Below are positions 1-45,163 of a stretch of 45,163 nt of DNA, piece by piece. The DNA comes from Lachnospiraceae bacterium. Lineage in GTDB: Bacteria > Bacillota > Clostridia > Lachnospirales > Lachnospiraceae. The notes under the pieces are model-generated. The model saw only the letters and a program-made list of their open reading frames with translations, ran no database searches and was not told where the DNA came from. The stretch covers positions 1 to 45,163 of the forward strand of contig JAFZNO010000062.1 of the NCBI GenBank assembly GCA_017552985.1, written 5' to 3'. The translations under genes and the position numbers were made by a program. Each line of letters begins with the position of its first letter. Positions within the stretch are counted from its first letter, which is position 1.

Positions 1-191
1 TGGTATCCTTCCGCTTTGGCAAACGGCATTTGATAGAACGCTTCCGGAGGATATGTATTCACAATCGACGTAATCTGCTGAAACAGATCTTCTCTCAGTT
101 CAATAAGAATGTCGATTCCTTCCCGAAAAGTCGCCGCTTTCCCTATCAAGGATTGCATTTTCTTATTCTTTTCCGACCATTCTTTATTCAT
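1..191 (-). CDS. DinB-like protein, N-terminal fragment (runs off the window)
   Basis: Only the first 63 codons are present; the rest lies beyond the window edge. The protein begins MNKEWSEKNKKMQSLIGKAA and continues with an amphipathic helical segment (LIELREDLFQQI) and a segment ending PFAKAEGY. This resembles the N-terminus of DinB-like four-helix-bundle proteins common in Clostridia, which are putative metal-dependent enzymes of mostly unknown substrate. The ATG at 189-191 is supported by a GGAGG ribosome binding site about 8 nt upstream. It lies 37 nt upstream of rlmD's 3' end side and reads in the same direction. Family assignment is from recall of similar N-termini and is tentative because the metal-binding His residues are not in view. 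Confidence 0.55.
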   Translation of the reverse strand, partial: MNKEWSEKNKKMQSLIGKAATFREGIDILIELREDLFQQITSIVNTYPPEAFYQMPFAKAEGY

Positions 192-228
192 ATGCAGCCT
201 CCAATATGAATTGAATGTGACAATAGTT

Positions 229-1770
229 CTATAGCTTCGACCCGACTCGAGACATCGAGACTACTACCTCGCAATGCACCGTTTGCGCAAACTGGTCGAC
301 ACCGCGGATCTTTTGGATCTCATAGCCGCCGTCGCAAAGGACTTTCAGGTCCCGCGCAAGAGTGGCGCTGTCGCAGCTGACGTAAACGATGCGGGGAGGC
401 TGCATCTTCAACATGGTGGAGAGGCAGGCCTCGTCGCAGCCCTTGCGTGGAGGATCGACCACGATGACGTCGGGATGAAGCATGTCATTCACAACGCCGG
501 TCTCCAGCTTGCCTTCATAATATGCCGGCAGCACTTCCTCTGCCTTTCCGACAAAGAACTTCGCATTCGAAATTCCATTCCGGAGGGCATTCTCCCGCGC
601 ATCCAAAATAGCCTGCTCCACGATCTCCACGCCGTAAACCTGCTTCGCCTTGCGGGCAAGGAAAAGCGAGATGGTGCCAATGCCGCAGTACAGGTCCCAG
701 ACGGTTTCTTTTCCCGTGAGACCGGCATATTCCAGCGCCAGGCTGTAGAGCTTCTCCGTCTGGACGGGATTCACTTGGTAAAAAGATAGCGGGGAAATCT
801 TGAAGGTTAAGGCATCCCCCGTAAAGGGATAGCCCTCTGACTTCATGTCGCGCACGTGGATCACGTCATCGATGGTGGGCTCGCCCCAGATGGTCTGCAC
901 CTCCCGGCCAAGGATCACGTTCGTGTTCTCGGAATTAAAGTTCACGGAGATGCTCTTCATGCCGGGAATCCTTGCCAACGTTTCCACAAGTTTTTTCTGC
1001 GCCGGCAAGATCTCTTTTTCATGCATTTCCGTCGCAAAAGCACCCTTTTGAGGTTTCTTCTTCGACCTTTCGCCTGCTTTCGTCATAACGTCCGAGGGAT
1101 TACGGTTGATCACGATGCAGACCATGAGTTCGCCGCTGGTAAAGCCCTTGCGAATGAGAATATGGCGCACAAGACCCTTGCCAGTCGTCTCATCATAAGC
1201 GGTCACCTTGTTCTCACGCATATATTCCAAAATGATTTCCAAGATTTTCTGATTTTCCGGCGCTCCCAACAGACAATCCGTATTCGCGATGATGCTATGG
1301 GTTCTGCCGGCATAAAAGCCCGTGATCACGTTTCCGTCGCGGTCCGTGCCCACGGGATACTGCGCCTTGTTGCGATAATGCAGTGGCTCGTCCATGCCAA
1401 CGATCGCATCCATCTTTGCATCCACAAATTCCGGCGCAAAGCCGCCGATGCGGATCAGATTATTCCGGATCTTCTGATGCTTAAACTCCAGCTGTTTTTC
1501 GTAGCTGAGGGCCTGCAACTGGCAGCCGCCACACTGTCTGTAAAACTTGCAGGAAGACGTTACACGAAAAGGAGAAGGTGTCTCCACCTTCTCTAGTCTC
1601 GCATACGCATAGGTCTTCTTACTTTTCATGATCTTCGCCGTCACGGTATCGCCCGGAACCGCATCTTTCACAAAGAGGGTAAAGCCGTCCACCTTGCCGA
1701 TGCCCTCTCCTTCCGAACCAACGTCTTCGATCGTTACCGTGACCAGGTCATTTTTCTGATATTCTTTCAT
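229..1770 (-). CDS. rlmD: 23S rRNA (uracil-C5)-methyltransferase RlmD/RumA family
   Basis: A 513-residue class I SAM-dependent methyltransferase that forms 5-methyluridine in 23S rRNA (or, for some Gram-positive paralogues, related rRNA sites). It starts with a TRAM RNA-binding domain (about residues 8-62), followed by an iron-sulfur cluster motif with C74, C80, C83 and probably C166. The SAM-binding motif is DLYCGIGT (359-366). The catalytic region contains DPPRKG (439-444) and the nucleophilic cysteine C466 in VSCDSATLARD. Length is slightly above the usual ~450 because of a Lys-rich insertion around 228-250. The ATG start has an AAGGAT-type ribosome binding site. It follows yhaM after 11 nt, so the two are likely cotranscribed. 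The exact target uridine cannot be told from sequence. Confidence 0.92.
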   Translation of the reverse strand: MKEYQKNDLVTVTIEDVGSEGEGIGKVDGFTLFVKDAVPGDTVTAKIMKSKKTYAYARLEKVETPSPFRVTSSCKFYRQCGGCQLQALSYEKQLEFKHQKIRNNLIRIGGFAPEFVDAKMDAIVGMDEPLHYRNKAQYPVGTDRDGNVITGFYAGRTHSIIANTDCLLGAPENQKILEIILEYMRENKVTAYDETTGKGLVRHILIRKGFTSGELMVCIVINRNPSDVMTKAGERSKKKPQKGAFATEMHEKEILPAQKKLVETLARIPGMKSISVNFNSENTNVILGREVQTIWGEPTIDDVIHVRDMKSEGYPFTGDALTFKISPLSFYQVNPVQTEKLYSLALEYAGLTGKETVWDLYCGIGTISLFLARKAKQVYGVEIVEQAILDARENALRNGISNAKFFVGKAEEVLPAYYEGKLETGVVNDMLHPDVIVVDPPRKGCDEACLSTMLKMQPPRIVYVSCDSATLARDLKVLCDGGYEIQKIRGVDQFAQTVHCEVVVSMSRVGSKL

Positions 1771-1781
1771 GCCTTATCCTT

Positions 1782-2732
1782 CTAAAAATCAATCTTCGTC
1801 GCCTTCAGATTGGATTCAAACAGCCGGTTATAACCCAGCCATTCCATGTTTCCGGCGCTGCTGTTCAAGATTTCCTTAAAGGTCTCCATCTTTGCATCCA
1901 CGTCATCCGCGTAATTCAGCGCCACGGCCTCAATGATCGCAGGAAGCTTCGGGGAACCAAATTCATATTTTCCATGATGTGCCAGGATGCAGTGCTGCAC
2001 CTGGACAAGCAATTGATGCGGGAAGTCCGGGATCAGCGCGGCCTTTTCCGCCACCATCTGGGAGCCCATCACAATATGTCCGAGGAATTGTCCGTCATCC
2101 GTGTAATCATTGATCGGGAAGGCGGAGAGCTCTTTTACCTTTCCGATGTCATGGCACATGGCCGCCGTAAGAAGCAGGTCTCTCTTTAAGATGGGGTACG
2201 CCGTGCAATAATAGTCACAGAGCTTGGTAACGCTTAAGGTATGCTCCAAAAGACCTCCGACAAAACCGTGATGAATGGCCTTCGCCGCGGAGGAAGCGCG
2301 AAATGCCTTTGCAAAATCCTGATCCTGCACGAAAAAGCTTTCCAGAAGCTGTTTTAAGTACTTGTTCCGGATGCTTCCAATGATGCCGAGAAGCTCCTGG
2401 AACATGCCGTCGACGCTCTTCTCACTCACGGGCAGATAGTCTGCGGGATTGTATTCTCCCTCGCGGCAAACGCGGATGCGCTTAACGTTGACCTGAAGCG
2501 CTCCCATAAAGCTGTTGACCTCTCCGACCACTTCCACGTAATCCATTGCGTCAAACTCAGCGATTCCCGGGTTGTTGGGATCCCACACCTTGGCATCCAT
2601 GGTACCCGTCTTATCCTGAAGGATCACGTTCTCGTAGCTTTTTCCGTTTTTGGTAACCGCGGATTGCTTATGCTTGCAAAGATATACGTCACTGATGCGG
2701 TCGCCTTCTTTTAATTCATTTAAGTATTTCAT
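1782..2732 (-). CDS. yhaM: 3'-5' exoribonuclease YhaM family (OB-fold plus HD domain)
   Basis: A 316-residue protein with an N-terminal OB-fold nucleic-acid-binding domain (about 10-95) and an HD phosphohydrolase-type domain (about 150-290). The metal ligands are visible as H164 (LLEHTL), the HD pair H194-D195 in CHDIGK, and downstream His residues in HCILAHHGKYEFGSP. Size and domain order match YhaM, a Firmicutes cytoplasmic 3'-5' exoribonuclease involved in trimming RNA 3' ends. A GGA-containing ribosome binding site lies about 7 nt before the ATG. It sits between the pseudo-HtrA gene (27 nt upstream) and rlmD (11 nt downstream), all on the minus strand. Confidence 0.9.
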   Translation of the reverse strand: MKYLNELKEGDRISDVYLCKHKQSAVTKNGKSYENVILQDKTGTMDAKVWDPNNPGIAEFDAMDYVEVVGEVNSFMGALQVNVKRIRVCREGEYNPADYLPVSEKSVDGMFQELLGIIGSIRNKYLKQLLESFFVQDQDFAKAFRASSAAKAIHHGFVGGLLEHTLSVTKLCDYYCTAYPILKRDLLLTAAMCHDIGKVKELSAFPINDYTDDGQFLGHIVMGSQMVAEKAALIPDFPHQLLVQVQHCILAHHGKYEFGSPKLPAIIEAVALNYADDVDAKMETFKEILNSSAGNMEWLGYNRLFESNLKATKIDF

Positions 2733-2759
2733 GTCCGTTCCTTTCCGTCATGCATTTCT

Positions 2760-4118
2760 TTATTTCAACTCTCCAAGCTGAACGTCCATCTGCATTTCCT
2801 TATATCCGTTCAGCGTTTGGCGAAGAATCTTTACGCGAATCGTCGTATCCGGCGTCTTGTTGTTCAAGATGGTTATGTAGTCAGGGAAATTGTTCACGTC
2901 GCGGTCATCGATCTGGATGATCAGGTCACCCTTTTGGATCCCCGCACGCATGGCGGGAGAGTCCAGAGCCACGTCCTTTACGTAAGCACCGTAGGGAACC
3001 TTGAGCTCTTCGTGAACGTTTAGGGCAACGGAGGTTCCGTAAATTCCAAAATAAGCAAAGGGCTGATTGTTGGAAAGCTTTTCCATCCGCTTTTTAAGGT
3101 CTGAGACACCATATGCGGTAATGACGTTTTCCATGCCTCTTTCATTATAACGCTGGGTGATGAATCCTATAAACTGTCCGTATAAGTCGAACAGCGCGCC
3201 GTCCGCGTTGGGACTTCCCACGATGTCCGTCTGCAAAAGCTTATAGTTCACGTCCTCGTCAGAGGCCTGTCCGGACGTGGAAGTGATGATGCCAAAGCCT
3301 GCGGAATTCACGCTTCCCATCGGGCTTCCGAGAGCTATGATGGGCATGCCAACCATGTCCCTGTAGTTCGAGGATCCAATCTTCGCAACGGCAATGGTCT
3401 CCTTCAAGAACTCCTCGGGAAGTGCTTCAACGGGTACCGAAACAACCGCAAGCCCCGTGCTGGGATCCTTTCTCTTAAACTCAGCCGTCGTAACGGCTCC
3501 GTTACAAAACTCAACGTTCAGGCGCTGCGCATTCTCCAATGAGGAATAGTCCGTCAGGATCATCAGTTCCTTGGTGTTGTTGACAATGATGATGCCGGAT
3601 GCACGGTTTTTCATCTCATTGACGTTATCAAACCAGTCCACCCGGGACGTGATGCCCGTCAGGGTTACCATGGATTTTTGCATCTGTCTGGCATATTCCG
3701 ACATGGCATTATACATCTGTCTGTAATTGATCTGATCCAATTGGATCTGCGACAGAATGTCACGGATCTGCTCCTCCGTAAGCTCCGGAGCGAAAGGATC
3801 CATTTCTTCAGGTCCTCTTACAACCGGCGAATTCGTAGGCGCAACCGTCTCCTGGGGACTCTCAATGAGCATTTCCTCGGGAGACATCTCCTCCGTCTCC
3901 TCCGGAAAATAGATTTTCGGAAGCTCTTTTTCCGGATTCATCCAGCGACTGAGAACCGGTTCCAGAGACAAAAAGATCACGCATGCCACCAAGCCAAACA
4001 GCACTGCCATGGCCGCCGTAAAGAGCATTCTCCGCACCAATTTTCCCTTATTGATGGGCCGCTCTTTGATCTTCTCTATCATAAAATCACTTTGCGCGTT
4101 CGGATCTTTCTCTGCCAT
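2760..4118 (-). CDS. Membrane-anchored HtrA/DegP-like protein with degenerate catalytic triad plus PDZ domain
   Basis: A 452-residue protein with a short cytoplasmic N-terminus, one transmembrane segment (about 32-52), a Pro/Glu-rich linker, a trypsin-like domain (about 145-345) and a C-terminal PDZ domain (about 355-450, with GAYVKDVALDSPAMRAGI and GDLIIQIDD). The layout is that of Firmicutes HtrA-type surface proteases. The catalytic positions look lost: the usual TNxHV motif reads ILTDYSSL (187-194, Tyr in place of His), the Asp motif reads STGLAVV (220-226, no Asp) and the GNSGG motif reads SPNADGAL (302-309, Asp where Ser is expected). It is therefore probably a non-proteolytic PDZ scaffold or sensor. 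The start at 4118 is chosen over the upstream ATG at 4142 because GGAGGG lies 6 nt before it. Confidence 0.85.
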   Translation of the reverse strand: MAEKDPNAQSDFMIEKIKERPINKGKLVRRMLFTAAMAVLFGLVACVIFLSLEPVLSRWMNPEKELPKIYFPEETEEMSPEEMLIESPQETVAPTNSPVVRGPEEMDPFAPELTEEQIRDILSQIQLDQINYRQMYNAMSEYARQMQKSMVTLTGITSRVDWFDNVNEMKNRASGIIIVNNTKELMILTDYSSLENAQRLNVEFCNGAVTTAEFKRKDPSTGLAVVSVPVEALPEEFLKETIAVAKIGSSNYRDMVGMPIIALGSPMGSVNSAGFGIITSTSGQASDEDVNYKLLQTDIVGSPNADGALFDLYGQFIGFITQRYNERGMENVITAYGVSDLKKRMEKLSNNQPFAYFGIYGTSVALNVHEELKVPYGAYVKDVALDSPAMRAGIQKGDLIIQIDDRDVNNFPDYITILNNKTPDTTIRVKILRQTLNGYKEMQMDVQLGELK

Positions 4119-4143
4119 AGTTTTCCCTCCAAATCTATACACA

Positions 4144-4172
4144 AGTATATCGAAAGAATGGGCAAAAGTAAA
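4144..4172 (-). promoter_or_regulatory. Possible sigma-A promoter for the pseudo-HtrA gene
   Basis: On the minus strand TTTACT (4172-4167) is followed by 17 nt and TATACT (4149-4144), about 25 nt before the start codon. The -35 element overlaps the terminator of the radical SAM operon. Match to consensus is moderate. Confidence 0.45.
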
Positions 4173-4187
4173 GGGCTTTCCCTTTAC
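4164..4187 (-). terminator. Rho-independent terminator of the lipoprotein/radical SAM operon
   Basis: Minus-strand RNA has an 8-bp perfect stem GTAAAGGG/CCCTTTAC with a 4-nt loop followed by TTTT, 20 nt after the radical SAM stop codon. Confidence 0.75.
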
Positions 4188-4207
4188 CTAGGAAAACCCC
4201 GTGCGTC

Positions 4208-5314
4208 TTATAAAGCTCCTTTTTTATGGTATGGACTGTCTGGTATCATGCATATTCTGGGGCGATTAAGATCATAATCCCAACTGTGATAGGGTCCGCC
4301 TTCGCAATATTTCTCATTGGGACATGCCTGGCATTCCTTGCATTTTTGAGAAAGCGGCGTGCGGAAAATCTGAAATCTGTTCAGCCATACGTCCGTAAAA
4401 TCATCCTTCAACACGTTGCCCTGGATGGTCTCCGGCCTGCGCTCAATGTCCAGACAGGCACCAATGTCGCCGTTTGCCATTATGCTGGCCGCATATACGC
4501 CTGCATTGCATAAATAATACCACTCCCTGACCTCTTTTTCATAAGCAAGGCCTAAGTAATGCGAACAGCTGTAGGTCACCTCATAACCCGCTTCCCGTTT
4601 CTCCTTGATATAGTTCAACATCTGAAGCTGTTGTTCCATCGAAAGCGCATATTCCGGGAAATCCAAAGCCCGCCCGATGGGTTCCATGCCCAAAATCCTC
4701 CAGGAATCCACGTTCAAGTCTACGAGGAATGCAAACAACTCCTCCAGATTGGGAAGATTCTTGGTCGTCACCACCGTTGTCACCTGAACCTCTTCGAAAT
4801 TCTGTTCCAAAAGATTCTTTATGCCTTCCACTGCGCGCATAAATGCATTGGGCGTGCGCCGGAACTGATCATGATACTCCTGCGTTCCGTCAAGGCTGAC
4901 GGATATGGTCGTCATGCCGGCTTCCTTTAATTTTCTTGCCACGTCCTTTGTAATTAAAGTGCCGTTACTGGTCATGCCCCAGGCAAAACCTAATTTTTTC
5001 GCATAATTCACGATTTCAAAGAATTCTTTGCGCAACAAAGGTTCACCGCCGGTAATGATTAACGCGGGCAACTTTCCCGCGAAATCTTTTGCAATCTTTT
5101 CCAGCACGGAATAATAAACTTGAACCGGTAATTCCTCGGACGCTACTTCTCCGCACCTGCTGCCGCAATGAATACAGTTTTCATTGCATTTTAAGGTTAA
5201 TTCCAAAAATAAAAAGCGCAGTTGGGGATCCTTGCGCAATGCTTTGTGATACTGCGCAAGGATCTCTAACTCCGCTATTTTCTGATTCATTCCAAGCTCT
5301 TCAGAATGACTCAT
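4208..5314 (-). CDS. Radical SAM/SPASM-domain protein, likely maturase of the adjacent small lipoprotein
   Basis: A 368-residue radical SAM enzyme. The [4Fe-4S]-SAM motif is C43-x3-C47-x2-C50 within LTLKCNENCIHCG, with GGEPL at 89-93. The C-terminal half is a SPASM domain that should bind auxiliary clusters: C250, C269, C287 (in a GX4C arrangement), C325, C328, C331, C337 and C355. Enzymes with this architecture often modify ribosomally made peptides, though others process non-peptide substrates. The gene overlaps the stop of the upstream 75-residue lipoprotein by 4 nt (ATGA), implying translational coupling and a functional pairing. A second in-frame ATG at codon 9 is an alternative start. 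The pair resembles radical SAM/lipoprotein systems known mostly from Bacteroidetes (TIGR04133/TIGR04134 type, from memory). Substrate and chemistry are unknown. Confidence 0.85.
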   Translation of the reverse strand: MSHSEELGMNQKIAELEILAQYHKALRKDPQLRFLFLELTLKCNENCIHCGSRCGEVASEELPVQVYYSVLEKIAKDFAGKLPALIITGGEPLLRKEFFEIVNYAKKLGFAWGMTSNGTLITKDVARKLKEAGMTTISVSLDGTQEYHDQFRRTPNAFMRAVEGIKNLLEQNFEEVQVTTVVTTKNLPNLEELFAFLVDLNVDSWRILGMEPIGRALDFPEYALSMEQQLQMLNYIKEKREAGYEVTYSCSHYLGLAYEKEVREWYYLCNAGVYAASIMANGDIGACLDIERRPETIQGNVLKDDFTDVWLNRFQIFRTPLSQKCKECQACPNEKYCEGGPYHSWDYDLNRPRICMIPDSPYHKKGAL

Positions 5315-5538
5315 AGGTCGTTCTCTTCCATACTTTCGTCAAACACTTCCACGTCGAACGTTGCATTGATCTCCGTGGCTTCCTGATTCTCTGCATCAAA
5401 AACTGCCACCGTTCTTCCGCTCATGTCACGGGTATAATGATCGGGCGGACTACCATATGCGCAGGCATTCATGTTTAACGCAGCCGTGAAAACGGCCCCG
5501 GCGATAATCGCCTTTTTAACGCCTTTTTTCATTTTCAT
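5311..5538 (-). CDS. 75-residue putative lipoprotein, candidate radical SAM substrate
   Basis: The protein starts MKMKKGVKKAIIAGAVFTAA and reaches a lipobox-like NMNAC with C26, so it should be exported and lipid-anchored, leaving a ~50-residue mature part. That part begins CAYGSPPDHYTRD and ends in an acidic tail rich in Glu, Asp, Phe and Val. The start at 5538 is preferred over the 93-codon extension because AGGAGGG lies 7 nt before it and a promoter -10 box lies inside the extension. The stop overlaps the start of the radical SAM gene, and a dedicated promoter lies just upstream. No enzymatic domain is visible. It is the obvious candidate substrate or partner of the radical SAM enzyme, but this is inference from context. 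Confidence 0.8.
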   Translation of the reverse strand: MKMKKGVKKAIIAGAVFTAALNMNACAYGSPPDHYTRDMSGRTVAVFDAENQEATEINATFDVEVFDESMEENDL

Positions 5539-5563
5539 AATGCGCCCTCCTTTGGTAAGTAGC

Positions 5564-5592
5564 ATTATACCACAAAACCAAAACAAAATCAA
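5564..5592 (-). promoter_or_regulatory. Strong sigma-A promoter of the lipoprotein/radical SAM operon
   Basis: Minus strand TTGATT (5592-5587), 17-nt spacer, TATAAT (5569-5564) with an extended -10 TGG. The -35 box includes the TGA stop of the upstream beta-helix lipoprotein gene, so the two genes abut while transcription is independent. Confidence 0.8.
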
Positions 5593-7550
5593 GTGTTGGG
5601 GTTTCCGTCGGAGCCATTCGGGAAGTTCGGCATATTATCGAAGTTACCATCGAAGTTTTTCGGGAAATTCGGCATATTATCGAAGTTACCGTCGAAGTCT
5701 TTCGGGAAGTTCGGCATATTATCGAAGTTACCGTCAAAGCCCTCTGGCATTTCAGGCAGTCCCTCGAAATTACCGTTGAAACCCTCCGGGAAGCTGGGTT
5801 TTTCCTTTGATCCGTCGCCCTGGTCATCCTTTCCGCCTCTGCCGGGACCGCCAAAGTTACCACGATTATCGCCATTTGGACCGCCGAAACCTCCAGGACC
5901 GCCAAATCCAAAGGATTGACCGTAAAGCAATTCGTCCAGGGTAAAGGTCTTTGTCTCACTGCCCATGGTCAGCGTATAAGTCTTTCCCTGCTCCATGAGG
6001 GGGCTGCTGACAACAACGGAAGCATATTTTCTGGTGGAAGTAAATTCCAGGATCACGTTGCCGTCACTGTCCTTTAACTGTACGGTTTCACCGGCATTAT
6101 GGGTGGAATCCGCCTTTAGGATCGCACTGCCCTGGGTGCTCTTCGAGAAATTCATTGCCATGCCGGAAGAGCCGATGGCGATCACGCTTCCGCCCGTGAT
6201 CTCTCCAACGCCATCGTAATCAATGGCACCATTCATGGCATTTTCCGGACCGGCCACGTAAGTCTCGCCGCCCTTTACGTACAGGCTTCCGTTGGCATCA
6301 ATGCCGTCTCCCTGGGCATCTATGGTGATCCTGCCGCCCGAGATCAGCACGTAAACGTCGGAAGTCGTCTTACTTGCATCCTTAGATTCGTTTCCGCCCT
6401 TAGACTTGGTTCCGTCTTTCGATCCCGTTCCGTCTTTCGATCCAGACCTGCCGCCGAATCCGCCTCCAAATCCTCCGCCGAAACCTCCCTCGAAGGAAGA
6501 TCCGCTTCCGTCGGAAGCGTTTATGCCGTCATCACTTGCGCGGACGGTTACGTCACCGCCGGCAATCTCCACGATCGCTGCCTCCAAACCCTCCTTGCTC
6601 TTTTGCAGATCGATGGTTCCGTCTGCGATCACCAGCTTGGTCTCACCGTGAATGCCGTCATCCTCTGCGGAAATGGTGATCTTTCCACCGGCAATATATA
6701 CGTATCCCTTCTCTGCGTCCTCATCATTACCGGAGTGAAGGCCATCCTTCACGGAAGTGACGGTGATCGTGCCGTCAGCAACGCGGATGCTGTCCTTTCC
6801 GGAAATGCCGTGTGCGCCAGCCTTGATCTCATAGGTCCCGCTCGTGATCTTCAGATCATCCTTGGAGACAATGCCATGTCCCGTTTCTGAGCTGACGGTC
6901 AGAGTTCCGTTACCGTTCAGGGTTAAGTCGCACTTGGAATAAATCGCGCCGTCAATATTATTGTCATCGATGGCCTGAAATTCGCCATCATTCGTGATCT
7001 GGTTCTTGCTGCCCTCCGCCATGGTGATAAAGAGCTTGTCGGCAGTCTTGCCATAAATGGCAGCCGTTCCGGATTTCTTCAGCGTCACGCCGTCCAGGAT
7101 CAGCTGCACCTTTGCGTCGTCAGGCGCTTCCACGCGGATGGAACCATTGTAGGTGCCGCGCAGGAGATAATATCCTTCGGCTTTGATAACGACGGTGCCG
7201 TCTTCGATCGAAACTACTTCACTCTCACAGGAAGCCTCCCCGCCGTTTAACGTGATCAAAACACATTCCGATTCCTCATAATCCGTTTTCACGTCACGCT
7301 TTGAAAACATGTCGCTGACGTCCAGCGTCGTCACCTCCGCAGACTTTGAAGCAAGCACCTGCTGGCTTGTTCCACCCTGCACCGGCTTGTCGTCCGCATT
7401 TGATTCTGCCTGCGATGCCCCCTGCTCCGTGGAAACGCTTGCATCCGTCTTATCCTGCGCATTGCTGCATCCGCTTATGAATAATGCACCTGAAAGGATC
7501 ATCGTTGCCAAGACCCTTGTAAACTTTCGTAAAATCTCTTTTCTTTTCAT
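5589..7550 (-). CDS. Cell-surface lipoprotein with Cthe_2159-type carbohydrate-binding beta-helix and Gly/Asn-rich tail
   Basis: A 653-residue protein from the ATG at 7550 (GGAGG about 8 nt upstream; the longer reading from 7583 lacks this). A lipoprotein signal ends at FISGC (C28). After a Ser/Ala/Asp-rich linker comes a long run of short repeated strands with GDGIDAN-, DDGINAS- and SKDDLKIT-like turns, typical of a right-handed parallel beta-helix and of the Cthe_2159 (PF14262) carbohydrate-binding family. A Gly/Lys/Ser-rich loop interrupts the helix. The C-terminal ~110 residues are low complexity, rich in Gly, Asn, Phe and Pro, ending in three copies of a 14-residue FDGNFDNMPNFPK-type repeat. 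It follows a DUF4956 gene and VTC gene, the usual neighbours of this family. Likely anchored outside the membrane and binding polysaccharide; the ligand is unknown. Confidence 0.85.
   Translation of the reverse strand: MKRKEILRKFTRVLATMILSGALFISGCSNAQDKTDASVSTEQGASQAESNADDKPVQGGTSQQVLASKSAEVTTLDVSDMFSKRDVKTDYEESECVLITLNGGEASCESEVVSIEDGTVVIKAEGYYLLRGTYNGSIRVEAPDDAKVQLILDGVTLKKSGTAAIYGKTADKLFITMAEGSKNQITNDGEFQAIDDNNIDGAIYSKCDLTLNGNGTLTVSSETGHGIVSKDDLKITSGTYEIKAGAHGISGKDSIRVADGTITVTSVKDGLHSGNDEDAEKGYVYIAGGKITISAEDDGIHGETKLVIADGTIDLQKSKEGLEAAIVEIAGGDVTVRASDDGINASDGSGSSFEGGFGGGFGGGFGGRSGSKDGTGSKDGTKSKGGNESKDASKTTSDVYVLISGGRITIDAQGDGIDANGSLYVKGGETYVAGPENAMNGAIDYDGVGEITGGSVIAIGSSGMAMNFSKSTQGSAILKADSTHNAGETVQLKDSDGNVILEFTSTRKYASVVVSSPLMEQGKTYTLTMGSETKTFTLDELLYGQSFGFGGPGGFGGPNGDNRGNFGGPGRGGKDDQGDGSKEKPSFPEGFNGNFEGLPEMPEGFDGNFDNMPNFPKDFDGNFDNMPNFPKNFDGNFDNMPNFPNGSDGNPNT
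5617..5742. repeat. Three in-frame 42-bp tandem repeats inside the beta-helix lipoprotein gene
   Basis: Units begin at 5617, 5659 and 5701 (exact 42-bp period) and encode three FDGNFDNMPNFPK-like repeats at the protein C-terminus. Nucleotide identity between units is high, so copy number could vary by slippage or recombination. Confidence 0.9.
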
Positions 7551-7621
7551 AACCAAATCCTCCCATATTTCATGCCTTTCCAAAGGCCCGTACGTTCTTT
7601 TTCTTTTTACCCACTACTCTA

Positions 7622-8320
7622 TCATAACTCAGCCTGCTGCGTCTTGTCACGCTTTGAAAGTGAGATTTCCAAATTTCCGTTCCGCGTGCGAAGCTTGTCT
7701 AAAAACTCCTTTTCTTTTCCGATCTCCTTTAAGGTGATGCCGTAAGTAAGCTTGAAAAGGCTTCCCATGTTAGTCGTCTTAACGTTTGTCAGTTCGTGCT
7801 CCGTCGTATACTGTTCCATGATCTCCTCAAACACGGTCTCGTAATCCAGATTCTCCGGAATGGTCACGTGAAGCGTTTTCTCCATCGGCAAACTCTTTTT
7901 CGTCCCGATGCCAAGTCCCACGTAAGCCAGGAAAACAATGCTCATGATGATCGTAAACAGGAAGGCGTACCCGATGTATCCCATTCCCAGGATCAAGCCT
8001 GATCCCATCGCCAGGAAGATGGCGCAGATCTCTTTTGCGCTGCCGGGTGCCGAGCGGAATCTCACGAGGCTAAAGGCTCCCGCAACCGCAATGCCCGTCC
8101 CCACGTTGCCGTTTACCATCATGATCACCACACATACCACCGCGGGCAGGATCGCCAGCGAAAGGAAAAAGCTCTGAGAGTGATTTGCCTTATAGGTCGT
8201 AACCATGGCCAAAAAGAATCCGATCAAAAGCGCTGCTCCCAGGCAGATAATAAAATCGCCAACCTGCAGGGATGCGGTGCTGGCTGTCTCGTCAAAAACT
8301 CCTTGAAATAAAGTATTCAT
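7622..8320 (-). CDS. DUF4956 domain membrane protein
   Basis: A 232-residue protein with four to five hydrophobic segments (about 21-45, 50-72, 76-90 and 100-140) followed by a soluble C-terminal domain of ~90 residues. The conserved SLVRFRSAPGSAKE-type loop after the third segment is characteristic of DUF4956 proteins. They are regularly encoded beside VTC-domain polyphosphate polymerase-like proteins and CotH or beta-helix surface proteins, suggesting a joint membrane machine, but no biochemical role is established. The start codon (8320) follows the VTC stop by 4 nt with an AGGAT ribosome binding site overlapping the VTC end, so the genes are translationally coupled. 71 nt without a clear terminator separate it from the next lipoprotein gene. 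Confidence 0.85.
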   Translation of the reverse strand: MNTLFQGVFDETASTASLQVGDFIICLGAALLIGFFLAMVTTYKANHSQSFFLSLAILPAVVCVVIMMVNGNVGTGIAVAGAFSLVRFRSAPGSAKEICAIFLAMGSGLILGMGYIGYAFLFTIIMSIVFLAYVGLGIGTKKSLPMEKTLHVTIPENLDYETVFEEIMEQYTTEHELTNVKTTNMGSLFKLTYGITLKEIGKEKEFLDKLRTRNGNLEISLSKRDKTQQAEL

Positions 8321-8324
8321 ACGC

Positions 8325-9020
8325 TCATCCTACCTTTCTCTTTTGCTGAAAAGCATTGCCGTATTTCGAAAAAGAAATCTGATAGATTCCCAGTTCTGAA
8401 AGGCTCCGCGCCAGCCACATGGGCATCGCGCCTCCGACCTTGATCTCCGCAAGGGTTTGGTCCTTCTCCAGCAATGCATTACCATAGGCCTCCTGCCGCA
8501 AGCTTAAATCCGTTTCCCGCCACAGAATGTTTTCGTCAAACGTGATCCGAAGATCGGACCCATCCAGATCATAAAAGGCTTCCCTCTCATAGGAGATCAC
8601 CATTGCCGGCATGAGATTTTGATAAAAGGACTTAAAGTAATCTATCTCTTCCGTGATCTGATCCGACTTTGAAAACGGTTTTCCCTTTGAGAAATATTCC
8701 ATCGCTTCCTGCTCCGTGGCGGTGGTCCTTCTCTTGTATACAATACCGTCATATTTCTTCTTCAGCTCCACGAAAACGATGCCGTCGCTCGTCGCCGTGC
8801 CATAGCTGCGAAGCCGTAACTTCTCCTTGTAGACGGGCTTTTCCAGAGATCTGCGGATCAAAAGATATTCCGGCGTGTCATAATATACGTTCATAATGGT
8901 CGTCCTGCCATACTGATCCAACGCCATATGAGGCTCCATCGCCTTCAGCAGACCCTCCTTCTGCCCCCTATTTAACATATATTTCAACTCATATCTCTTA
9001 AACGTATCCTGATAACTCAT
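8325..9020 (-). CDS. VTC-domain (polyphosphate polymerase-like) protein
   Basis: A 231-residue single-domain protein of the VTC triphosphate-tunnel type. Basic and acidic tunnel residues are visible in FKRYELKYML, YYDTPEYLLIRRSLEKP, EKLRLRSYG, FVELKKKYDG, ISYEREAFY and LAEIKVGGAMP. In yeast VTC4 this fold makes polyphosphate; bacterial versions linked to DUF4956 and CotH proteins are not proven to do so and may phosphorylate or sense another substrate. The gene has a strong GGGAGG ribosome binding site and is first in an operon with DUF4956 and the beta-helix lipoprotein. Its promoter carries direct repeats shared with the nearby two-component system promoter. Confidence 0.85.
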   Translation of the reverse strand: MSYQDTFKRYELKYMLNRGQKEGLLKAMEPHMALDQYGRTTIMNVYYDTPEYLLIRRSLEKPVYKEKLRLRSYGTATSDGIVFVELKKKYDGIVYKRRTTATEQEAMEYFSKGKPFSKSDQITEEIDYFKSFYQNLMPAMVISYEREAFYDLDGSDLRITFDENILWRETDLSLRQEAYGNALLEKDQTLAEIKVGGAMPMWLARSLSELGIYQISFSKYGNAFQQKRKVG

Positions 9021-9046
9021 AGGCTTTCCTCCCTTTCTTGAATCCC

Positions 9047-9089
9047 ATTCTACGTCACGAACCTAAAATAAACCTTAAACATCCTAAAA
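9047..9089 (-). promoter_or_regulatory. VTC operon promoter with three OmpR-type direct repeats
   Basis: Minus-strand -10 box TAGAAT lies at 9052-9047. Nine nt upstream start three direct repeats, read on the plus strand as CCTAAAA (9062-9068), CCTTAAA (9073-9079) and CCTAAAA (9083-9089), spaced 11 and 10 bp. No good -35 is present, as expected for activator-dependent promoters. The same repeat and the same 9-nt gap to the -10 occur at 11606-11638. Confidence 0.7.
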
Positions 9090-9221
9090 CTTTATGTTTA
9101 TCTGCCTGTTGATTCATCGAAAGTTATATAATGACATGGCAACAGGCAAACCTGTCTTACGTATAGCTTGGGAACTTCCTAATTCGACGAACTGGCTGAA
9201 GTTCTATTTTTGATTTGACAA

Positions 9222-9430
9222 GGGGCAGCTAGGGTTAGGGAGGCCGGGGAGGCCCGCAGCCCATACTTGTAAACAATTAGCCGGCGGTTCTTAGCGAATT
9301 GGAGTACTATGGCGACGCCATCATTTATAAGCGTCGCCGCCATAGTGCGAACAATGAGCTTAGAACCGTCCGTGCCGTTTACAAGTATGGGCTGCGGGCC
9401 TCCCCGGCCTCCCTGACCCAGCTGACCCCC
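9222..9430. repeat. Long imperfect inverted repeat (~209 nt hairpin element)
   Basis: Arms 9238-9274 and 9377-9413 are perfect 37-bp inverted repeats. Pairing continues outward with one bulge and mismatches to about 9222 and 9430, and inward through 9283-9318 and 9331-9370 with small bulges (for example ATGGCGACGC against GCGTCGCCGCCAT). The arms are GC-rich against AT-rich flanks. It lies between the VTC promoter and the histidine kinase terminator. No protein is convincingly encoded (an 82-codon frame crosses it but has no ribosome binding site). It may be a non-autonomous mobile element or a structured RNA. The flank 9100-9220 holds two weaker hairpins (GCCTGTT/AACAGGC and GAACTTC/GAAGTTC followed by TATTTTT) and no gene. 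Confidence 0.85.
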
Positions 9431-9461
9431 AAAAAAACCCCAGAAATCTCAGTTTCTGGGG
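9431..9461 (-). terminator. Rho-independent terminator of the RR/HK operon
   Basis: Minus-strand stem CCCCAGAAA/TTTCTGGGG (9461-9453 with 9446-9438), 6-nt loop, followed by seven T, 13 nt after the histidine kinase stop. Confidence 0.9.
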
Positions 9462-9474
9462 GATGGAGGAAATT

Positions 9475-10827
9475 TTATCCTAGCGGCAACGTTGCCTTGA
9501 ATTCAATGGATGCGCCATCCTTGCTGACGGCGGTGATCTTACCGTGATGGGCTTCCACGATGGAGCGAACGATGGAAAGTCCTATGCCGGAGCCGCCAGT
9601 CTTGGAATTCCGGGAGCGATCCGGACGATAGAAACGCTCAAATAATTCCTCCTTATTTCCCACGTCAATCTGATCTACCGTATTCCATAGCACGATCTCG
9701 GCTTTCTTTCCTTTCTGGCACAGGGAAAGTCGGATTTTCGGCTTTCCTGCTTTTGAGGCTTCCGCGCCTTCCTCCGCCGGCGATTTGATCGAAGCATATT
9801 TCATGGCATTGTCCAAAAGCAGCCCCGTCATCTGACGGATCTGCTTCTCATCGCCCGTCATGGAAACGTTCTCCGCCACGTCGATCACAAATTCCTTGCC
9901 GCTTTGTTCCGCCACGGGAAGATAAGCCTGCGCCGTGTCTATCAGTGCATCGCTCAGGGAGAATTTCTCCTTTGCAACCTCCTTTTGTTCATCAAGGCGC
10001 GACAGCGTCACCATCTGTTCCACAAGACCGATCATGCGCTCCAGCTGCTTTTTGATGCTCTTGCTCCACTGGGATTCCTCCGACTCCATCTCCATGACTT
10101 CCAGATTTGCGGAGATAATGGTAAGGGGCGTTTTCAATTCATGGCTGGCATCCGTAACAAACTGCTTCTGCTTCCGATAGCTTTGTTCCACGGGCTTAAA
10201 TACCTTCTTGGAAAAGAACAGCACCAGAAGAAAAACGGCCAAAAGTCCGAGGGCCGATGCGCCGATGCTAGTGACTAAAACCTTGCGGAAATTTGCCAGA
10301 TCCGTTGCACTGTCGACGAAAAGAACGAAGTAACCATCGTCGGTTTTCGTGATCCGGTAACGGTATTCATCATAAAAACCATTCAACGATTGCTTGTTAT
10401 TTAATTTTTTATAGATGGTTTGCGCATAGGTCTTTGCGGTCTCTTCATCGATGGATGCGATCATGGCGCCATCCGTCTTTGTCACTTCGCCATTGCTGTT
10501 AAGCGTCACGGAGAAAAAGCGCGTCTCGTAAGGCATCTCACGGGTAAAGCCTTCCCAGGGCATAAATCCTTTCCGGTTCTTCCCAAAGGACGCATCCTGC
10601 ATCTGCTTTTCAGGAAATGCGTTATCTCTTTCCCGTGGCTGCTTTTCCATGTTAAAAAACGCCGGAAATCTTCCGTTATTGTCGGAAAGAAGGGCTAAAA
10701 TTTCATCCTTCTTTTGCACCGTGCCCGTGTAATTCAATATGTTCAAGGTTCCAATGATCACGACCAAAACTGCCAGCGTGGAGCACATGGCAACCAGAAT
10801 GAATTGTCTTCGAAGCTTTTGTATCAT
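9475..10827 (-). CDS. Sensor histidine kinase
   Basis: A 450-residue membrane kinase. Transmembrane segments at about 9-33 and 184-206 flank an extracytoplasmic sensor region of ~150 residues that is rich in charged residues and has no family I recognise. There is no clear HAMP domain: the second membrane segment leads through a short linker straight into HisKA with the phosphoacceptor H229 in FVTDASHELKTPLT. The HATPase_c domain shows the N box (LLDNAMKYAS) and G2 box (GGSGIGLSIVRSIVEAH). The gene follows its response regulator by 39 nt and ends before a strong terminator. It likely controls the adjacent VTC operon, given the shared promoter repeats. Confidence 0.9.
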   Translation of the reverse strand: MIQKLRRQFILVAMCSTLAVLVVIIGTLNILNYTGTVQKKDEILALLSDNNGRFPAFFNMEKQPRERDNAFPEKQMQDASFGKNRKGFMPWEGFTREMPYETRFFSVTLNSNGEVTKTDGAMIASIDEETAKTYAQTIYKKLNNKQSLNGFYDEYRYRITKTDDGYFVLFVDSATDLANFRKVLVTSIGASALGLLAVFLLVLFFSKKVFKPVEQSYRKQKQFVTDASHELKTPLTIISANLEVMEMESEESQWSKSIKKQLERMIGLVEQMVTLSRLDEQKEVAKEKFSLSDALIDTAQAYLPVAEQSGKEFVIDVAENVSMTGDEKQIRQMTGLLLDNAMKYASIKSPAEEGAEASKAGKPKIRLSLCQKGKKAEIVLWNTVDQIDVGNKEELFERFYRPDRSRNSKTGGSGIGLSIVRSIVEAHHGKITAVSKDGASIEFKATLPLG

Positions 10828-10866
10828 TGCTTTTTATCCTTTTCCAAAGCTAAAGTTTGCAGTTGT

Positions 10867-11538
10867 TTACTTCTTTTCCAGGGAATAGCCCTGATTGCGC
10901 ACGGCCTTGATCTCTATGTCCGCGCCGAGGGCCGCCAGTTTTTTCCGGAGATTGGAAACGTAAACCCAGACAACGCCGATCTCGGTGTCGGAATCATATC
11001 CCCAAACCTTTTCCATAAAGCGGTCCGTGGAGATGATCTGTCCGGGATTCACGATCAGCATTTCCATCATCTGAAAATCCTTGTTGGCCAGGCGGATCTT
11101 CTCCTCCCCAACGGAGAGCTCAAAGGTTGAACGGTTTAAGGTGACGTTTCCAAGGGTAAGCACATTGTCCGTAAGGGTGCTTTGACGTCTTGTCATGGCA
11201 CGCACCCGGGCAAGTAATTCCTTCATGGCAAAGGGCTTTCCCAGATAATCGTCTGCGCCGGAATCAAGTCCTTCCACACGGTCGTCCACCTGCGTTTTCG
11301 CCGTAAGAAGAAGCACCGGAACCTGATTTTTGTGGGCCCTGAGGGTTCGGAGCACTTCCAGTCCACTTTTCTTGGGCATCATAATGTCAAGGATGATGCC
11401 GTCATATTCCTGTCCCTCCGCATAATCTAAGGCATCCTGACCATTATACACCGCATCCACGGAATAGTTGTTTCGCCGAAGCACCGCCGTCAAGGCTTCG
11501 CTCAATTCTTCCTCATCTTCCGCCAAAAGTAATCTCAT
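10867..11538 (-). CDS. OmpR-family response regulator
   Basis: A 223-residue regulator with a receiver domain (acidic pocket AEDEEE, phosphoacceptor D51 in ILDIMMPKK, and the conserved lysine in GKPF) and a C-terminal winged helix (about 125-220, with VWGYDSDTEIGVVWVYVSNLRKKL). It is upstream of and cotranscribed with the histidine kinase. Its own promoter carries TTTAAGG-type direct repeats that recur before the VTC operon, so it is probably autoregulatory and the activator of that operon. This is inference from DNA repeats. Confidence 0.92.
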   Translation of the reverse strand: MRLLLAEDEEELSEALTAVLRRNNYSVDAVYNGQDALDYAEGQEYDGIILDIMMPKKSGLEVLRTLRAHKNQVPVLLLTAKTQVDDRVEGLDSGADDYLGKPFAMKELLARVRAMTRRQSTLTDNVLTLGNVTLNRSTFELSVGEEKIRLANKDFQMMEMLIVNPGQIISTDRFMEKVWGYDSDTEIGVVWVYVSNLRKKLAALGADIEIKAVRNQGYSLEKK

Positions 11539-11605
11539 GGGTTACTCCTTTCTAAAACTTAGTTGTTTCTCAAGGTTTTTCATTCTATTGTTCCACGTTA
11601 GATTC

Positions 11606-11638
11606 ATTTTATCATGGAAACCTTAAATCTGCATTAAA
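11606..11638 (-). promoter_or_regulatory. Response regulator promoter with direct repeats
   Basis: Minus-strand -10 TAAAAT lies at 11611-11606. Nine nt upstream are CCTTAAA (11621-11627, plus strand) and CATTAAA (11632-11638), 11 bp apart. The minus-strand decamer TTTAAGGTTT is identical to the one in the VTC promoter. Confidence 0.65.
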
Positions 11639-11764
11639 TTTATGCGCAAAGGTTGCACAAGAAAAAAAATAATGCGTTTCTTTCATAAATGTGTTAAAAT
11701 AACGAGGAAAGATGGCGTTTTGCGCATTTTTGCCGTCTTAGAAGAAAGGATTTTTTAGGTCATC

Positions 11765-14161
11765 ATGAACGAGAAAGTATTAAAAACCTTAGAATATAAT
11801 AAGATCATCGACCTGCTGGCGCAGAAGGCCGATTCCGAACCGGGAAGGAAACTTTGCCGGGAACTTTTGCCGTCCACGGACATTGACGAGATCCGCACGG
11901 CGCAAGGCGAGACGAGGGACGCCATCTCCAAGATCTTTAAGTCTGGCAGCACCTCCTTTGGAAGCAACAAAGATCTCGGTTTTTCCATCCGTTCCTTAGA
12001 GATCGGCAGCACGCTCTCTTCTTCTGAATTATTGAAGATCGCGGGGTTGTTGGACAACGTTAACCGCATTAAGACTTATGGGAAGAAGGAACGCGAGGAT
12101 GCGCCGGAGGATCTGCTGGATCCTTATTTCACGGCGCTCACGCCCCTGGTGCAGGTTGCAAACGAGATCAATCGCTGCATCATCGGCGAGGATGAGTTTG
12201 CGGATGACGCAAGTCCAAAGCTCAAGAGCATCCGCCGCAGCATCCAGGTCACGGGGGAGAAGATCCACAATCAGTTAAATTCCATGTTGACGGGCCCTTA
12301 CCGCACCTATCTGCAGGATGCGGTGATCACCATGCGCAATAATCGCTACTGCATTCCCGTCAAGTCAGAATACAAGGGACAGGTGACGGGCATGGTGCAC
12401 GACCAGTCCTCGAGCGGTTCCACGTTTTTCATCGAGCCTGCTGCCATCGTAAACCTCAACAATCAGCTGAAGGAGCTAGACCTTCAGGAGAAGGAAGAAA
12501 TCGAGCACATTCTCGCGGAGCTGAGTTACCTCTGCGCAGGTCATACGGAAGAACTCGCAGTGAACCAGCGCACCATGACAAAGCTGGACTTCATCTTTGC
12601 AAAGGCAAAGCTGGCGCTGGATCAAAACGCGACGGAACCGCAGTTTAACCGCAAGCATATCATCAATATCCGCAAAGGTCGTCATCCCTTGTTGGATAAG
12701 AAAAAGGTTGTTCCCATCGACATTCATCTTGGCCGCGACTTCGACCTCCTGATCATCACGGGACCGAACACCGGCGGTAAGACCGTATCCTTAAAAACCG
12801 TGGGACTCTTTACGCTGATGGGCCAGGCGGGTTTGCATATTCCGGCATTGGATCGCTCAGAGCTTTCCGTCTTTACGGAGGTCTTCGCGGACATTGGCGA
12901 CGAACAGAGCATTGAGCAGAGCTTATCCACCTTCTCCTCTCACATGACCAGCATTGTCCACATTTTGAAGCATGCGGACGAGCATTCCCTGTGTCTGTTT
13001 GATGAGCTCGGAGCCGGAACGGATCCGACGGAGGGCGCTGCACTTGCGATCTCCATCTTAAATTACCTGCATGACCGCGGTATCCGCACCATGGCAACCA
13101 CGCATTATAGTGAGCTGAAGATCTACGCGCTCTCTACGGATTTCGTGCAGAACGCCTGCTGTGAATTCAGCGTGGAAACCCTGCAGCCGACTTATAAGCT
13201 TCTGATCGGCATTCCCGGAAAGAGTAACGCTTTCGCGATCTCTTCCAAACTGGGCCTTCCGGATGACATTATCAATGCCGCAAAGGAACAGATCAGCAAG
13301 GAAGAGACCAGCTTTGAGGACGTGATCGCGGATCTGGAAGAAAACCGCGTCCGCATGGAGAGAGAGCGTCAGGAGATCGAGAAAAAGAAAGAAAACATCC
13401 GTCTCCTGGAAGAACAGTTAAAACAGAAAAACGAAAAGATCGACAAAGCCAAGGACAAGATCCTGCGCGAGGCCAACGAAAAGGCACGTGAGATCCTGCA
13501 GGACGCAAAGGACGTTGCAGACGAGACCATTCGCGACTTCAATAAGGCCAGCGCCATGGGCATCGACATGAAGACCCTGGAGCAAAAGCGTCAGGCAGTT
13601 CGCGACAAGATCAAGGAAAAGAACGACAAGCTCTCCCTTGGACAAAAGCCCGCACAGACTTCAAACGGCGTGAAGGGCCTTGATCCCAAGAAGCTCATGA
13701 AGGGTGATTCCGTAAAGATCGTTTCCATGAACCTGAAGGGAACCGTCAGCACCCTGCCGGACGCAAAGGGAAATCTCTTCGTACAATGCGGCATCATGCG
13801 CATGCAGACCAACGTATCTGACTTAGTCATGATCAAGGAAGAGGATTTCAATGATCCGAAGCCAAACCGTGGTCAGACGACCGGCATCGGCAAGATCAAA
13901 ATGTCGAAATCCCTGTCCGTTTCACCTGAGATCAATCTTCTCGGCAAGACCGTGGACGAGGCCTTGACGGAACTTGATAAATATTTGGATGATGCATATC
14001 TTGCACACCTTCCGAGCGTTCGCATCGTACACGGAAAAGGTACGGGAGCCCTTCGGAATGCCGTACACTCCCATCTGAAAAAGCTGCGGACCATTAAGGA
14101 ATTCCGCCTGGGCGAATTCGGCGAAGGCGATGCCGGCGTGACGATTGCAACGTTTAAGTAA
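11765..14161 (+). CDS. mutS2: MutS2: MutS-like ATPase with C-terminal Smr domain
   Basis: A 798-residue protein with the MutS core and ATPase (Walker A GPNTGGKT at 333-340; signature LSTFSSHM; Walker B SLCLFDELGAGTDP), a long Lys/Glu-rich coiled coil (about 520-630), a KOW-like segment (KGDSVKIVSMNLKGTV) and a C-terminal Smr domain with HGKGTG. MutS2 proteins act in suppression of recombination or in rescue of collided ribosomes in Bacillus; they are not mismatch-repair MutS. The usual Smr LDLRG motif reads INLLG here. The gene begins a plus-strand block running against replication, followed by a two-component system after 11 nt. An AGG ribosome binding site lies ~7 nt before the ATG. A small hairpin at 11709-11736 precedes the gene. 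Confidence 0.95.
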   Translation: MNEKVLKTLEYNKIIDLLAQKADSEPGRKLCRELLPSTDIDEIRTAQGETRDAISKIFKSGSTSFGSNKDLGFSIRSLEIGSTLSSSELLKIAGLLDNVNRIKTYGKKEREDAPEDLLDPYFTALTPLVQVANEINRCIIGEDEFADDASPKLKSIRRSIQVTGEKIHNQLNSMLTGPYRTYLQDAVITMRNNRYCIPVKSEYKGQVTGMVHDQSSSGSTFFIEPAAIVNLNNQLKELDLQEKEEIEHILAELSYLCAGHTEELAVNQRTMTKLDFIFAKAKLALDQNATEPQFNRKHIINIRKGRHPLLDKKKVVPIDIHLGRDFDLLIITGPNTGGKTVSLKTVGLFTLMGQAGLHIPALDRSELSVFTEVFADIGDEQSIEQSLSTFSSHMTSIVHILKHADEHSLCLFDELGAGTDPTEGAALAISILNYLHDRGIRTMATTHYSELKIYALSTDFVQNACCEFSVETLQPTYKLLIGIPGKSNAFAISSKLGLPDDIINAAKEQISKEETSFEDVIADLEENRVRMERERQEIEKKKENIRLLEEQLKQKNEKIDKAKDKILREANEKAREILQDAKDVADETIRDFNKASAMGIDMKTLEQKRQAVRDKIKEKNDKLSLGQKPAQTSNGVKGLDPKKLMKGDSVKIVSMNLKGTVSTLPDAKGNLFVQCGIMRMQTNVSDLVMIKEEDFNDPKPNRGQTTGIGKIKMSKSLSVSPEINLLGKTVDEALTELDKYLDDAYLAHLPSVRIVHGKGTGALRNAVHSHLKKLRTIKEFRLGEFGEGDAGVTIATFK

Positions 14162-14172
14162 AGGAGATGGCC

Positions 14173-14889
14173 ATGGCTACAAAACAAAAAATCTTGATCG
14201 TAGATGATGACAACAACATTGCAGAGCTGATCTCCCTGTATTTGACGAAGGAATGCTTTGAGACCACCATCGTCAATGACGGGGAGTCCGTACTGCCCAT
14301 TGTGGAAAAGGATCCGCCGAATCTGATCCTCTTAGACCTCATGCTTCCCGGCATGGACGGCTACCAGGTCTGCCGCGAGGTTCGCGCGAAACATGAGATT
14401 CCCATTATCATGCTCTCCGCCAAGGGCGAGGTGTTTGACAAGGTACTTGGCTTAGAGCTCGGCGCGGATGATTACGTGGAAAAGCCCTTTGATTCCAAGG
14501 AGATGGTGGCACGCGTAAAGGCCGTGCTCCGGCGCTATAAGACGGCTGCGCCCGCTCCTGCCCCGGAACCCGTGGAGCAATTTGTGGAAAAGAAGGTGGA
14601 ATATCCCGATCTCACCATCAATCTTACGAATTATTCCGTGACGTACATGGGCCACAACGTGGACATGCCGCCGAAGGAGTTAGAGCTTCTCTACTGCCTC
14701 GCCGCTTCCCCGAACCGCGTGTATACCAGAGAACAGCTTCTTGACCAAGTCTGGGGTTACGAGTACATTGGCGATTCCAGGACCGTGGACGTTCACATCA
14801 AGCGTCTTCGCGAAAAGATCAAGGATCACGACAACTGGAAGATCACTACGGTACACAGCGTTGGCTATAAGTTTGAAGTAAAAAGATAA
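14173..14889 (+). CDS. OmpR/PhoB-family response regulator (WalR/PhoP-like)
   Basis: A 238-residue regulator from the second ATG (14173). The ATG at 14167 directly abuts the AAGGAG ribosome binding site at 14161-14166, so it is too close. The receiver domain has DDD at 11-13, phosphoacceptor D55 in LLDLMLPGMDGY and the conserved lysine in VEKPF. A Pro/Ala linker leads to a winged-helix DNA-binding domain (VWGYEYIGDSRTVDVHIKRLREKI). It lies between mutS2 and a membrane histidine kinase and is clearly cotranscribed with both. Sequence is close to WalR/PhoP-type regulators, but the regulon cannot be told from this window. Confidence 0.93.
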   Translation: MATKQKILIVDDDNNIAELISLYLTKECFETTIVNDGESVLPIVEKDPPNLILLDLMLPGMDGYQVCREVRAKHEIPIIMLSAKGEVFDKVLGLELGADDYVEKPFDSKEMVARVKAVLRRYKTAAPAPAPEPVEQFVEKKVEYPDLTINLTNYSVTYMGHNVDMPPKELELLYCLAASPNRVYTREQLLDQVWGYEYIGDSRTVDVHIKRLREKIKDHDNWKITTVHSVGYKFEVKR

Positions 14890-14928
14890 TGAGCCGCGCG
14901 CCATGCGCAAAGGAAAGTCTAAAAGCCC

Positions 14929-16359
14929 ATGAAAAAAACGCTATATTTAAAATTTTTGTTGGCTTATCTCATCTTTGGCATCTTTGGCTTCATTGTGGTA
15001 TCCACCTTCAGTCCCGGCATGGTGAGGGATCATTTCGTTAAGGATTCCGCCGAGCGGTTTTACTCGGAAGCCAATCTGATCGCCAGTACGTACGCCAGCG
15101 AGCTTTATAACAGCGAGATTGACTTGATTACCGTAAAGGAACAGATCGATGCCCTGGCGCTGTATTTGAATGCCTCCATTCAGATCATCAATCCTTCCGG
15201 ACGCGTCATCTTGGACAGTGAAAAAGAGATCAACGTGGAAGAGATCAACGTGATCGCGAATTTTGATCCAACGGTCACGGAAAACTCATATTACGTGATA
15301 GACCGTTTTTTCAATACGTTTGACAAACAATATCTGTCCGTGATCGCCCCGATCACGTCCGACTTTAAGGTAAAGGGTTACGTGATCATTCACTATGCGA
15401 TCAGCGAGATCGATCGGATGAGTAATCGCTTGACGGGCATCTTTATGATCACGTTTGGCATCCTGTTCTTTCTCTCCCTGATCATTTTGATCTTCTTTAC
15501 GGAGATTGTTTACGTGCCACTTCGCAAGATCACGCATGCAACGGAACAATATGCATCCGGAAACATGCACTATGAGTTTCAGATCGACAGTGACGATGAG
15601 ATTGGTTATCTGGCTGCCTGCTTGAATTACATGGCCAGTGAGATCGCACGTGCGGAGGACAACCAAAAGAAATTCGTGGCGAACGTATCCCACGACTTCC
15701 GCTCTCCCTTAACTTCCATCAAGGGATACCTGGAGGCCATGCTGGACGGAACGATCCCGCCGGAGATGTATGAAAAATATCTGGGAATCGTACTAAATGA
15801 GACGGAACGACTGACAAAGCTTACGAACAGCCTGCTCACGCTGAATAACCTGAACACGAAGGGCATGCTGTTAGAGAAAACGGACTTTGACATCAACAAC
15901 GTGATCCGGAACATTGCCGCATCCTTCGAAGGCTCCTGCCTTAAGAAGAAGCTTGCCATTGAGGTGATCCTGACGGGCGAGGAAATGTACGTGAACGCCG
16001 ACATGGAGAAGATCAAGCAGGTAATCTACAATCTTCTGGACAATGCCATCAAGTTCAGTCATCACGACAGCGTGATCACCATCGAGACCACGGAAAAGAA
16101 GAATAAGATCTTCGTCTCCGTCAAGGATAACGGCATCGGTATTCCGAAGGATGACTTAAAGCTGATCTTCGAACGGTTTTACAAGTCGGATCTCTCCCGC
16201 GGTAAGGATAAGAAGGGCACGGGCCTTGGTCTTTCCATCGTAAAAGAGATCATCAATTCACATAACGAAAACATCAACGTCATCAGCACGGAGGGCGTTG
16301 GTACGGAGTTTGTTTTCTCCCTGCCGATGTCCAAGCACCAGAAAACCGATGAAGGATGA
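14929..16359 (+). CDS. HAMP-containing sensor histidine kinase (partner of the preceding regulator)
   Basis: A 476-residue kinase with transmembrane segments at about 6-26 and 168-190, an extracytoplasmic domain between them (~140 residues, PAS/CACHE-like predicted topology), a HAMP domain (VYVPLRKITHATEQYASGN), HisKA with H255 in FVANVSHDFRSPLTS, and HATPase_c with LLDNAIKFS, DNGIGIPKDD and GTGLGLSIV. No cytoplasmic PAS domain is evident, unlike WalK. It is 39 nt after the regulator. The ribosome binding site (AGGAAAG) is rather distant from the ATG, about 12 nt. Transcription ends at the hairpin just downstream. Confidence 0.92.
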   Translation: MKKTLYLKFLLAYLIFGIFGFIVVSTFSPGMVRDHFVKDSAERFYSEANLIASTYASELYNSEIDLITVKEQIDALALYLNASIQIINPSGRVILDSEKEINVEEINVIANFDPTVTENSYYVIDRFFNTFDKQYLSVIAPITSDFKVKGYVIIHYAISEIDRMSNRLTGIFMITFGILFFLSLIILIFFTEIVYVPLRKITHATEQYASGNMHYEFQIDSDDEIGYLAACLNYMASEIARAEDNQKKFVANVSHDFRSPLTSIKGYLEAMLDGTIPPEMYEKYLGIVLNETERLTKLTNSLLTLNNLNTKGMLLEKTDFDINNVIRNIAASFEGSCLKKKLAIEVILTGEEMYVNADMEKIKQVIYNLLDNAIKFSHHDSVITIETTEKKNKIFVSVKDNGIGIPKDDLKLIFERFYKSDLSRGKDKKGTGLGLSIVKEIINSHNENINVISTEGVGTEFVFSLPMSKHQKTDEG

Positions 16360-16372
16360 AGATTTAGGGATG

Positions 16373-16412
16373 AAAAAAGCAGGGAGGCGAAATTGCTTCC
16401 CTGCTTCTTTTA
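16373..16412. terminator. Bidirectional terminator between the HK and cstA
   Basis: Stem GCAGGGA (16379-16385) with TCCCTGC (16398-16404), preceded by AAAAAA and followed by TTCTTTTATTT, so it can serve both converging genes. Confidence 0.85.
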
Positions 16413-16462
16413 TTTCCTAAATTTCTGTCTTCTTGCCACGTTAACGTCCGGCAACTTGATGG

Positions 16463-18187
16463 CTATGCCTTCTTCTTGTTCTTTCCCATCAAGGTCTGGA
16501 TGCCTTCGATCACGAGGATGATGGCAAGGACGATGAGGAGGATGCCAAGTACGATCTGTGCGTAAGGACCCCAGTCTGCGCCACCCGCCTGAATGGCAGT
16601 AATCTGATTCTTAACGGTCAGAAGTAAGGAACAGATGGTAACAACCATCATGAACGCCATGGGGAACAGGAACATCTTGTTGTTCTTTCCAATGTTGCCA
16701 AGCCAGGTTGCCACTGCCAGGAGACCAAGTCCTGCAAGGAGCTGGTTTGCTGCACCAAAGAGGCCCCAGATCTTGTTCCATCCGGTTAAGCCAAGAAGGA
16801 TGCCAAGAACTACGGTTAAAACAGTTGCAAAATAAGGATTTACCAAAATCTTCTTGTAGCCAGACTTGATGTCCTTCGGGGTCTGTCCAGGCTCCAGCCA
16901 GAACTCCTGGAACATAAATCTTGCAAGACGAGTTGCAGTATCCAGGGAAGTCAGACAGAATGCGGAGTATGCTAGAACGAGCAGGGTATAAAGGATATTT
17001 TCTGCACCTGCAAGTCCGGGAATCGTGGCAACCATCTTAGAAATACCGCCTGCGAAAATGCCTGTAGGTCCGGACAGCTGAGCACTGTCAGGATTTGCTG
17101 CATTCCACTGCTTTGCATATGCGATTGCACACAGAGTTAAGATTGCAAGTACGCACTCCAGAAGCATGCCACCGTATGCGATGGGCTTTGCGTCCTTTTC
17201 CTTGTCCAGCTGCTTGGAGGTGGTACCAGAGGAAACCAGGGAGTGGAATCCGGAGATGGCACCGCAGGCAACGGTGGTGAACAGGATCGGGAACAATAAC
17301 TGTCCATTTACAGAGAAACCGGCAAATGCGGGGAAGGATGCAGAATCAATGTTTGGATGAGCGCCAATAACGCCAAAAGCAGCAATGATCAGCATCGCAT
17401 ACAGAAGGAAAGAACTTAAGTAATCACGAGGCTGAAGCAGAATCCAAACGGGAGTTACGGATGCAATGGCAATATAAATACCAACAATAATCATCCAAGT
17501 GTTCGTGGTCAGGTAAATGGGATGGAAATTCATGCCAATTACGAGACAGAGCACGATCGCAACAACGCCCACGATCGTAGAGATCAGCATGGGTGCGTTC
17601 CGACGATATACCGCAAAACCGAAGATGATGGCAATCACGATAAAGAGCAGGGATACCATTGCAACGGATGCGTTTGCGGAGCTGGCTGCCTTATCGATAA
17701 CGCCATCCTTTACGGATGCTCCGAAGGTGCCTGCCACGATGGATGCAAATGCTGCTACTACAAGGATCAAGGTCAGGTACGAGAAAATAATGAAAAGTCT
17801 CTTTGCGCGACGGCTCATGTTTGCGGAGATAATTTCTCCGATAGACTGTCCCTTATGCCGGATGGAAGCAAAAAGGGCGCCAAAGTCGTGTACGCCGCCA
17901 AAGAAGATGCCGCCGACCAACACCCAGAGGGTTACGGGCAACCAACCGAACATGGCTGCGCTGATCGGTCCAGTGATGGGGCCTGCGCCTGCGATGGATG
18001 AAAAATGATGACCCATCAAAACGGGAGCCTTAGCGGGAACGTAATCTACGCCGTCTTCCAGCGTATGTGCGGGAGTCTCTTCCTTATTCTCCCCTACGCC
18101 CCACTGCTTGCAAAGCCATCCACCGTAGAGGACATAACCGGTTAGGAGAACGGCGATGCAAATGATGAGCAGTACTAATGTGTTCAT
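16463..18187 (-). CDS. cstA: CstA-family transporter (pyruvate/peptide uptake)
   Basis: A 574-residue polytopic membrane protein with about 16 hydrophobic segments. The N-terminal signature VDYVPAKAPVLMGHHFSSIAG and the following GPITGPISAAMFGWLPVTLW and GGVHDFGALFASIRHKG blocks are diagnostic of the carbon starvation protein CstA family, whose characterised members import pyruvate and possibly peptides. A GGAG ribosome binding site lies about 11 nt before the ATG. It follows, by 7 nt, a Cys-containing uncharacterised protein, so the two form an operon. The E. coli partner YbdD is absent. The end lies 50 nt from a bidirectional terminator. Confidence 0.93.
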   Translation of the reverse strand: MNTLVLLIICIAVLLTGYVLYGGWLCKQWGVGENKEETPAHTLEDGVDYVPAKAPVLMGHHFSSIAGAGPITGPISAAMFGWLPVTLWVLVGGIFFGGVHDFGALFASIRHKGQSIGEIISANMSRRAKRLFIIFSYLTLILVVAAFASIVAGTFGASVKDGVIDKAASSANASVAMVSLLFIVIAIIFGFAVYRRNAPMLISTIVGVVAIVLCLVIGMNFHPIYLTTNTWMIIVGIYIAIASVTPVWILLQPRDYLSSFLLYAMLIIAAFGVIGAHPNIDSASFPAFAGFSVNGQLLFPILFTTVACGAISGFHSLVSSGTTSKQLDKEKDAKPIAYGGMLLECVLAILTLCAIAYAKQWNAANPDSAQLSGPTGIFAGGISKMVATIPGLAGAENILYTLLVLAYSAFCLTSLDTATRLARFMFQEFWLEPGQTPKDIKSGYKKILVNPYFATVLTVVLGILLGLTGWNKIWGLFGAANQLLAGLGLLAVATWLGNIGKNNKMFLFPMAFMMVVTICSLLLTVKNQITAIQAGGADWGPYAQIVLGILLIVLAIILVIEGIQTLMGKNKKKA

Positions 18188-18194
18188 TCAAAAA

Positions 18195-18731
18195 TCATCT
18201 CCTTTTCTTATTAGAATTGAACAACACCTTTTTCATTACTTTTTCCACGCTTCTACCGCCTGCATTTGAAGACATTTGATTATTTTGAACCTCTAACACG
18301 GCCGTATGAAGATCCATCCATCCGTGGAAAGAGAAACGAAAACTTTTGAATTTGCGGCATTTTTTCAATGCCTTTCTTGCGTCCTCATCGCAAGAATTAC
18401 AAACAAACATTGGCGTAATATAGGTATACATGTGACCCGGACCGACGTGGGCCATTTTCATGCCTTCTTCCCAGGCATGCTCCCTACACTTTTCGAACAG
18501 TTCCAGCGTTAGCACGTCTGTCTGGAACAGAAATAAGAATTCCTCGGAATTTTCCGACCAGAGCTCAGCCTTCTGGGACAGGACGTATTTTTGGGATTTT
18601 TCATAATATTCGCAGATGGCGCAAAGCGGCAAGCCTTCCGGCCTTTCGCCCGCTTCCAATTGCTTTACGTTATAATATGCCTGAAAACTGGATAATAATC
18701 TCTCCGTCGCACTTTCAATCGTGTATTCCAT
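18195..18731 (-). CDS. Uncharacterised cysteine-containing protein encoded with CstA
   Basis: A 178-residue soluble protein that I do not recognise. It has two CxxC pairs, C37/C40 (LCAICEYY) and C111/C114 (VCNSCDED), plus C82 and C125, suggesting a zinc site or redox-active fold. A helical N-terminus, an aromatic and acidic middle, and a basic Lys/Arg-rich C-terminus are visible; there is no signal peptide or membrane segment. Its stop is 7 nt before cstA, so it probably helps regulate, assemble or work with the transporter. The ribosome binding site is weak. An AT-rich 219-nt gap upstream holds no other gene on this strand. Confidence 0.7.
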   Translation of the reverse strand: MEYTIESATERLLSSFQAYYNVKQLEAGERPEGLPLCAICEYYEKSQKYVLSQKAELWSENSEEFLFLFQTDVLTLELFEKCREHAWEEGMKMAHVGPGHMYTYITPMFVCNSCDEDARKALKKCRKFKSFRFSFHGWMDLHTAVLEVQNNQMSSNAGGRSVEKVMKKVLFNSNKKRR

Positions 18732-18887
18732 GGATTTTTCTCACAAATTCTATCTATTCCCCGTCCCTTGTTCCTGACGCGACTGCTTATTCCTAAAAAT
18801 ACCGTAAATTAATTATAAAATCATATTTAATATACTCTTTACGTCTTAATAATTCAATATAAAAACCCAAAAAGTCTGAAAAAAATA

Positions 18888-18916
18888 TTGAGAATCAAGA
18901 CAAAAAAAGCTATAAT
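18888..18916 (+). promoter_or_regulatory. Sigma-A promoter of the small membrane protein gene
   Basis: TTGAGA (18888-18893), 17-nt spacer, TATAAT (18911-18916), 34 nt before the ATG at 18951. Confidence 0.8.
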
Positions 18917-18950
18917 AAAAAAAATCATTGAAATGCGAAGAAGGTGTCTT

Positions 18951-19193
18951 ATGGAACAAAATCAGGAAACAAAAGAAACGACTTCACCATCCCAAAAAAA
19001 GAAAAAAAATGGTCCCGGTCATTTGAAGGAACGGAACCATTTTGACGCGAAAGACATGATCCTTCTCGTGGTCATGCTGATCGTAATTTACAGTATTATG
19101 ACTTGGGTGAAGTTTTTGGCGGAGGAAAAAACAAATGCCGAAAACGCCAGTCAGGAAACCGTAGTGGAGTCAATCCAAAATGGCGTGGAATAA
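18951..19193 (+). CDS. Small single-pass membrane protein of unknown function
   Basis: An 80-residue protein. A hydrophilic, Lys-rich N-terminus (SQKKKKNGPGHLKERNHFDA) precedes one transmembrane helix (DMILLVVMLIVIYSIMTWV, about 35-54) and a short acidic C-terminal tail. The positive-inside rule puts the N-terminus in the cytoplasm. The start at 18951 is chosen over the in-frame ATG at 18933 because AGAAGG lies 6-7 nt upstream, and because the promoter gives a leader of normal length. It is monocistronic, between a strong promoter and a symmetrical terminator. No family is recognised. Confidence 0.75.
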   Translation: MEQNQETKETTSPSQKKKKNGPGHLKERNHFDAKDMILLVVMLIVIYSIMTWVKFLAEEKTNAENASQETVVESIQNGVE

Positions 19194-19221
19194 AAAATGG
19201 GAGCCTTAGCTCCCATTTTTG
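19192..19221. terminator. Bidirectional terminator
   Basis: Perfect stem ATGGGAGC (19197-19204)/GCTCCCAT (19209-19216) flanked by A and T runs, between two convergent genes. Confidence 0.9.
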
Positions 19222-20025
19222 TTATTCTTCAGATTCAAAAACCTTCGGTGCGGCGTATTCTTCGTCCGTGATGACGGGCTTGATGGTTTCTCCGTCCACA
19301 ATGACGGAAATGGACAGGGCAGGTCCCGTCACCAAGCCGGTATTTCCCAAGGCAGCGATCACGTCGCCTCTTTTCACTTCGTCACCCGGCTTCACCGTAT
19401 ATTCACTCAAATGCCAGTATCTGACCTTCGCGCCATTTTCCGCTGCCAAGACCACGTAATAACCATACGGGATCTCATAATCACACTCTTCGATAACGCC
19501 GTCAGAAACGGCAAGGATCTCATCCCCCTTTGTGCCTGCAAAACAGGCAACGTATAATTTTTGCCCCTTGACGGTAGATTCGCAGAAGGTCTCATAATAG
19601 ACGTCCTTTACGGGACAGATCCACGTATCATATGCCATTCTCACCAGCGGCAAGGTCTCCCGTTCTCCGTCCTTAAACTCCTTTGTGATTTCTTCGGTCT
19701 GCGTTTCTTCCTTCGGGGCCACGAATTGCTCCAGCTCCGTCCTCACTGCCGCCGTGGACTGCACTTCAGCTTCACTGGTTCCACGTCGTCCAATGATGCC
19801 AAGCTTCGCCAGGATTCCTGCCGCCGCGATGAACAGGCATAAAACGCACAATGAGCCAAAGGCAAGTCTCTTTTGCTTAAAAATACAAATCCGCGTGGAG
19901 TTCTCCACTGTTTCCTCCGTCAGTTGATTTAGAGTCTGTTTTACTTTTTCTTCATAGGAATGTGGCAGCGACAGCTTTTCATTCCTTGCTTTCTCATAAA
20001 TGACGTCATCAAAAGCGTCTTTCAT
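19222..20025 (-). CDS. Likely anti-sigma factor with extracellular degenerate M23/LytM domain
   Basis: A 267-residue single-pass protein. The cytoplasmic N-terminus (1-53, with LPHSYEEKVKQTLNQL) looks like the helical segment of Firmicutes anti-sigma factors. A transmembrane helix spans about 54-74, followed by a Thr/Glu-rich linker and an M23 peptidase-like domain (about 155-248) with the family frame GDEILAVSDGVI, YGYYVVLAAENGAKVRYWHLSEY and GDVIAALGNTGLVTGP. Zinc ligands appear lost: the HxxxD segment is missing and the HLH motif reads ALS (237-239); only H205 remains. It is therefore probably non-hydrolytic and may bind peptidoglycan. It follows the ECF sigma gene by 23 nt, with a GGAG ribosome binding site. 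Confidence 0.78.
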   Translation of the reverse strand: MKDAFDDVIYEKARNEKLSLPHSYEEKVKQTLNQLTEETVENSTRICIFKQKRLAFGSLCVLCLFIAAAGILAKLGIIGRRGTSEAEVQSTAAVRTELEQFVAPKEETQTEEITKEFKDGERETLPLVRMAYDTWICPVKDVYYETFCESTVKGQKLYVACFAGTKGDEILAVSDGVIEECDYEIPYGYYVVLAAENGAKVRYWHLSEYTVKPGDEVKRGDVIAALGNTGLVTGPALSISVIVDGETIKPVITDEEYAAPKVFESEE

Positions 20026-20048
20026 AATTCTTCTCCTTTTTCACGGAA

Positions 20049-20570
20049 TCATAATTCCAAATGGTTTCTCAATGCTTCCCTTCCCCTGGAAAGCCTTGAT
20101 TTTACGGTTCCCTGCGTAAGATGCAGTATCTTGCTGATCTCCTTTACGGAAAAGCCAAAATAATAATATAAAACGATAATCTTGGAATGCTTTTCCTTTA
20201 GATTCATCACGGCGTTCCAAAGCTCCGACTCCGATCCATCATACGCGTTTACGGTTTCTCCCACGTCTTCCAGGGAATCCATAAGCTCCACCCTTTTCTT
20301 CTTCCGCAGAAAAGTCTTTGCGTTATTCGCTATGATCGTCATGATCCAAAACTTAAACTTTGTCGGATCCTTCAAGGTACTAAGGCGCTCCCAAGCCGTC
20401 AGAATGGCATCTCCCACCACGTCCTCCGCATCATGTTCATTTTTCAAAATGCTGAGGGCCAATCGATACATTTGAGACTGATATTCTATTATTAGTCGTT
20501 CGAATTCGTCCTTTCTCATTTTGATTAATTCGCCATATCCTTTCTCCTTTGCCATGTTTATTTGAAACAT
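20049..20570 (-). CDS. ECF-type RNA polymerase sigma factor
   Basis: Up to 173 residues. Region 2 (MYRLALSILKNEHDAEDVVGDAILTAWERL, then FKFWIMTIIANNAKTFLRK) and region 4 (LKEKHSKIIVLYYYFGFSVKEISKILHLTQGTVKSRLSRGREAL, written here in part) are those of an ECF sigma-70 factor. The start is uncertain: the first ATG (20570) has a weak AGGTG just upstream; the ATG at 20519 gives the family-typical N-terminus MRKDEFERLI but its GGAGAAAGGA site is ~17 nt away. If the ECF-like promoter upstream is real, 20570 would have almost no leader, favouring an inner start. It is cotranscribed with a membrane protein that probably sequesters it until an envelope signal is sensed. Confidence 0.9.
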   Translation of the reverse strand: MFQINMAKEKGYGELIKMRKDEFERLIIEYQSQMYRLALSILKNEHDAEDVVGDAILTAWERLSTLKDPTKFKFWIMTIIANNAKTFLRKKKRVELMDSLEDVGETVNAYDGSESELWNAVMNLKEKHSKIIVLYYYFGFSVKEISKILHLTQGTVKSRLSRGREALRNHLEL

Positions 20571-20580
20571 GTTTCACCTA

Positions 20581-20610
20581 TTAGACTTCCGGCCTTCGCA
20601 AATGGTTCCA
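20581..20610 (-). promoter_or_regulatory. Possible ECF-type autoregulatory promoter
   Basis: Minus strand has TGGAACC (20610-20604) 17 nt before GTCTAA (20586-20581), resembling the AAC-containing -35 and GTC-containing -10 of ECF promoters. A perfect 14-bp palindrome TGAAACATGTTTCA (20563-20576) lies just downstream. Confidence 0.45.
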
Positions 20611-20616
20611 TTTGAA

Positions 20617-20645
20617 ATAAAAAACCCCGGCAAAAATTGCCGAGG
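20617..20645 (-). terminator. Rho-independent terminator of the antiporter gene
   Basis: Minus-strand stem CCTCGGCAA/TTGCCGGGG (20645-20637 with 20633-20625) followed by six T, 12 nt after the stop codon. Confidence 0.85.
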
Positions 20646-20657
20646 TCTTTAACCAAG

Positions 20658-21833
20658 TTACTCGCTCTCTTCCTTCGCGTAGAGGAGCTTTAGAATGATC
20701 GGCGTGGATATGCTCGAGCATATGATCAGAAGGATCACGGCAGTAAAGTATACCGGAGTGAGAAGTCCTACGGACAAGCCCTTCTGTGATACGATCAGGG
20801 CAACCTCACCGCGCGTCATCATGCCGACGCCAATTTTCAAGCTGTCTTTGAAGTTAAACCGGCAAAGCTTTGCCATCAGGCCGCAGCCAATGATCTTGGT
20901 GATCAGAGCTACAAGCACAAATCCGATGGAGAAAATGACAATGCCCGCGTCAATGTTGTCGATACTGGTCTTCAGGCCGATGCTGGCGAAGAAAACGGGT
21001 CCGAACAGCATGTAGGAATTGATGTCAATCTTTTCGTCAATGTACTGGGAATCCTGGATGGAGCAAAGGATAATGCCCGCAACGTAAGCGCCGGTAATGT
21101 CCGCGATGCCAAACCATTTTTCCGCGCCGTAAGCAAAGGCAAAGCACAGTGCCAGACCAAGGATCGGGATTCTTCTGGTGTGGGGGTAGCGCTGATCTAG
21201 TTTCTGGAAGACTAGGTACAGGATAAATCCAACGCCAACGGCAGCCAGGAAGAACAAAAGCGTGGAGACTACGACGCCCATGGGATCCGTGTCCGGATTC
21301 TTGAAACCGATGACGAAGGTCAGAACGATAATGCCGATGACGTCATCGATAATGGCGGCGCTTAGGATCGTCGTTCCGACCTTACCCTTTAGCTTTCCTA
21401 GCTCTTTTAGGGCCTGCACCGTGATGCTGACGCTCGTTGCGGTCATGATCACGCCCACAAATACGGCCTTGTAGAATTCCTCGGAACCCCAAGGCGCCAT
21501 GTCATATAGGCAAAAGTACAGCAAGGTTCCGCCCACCAGGGGAACAAACACGCCCGCGCAGGCAATAAGGAAAGCAATCGGACCCGTCTTCATCAGATCC
21601 TTTAGGTTCGTCTCCAAGCCTGCGGAGAACATGAGAAGCACCACGCCGATCTCCGCCATGTGGGACAGGAACTCCGTCTGCTCCACCAATCCCAAGATAC
21701 TGGGACCGATGAGAAGTCCCGCTATGATCTCTCCGACCACCTGCGGAGCCTTCAGTTTTCTGGCCACGATTCCAAAGAACTTTGCAAATATGACAATGAT
21801 CGCTAGATCACGAAAAATCAAAAATGATTCCAT
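20658..21833 (-). CDS. Cation:proton antiporter, CPA2 (Kef/NapA-like) family
   Basis: A 391-residue membrane protein with about 12 hydrophobic segments and no C-terminal TrkA-N/RCK domain. Recognisable CPA2 blocks include KAPQVVGEIIAGLLIGPSILG, the discontinuous-helix region with TATSVSITVQALKELG and the ion-binding Asp pair in AAIIDDVIGIIVL (about 160-175), and MTRGEVALIVSQKG near the end. It probably exchanges Na+ or K+ for protons across the membrane. The start has GAGGTG about 10 nt upstream. It is monocistronic with its own terminator. Its leader is unusually rich in AATAAG/AATAAA repeats. Confidence 0.92.
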   Translation of the reverse strand: MESFLIFRDLAIIVIFAKFFGIVARKLKAPQVVGEIIAGLLIGPSILGLVEQTEFLSHMAEIGVVLLMFSAGLETNLKDLMKTGPIAFLIACAGVFVPLVGGTLLYFCLYDMAPWGSEEFYKAVFVGVIMTATSVSITVQALKELGKLKGKVGTTILSAAIIDDVIGIIVLTFVIGFKNPDTDPMGVVVSTLLFFLAAVGVGFILYLVFQKLDQRYPHTRRIPILGLALCFAFAYGAEKWFGIADITGAYVAGIILCSIQDSQYIDEKIDINSYMLFGPVFFASIGLKTSIDNIDAGIVIFSIGFVLVALITKIIGCGLMAKLCRFNFKDSLKIGVGMMTRGEVALIVSQKGLSVGLLTPVYFTAVILLIICSSISTPIILKLLYAKEESE

Positions 21834-22206
21834 TTTCTTTACACCTCTTTATTCTCTTATTCTCAGCATATATTTATTCTCTGCCTTTATTTACGTTTTC
21901 TTATTCTAAGTTTCTATTTATGTTTTTTCTTATTCTCAGCATATTCATTATACACGTTTCGAAAATGAAATCAAGAACAGTTTTTCTTTTCATAATTTTA
22001 TCTCCCCGTTTTCGATCCCCACCTTGTCAAAAGGCAACTAGCACTGGCATACAGTTTGTTTAGGCTGTTTCAAGGGAAATTTTCGCATTAGAAGATCTCG
22101 GTTTGTCGAGCTAAAGTGGACCATGGGGACGGGGTTAGCAGGCCATTTTTTGACCCATTAACCCCGTCCCTGCGGGCCACCAAGATAAGCAATAGCTTCC
22201 AGTTTG
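21834..22206. other. Gene-free region upstream of the antiporter and downstream of gyrA
   Basis: 21834-21950 is pyrimidine-rich on the plus strand, i.e. purine-rich in the antiporter leader, with recurring GAATAAGA units; the segment TCTTATTCTCAGCATAT occurs twice. 21950-22115 shows no gene. A hairpin lies at 22116-22180. Short frames here lack ribosome binding sites. Confidence 0.6.
22116..22180. repeat. GC-rich hairpin downstream of gyrA
   Basis: Perfect 12-bp arms GGGACGGGGTTA (22126-22137) and TAACCCCGTCCC (22159-22170), extended by GTGG (22116-22119)/CCAC (22177-22180). No T-run directly follows, so it is not a canonical terminator. Confidence 0.7.
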
Positions 22207-22262
22207 TAAAATTAAATACAAATGAAGATGAGGGTACGTGATAAACATACCCTCATCTTCAT
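22207..22262 (-). terminator. Probable gyrA terminator
   Basis: Perfect 15-bp inverted repeat (22222-22236 and 22248-22262, ATGAAGATGAGGGTA and its complement) with an 11-nt loop. On the minus strand it is followed by TTTGTATTTAATTTT. It lies 42 nt after the gyrA stop. Confidence 0.75.
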
Positions 22263-22304
22263 ACTTATGATCTTGTGCTTAGTGACCTTAGTGTCGGCAG
22301 GAGA

Positions 22305-24917
22305 TTACTCGTCCTCTTCTTCCTTCGGGAGGTTGATTTCCTTGTCGGGATCATCCTCGAAGTCTTCCATCGCCATCATTTCGGATTCTGCGTATTCCGC
22401 ATCAACGCTGGCTTCCGCATCCTCAATGTTGTCGAATTCCTGATTTCCGTCGGAAATCTTTTCGCGAACCTTCGCGATCTGGGCGATGGTCACGCCGTCC
22501 TTCAAGTTCATCATCTTCACGCCGGAGGTGATTCTTCCGAGCTTGGAGATGTCCTGCATGCGCAACTGAATGATGATGCCTTCGGTGGTGATCATCATGA
22601 TCTCATTGTCATCATTCACGGCCTTTACGCCTACGACAAAGCCCGTCTTGTCCGTAATTTTATAGCACTTCACGCCCTTACCGCCGCGCTTTTGCACGTT
22701 GAATTCCTTCAGGTAGGTGCGCTTTCCAAGACCATTCTCGGAAACGATAAGAAGCGAATCACCCTGACTCTGGAGCTGCATGCCGATGATCTCATCCTGA
22801 TCCTCTAAGTTCATGCCTATCACGCCCATGGAGGTTCTTCCGGTAGGACGTACGTCAGTCTCCTTAAAGCGGATGCACTGTCCAAATCTCGTAACGAGGA
22901 AGATCTCGTCATCGTTCTTGGTGGTCTTTACTTCGATCAGCTCATCGTCATCGCGGAGATTGATCGCTGCGAGGCCATTCTTTCTCACGTTCTCATATTC
23001 CACAAGGGAAGTCTTCTTTACGATACCCTTCTTGGTCACCATGAAGAGGTTCTTTTCGTCCTCGTATTCCTTGATCGGGATCATGGCGGTGATCTTCTCT
23101 CCGGGATTTAACTGGAGAAGGTTGACGATCGCCGTTCCGCGGGCAGTTCTTCCTGCCTCAGGGATCTCGTATGCCTTCAGGCGGTATACGCGGCCCATGT
23201 TGGTAAAGAAGTTCAGGTAATGATGATTTGTGGTCATCAGCAGGTCTTCGATGTAGTCATCCTCGATGGTCTGCATGCCCTTGATGCCCTTGCCGCCGCG
23301 GTTCTGGGCCTTGAAATTATCCACCGTCATGCGCTTGACGTAACCAAGTTTCGTCATGGCGATGATCGTATTTTCATGAGGGATCATGTCCTCGATGGAA
23401 ATGTCAAACTCGTCAAAGCCGATCTTACTTCTTCTGTCATCGCCGTACTTGATGGCGATGATCTGGATCTCTTCCTTGATCACGCCAAGGAGGAGTTTTT
23501 CATCAGCAAGGATGGCCTTTAATTCTGCGATCTTTGCAACCAATTCCTTATGCTCGTCCTCAAGCTTAGCCCTTTCCAAACCTGTCAGGGCACGCAGTCT
23601 CATGTCAACGATGGCCTGCGCCTGCACGTCGGAGAGCTCAAAACGCTGGATCAAACGATCCTTTGCTTCCTGGGTATTCTGGCTGCTGCGGATGATGGAG
23701 ATCACTTCGTCAATGAAATCCAGTGCCTTCAAGAGGCCTTGTAAAATGTGGTCGCGCTCCTCCGCCTTGTTCAGATCGTACTTGGTGCGGCGGGTAACCA
23801 CGTCCTCCTGGTGCCCAATGTAGTAATTCAGCATGTCGAGGAGGCTCATGACCTTGGGCTCGTTGTTAACAAGGGCCAGCATGATCACGCCAAAGGTATC
23901 CTGCAGCTGCGTGTGCTTATAAAGCTGGTTCAACACCACGTTCGGATTTGCGTCACGGCGAAGCTCGATCACGACTCTTACGCCCTCGCGGTTTGACTCG
24001 TCGCGGATGTCCGTGATGCCGTCGATCTTTTTCAGCTTAACCAGCTCAGCGATCTTAATGATCAGATTCGCCTTATTCACCATATAGGGAAGCTCCGTGG
24101 CGATGATCTGATTCTTTCCGTTGGGAAGGGTTTCAATGTTGGTCACGGCGCGAACGCGGATCTTGCCGCGGCCCGTGCGGTATGCTTCTTCACAGCCTCT
24201 GGTTCCGAGGATCAAACCGCCCGTAGGGAAATCAGGCGCTTTTATGATCTCCAGAATTTCGTCGATGGAGGTCTCACGGTTTTCCTGAACCCTGTTGTCG
24301 ATGATCTTTACAACGGCCTGCACCACTTCGCGAAGATTGTGGGGAGGAATGTTGGTAGCCATGCCGACGGCAATACCAGTGGTACCGTTTACCAAGAGAT
24401 TAGGATATCGGCTGGGCAAAACAACGGGTTCTTTCTCCGTGTCGTCAAAGTTCGGCACAAAGTCTACGGTATCCTTTCCAATGTCGGCAAGGAGCTCCAT
24501 GCTGATCTTGGAAAGTCTTGCTTCCGTGTAACGCATGGCAGCCGCGCCGTCACCGTCCATGGAACCAAAGTTTCCGTGACCGTCCACGAGAGGATATCTG
24601 GTATTCCAGTCCTGCGCCATGTTAACCAAGGCGCCATAGATGGAACTGTCGCCGTGAGGATGGTATTTACCCATGGTGTCACCGACAATACGCGCACTCT
24701 TACGATGCGGCTTGTCCGGTCCGTTATTCAGCTCGATCATGGAGTAGAGCACGCGCCTCTGTACGGGCTTTAAGCCGTCTCGCACGTCAGGAAGCGCGCG
24801 GGCCGCGATAACGCTCATGGCATAATCGATGTAAAATGTCTCCATTCTCTCTTTCAGATCGACCTCATGGATCTTATCGATCTCATTTGGCTTCTGATCA
24901 AAAACGTCGTCGTTCAT
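22305..24917 (-). CDS. gyrA: DNA gyrase subunit A
   Basis: An 870-residue GyrA from the ATG at 24917 (AGAGGAATC before it; the upstream reading to 24944 starts at a weaker codon without a site). It contains the breakage-reunion domain with catalytic Y130 in [14 protein letters not shown] and the C-terminal beta-pinwheel with GyrA-box-like QKRGGKG and an earlier QNRGGKG. The C-terminus is acidic ([19 protein letters not shown]). In the quinolone-determining region [12 protein letters not shown], position 91 (E. coli 83) is Ser and position 95 (E. coli 87) is Gly rather than the common Asp/Glu. With GyrB it introduces negative supercoils. It is 72 nt after gyrB. Confidence 0.98.
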
Positions 24918-24989
24918 GATTCCTCTTTCTGTCCGGGTGGACATTTATATTTCCGATACTCTTCAAAACTTGAATGTCATAAGAGAAGA

Positions 24990-27209
<2,220 letters not shown>

Positions 27210-28307
27210 TTACTCTTTCTCTTCACTCATTTTTTCAACGGATCCATTCGTCACCTTAAAAACTCTGTCAATCTCAAAGCGATTATTGACAAATTCCTCC
27301 AAACCGGTGCAGGTGATGATGGTCTGAATGTTTCCGATGCTGTTTAACAAATAATTTTGGCGATTGCTGTCAAGCTCTGACAATACGTCATCCAAAAGCA
27401 GGATCGGCGTATCTTTCGTGATCTTTTTCACCAATTCAATCTCAGAAAGCTTTAAGGAAAGGGCCGCCGTTCTCTGTTGGCCTTGGGATCCAAACTTCCG
27501 GATGTCCACGTCGCCGATCAGAAAACTAAAGTCATCCCTGTGAGGACCGACCGTCGTCATCTTTGACCTGACGTCTCGCTCCTGGTTTTCCAAAAGCTTT
27601 TTCTCAAAATCTTCTATCTGGACGTCGGGTTCATAAACAATCTTAATTTTTTCCCTTCCGCCGGAAAGACTGAAATGAATTCCTTCAATGATCTCATTCA
27701 GCTGTTCCACAAAGAGTTTTCTTCTCTCTATGATCTTACTTCCGTAAGAAACCAGCTGCATGTCCCAAATATTTAAGGTTTCCCGAAGCTGAGGATTAAA
27801 ATACATGTCCTTCAGCAAGGTATTTCTCTGTTCTACGATCTTATTGTAATTACTAAGATTATAAAAATAAAAACTATCCAGCTGGCAGAGCTCCATGTCG
27901 ACAAAACGTCTTCTCTCCGAAGGACCATTTTTGATAATTCCAAGATCTTCCGGCGAAAAGAACACAACATTACAAAGCCCAATCAGATCCGCCGCTTTTT
28001 TAACCCTTTGTCCGTCAATCGCAAGTCCCTTTGACTTGCTTTTCCTAAGATGCATGTCTATGCGGGTTTCCACGTTCTCTTTCTCGATCACGGTTCTGAC
28101 GTGAGCTTCTTCTTTGTTGAAATTTATAATGTCCCTGTCCTTGCTGCCTTTGTGAGATTTAGTCGTGGCAGAAACGTAAATGGCTTCCAGGATGTTTGTC
28201 TTTCCCTGCGCGTTATCTCCGTACAAAATATTGGTACCGGGACTAAATTCCATGGAAAGATGATCATAATTTCTGTAATCAGACAACTCAATGGATTTAA
28301 TGATCAT
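27210..28307 (-). CDS. recF: DNA replication and repair protein RecF
   Basis: A 365-residue SMC-like ATPase. Walker A is GDNAQGKTN (about 34-42), the signature motif KFGSQGQQRTAALSLKLSE and Walker B ILLLDDVLSELD are all intact. RecF loads RecA at gaps with RecO and RecR. The gene is 5 nt after yaaA and 18 nt before gyrB, so it is part of the replication operon. N-terminus MIIKSIELSDYRNYDHL is family-typical. Confidence 0.97.
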   Translation of the reverse strand: MIIKSIELSDYRNYDHLSMEFSPGTNILYGDNAQGKTNILEAIYVSATTKSHKGSKDRDIINFNKEEAHVRTVIEKENVETRIDMHLRKSKSKGLAIDGQRVKKAADLIGLCNVVFFSPEDLGIIKNGPSERRRFVDMELCQLDSFYFYNLSNYNKIVEQRNTLLKDMYFNPQLRETLNIWDMQLVSYGSKIIERRKLFVEQLNEIIEGIHFSLSGGREKIKIVYEPDVQIEDFEKKLLENQERDVRSKMTTVGPHRDDFSFLIGDVDIRKFGSQGQQRTAALSLKLSEIELVKKITKDTPILLLDDVLSELDSNRQNYLLNSIGNIQTIITCTGLEEFVNNRFEIDRVFKVTNGSVEKMSEEKE

Positions 28308-28312
28308 TTATC

Positions 28313-28519
28313 TTACTCAACCTTCACTTTGTTGCCCTGATATTCCACAATATCCCCGGCCACTATTTTTCTTCCTCTTCTGGTATCTATTTCTCCATTT
28401 ACCTTCACAAGTCCGTCTTGAATCACGTACTTTGCATCCACTCCGGACTCCACAAGCCCGGCAAGCTTTAAAACCTGCCCAAGCTTTATAAACTCGTCCT
28501 TAATCTTAACTACTTCCAT
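28313..28519 (-). CDS. yaaA: S4-domain RNA-binding protein YaaA/RlbA
   Basis: A 68-residue protein made almost only of an S4 RNA-binding domain (FIKLGQVLKLAGLVESGVDA, VNGEIDTRRGRKIVAGDIV). It is the small gene regularly found between dnaN and recF in Firmicutes. The role is unclear, but S4 domains bind structured RNA. An AAAAGGT site lies close to the ATG. 13 nt separate it from dnaN and 5 nt from recF. Confidence 0.93.
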   Translation of the reverse strand: MEVVKIKDEFIKLGQVLKLAGLVESGVDAKYVIQDGLVKVNGEIDTRRGRKIVAGDIVEYQGNKVKVE

Positions 28520-28532
28520 ACCTTTTACCTTT

Positions 28533-29642
28533 TTAAGAAACCGTCGTAAAGTTTACCGGCAATACCAGATAAATGTAAGACTCGTCATCATTCTTGATGA
28601 AGCAAGGTGCCTTGGAATTCACCATGTAGAGATCAACTTCCTCGTCATCAATGACTCTGAGAGCATCGATCAGGAACTTCGGGTTAAATCCGATCATCAG
28701 ATCCTTACCCTGTTTCTCAACGTCGATGTCTTCATTCATGCTGCCAAGGGTAGAATTGATCTTAAGTTCAATAAATCCGTCGCTAACGTTGATGATAATG
28801 GGCTTCTTGTCTCCTTCCTTCACAAGAAGGGTAGCTCTGTCGATACAGTTGAGAAGCTCTTTCTTATTGACCGTTACCTTGGTCTCATAATCACTCGAAA
28901 GCATCTGCTCTACCTTGAAGTATTCGCCCTCAATCAATCTGGAAACAACTAAAGTATCATCAAACTCAAACAACACGTGATTGTTCGTAAAAGAAATGGT
29001 TACGTCCTTATCCGCATCTCCGGGAATGATCTTCGAAATTTCATTCAAGGTCTTTCCGGGAACAATCAGACGAGCAGGATCATAATGATCCTTCAGCTGG
29101 ATCTTACGAATGGAAATTCTGTGGCCGTCAAGGGAAACCACCTTTAACTCATTTCCATTGATATCAAACAATTCACCAGTCATCAGCTTGTTGTTCTCAT
29201 TGTCAGAGATGGAAAAGATCGTCTGACGGATCACTTCCTTCAGGGTAAACTGGCTGATCAAAATCTGATGATTCTTTTCTACGATGGGAAGATAAGAGAA
29301 ATCCTCTCCTGATTTTCCAATAATGGTAAAATTAGACTTTTCACATTTGATAAAGGTCTTGAAGGATCCGTCGGACTCGATGGTAACGTCACTGTCCGGA
29401 AGCTTTCTGATAATGTCCAGGAACATCTTTGCATCTAAGGCAATAATGCCTTTTTCGATCACTTCACCTTCAATGGTGGTCTCCATGCCAAGCTCCATGT
29501 CATTGGCAGTCAACTTAATATAATTTTTTGTAGCATCTACAAGAATACATTCAAGAATAGACATCGTCGTCTTGTTGGGAACGGCTTTTGATACAATCTG
29601 TAAACCAGCCAAAAGATTTGATTTTGAACATACGAATTTCAT
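28533..29642 (-). CDS. dnaN: DNA polymerase III sliding clamp (beta subunit)
   Basis: A 369-residue clamp protein with three repeated DNA-clamp domains. The N-terminus MKFVCSKSNLLAGLQIVSKA and the C-terminus SYIYLVLPVNFTTVS (variant of the usual YxxMPMR ending) identify it. The ATG at 29642 is preferred over that at 29651 because GGAG is 11 nt from the former but only ~3 nt from the latter. Length is normal. The terminal motif lacks the usual MPM(R/K) ending: it reads VLPVNF, and is common in this clade as far as I recall. Confidence 0.97.
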   Translation of the reverse strand: MKFVCSKSNLLAGLQIVSKAVPNKTTMSILECILVDATKNYIKLTANDMELGMETTIEGEVIEKGIIALDAKMFLDIIRKLPDSDVTIESDGSFKTFIKCEKSNFTIIGKSGEDFSYLPIVEKNHQILISQFTLKEVIRQTIFSISDNENNKLMTGELFDINGNELKVVSLDGHRISIRKIQLKDHYDPARLIVPGKTLNEISKIIPGDADKDVTISFTNNHVLFEFDDTLVVSRLIEGEYFKVEQMLSSDYETKVTVNKKELLNCIDRATLLVKEGDKKPIIINVSDGFIELKINSTLGSMNEDIDVEKQGKDLMIGFNPKFLIDALRVIDDEEVDLYMVNSKAPCFIKNDDESYIYLVLPVNFTTVS

Positions 29643-29761
29643 AACGTGCATATCTCCCTTCGCGTCATTGTACCTGTCTGTTGGACCCCTATGATATAAA
29701 ATAAAAAAGAAAGTTCGTATTATTCTTAGTAATAGGAGTTGATATGTGCAAAACTACTCTT

Positions 29762-29767
29762 ATTGTA
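29762..29767 (-). promoter_or_regulatory. Possible extended -10 promoter for dnaN
   Basis: Minus strand TGGTACAAT has a TACAAT -10 with the TGn extension and only a poor -35. It lies in the 199-nt gap between dnaA and dnaN, next to a CCATTTTT/AAAAATGG hairpin (29768-29789). Confidence 0.35.
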
Positions 29768-29841
29768 CCATTTTTAAGGGAAAAATGGAATGGAAAACGA
29801 GTGAATAATTTCAGAAAAACTCAAATTTTTTCAAAAGTTAT

Positions 29842-31227
29842 TCACGTTTGAGAAGGGTTAATTTTCTTCTCAATAATTTCAATTTTGTTCTGAAGATCCT
29901 TGTTTGTGGATATTTCTGCTTCTATTTTGGAACAACCGTGGATAACCGTGGTATGATCTTTTTTATTAAGAAGCTTTGCAATGTTTGTGTATGAGGTATC
30001 CGTAAGCTTCCGGCAGAGATACATGATGATCTGCCTGGGAACAACAAACTCGGAATTTCTTTTTTTGGAAGTAATGTCCTCAGATTTAACGCCAAAATGC
30101 TCTGAAACCACGTCAATAATGAGATTTGGCGTAATTTCATTGGATTTATTGGGATCGATCATATCCTTTAAGGCTTCTTCCGCAACGGCCAGGGTAATGT
30201 CCTGGTCAAGCTTGTTGAGCTTTGCAAAGGCAACGATCTTGTTGAATGCGCCTTCCAGCTCACGAATGTTGGATTTAATGTTGTTTGCAATGTATTGAAT
30301 GACTTCTTCGGAAATGATCTTTTCACAGGATTCCGCATTCTTTCGAAGAATGGCAACCTTCGTCTCATAATCAGGCGGCTGGATGTCTGCAGTCAGACCC
30401 CACTCGAATCTGGAACGGAATCTTTCATCCAAAGCGCTCATTTGTCTGGGAGGCTTATCAGAAGAAAGAATGATCTGCTTTCCGGCTGCATGAAGAACGT
30501 TGAAGGTATTGAAGAACTCTTCCTGGGTACTTTCCTTACCTATAATAAATTGAACGTCATCGACCATGAGCACGTCGACGGTTCTGTACTTTTCACGAAG
30601 CTTCGTCATGGAAGCTGCATTACCGCTTCTGATGGATTCGATCACTTCATTCGTGAATTCCTCACTGGTTACGTAGAGAACCTTCATGTTGGGATGGTTG
30701 TCCAGGATCATGTGGCCGATGGAGTGCATCAAGTGCGTTTTTCCAAGTCCGGGACCACCATAGAGATACAAAGGATTGTAAGTGATCTCAGGATAGGATT
30801 CCGCTACGGCCAAGGAAGAAGCGTGTGCAAATTTATTGTTGCTTCCAACGACAAAAGTTTCAAAACGATATCTTGGAATAAGATTTGCGTTTTCGTGAGT
30901 CACGTTATTTATGGATCCATGATCGGCAATCTTTTCGGAAATGCTGGCAGCTCCGGCGGAAGGAATCTTATTTTCCAATAAGAAGTTCACGTCATAATCA
31001 TGGTCAAACATTTCCGTAATGGTAACTTTAAAGAAATTAGTAAATTTTTTTGAAATGTAATCCAGGGCACTTGCCTGATCCGACGGGATAAGAATGTTTA
31101 CGACGTCATCCTTAACACTGTAGAACTCTAAGGATTCAATCCAAGTACGATAAGAAATGTCAGAAAGATCGTACTCCCTCCTGACACTTTCCTTGATGTC
31201 ATTCCATTTTTCCTTCATGATTTCCAT
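29842..31227 (-). CDS. dnaA: Chromosomal replication initiator DnaA
   Basis: A 461-residue DnaA from the ATG at 31227 (CAGGTG 7 nt upstream; the ATG-like start at 31251 lacks a site). Domain I (1-~80), a short linker, AAA+ domain with Walker A GGPGLGKT (157-164) and Walker B VLMVDDVQF, and the C-terminal DNA-binding domain with KKDHTTVIHG are present. It binds DnaA boxes and melts the origin. The boxes lie just upstream of its promoter, between dnaA and rpmH. Confidence 0.98.
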   Translation of the reverse strand: MEIMKEKWNDIKESVRREYDLSDISYRTWIESLEFYSVKDDVVNILIPSDQASALDYISKKFTNFFKVTITEMFDHDYDVNFLLENKIPSAGAASISEKIADHGSINNVTHENANLIPRYRFETFVVGSNNKFAHASSLAVAESYPEITYNPLYLYGGPGLGKTHLMHSIGHMILDNHPNMKVLYVTSEEFTNEVIESIRSGNAASMTKLREKYRTVDVLMVDDVQFIIGKESTQEEFFNTFNVLHAAGKQIILSSDKPPRQMSALDERFRSRFEWGLTADIQPPDYETKVAILRKNAESCEKIISEEVIQYIANNIKSNIRELEGAFNKIVAFAKLNKLDQDITLAVAEEALKDMIDPNKSNEITPNLIIDVVSEHFGVKSEDITSKKRNSEFVVPRQIIMYLCRKLTDTSYTNIAKLLNKKDHTTVIHGCSKIEAEISTNKDLQNKIEIIEKKINPSQT

Positions 31228-31247
31228 AAAAAAACACCTGAACCTTC

Positions 31248-31261
31248 CCAAACTAGTTTGG
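31248..31261. repeat. 14-bp perfect palindrome in the dnaA leader
   Basis: CCAAACTAGTTTGG lies about 20 nt before the dnaA start, between promoter and ribosome binding site. It could be an operator or a small RNA hairpin. Confidence 0.6.
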
Positions 31262-31309
31262 TAAAATGACTTGAAAAGACATATAAGCCGACATTAAACC
31301 ATCGTACTA

Positions 31310-31338
31310 ATTCTATAATAAATCTGGAAATATTTCAA
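31310..31338 (-). promoter_or_regulatory. dnaA promoter
   Basis: Minus strand TTGAAA (31338-31333), 17-nt spacer, TAGAAT (31315-31310). Confidence 0.75.
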
Positions 31339-31339
31339 A

Positions 31340-31690
31340 TGATAGTTTTGAACGTCCTTTTTGAAAAAGTTATCCACGTATTGTTGATAATTATGTTTAT
31401 AAGTGAGAAATCTTTCTATGAACGTGGATATTTACGTAAAAGGGTGGATAAGTTATCCTTAAGCTTGTGAATCAATATTAAGTGCATTTTTCGGGGTAAT
31501 TCACGTCTGTTTTCACAAAAAATGAGAGTTTTTTAACTAGATATCCACATTAAGTGAATAATATGTGGATATCTGATTTCATCATTTTTTACGTGTATAT
31601 GTACGTGGATAAGTGAAAAATGCGAAAAAATTTATTTTTTTGTATTCTCTTTTTTCTTTATTTTTCGGGATTTTTATAAATTTTTTCTTG
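31340..31690. other. oriC: DnaA-box cluster and AT-rich unwinding region
   Basis: Between dnaA and rpmH are at least nine matches or near-matches to TTATNCACA: TTATCCACG 31370-31378, CGTGGATAT 31423-31431, GGTGGATAA 31443-31451, TGTGAATCA 31466-31474, TAATTCACG 31497-31505, ATATCCACA 31541-31549, AGTGAATAA 31553-31561, TGTGGATAT 31564-31572 and CGTGGATAA 31604-31612. Several end in CACG instead of CACA. A run of A/T-rich DNA at 31620-31690 could be the unwinding element. Genes diverge from here. A further TTATTCACG lies at the dnaA 3' end (~29839). Confidence 0.9.
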
Positions 31691-31716
31691 ACGTGGCTCG
31701 TTATTTTTTATACAAT
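31688..31716 (+). promoter_or_regulatory. rpmH operon promoter
   Basis: TTGACG (31688-31693), 17-nt spacer, TACAAT (31711-31716), 43 nt before the rpmH ATG. Confidence 0.85.
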
Positions 31717-31758
31717 CAATATGCTATTTTCCTGTAAAAGTAAAGGAGGTGCCTTATC

Positions 31759-31893
31759 ATGAAGATGACATTTCAGCCTAAAAAGCGTTCCCATGCCAGA
31801 GTCCATGGCTTTAGAGCTAGAATGAGTACTCCCGGCGGAAGAAAAGTGTTAGCAGCAAGACGTGCAAAGGGAAGAAAAAAGATTTCTGCTTAA
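31759..31893 (+). CDS. rpmH: 50S ribosomal protein L34
   Basis: A 44-residue protein, [20 protein letters not shown] and onward ending GRKKISA, with the invariant L34 pattern ([32 protein letters not shown]). An AAAGGAGGTG ribosome binding site lies ~8 nt before the ATG. It is directly downstream of a strong promoter next to oriC, and followed by a hairpin terminator before rnpA, which would make L34 mRNA more abundant than the downstream genes. Confidence 0.98.
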
Positions 31894-31910
31894 CGATATA
31901 AACTGCTATG

Positions 31911-31935
31911 GGTCACAGCAATGTGACCTTTTTTT
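31911..31935 (+). terminator. Internal terminator/attenuator between rpmH and rnpA
   Basis: Perfect 7-bp stem GGTCACA (31911-31917)/TGTGACC (31922-31928) with a 4-nt loop and seven T. Readthrough is needed for rnpA unless it has its own promoter. Confidence 0.85.
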
Positions 31936-31973
31936 CTATAAAATTTGAGCAGGAAATCTTCATTAAATTAATT

Positions 31974-32321
31974 ATGAAATTTTCGGAATCCTTAAAAAAG
32001 AATCACCAATTCCAGTTTGTTTACAAGAATGGCAGATCTTATGCCAACAAATATTTTGTAATGATCATAAAGGAAAATGGCCTTGAAATTAACAGGCTTG
32101 GAATCAGCGTGAGCAAAAAAGTTGGAAACAGTGTGGTAAGACATCGCATTGCCAGACTGGTTCGGGAAAGCTATCGATTACATGAGAGCGTATTCAATAG
32201 TGGTTTGGATATTGTAGTCGTTGCGAGAAGCACTGCTGCAGAGGCGAATTATTTTGAAGTGGAAAGTGCCCTGCTCCATCTTGCAAAGCTCCATAAGATC
32301 ATAAAAGTTTATCTATATTGA
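31974..32321 (+). CDS. rnpA: Ribonuclease P protein component
   Basis: A 115-residue basic protein starting MKFSESLKKNHQFQFVYKNG and containing the RNR-like signature GNSVVRHRIARLVRESYR. It is the protein cofactor of RNase P, needed for 5' maturation of tRNAs. The chosen ATG is the family-typical start; the nearest AGGAAA is ~17 nt upstream, so initiation may be weak. It sits after the rpmH terminator and 9 nt before yidD. Confidence 0.96.
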   Translation: MKFSESLKKNHQFQFVYKNGRSYANKYFVMIIKENGLEINRLGISVSKKVGNSVVRHRIARLVRESYRLHESVFNSGLDIVVVARSTAAEANYFEVESALLHLAKLHKIIKVYLY

Positions 32322-32330
32322 AACTTGTTT

Positions 32331-32573
32331 ATGAAAAAAATTTTTATCGCTATTATAAAATTATACCAGAAATATTTTTCTCCAATGAAGAGAACGAAAT
32401 GTCCTTACGTTCCAAGTTGTTCCTGTTATGGCTTGGAAGCCGTTGAAAAACACGGTGCATTCAAGGGAGGGCTTTTGGCTATTTGGAGAATTTTACGATG
32501 CAATCCTTTTTCGAAAGGAGGATATGATCCAGTTCCTGAAAAGATCAGATACCTTTCTATTAGGAAGAAATAG
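32331..32573 (+). CDS. yidD: Membrane protein insertion efficiency factor YidD
   Basis: An 80-residue protein starting [20 protein letters not shown] with the family motif [31 protein letters not shown] and [14 protein letters not shown]. YidD is a small amphipathic membrane-associated protein that aids YidC-dependent insertion. The ribosome binding site is poor, so coupling to rnpA is likely; the TTG at 32325 is a possible alternative start. It is 17 nt before yidC. Confidence 0.95.
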
Positions 32574-32590
32574 CGATGCCAGGAGGATAA

Positions 32591-33919
32591 ATGGAATTTG
32601 TTTCTTTAACACAAAACTCTACTTTTATCATTGGTTGGGTGGCGAAGATCCTTGGCTATATCATGGAAGGAATTTTTACGGTCCTTGACGCGATCGGAAT
32701 TCCTAACATTGGTCTTGCGATCATTCTCTTTACGATCGTCGTAAACCTGTTAATGTTGCCGCTCACCATTAAGCAACAAAAGTTTTCAAAGCTTTCCGCA
32801 AAGATGCAGCCGGAGATCCAGGCCGTTCAGAACAAGTATAAGGGCAGAAAAGATCAGAATTCCCAGATGGCTTTGAATCAGGAAATTCAAATGATCTATG
32901 CAAAATACGGCGTATCCCCTACCGGAAGCTGTATGTATCTTTTGATCCAGATGCCGATCTTGTTTGCATTGTATCGCGTTATCTACAGCATTCCTGCTTA
33001 CGTTACCAAAATTGGAAATACCTTTGGCATACTTGCAGAAAGAATCATTAGCGATGATAATGCTTATTTCTTAAAGAATTCAGGCATTGACAGCGTTAAG
33101 TCTACCGTTGACATGTTTACGAAAAACATGAATAACGACCTTTACAAGGGCGTGATCGACGTTCTGAACAGATTATCTTCTACGGATCTTGCCACCATAG
33201 CTGATCATTACAAACTTAATTCTTTAATGTCTGACGGTAATATGGTCCTTGGTAAGGGTGGTCTTCTTGAGACCTATAACAATTTCCTTGGGTTAAACAT
33301 TGGAAATGCGCCTAGTAACATTGTAAAAGAAGCTTGGGACGTAGGTGCGTGGGGACTTGTGATCGGAGCTCTCTTGATTCCTTTACTCTCTGCTTTGACG
33401 CAGTTCATCAGCGTTAAGTTGATGCCTCAGCAGCCTAAGAGCGGTAATGAGCAGGCAGATTCCATGGCTGAATCCATGAAGACAATGAACATGGTCATGC
33501 CGATCATGTCCGCAATCTTCTGTTATACGTTTGCAGCCGGCATGGGCCTTTACTGGATTGCAGGTAACGTTGTCCGTACCATTCAGCAGGTCATCATCAA
33601 CAAGCACATTGATAAGATGGATTTTGACCAGATCATTAGTCAGAATAAGGAAAAGAGTGCCAAGAAGCTTGAAAAAATGAAGCTTCAGCAGGAACGTCTG
33701 AATGCTTATGCACAGATGAACACCAAGAACATTCAGACTCAGCAGCCTAGAAAGAACTTGCAGAACAAGGCACAGGTAAGTTCTTCCGTTTCTGAAAAGG
33801 AAATCGAGAAGGCCATGAAGGATGCCGAAGAAGCAGCTTCCACCAGTACTAAGACCGGATCCGGAAGCATGTTTGAAAAGGCTGGCATGGTAAAGAAGTA
33901 CAATGACAGGAATAAATAA
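32591..33919 (+). CDS. yidC: Membrane protein insertase YidC/Oxa1 (SpoIIIJ type)
   Basis: A 442-residue insertase with about five transmembrane segments and no long periplasmic domain. The core blocks include FTIVVNLLMLPLTIKQQKFSKLSAKMQPEIQAVQNKYK (in part), GSCMYLLIQMPILFALYRVI and AAGMGLYWIAGNVVRTIQQ. The region between segments 2 and 3 (about 140-230) is longer than in Bacillus SpoIIIJ. A basic, Gln-rich C-terminal tail (about 345-442) may bind ribosomes. AGGAGG is 5 nt before the ATG. It neighbours jag, as usual. Confidence 0.96.
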   Translation: MEFVSLTQNSTFIIGWVAKILGYIMEGIFTVLDAIGIPNIGLAIILFTIVVNLLMLPLTIKQQKFSKLSAKMQPEIQAVQNKYKGRKDQNSQMALNQEIQMIYAKYGVSPTGSCMYLLIQMPILFALYRVIYSIPAYVTKIGNTFGILAERIISDDNAYFLKNSGIDSVKSTVDMFTKNMNNDLYKGVIDVLNRLSSTDLATIADHYKLNSLMSDGNMVLGKGGLLETYNNFLGLNIGNAPSNIVKEAWDVGAWGLVIGALLIPLLSALTQFISVKLMPQQPKSGNEQADSMAESMKTMNMVMPIMSAIFCYTFAAGMGLYWIAGNVVRTIQQVIINKHIDKMDFDQIISQNKEKSAKKLEKMKLQQERLNAYAQMNTKNIQTQQPRKNLQNKAQVSSSVSEKEIEKAMKDAEEAASTSTKTGSGSMFEKAGMVKKYNDRNK

Positions 33920-33951
33920 GGAATTACGTTAATTATTGGAGGATAAGTAAA

Positions 33952-34623
33952 ATGGAATATAAAGAGTTTACTGCTAAAACAGTTAGCGAAGCCATTACGG
34001 ATGCTTGCCAGGAATTTGGAGTTACCAGCGATCGCCTTGTATATGAAGTCATTGAGAAAGAATCTGCTGGATTTTTAGGCATTGGTTCTAAGCCTGCCAC
34101 CATTAAGGCAGCCATCAAGGAAGAAGAGGAAGAGAAAAAGGTGGAAGTTGCCGTTGCTGCTACTCCCGCTTCCTTCGAAGAAAGTGCAAAGACCTTTTTG
34201 AGAGACGTATTTGAAGCAATGAAGATGGAAGTTGCCATAACTGCAAAGTTCGACGAGGCAGAAAGAAATCTTGACGTAGAGCTTAGCGGCGACGACATGG
34301 GAATGCTCATCGGTAAGAGAGGCGCAACCCTGGATTCCCTTCAGTATCTGGTATCTCTTGTTGTTAATAAGAACACGGATGATTACATTCGCGTAAAGGT
34401 TGATACTGAGAATTACCGCGAGAGAAGAAAGGAAACCCTTGAGAATCTTGCAAAGAACATCGCTTACAAGGTAAAGAGAACGAAGCGTCCCGTTTCCTTG
34501 GAGCCCATGAATCCTTATGAAAGAAGGATCATCCACTCTGCTCTTCAGAATGACAAGTACGTTACGACTCACAGCGAAGGTGAAGATCCCTTCAGAAGAG
34601 TAATTGTTTCACTGAAGAAATAA
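33952..34623 (+). CDS. jag: Jag/KhpB/EloR RNA-binding protein
   Basis: A 223-residue protein with the Jag-N domain (1-52, EYKEFTAKTVSEAITDACQE and FLGIGSKPA), an acidic linker (EEEEEKK), a type II KH domain (about 75-150, GxxG loop as GKRGATLD) and an R3H domain (about 155-220, PMNPYERRIIHSALQ). In other Firmicutes it binds RNA with KhpA and regulates cell elongation. A GGAGG site lies before the ATG, 32 nt after yidC. Confidence 0.95.
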   Translation: MEYKEFTAKTVSEAITDACQEFGVTSDRLVYEVIEKESAGFLGIGSKPATIKAAIKEEEEEKKVEVAVAATPASFEESAKTFLRDVFEAMKMEVAITAKFDEAERNLDVELSGDDMGMLIGKRGATLDSLQYLVSLVVNKNTDDYIRVKVDTENYRERRKETLENLAKNIAYKVKRTKRPVSLEPMNPYERRIIHSALQNDKYVTTHSEGEDPFRRVIVSLKK

Positions 34624-34672
34624 GAACGTGATCAGCATAATATAGGGCTGTCTACCGCATGAGGTATACGTT

Positions 34673-34909
34673 ATGAGAGAATTCATGAATATGGGTGGTT
34701 GGGCTATATTATTCTGTGTTGTTGCGATTGTCGTAATGTTAATCTTAGGAGCATTATTATTTGGATGTCTGGGATTAAGTATTATGTTGATCATCATTGG
34801 TCGCAAGAAACAGAAAAAAGCACCTTATTTCATAGCCTCAGCCATATGTGCCTTTATATCATTGTTAACGTTCCTTGGAATTTTACTTTATTTTGCAATA
34901 TATAAGTAG
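34673..34909 (+). CDS. Small two-pass membrane protein of unknown function
   Basis: A 78-residue hydrophobic protein. Two long hydrophobic stretches (about 9-42 and 53-75) flank a basic loop GRKKQKKAPY, so it probably spans the membrane twice or three times. A GAGG site lies about 8 nt before the ATG. It is inserted between jag and mnmE, a position that is usually empty, and its codon use is AT-richer than its neighbours. No family recognised; a real gene is likely but not certain. Confidence 0.6.
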   Translation: MREFMNMGGWAILFCVVAIVVMLILGALLFGCLGLSIMLIIIGRKKQKKAPYFIASAICAFISLLTFLGILLYFAIYK

Positions 34910-34966
34910 ATCATGATCTTATTTACGTCAATCAATTAAATTTATTTAGTCACGTATATGAAAAAC

Positions 34967-35022
34967 AGAAAACCAAGCGTTACTTAGCATCTTGAAGCAT
35001 GAAAAGTGACAATTGGTTTTCT
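34967..35022. repeat. Inverted repeat upstream of mnmE
   Basis: Perfect 10-bp arms AGAAAACCAA (34967-34976) and TTGGTTTTCT (35013-35022), 36-nt loop, ending 36 nt before mnmE. May end transcription from the small gene or regulate mnmE. Confidence 0.5.
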
Positions 35023-35057
35023 TTGCTATGTTAAAGATTTTTAGGGAGGGAAATATT

Positions 35058-36551
35058 ATGACGTTTCAAAATGATACCATAGCTGCCATAGCTACTGCCC
35101 TCTCTGATTCAGGGATTGGAATTGTAAGGATCAGTGGCGATAAGGCTATAGAGATTGCTGATATCCTGATCCGGTCCAAAAGTGGTAAAAGATTTATCGC
35201 TTCGGCAAAAAGTCATACCATACAATATGGATTTGTGGTTTGCGAAAAAGATGGAATCCTTGAAAATGAAATGGATACGAAATCTGGAAAAATGATTGAT
35301 GAGGTAATGGTTTCGGTTTTTCGCGCTCCGAAGAGTTATACAAAGGAAGACGTGGTGGAGATCAATTGTCATGGCGGCGTTCTTGTGACAAAAAAGGTGT
35401 TGGAGCTGGTGCTCCATTCCGGTGCCAGATTGGCTGAGCCCGGAGAATTCACGAAAAGAGCTTTTCTGAATGGAAGGATCGATCTTGCGGAAGCCGAAGC
35501 CGTCATGGATCTCATTCATTCCAAAAATGAAATGGCAATGAAGGCTTCCACTTCGCAGCTTCGGGGAGATCTCTCCAATAAGATCAGATTGCTTCGCGAA
35601 GAGATCCTTTATGAGATTGCCTTTATTGAATCAGCCTTGGATGACCCGGAGCATATTAGCCTGGATGGATATCCTGAAAGATTGAACGGAAAATGTGATC
35701 ATCTGATCTCTGAAGTGCAAAGGCTCCTTGACAGCGCGGAAAACGGAAGGATGGTCAAGGAAGGCATTTCCACGGTCATTCTCGGAAAACCCAATGCCGG
35801 AAAGTCTTCGCTTCTCAACATGATCCTTGGTCAGGAAAGAGCCATTGTCACTGACGTGGCCGGAACAACAAGAGACGCCCTTGAGGAATACGTAAACCTT
35901 CGCGGCATCCATCTGAACATGATCGACACGGCCGGAATCCGCGACACCGATGACCTGGTGGAAAAGATTGGCGTTGAAAAAGCCAGGAAATATGCCATGG
36001 ATGCGGATCTGATATTATACGTCGTGGACACTTCCGTTGCACTGGATGATAATGACAAAGAAATTCTTTCGATGATCAATGGCAAGAAAACGATTTTTCT
36101 GTTGAACAAGTCTGACTTGGAACAGAAGGTAAGCGAGAATGACATTCTTTCCCTGCTTCATTTTGTAGAAGATGGGAATCAGAAGGATTCAATGAAAGAG
36201 AATTCCTTGAAGTCCGAGAAAATGGAATCTGGAATTTCCATGATCTCCACTTCCGCTGCTCTTGGGGAAGGCTTGGATTTATTGGAAAAAGAGATTGAAA
36301 AATTATTTTTCCATGGCGACGTAAAACAAAATGATCAAGTGATGATCACGAATCTCCGCCATAAGCAGGAATTAGAAAATGCGAAGAATGCGCTTTTGCT
36401 TGTAAAGAAAAGCTTAGAGGACGGCATGCCGGAGGACTTCTACTCCATCGACCTCATGCAAGCCTATGCAAGTCTTGGAAGCATCGTCGGCGAAGAAGTC
36501 GGGGATGATCTTGTGGATGAGATCTTCTCTAAGTTTTGCATGGGGAAGTAA
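35058..36551 (+). CDS. mnmE: tRNA modification GTPase MnmE (TrmE)
   Basis: A 497-residue GTPase, longer than the usual ~455. The N-terminal domain begins MTFQNDTIAAIATALSDSGI. G motifs: GKPNAGKS (243-250), DVAGTTRD, DTAGIRD and NKSD (350-353). Extra length is a Lys/Glu/Ser-rich insertion at about 360-392, after the NKSD motif. The C-terminal catalytic FCMGK with C494 is present (FCIGK in most). With MnmG it makes cmnm5U34 in tRNAs. Start at 35058 is chosen because GGGAGGG is 8 nt upstream. mnmG follows after a long gap. Confidence 0.96.
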   Translation: MTFQNDTIAAIATALSDSGIGIVRISGDKAIEIADILIRSKSGKRFIASAKSHTIQYGFVVCEKDGILENEMDTKSGKMIDEVMVSVFRAPKSYTKEDVVEINCHGGVLVTKKVLELVLHSGARLAEPGEFTKRAFLNGRIDLAEAEAVMDLIHSKNEMAMKASTSQLRGDLSNKIRLLREEILYEIAFIESALDDPEHISLDGYPERLNGKCDHLISEVQRLLDSAENGRMVKEGISTVILGKPNAGKSSLLNMILGQERAIVTDVAGTTRDALEEYVNLRGIHLNMIDTAGIRDTDDLVEKIGVEKARKYAMDADLILYVVDTSVALDDNDKEILSMINGKKTIFLLNKSDLEQKVSENDILSLLHFVEDGNQKDSMKENSLKSEKMESGISMISTSAALGEGLDLLEKEIEKLFFHGDVKQNDQVMITNLRHKQELENAKNALLLVKKSLEDGMPEDFYSIDLMQAYASLGSIVGEEVGDDLVDEIFSKFCMGK

Positions 36552-36826
36552 AGATCTGAAAAGACGTTCCAAACCATCCTCTCGAGGTAATGGAAAGTGG
36601 AACGTGATGAATTAAGGAACTTAATGAAGATAAGTAATTAGATAGGAATTAAGATAAGTAATAAGGTATTAGGGGAAGTACGTACTAAAGGAAGTACAAA
36701 GGTACTATTACGGGAAGCAATTAGGGTAAGGAAAATAATAAGGTAACAAAGAAATAATAAGGGAAGTAATAAAGCACTAAGTAAAGTAATAAGGAAATAA
36801 GGGAAGAAGTTGTAAGAGGTAGGAAC
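36552..36826. other. 275-nt purine-rich leader between mnmE and mnmG
   Basis: No gene. From about 36610 the plus strand is almost free of C and consists of degenerate units such as AAGTAATAAGG and GGGAAGTAATAA, running up to the mnmG ribosome binding site. An inverted repeat-like GTTCCA.../TGGAAC lies near 36566-36602. No clear promoter was found. Confidence 0.65.
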
Positions 36827-38863
36827 GTGAGTGAGATAAGGGAAAAGGTTGACGTGTGCGTGGTTGGCGCGGGACATGCCGGGTGTGAGGCTGCCCTCGC
36901 CTGCGCGAGACTTGGATTAGAAACCGTGATCTTTACGGTGAGCGTAGACAGCATTGCGCTGATGCCCTGTAATCCCAACGTGGGCGGTTCCTCTAAGGGA
37001 CACTTAGTCCGGGAACTGGACGCGCTTGGCGGCGAGATGGGAAAAAACATAGATAAGACTTTCATTCAGTCAAAGATGCTGAACGTTTCCAAAGGACCTG
37101 CGGTGCATTCCCTTCGCGCGCAGGCTGACAAGGCGGAGTACTCTCGCGCCATGCGAAAAGTGCTGGAAAGTCAGGAGCACCTTACCATCAAACAGGCCGA
37201 AGTCTGCGAGTTATTATGGGAAGAAATTAATAGTAATGAAGAACATAATAATAAAAGTTTCACGGGTCAAGAAAATTCAAATGATGATTCTTTGAATGGA
37301 AAAGGTTTGATTGATAAAAGAGTGATCGGCGTGAAAACCTTTACCGGTGCGATCTATGAGTGTAAGGGCGTGGTGCTTTGTACCGGTACTTATCTTCGCG
37401 CGAGATGTCTTTGCGGTGAAGCCATTACTTATACAGGTCCCAACGGTCTGCAGGCTGCAACGCATCTGACGGATTCCCTGAAGGAAATGGGAATTGAGCT
37501 TCGTCGCTTTAAGACTGGAACGCCTGCCAGAATGGATGGCAGAACTATTGACTACTCGAAGATGGAGGAGCAGTTTGGCGATGAGAGGATCATACCCTTC
37601 TCCTTCTCCACGGATCCCGAAAGCATTCAGAAGGAACAGGCATCCTGCTGGTTAACCTACACTAACAAGGCAACCCATGACATTATCCGTGCCAATCTTG
37701 ACCGCTCTCCCATTTACGCCGGAATCATTGAAGGAACGGGTCCCAGATACTGTCCGTCCATCGAAGACAAGGTCGTGAAGTTTGCGGAGAAGGAAAGGCA
37801 TCAGGTTTTCCTTGAGCCGGAGGGATTACACACCCATGAGATGTACGTGGGCGGCATGTCCTCTTCTCTTCCTGAGGACGTACAGCTTGCCATGTACCGC
37901 ACGGTTCCCGGACTGGAGCATTGTAAGATCGTCCGCAATGCCTATGCGATCGAATATGATTGCATTAATGCAAAGCAGTTAAACCCTTCTTTGGAATTCA
38001 AGAAGATCAAGGGTTTGTTCGCCGGCGGTCAGTTCAACGGAAGCAGCGGTTATGAGGAAGCGGCCTGCCAGGGATTGGTGGCCGGAATCAATGCCGCCAT
38101 GGAAATTCAAGGCAGAGATTTTCTTGTGATGGACCGCTCGGAAAGTTACATCGGAGTGTTGATCGACGATCTGGTTACAAAGGATAACCGGGAGCCTTAC
38201 CGGATGATGACTTCCAGGGCGGAGTATCGTCTGCTTCTCCGTCAGGACAATGCAGACCGGAGACTTCGCAAAAAGGGTTATGAGATCGGTTTGATCACTG
38301 AGGAAGAATATCAAGATCTCTTATGTAAGGAAAAACTGATCGAGCTGGAAATTGCAAGATTAAAAGAAACAAAGGTTGGAGCTAATAAAGAAATTCAAAG
38401 CTTTTTGGAACGTCATGAAAGCATGAGCCTAAAGACGGCAGCTTCCCTTGCGGAACTTATCTGCAGACCGGAACTGGATTATGCGATGATCGAGGAAATT
38501 GACGTTGGGCGTGCGGAAGCTTACAAAAATTATTGTTCCATGGAGCAGGTCCGGAGTCGTTATTTGACTGCGGACGGAAAGCTTTCCAAGGAGATCATCG
38601 ATCAAGTTGAGATCGAGATCAAATATGAAGGATACATTGTACGTCAAAAGCGTCAGGTAGAACAATATAAGAAGCTGGAAAAGAAAATGATCCCTGCGGA
38701 TCTCAATTATGATGACGTTCCTTCCCTTCGCCTGGAAGCAAGACAAAAGCTGAAGGAATTTCGTCCCGTTTCCCTTGGACAGGCATCCAGAATTTCCGGC
38801 GTCTCTCCTGCTGACGTTTCCGTACTGCATATTTATTTGGAAAGACGGCAAAGGAATTCTTGA
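36827..38863 (+). CDS. mnmG: tRNA uridine-5-carboxymethylaminomethyl modification enzyme MnmG (GidA)
   Basis: A 678-residue FAD enzyme, ~50 longer than usual. The FAD motif is [12 protein letters not shown] (12-23), followed by [20 protein letters not shown] (46-65). It starts at GTG (36827) with GAGG 7 nt upstream. An Asn/Glu/Lys-rich insertion at about 131-162 (nt 37217-37312) is markedly AT-richer than the flanking gene. The second GAGA-type motif ([21 protein letters not shown]) and the conserved C-terminal helical domain are intact. It works with MnmE. Confidence 0.97.
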
Positions 38864-38925
38864 TCTGAATGAACGTAGCTGCGGGAGTCCCAGACGGAGT
38901 TGTTAATGAATTTTGGAGAACGGAC

Positions 38926-39660
38926 ATGTTAATGGAAAAATACGATACTTCTCTATTTTGTAAGGATTTGGAAGAATTAGGATTATCGCTGTCAGAAAAG
39001 CAAGTTGAACAGTTTTTACGCTACTATGAATTGTTGGTGGAATGGAATGAGAAGATTAATCTCACTGCCATCACGGAATACAACGACGTAATGAAAAAAC
39101 ATTTTGTAGACAGTGTATCCCTATGTAAGGCGATGGATTTGAATAATGCCATGACCGTGATCGACGTAGGTACTGGCGCCGGCTTTCCGGGGCTGGCACT
39201 GAAGATTGCTTTTCCTAATCTAAAGATAACATTGTTGGATTCCTTAAATAAAAGAATTCTTTTTCTGAACCAGGTGATCGATGAATTAGGATTAACCGGC
39301 ATTGAGGCCATGCATGGCCGTGCGGAGGATTATGCCGGAAAGACAGAGTTCAGGGAGAGCTATGATCTTTGCGTCTCCAGGGCAGTTGCTAATCTTACGA
39401 CCCTCTCTGAATACTGTCTTCCTTTTGTAAAGCTTGGCGGATCCTTTATTTCTTATAAGTCAGAGAAAATTGAGGAAGAAATGACGCAGGCAAGGAATGC
39501 CATTCTTCTCTTAGGCGGGGAAGTACAAAGGCAGGAAGAGTTTATTCTCCCTTCTTCCGATATTTATCGCAATCTTGTTGTGATTGGGAAAAAGAAGAAT
39601 ACGCCCAAGAAATACCCTAGAAAAGCTGGTCTTCCATCTAAAGAACCCCTATATTCATAA
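38926..39660 (+). CDS. rsmG: 16S rRNA (guanine527-N7)-methyltransferase RsmG (GidB)
   Basis: A 244-residue SAM methyltransferase with the motif VIDVGTGAGFPGLALKIAFP and family block NLTAITEYNDVMKKHFVDS. The ATG at 38926 is preferred: GGAG lies 7 nt upstream; the frame is open further up to 38869. It methylates G527 of 16S rRNA; loss gives low-level streptomycin resistance in other bacteria. It is the last gene of the mnmE-mnmG-rsmG run before a strong terminator. Confidence 0.96.
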   Translation: MLMEKYDTSLFCKDLEELGLSLSEKQVEQFLRYYELLVEWNEKINLTAITEYNDVMKKHFVDSVSLCKAMDLNNAMTVIDVGTGAGFPGLALKIAFPNLKITLLDSLNKRILFLNQVIDELGLTGIEAMHGRAEDYAGKTEFRESYDLCVSRAVANLTTLSEYCLPFVKLGGSFISYKSEKIEEEMTQARNAILLLGGEVQRQEEFILPSSDIYRNLVVIGKKKNTPKKYPRKAGLPSKEPLYS

Positions 39661-39679
39661 CAAATGTTGCTAAATGTTT

Positions 39680-39717
39680 ATAATCTGTAAACTTTAAGAG
39701 TTTACAGATTATTTTTA
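39680..39717 (+). terminator. Terminator of the rsmG transcript
   Basis: Perfect 13-bp stem (39680-39692 with 39700-39712, ATAATCTGTAAAC and complement), 7-nt loop, followed by TTTTATT. Confidence 0.85.
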
Positions 39718-39729
39718 TTGCGCTATAAT
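39701..39729 (+). promoter_or_regulatory. Promoter for the DegS-like kinase gene
   Basis: TTTACA (39701-39706), 17-nt spacer, TATAAT (39724-39729). The -35 lies within the 3' arm of the rsmG terminator. Confidence 0.65.
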
Positions 39730-39783
39730 AAAAACTGGTGATATGTAATTATCGCCTTGATCAGAAAACGAAAGATTAGAAAT

Positions 39784-39801
39784 ATAGAACATATGTTCTA
39801 T
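39784..39801. promoter_or_regulatory. LexA-type (SOS) box palindrome
   Basis: An 18-bp perfect palindrome ATAGAACATATGTTCTAT contains GAAC-ATAT-GTTC, the core of the Firmicutes LexA box (CGAACRNRYGTTYC; N4 here fits RNRY). It lies 14 nt before the start codon of the histidine kinase gene, overlapping the ribosome binding region. Confidence 0.6.
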
Positions 39802-39815
39802 TTGAGGATAAATAC

Positions 39816-40784
39816 ATGAATGATTCATCTAGATTAAAATTGCAATCCATCTTAACTTCTTTAGAAACGGAAGCTGATCCCATCGCCATGCGATTAGAGG
39901 ATTATCACGGTGAAATCTCCAGATTAGAGAAAGTTTTGGAGTCTTTGATGAAAAATGTTTCAGAGGCTGACATTGTCTTCTCTCCCAGATCCGGTAAGCT
40001 AAACGAAGAAGTAAAGCAAAGACAGATGGAATTGGATCTTTTAAAGAGAAAATGTGCAGCTTTACAGAATCGTTATGATCAGATCAATCAGAATATTGAT
40101 CTTCTGGTTGACGTGCTCGCCTCCGACAGTGACGTTGAAACGACGAAAAGCGGTCTGGTTTATCAGGAGCAAGACCGTCACCGCATTGCGCGTGATCTTC
40201 ACGACACTGCTCTGCAACATATGTCCTATCTCGTTACGAAATTGGAATCCTGCAAGAATTTTATTGATACGGATCCAATCAAGGCAAAAATGGAACTTTC
40301 CATTGCCAGACATAACCTGAACGAATCTATTGACGAAATCCGGGGTGTTATTTATAATCTTCGTCCCATGGCCATGGATTCTGAAGGTTTTAACTCAGCC
40401 GTAGCAAAGTTCGTGCAGTCATTTAATGAAGAAAAGAAATATGAAATAACTTCTGATATTGAAGACATCCTTTGCGACGACCAGTTGATTCTCGTAACTA
40501 TGTACAGGATAATTGAGGAATGCTTTTCGAACATTAAGAAGCATGCCGAAGCATATAAGATCCATCTGATCATCCAGGAACAGATCGGACTCTATTATAT
40601 TTATGTTGAAGATGACGGCAGAGGATTTGACGTGGATAAGGTATTCCTAAATGATAAATTGCAGTTTGGACTTTCCATTATGAAAGAAAGAGTTGCTCTC
40701 TTGGGAGGATCAGTAACTATTAATTCAGCTCCAAATGCCGGAACAAAAATCAAGGTTTTGATCCCTGCACCTAAGAAAAACTAA
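39816..40784 (+). CDS. Cytoplasmic DegS-like sensor histidine kinase (HisKA_3)
   Basis: A 322-residue soluble kinase without membrane segments. The N-terminal ~120 residues form a coiled-coil-like region (EISRLEKVLESLMKN, KQRQMELDLLKRKCAALQN). The HisKA_3 H-box is RHRIARDLHDTALQHMSY; the HATPase shows RIIEECFSNIKKHAEA and DDGRGFDVDKV, with a truncated C-terminal G motif (FGLSIMKERVALLGG). This is DegS/NarL-family-partner architecture. No response regulator gene is adjacent, so it is an orphan in this window. A GAGGATAAATAC site precedes the ATG and a LexA-type palindrome lies just upstream. It precedes the parS sites and parA. Confidence 0.88.
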   Translation: MNDSSRLKLQSILTSLETEADPIAMRLEDYHGEISRLEKVLESLMKNVSEADIVFSPRSGKLNEEVKQRQMELDLLKRKCAALQNRYDQINQNIDLLVDVLASDSDVETTKSGLVYQEQDRHRIARDLHDTALQHMSYLVTKLESCKNFIDTDPIKAKMELSIARHNLNESIDEIRGVIYNLRPMAMDSEGFNSAVAKFVQSFNEEKKYEITSDIEDILCDDQLILVTMYRIIEECFSNIKKHAEAYKIHLIIQEQIGLYYIYVEDDGRGFDVDKVFLNDKLQFGLSIMKERVALLGGSVTINSAPNAGTKIKVLIPAPKKN

Positions 40785-40827
40785 CGTTATATTTCAAAAT
40801 ACCATAAACTAGATATTGTGTTATAGG

Positions 40828-40855
40828 GAGGAATGTTTCACGTGAAACATTCCTC
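40828..40855. promoter_or_regulatory. parS site 1 within a 28-nt perfect palindrome
   Basis: TGTTTCACGTGAAACA at 40834-40849 is the exact parS consensus bound by ParB. The palindrome extends 6 bp further on each side (GAGGAA/TTCCTC), so it may also form a hairpin ending the kinase transcript. Confidence 0.95.
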
Positions 40856-40902
40856 TTCTGTTATCTAAATCTTGTATTTAAATTTCTAAAAACACTACAT
40901 CA

Positions 40903-40918
40903 TGTTTCACGTGAAACA
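40903..40918. promoter_or_regulatory. parS site 2
   Basis: A second exact TGTTTCACGTGAAACA. About 50 nt further a degenerate half-site CGTGAAACA (near 40969-40977) remains. Confidence 0.95.
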
Positions 40919-41086
40919 TTCGACGCAAAATCTTGTAAAGGGGTAGTGAAACACTTGGGAAACATTGTCGTGAAACAAGCGAAAAATGAAAAAGTAAAAC
41001 ACAAGATATAGTGGTCAAGAGAAATCTGACGAAAAGAATCGAAAAAAATACTAAGAAAAAAGAAGGAATTCTGTGTAATAATATGG

Positions 41087-41115
41087 TAGTCATGGTTTTT
41101 AAAAAGTGATATAAT
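41087..41115 (+). promoter_or_regulatory. parAB promoter with extended -10
   Basis: TAGTCA (41087-41092), 17-nt spacer, TATAAT (41110-41115) preceded by TGA, i.e. a TGn extended -10. Confidence 0.65.
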
Positions 41116-41151
41116 GAAAAAACAAGAATGAGAAAGGTGTGGTTCTAGACT

Positions 41152-41925
41152 ATGGGAAAGGTAATAGCAGTTGCAAATCAAAAAGGCGGCGTTGGAAAAA
41201 CTACTACTACGATCAATCTGGCAGCCGGCCTGGCAGTAAAAGGAAAGAAAGTACTGATCATCGACACGGATCCTCAGGGGAATGCCACCAGTGGATTTGG
41301 CGTTGATAAGAATGACCTGGAAAATACCATATATGAACTAATGCTTGGGGAATGTTCCATTAAGGATTGTCTGATCAAGGACGTAGTTAAGAATGTTTCC
41401 GTTATTCCCGCTAACGTAAATCTGGCTGCTGCTGAGATTGAATTGATTGGCGTCAATGAAAAGGAATACATTCTAAAGAATGAGGTGGATTACGTTAAGG
41501 ATGATTTTGATTTCATCGTAATCGACTGCCCTCCTTCCTTAAATATGCTGACGATCAATGCCATGACTACGGCTGACAGCGTATTGGTTCCAATCCAATG
41601 TGAGTTTTATGCGTTGGAAGGATTGAGCCAGCTGATCCATACAATCAACCTGGTAAGGGATAGACTGAATCCAAAGCTTGACATTGAAGGCGTAGTATTT
41701 ACCATGTACGATGCAAGAACGAATCTTTCAGCTCAGGTTGTAGATAACGTAAAGGCTAATTTACGGCACAGAATCTATCAAACCTTGATTCCCAGAAACG
41801 TACGGCTTGCGGAAGCGCCCAGCTTTGGCATGCCGATCACGCTGTATGATCCGAAATCTGCAGGTGCAGAGGCCTATTTGAAATTGGCCGAGGAAGTAAT
41901 TTCAACAAGTAAAAAGAATTCATAA
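41152..41925 (+). CDS. parA: Chromosome partitioning ATPase ParA/Soj
   Basis: A 257-residue ParA-type ATPase with the deviant Walker A KGGVGKTTTTINLA (11-24), Walker A' IDTDPQGNAT and Walker B DFIVIDCPPSLN. There is no N-terminal HTH, as in chromosomal Soj. It acts with ParB on parS to segregate origins and influences DnaA. AAGGTGTGG is rather far from the ATG. parB follows after 14 nt. Confidence 0.97.
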   Translation: MGKVIAVANQKGGVGKTTTTINLAAGLAVKGKKVLIIDTDPQGNATSGFGVDKNDLENTIYELMLGECSIKDCLIKDVVKNVSVIPANVNLAAAEIELIGVNEKEYILKNEVDYVKDDFDFIVIDCPPSLNMLTINAMTTADSVLVPIQCEFYALEGLSQLIHTINLVRDRLNPKLDIEGVVFTMYDARTNLSAQVVDNVKANLRHRIYQTLIPRNVRLAEAPSFGMPITLYDPKSAGAEAYLKLAEEVISTSKKNS

Positions 41926-41939
41926 AAGGAGACGTACCT

Positions 41940-42836
41940 ATGGCAGTTCGAGGAGGACTTGGTAAGGGACTGGATTCCCTGATCCCCGCAAAAAAAGAAG
42001 AAAAAAAGATTACTACTCCAGCTGAAAAGAAGGAAGAAAAAGGCATAGAGAGTATTGTAAAGATTACAAAGGTTGAACCAAATCGCAGTCAGCCCAGAAA
42101 GAATTTTGACGAGGATGCCCTGCAGGAACTGGCTGATTCCATTAAGCAGTTCGGCGTGATCCAGCCCATCCTGGTACAGGATCGCAAGGATCACTATGAG
42201 ATCATCGCCGGCGAGCGCAGATGGCGTGCGGCAAAGATGGCTGGTCTCAAGGAAGTTCCCGTTATTATCCGTGATTATTCGGAGCAGGAAATTGTTGAGA
42301 TCTCCCTGATCGAGAACATTCAGCGTGAAGACCTGAATCCCATCGAAGAAGCTCAGGCTTATAAGCGCCTTTTGGATGAATTCCACTTAAAACAAGACGA
42401 ACTTGCGGATCGCGTATCCAAGAGCAGGGTTGCCGTGGCAAACTCCATCCGTCTTTTGAAGCTTTCCAATGACGTGCAGCAGATGGTCATTGATGAGATG
42501 ATCAGTCCCGGACATGCCAGGGCGCTGATCGGAATCGAGAATCTTCAGGAGCAGTATAACCTTGCACAGCGAATCTTTGATGAGAAGCTCAGCGTTCGCG
42601 AAGTGGAAAAGCTCGTAAAGAACTATCAAAAGCCTGCAAAGAAGAAAAAGAAGCTGGATGATAAGACTTTGCTGGCAATTTACCACGAAGAAGAAGAGAA
42701 AATGAAGAAAAAACTTGGGACGAAGGTCTCCGTGATCTCAAAGGGCGAAGGTACCGGAAAGATCGAGATCGAGTTTTACAGTCATGATGATTTTGAAAGA
42801 CTGTTGGATCTGATCGGAAATCCCAAATTTCTGTAA
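41940..42836 (+). CDS. parB: Chromosome partitioning protein ParB/Spo0J
   Basis: A 298-residue ParB with N-terminus MAVRGGLGKGLDSLIPAKKE (ParA-stimulating), ParB/Srx-type CTPase domain with GERRWRAAK (91-99) and ENIQREDLNPIEEA, a helix-turn-helix (DELADRVSKSRVAVANSIRLLKL) and a dimerising C-terminus. It binds the parS sites just upstream. AGGAG is ~9 nt before the ATG. Confidence 0.97.
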   Translation: MAVRGGLGKGLDSLIPAKKEEKKITTPAEKKEEKGIESIVKITKVEPNRSQPRKNFDEDALQELADSIKQFGVIQPILVQDRKDHYEIIAGERRWRAAKMAGLKEVPVIIRDYSEQEIVEISLIENIQREDLNPIEEAQAYKRLLDEFHLKQDELADRVSKSRVAVANSIRLLKLSNDVQQMVIDEMISPGHARALIGIENLQEQYNLAQRIFDEKLSVREVEKLVKNYQKPAKKKKKLDDKTLLAIYHEEEEKMKKKLGTKVSVISKGEGTGKIEIEFYSHDDFERLLDLIGNPKFL

Positions 42837-43221
42837 TAACGTAAGTAAAATCTAACAGAATATATGTTGTTATGTAATACATAACATCTCAGCAGGAAAA
42901 AATGATGTTATTTTAAATAAGTAAATAACAGAATGATAATAACATATATTATTATGTAGCACATAACATAAAACAACAAATTTTTCCTGTTAATTATTTT
43001 AAACAGATTCCGATATAAGTTAAATCAACATAACTTAATGTGGAATTCCACGTTCCTTAATATAGGTAGATAATACATGTAAATATATATACATAAATAT
43101 ATATGCAAAAATACGTGGTTATATATTGTAATATTTTGAAATATATCGAAATATATGGAAATATACGGAATGCCATGGAACGTGGGAGATCAAGAAACGA
43201 AAGAAGATAAGGGGCGATCAC
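42837..43221. other. 385-nt AT-rich repeat region between parB and the DUF4446 gene
   Basis: No gene seen. Two near-identical palindromes: TTATGTAATACATAA (42870-42884) and TTATGTAGCACATAA (42952-42966). Three tandem 10-bp units GAAATATATC/GAAATATATG/GAAATATACG at 43138-43167. An inverted repeat CCACGTTCC (43048-43056)/GGAACGTGG (43177-43185) frames the AT-richest part. A GTGGAATTCCAC palindrome overlaps the left arm. Confidence 0.75.
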
Positions 43222-43749
43222 TTGAATAACAGTCAATTTTTGAGTAAAATCGGCCTTGGTAATTTTGATCTGGGATATCTATTGATCCTGACGATACTTC
43301 TTATGATCCTTACGATCGTGATGAGTATCCTGGTTTTGAAACAGAGGCATGACGTTAAGATGCTCCAGTTTCGCATGAAGCGTCTGATGAACGGAAAGGA
43401 CGCGGAGAGTCTGGAGGATCAGATTGCTTTTTTGATCAAGGATCATAATACGTTAAAAAAAGTAGTGGATCTGAGCAAGAAGGACATTGAGGCTTTGTTC
43501 CATCACATTGGCCGCGCTTATCAGAAAACCGGTCTTGTAAAATATGACGCGTTTCAGCAGATGGGCGGGCAGCTCAGTTTTTGCCTGGTGCTTCTGGACA
43601 TGAATAATAATGGATTCATTATCAATTCCGTTCACAGCACGGAAGGATCCTACTGTTATACCAAGGAGATAAAAAATGGCATCGGCGACGTAAGCTTTGG
43701 AAAGGAAGAGAAGGAAGCGTTGGCGATGGCCATAGGTAAAGAGGAATAA
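43222..43749 (+). CDS. DUF4446 family membrane-anchored protein
   Basis: A 175-residue protein starting at TTG (43222; AAGGGG 8 nt upstream; ATG absent). An N-terminal transmembrane helix (about 18-42) is followed by a helical cytoplasmic region and a C-terminal domain with YDAFQQMGGQLSFCLVLLDMNNNGFIINSVHSTEGSYCYTKEI, typical of DUF4446. The family is regularly found next to parB in Firmicutes; its role is unknown. 81 nt precede serS. Confidence 0.9.
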   Translation: MNNSQFLSKIGLGNFDLGYLLILTILLMILTIVMSILVLKQRHDVKMLQFRMKRLMNGKDAESLEDQIAFLIKDHNTLKKVVDLSKKDIEALFHHIGRAYQKTGLVKYDAFQQMGGQLSFCLVLLDMNNNGFIINSVHSTEGSYCYTKEIKNGIGDVSFGKEEKEALAMAIGKEE

Positions 43750-43830
43750 AAAAACTTTGCAAAAACAGTATAATGTTTTACAATGTTGTAAGTACTTTGG
43801 ATTTGATATTTTTTTAGGAGGATAACATAG

Positions 43831-45162
43831 ATGATCGACATTAAGTTTTTAAGAGAGAATCCTGACGTTGTGAAGGAAAACATCAAGAAGAAATTTCAGG
43901 ACGTGAAGCTTCCGATGGTGGATGAGGTGATCGCGCTGGATGCCGAGAGCAGAAAGACCCAGCAGGAGGCAGACAACCTTCGCAGCCAGAAGAATAAGAT
44001 TGCAAAGCAGATCGGCGGTCTGATGGGCCAGATCAAGAAGGCAGAGGCTGCCGGAAATGCCGAGGAAGCGGAAGAGAAGAAGAAAGAGGCTGAAAGATTA
44101 AAGATCCAGAGCGTGGCTGATGAAGCGCGTCTTGCGGAGCTGGAGGCAAAGGAGCCTGAGCTGCAGGCTAGGATCCGCGAGATCATGTATAAGATCCCCA
44201 ACATTATTGACGCTTCCGTGCCCGTAGGCCGGGATGATTCGGAGAACGTGGAGATCGAGAAATTTGGTGAGCCCGTGGTTCCTGCATTTGAGATCCCTCA
44301 TCATGCTGACATCTTAAAGAGCATCAGCGGTTTGGACAAGGAGTCCGCAGGACGCACCAGCGGCGACGGCTTCTATTATCTGATGGGCGATGCGGCAAGA
44401 CTGCATTCCGCAATGCTGAGCTATGCAAGAGATTTCATGATCGACAAGGGCTTCATTTATTGCGTTCCACCCTTCATGATCCGCAGTGACGTGGTAAACG
44501 GCGTAATGAGCTTTGCTGAGATGGAGGCCATGATGTATAAGATTGAGGGCGAGGACCTGTTCCTCATTGGTACCTCCGAGCATTCCATGATCGGCAAGTT
44601 TAAGGGCGAGATCGTAAAGGAGGACAGCCTTCCCATCACGATGACCTCTTACTCTCCTTGCTTTAGAAAGGAAGTTGGTTCCCACGGCCTTGAGGAGCGC
44701 GGCCTGTATCGCGTGCATCAGTTTGAAAAGCAGGAGATGGTGGTTCTCTGTAAGCCGGAGGAATCCATGGACTGGTACAACAAGATGTGGAGCTACACCG
44801 TGGAGTTCTTTAGAAGCCTTGACGTTCCCGTGCGCACGCTGGAGTGCTGCAGCGGTGACTTGGCTGATTTGAAGGTAAAGAGCTGTGACGTGGAGGCGTG
44901 GAGCCCTCGTCAGCAGAAATACTTTGAGGTTGGTTCCTGTTCCACGCTTGGCGACGCACAGGCAAGAAGACTTGGCATCCGCACCAAGGGTGAGAAGGGT
45001 ACGTATTTTGTGCATACCTTGAACAATACCGTTCTGGCAACGCCCAGAGGACTGATCGCCGTTCTTGAGAACAACTTAAATGAGGATGGCAGCATCAGCA
45101 TTCCCAAGGCACTGCAGCCTTATATGGGCGGTAAGGAAAAGATCGTTCCCACTCAGAAATAA
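43831..45162 (+). CDS. serS: Seryl-tRNA synthetase
   Basis: A 443-residue class II synthetase. The N-terminal coiled-coil tRNA-binding arm (about 30-110) is Lys/Glu-rich. Class II motifs: motif 2 CFRKEVGSHGLEERGLYRVH, serine-pocket GTSEHSM, and motif 3 NTVLATPRGLIAVLENN with the conserved Arg. It charges tRNA-Ser. AGGAGG is ~8 nt before the ATG. A possible promoter TTGCAA-N16-TACAAT lies at 43757-43784. No T-box leader was seen. The gene is complete; the window ends 1 nt after the stop. Confidence 0.96.
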   Translation: MIDIKFLRENPDVVKENIKKKFQDVKLPMVDEVIALDAESRKTQQEADNLRSQKNKIAKQIGGLMGQIKKAEAAGNAEEAEEKKKEAERLKIQSVADEARLAELEAKEPELQARIREIMYKIPNIIDASVPVGRDDSENVEIEKFGEPVVPAFEIPHHADILKSISGLDKESAGRTSGDGFYYLMGDAARLHSAMLSYARDFMIDKGFIYCVPPFMIRSDVVNGVMSFAEMEAMMYKIEGEDLFLIGTSEHSMIGKFKGEIVKEDSLPITMTSYSPCFRKEVGSHGLEERGLYRVHQFEKQEMVVLCKPEESMDWYNKMWSYTVEFFRSLDVPVRTLECCSGDLADLKVKSCDVEAWSPRQQKYFEVGSCSTLGDAQARRLGIRTKGEKGTYFVHTLNNTVLATPRGLIAVLENNLNEDGSISIPKALQPYMGGKEKIVPTQK

Positions 45163-45163
45163 A

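Follow-up and report, generated by a model that had tools for sequence, protein, structure and literature searches.

Does the radical SAM enzyme encoded immediately behind a small lipoprotein act on that lipoprotein and, if so, at which residues and by what chemistry? The question is raised by two overlapping genes in a 45,163-nucleotide stretch of Lachnospiraceae DNA (the window; Table 1). The reading best supported by the sequences, to which we give a probability of about 60%, is that the enzyme, which is of the TIGR04133 type, would splice the lipoprotein at A27-Y28-G29, next to its predicted lipidated cysteine, Cys26.

Both reading frames lie where the initial annotation had placed them, with the enzyme start and the lipoprotein stop sharing an ATGA at 5311-5314 and the lipoprotein starting at the ATG at 5538. 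The promoter described there is also present. A promoter scan is weak on its own (4 promoter-like sites in the stretch against 2.6 expected from shuffles); the -35, -10 and ribosome-binding sequences are preserved in a relative, G011, whereas the tail of the upstream gene diverges. The claim that the operon is independent of that gene held in part: its own promoter is conserved, but the -35 element shares bases with the stop codon of the Cthe_2159 gene upstream, so read-through into the operon may occur, and the scan found no minus-strand terminator between this gene and the lipoprotein gene. The dedicated terminator fared similarly, in that a hairpin follows the enzyme gene and is kept in G011, but its fold is weak (shuffle z -1.62, with 14 of 200 shuffles folding equally well) and its T-run is interrupted. 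An Rfam scan of 4100-5700 gave no match above gathering scores. Lipoprotein and enzyme are under purifying selection, with dN/dS against G011 of 0.13 and 0.07, respectively; the two enzymes are 96% identical.

Table 1 Features of the operon and its products in the window
Feature	Position	Strand	Basis
Lipoprotein gene, 75 aa, predicted substrate of the radical SAM enzyme	5311..5538 (stop included)	minus	ORF
Radical SAM/SPASM enzyme gene, 368 aa	4208..5314	minus	ORF and Pfam
Ribosome-binding site GGAGGG of the lipoprotein gene	5545..5550	minus	read from sequence; kept in G011
Promoter TTGATT-N17-TATAAT, TG preceding -10	5564..5592	minus	10/12 consensus; kept in G011
Weak hairpin resembling an intrinsic terminator, 3' of the enzyme gene	4172..4200	minus	folding against shuffles; kept in G011
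Cluster motif CNENCIHCGS of the enzyme	5159-5188	minus	sequence
Signal peptide, residues 1-25	5464..5538	minus	basic start and Ala-rich hydrophobic stretch, by reading
CAYGSPPDHY: Cys26 (predicted lipidated), then X-Y-G-x-P-P	5434..5463	minus	read from sequence
Predicted modification site A-Y-G (A27-Y28-G29)	5452-5460	minus	YG(x)P conserved in partners
Acidic tail FDAENQEATEINATFDVEVF	5341..5400	minus	by-eye comparison

The upstream gene (5589-7547, minus strand) encodes a Cthe_2159-type protein (PF14262) with imperfect C-terminal GNFDNMPNFPK repeats, and is adjoined by genes for DUF4956 and VTC-domain proteins (7622-8320 and 8325-9020, both minus). We considered its GNFDNMPNFP repeats as a candidate substrate, an idea weakened by its being a neighbour only in G011 among 13 other whole-genome loci. 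Directly downstream of the enzyme gene, a PDZ/trypsin-like and probably membrane-bound protease is encoded at 2760-4118 (minus); this gene is found in G011 as well, but no enzyme gene in the remaining whole-genome loci compared was seen to have it as a neighbour.

The enzyme belongs to the radical SAM/SPASM proteins by its CxxxCxxC core, SPASM cysteines and fold. Pfam detects Radical_SAM (4.8e-24) and SPASM (1.8e-6), the cluster and SPASM cysteines are invariant in homologue alignments, and the AlphaFold model (pLDDT 91.5) has the SPASM-maturase fold with a single helix ahead of the first core strand. In the fold search SuiB aligns to the enzyme from residue 97, and the RRE of SuiB presumably lies before that residue; the alignment start and the single N-terminal helix of the model suggest that the enzyme may have no RRE of its own. 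The fold-search rows for 5why and 5wgg begin at chain residues 10 and 8, and no structure named splicease is among the matches listed, which excludes nothing. TIGR04133 is the best NCBIfam model (E 5.5e-86, 288.7 bits against a cut-off of 425). TIGR04103 scores 105 bits (cut-off 725) and is outscored by nine further models, led by NirJ2, AhbD and MftC. For enzymes of four other loci TIGR04103 ranks second (L038), fourth (L012), seventh (L098) and eleventh (L037), and TIGR04133 in turn ranks third for L119 and L123, behind TIGR04103 and TIGR03913, and fourth for a Nostoc TIGR04103 enzyme with which the window enzyme shares 27% identity.

We pooled 94 loci of related enzymes (14 whole-genome loci including the window, and 80 from genome_contigs) and dereplicated them at 90% enzyme identity, which dropped 14 and left 80. 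A signal-bearing protein with YG(x)P is encoded near the enzyme on the same strand in 73 loci and on the opposite strand in 5. With YGPP the counts were 69 and 0, and the control motifs PPGY, FGPP, YAPP and GYPP gave 0 on both strands; looser same-strand controls gave 10 loci for FG(x)P, 7 each for P(x)GY, YA(x)P and YS(x)P, 2 for HG(x)P and 0 for WG(x)P. One short ORF with YAPPP is present at L049. By inspection, the partner is found in 77 of the 80 loci, since the YGPP proteins of L048 and L055 had failed a crude signal rule and those of L079 and L085 probably have their starts cut by the contig end. At L050 the partner copy is frame-broken, L052 includes only 128 bases upstream, and L094, with an intact enzyme (51%), has no YG partner within 4 kb on each side.

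A motif-blind test also returned YGPP, as the most over-represented tetrapeptide of the longest ORF just upstream of the enzyme (present in 63 of the 78 loci with such an ORF, out of 80, against 0.38 in shuffles). The 80 loci (741,362 bases) hold 88 same-strand YGPP proteins; a control set of 38 loci (94,770 bases), drawn from other radical SAM families and from regions retrieved for unrelated purposes, contains a single YG(x)P protein and none that combines a signal with YGPP. When neighbours were grouped by BLAST, the motif partner was found in 46 of 80 loci and the next families, which resemble an ABC ATPase and a MATE-type transporter, in 7 and 6. We conclude that the motif protein is the sole neighbour family common to many loci. 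It sits upstream or downstream of the enzyme in differing genomic surroundings, occurs likewise at the G804 and G774 loci outside the 80, and all three Bacteroidota/Treponema pairs examined carry the XYG motif. The precursor/maturase logic proposed from the gene layout is thus supported by co-occurrence, and the homologue comparison proposed with it yields YG(x)P as the conserved residues; partnerless homologues, named in advance as a counter-test, turned up once in the 80 loci (L094), L050 retaining its broken copy.

The substrate set comprises 96 proteins with a signal, or 100 once four more are included, and each has one to eight copies of the motif (three in L031, for example). Across 336 YG dipeptides in the 100 substrates, position -1 is V in 62%, L in 17% and A in 4%, and P occupies +2 in 87% and +3 in 83%; other +2 residues are V, A, D, T and I, with S in the window and L in Nostoc. 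The dipeptide before PP is YG in 268 cases and never FG, WG, YA or YS (68 GP arising from YGPPP were left out). Upstream, P is found at -9 in 46% and N at -6 in 32% of the same 336, and a frequent unit reads [FY]DPxxNxxxxVYGPPxxF. A lipobox-like Cys pattern matches 58 of 73 relatives, and dockerin type I matches 18 of 75 substrates at E ≤0.01, exceeding the Pfam cut-off in three of four checked singly. In ruminococci (L070, L082, L097, L098 and L100; L097 is Ruminococcus flavefaciens XPD3002) a single enzyme gene is preceded, as judged by eye, by between two and six YGPP paralogues in tandem, several of which bear dockerin. We rejected thioether or sactionine chemistry because most substrates (69 of 100) have no Cys beyond residue 32.

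Lipoproteins of Parabacteroides (PCEYGSPHANF), Phocaeicola (LCEYGTPSADY) and Treponema (SCYGMPENYY) exceed the TIGR04134 cut-off, and in these Bacteroidota/Spirochaetota pairs the motif lies at the lipobox Cys or a few residues away. The Firmicutes lipoprotein of L038, CGMYGPPPRSYY, scores 52.3 on TIGR04134 against a cut-off of 39.8, and this locus bridges the Firmicutes and Bacteroidota/Spirochaetota types. L012 is a divergent member (10797-12531) whose transmembrane peptide contains CYYGCP and whose enzyme carries a long extension at the C-terminus; we suspected a JAMM-like tail on this enzyme, for which Pfam at E 0.01 names nothing.

The window lipoprotein holds a single motif site. Its putative lipobox reads M-N-A-C (residues 23-26), which departs from the classic LxGC, and NMN[AG]C recurs among its relatives. 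It has orthologues in G011 and G804, in both of which CAYGSPPDHY is identical, and one match in its own genome. In that genome YGPP can be read at 17 DNA sites and the reversed pattern at 57; of the 17, 5 fall within an open frame of at least 30 aa: by eye, two resemble RuvB and another AAA ATPase, there are three others, and none is a second YGPP substrate with a signal-like start, in a search that covered YGPP alone, variants such as the window's YGSPP falling outside it. Both CAYGSPPDHY and the acidic tail had been put forward as regions of modification. Since YG(x)P recurs in partners across phyla and in the window, the A-Y-G adjoining the predicted lipidated Cys is the likely site. The tail was rejected: the bodies of relatives are acidic, yet their sequence is not conserved. 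It is perhaps, speculatively, a decayed second repeat unit, to judge from its likeness to FDPSRNFEATVYGPPEVF in G037. The signal peptide may double as a recognition leader; mean pairwise identity of the N-termini is 24% among 73 substrates and 9.6% among 60 control signal-like N-termini, a comparison that is only suggestive because it sets one family against unrelated proteins.

We next placed the enzyme in a maximum-likelihood tree of 28 enzymes, comprising 13 TIGR04133 rows, 6 TIGR04103/TIGR03913-like rows and 9 outgroup rows (MftC, NirJ-like, AhbD-like, TIGR04053 and TIGR04347); AcgM, on a very long branch, was part of a 25-row tree and was dropped for the 28-row tree. The window enzyme groups with annotated TIGR04133 proteins from Parabacteroides and Treponema in a single clade (support 99/99 with 28 rows, 100/99 with 25), and the TIGR04133 rows are sister to the TIGR04103/TIGR03913-like rows (99/96 and 96/95). 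This sister placement is good but not final, because the taxon sample is small and the outgroups are few. A G-S pair follows the cluster cysteines in all 19 rows of the two sister halves, and its G is found in no outgroup row. We take TIGR04103/TIGR03913 to be the group of the tyramine-excising 'splicease' PlpX, and IPR026482 to be the same as TIGR04103.

Five of the six sister rows have a small neighbour with XYG; at L129 there is no small XYG ORF in the locus stretch. A Nostoc Nif11 precursor ending IALYGLPPELF lies beside a TIGR04103 enzyme that scores 853 bits (cut-off 725), one of three annotated precursors at that locus having XYG, and L119 has an NHLP-leader peptide with AYG. DUF1843 peptides at L127 and L128 contain LYG, PYG and PYG in three of six cases and YA or YM in the other three. 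These peptides of the 'GDL trio' (L127, 1659-2372; L128, 1046-1746), which have their LYG/PYG or YA/YM near the N-terminus and are encoded beside TIGR03913-like enzymes, are possibly splice substrates too. On an Agathobacter rectalis plasmid (L123, 2207-3649), an unannotated 68-aa ORF ending VMYGTGVRM precedes a TIGR04103-like enzyme and an MFS transporter.

PlpX is a SPASM enzyme of IPR026482 that acts together with the RRE protein PlpY (PMC11002830), cuts tyramine out of Xaa-Tyr-Gly and reseals the chain with an alpha-keto amide, a change of -135.0757 Da (PMC11002830, PMC10533398), and can act several times within one precursor (PMC10373908). The natural sites given there are MYG and LYG (PMC11002830, PMC10533398, PMC10373908), and the tags accepted in FtsZ hold RPGYGLPI, not YGPP (PMC10533398).

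The sequences establish that the genes are paired, that the motif is conserved, that the anchors are of a surface type and that the enzymes are akin to those of TIGR04103/TIGR03913; we infer that a reaction takes place, what its chemistry would be and what purpose it might have. The enzyme would recognise the unfolded lipoprotein in the cytoplasm, perhaps through the signal peptide as leader, and excise tyramine at A27-Y28-G29 to leave a ketoamide (beta-amino acid) in the chain; export would come next, then lipidation at Cys26 and display at the cell surface. Relatives would be edited at up to eight such motifs, and dockerin may replace the lipid anchor. Going a step beyond splicing, the electrophilic ketoamide would probably be used to inhibit or covalently capture extracellular proteases at the surface. 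Beta-residues reportedly give protease inhibition, a result that reviews ascribe to Scott et al. 2022. PMC2930009 describes dockerin on serpins of R. flavefaciens FD-1 and on many other proteins whose modules are unknown; a number of the latter may be YGPP proteins. It is possible, though we consider it doubtful, that all these proteins make up a large undescribed class of surface proteins, anchored by lipid or dockerin and bearing between one and eight XYG(P)P sites, which would acquire beta-amino acids from RRE-free enzymes reading the Sec signal peptide as leader and, as ketoamide protease inhibitors, would shield the cell surface and the cellulosome of bacteria in gut and rumen.

The splicing reading is weakened in that PlpX works with PlpY, while no PlpY/RRE-type conserved neighbour was found in the 80 loci (ORFs of at least 60 aa within 4 kb). 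We also counted against it the single N-terminal helix of the model, the 27% identity, the 105-bit TIGR04103 score with nine models besides TIGR04133 ahead of it, the FtsZ tags without YGPP, the three of six DUF1843 peptides without YG, the one XYG precursor of three in Nostoc, the looser residue controls above zero, the YAPPP of L049, and L129 and L094. TIGR04133 enzymes might instead attack the Tyr of XYG by a non-splicing chemistry such as oxidation, side-chain loss or a Tyr crosslink, for example a ring-to-Pro three-residue cyclophane. Their specificity may have shifted, since they form their own deep clade (99/99), have no conserved nearby PlpY-like partner and are paired with substrates that mostly add PP after YG. 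There is a precedent in the mycofactocin maturase, a SPASM enzyme that decarboxylates Tyr and links Tyr to Val (PMC8326336). Before PP, however, the Gly after Tyr is as invariant as Tyr itself, and the residue at +2 varies from P to V, A, D, T or I, S in the window and L in Nostoc. The conserved Gly contrasts with the middle position of three-residue cyclophanes, which usually tolerates any residue. Taken together, we consider a different chemistry at Tyr unlikely, though well short of negligible.

It is less probable still that the enzyme modifies the lipoprotein elsewhere, in the acidic tail or the FDP...N context, with YGPP merely a recognition or structural element: the [FY]DPxxxN context recurs in many units, but it is missing before the window site and before the three Bacteroidota/Treponema motifs, all of which have YG(x)P. 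An ordinary gene pair, with a lipoprotein of unrelated use beside a metabolic radical SAM gene, would fit the intact but partnerless L094 and the patchy occurrence of the enzyme (8 of 138 genomes in the genus), and is largely refuted, hence very improbable, since the partner follows the enzyme through different surroundings, upstream or downstream, in three phyla, and YGPP marks 69 of 80 loci against 0 for mirrored or substituted forms.

At E 1e-60 the enzyme is found in 8 of 138 genomes of the genus, 6 of 146 relatives and 10 of 291 in the class (own genome included in each). A pattern scan of genome_contigs gave at least 586 enzyme relatives, and the best 80, which were kept, bear Firmicutes titles except L042 and L112 and come mostly from rumen or gut samples. 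L041 and L042, one from a Lachnospiraceae MAG and the other from a 'Paludibacteraceae' MAG, encode an identical partner and have equal match scores, for which a binning error may be the reason. The TIGR04134 profile matches 33 of 200 genomes of the family at E ≤0.1, none above the cut-off, and the matches listed lie mostly within very large open frames; phages gave two weak matches. The suggestion that a Firmicutes version would be new does not survive these titles or the L038 neighbour above the TIGR04134 cut-off.

The lipoprotein/enzyme pairing is already catalogued in NCBIfam (TIGR04133/TIGR04134), and in the open-access literature we found no paper on that pair or on YGPP with radical SAM enzymes. 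As far as the literature was searched, it is new that partners in three phyla share an XYG(P)P site, that this site is repeated, that some of the proteins bear dockerin, that no RRE neighbour is conserved and that the enzymes are sister to the splicease group; Scott et al. 2022 may already contain these proteins. A 'hypothetical equivalog' pair is thereby turned into a testable prediction of one short motif, one enzyme and one mass shift. If splicing takes place, many bacteria of gut and rumen would display backbone-edited proteins on their surface and in their cellulosomes, a setting in which protease inhibition is important, and enzymes without a conserved nearby partner gene could be simpler tools than PlpXY for installing ketoamides.

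Among known systems, the mycofactocin maturase MftC is likewise a SPASM enzyme that acts on tyrosine (PMC8326336). Unlike the window enzyme, it falls outside the XYG clade; its precursor ends GVY and the chaperone MftB adjoins. The TIGR03913 'GDL' trio lies in the sister clade, and three of its six DUF1843 peptides have LYG or PYG near the start; unlike the window lipoprotein, these peptides are short, have no signal peptide and have no assigned function. A further system is the 'hypothetical equivalog' pair of NCBIfam, TIGR04133 (rSAM_w_lipo) and TIGR04134 (lipo_with_rSAM), whose chemistry is unassigned. The comparison with this pair, proposed in the initial annotation, bears out common descent with TIGR04133, the window enzyme falling in its clade and likewise having a lipoprotein gene next to it, but both curated cut-offs are missed: the enzyme falls below 425 bits, and TIGR04134 (cut-off 39.8 bits) gives no hit to the lipoprotein at E ≤1, nor in a second search at E ≤0.05. 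The window lipoprotein also differs from TIGR04134 proteins in having no longer domain behind the motif, and it shares C-x-Y-G-S-P with that of Parabacteroides. From the PlpXY-type spliceases and their spliceotides (TIGR04103, nif11-class radical SAM maturase 3) the window system differs in that its substrate is an exported lipoprotein without a Nif11 or NHLP leader and no PlpY/RRE is conserved nearby. It resembles them in the sister position of its enzyme and in its XYG site, where Nostoc LYGLPPELF and window AYGSPPDHY agree at Y, G, P and P and have the similar residues D/E and Y/F.
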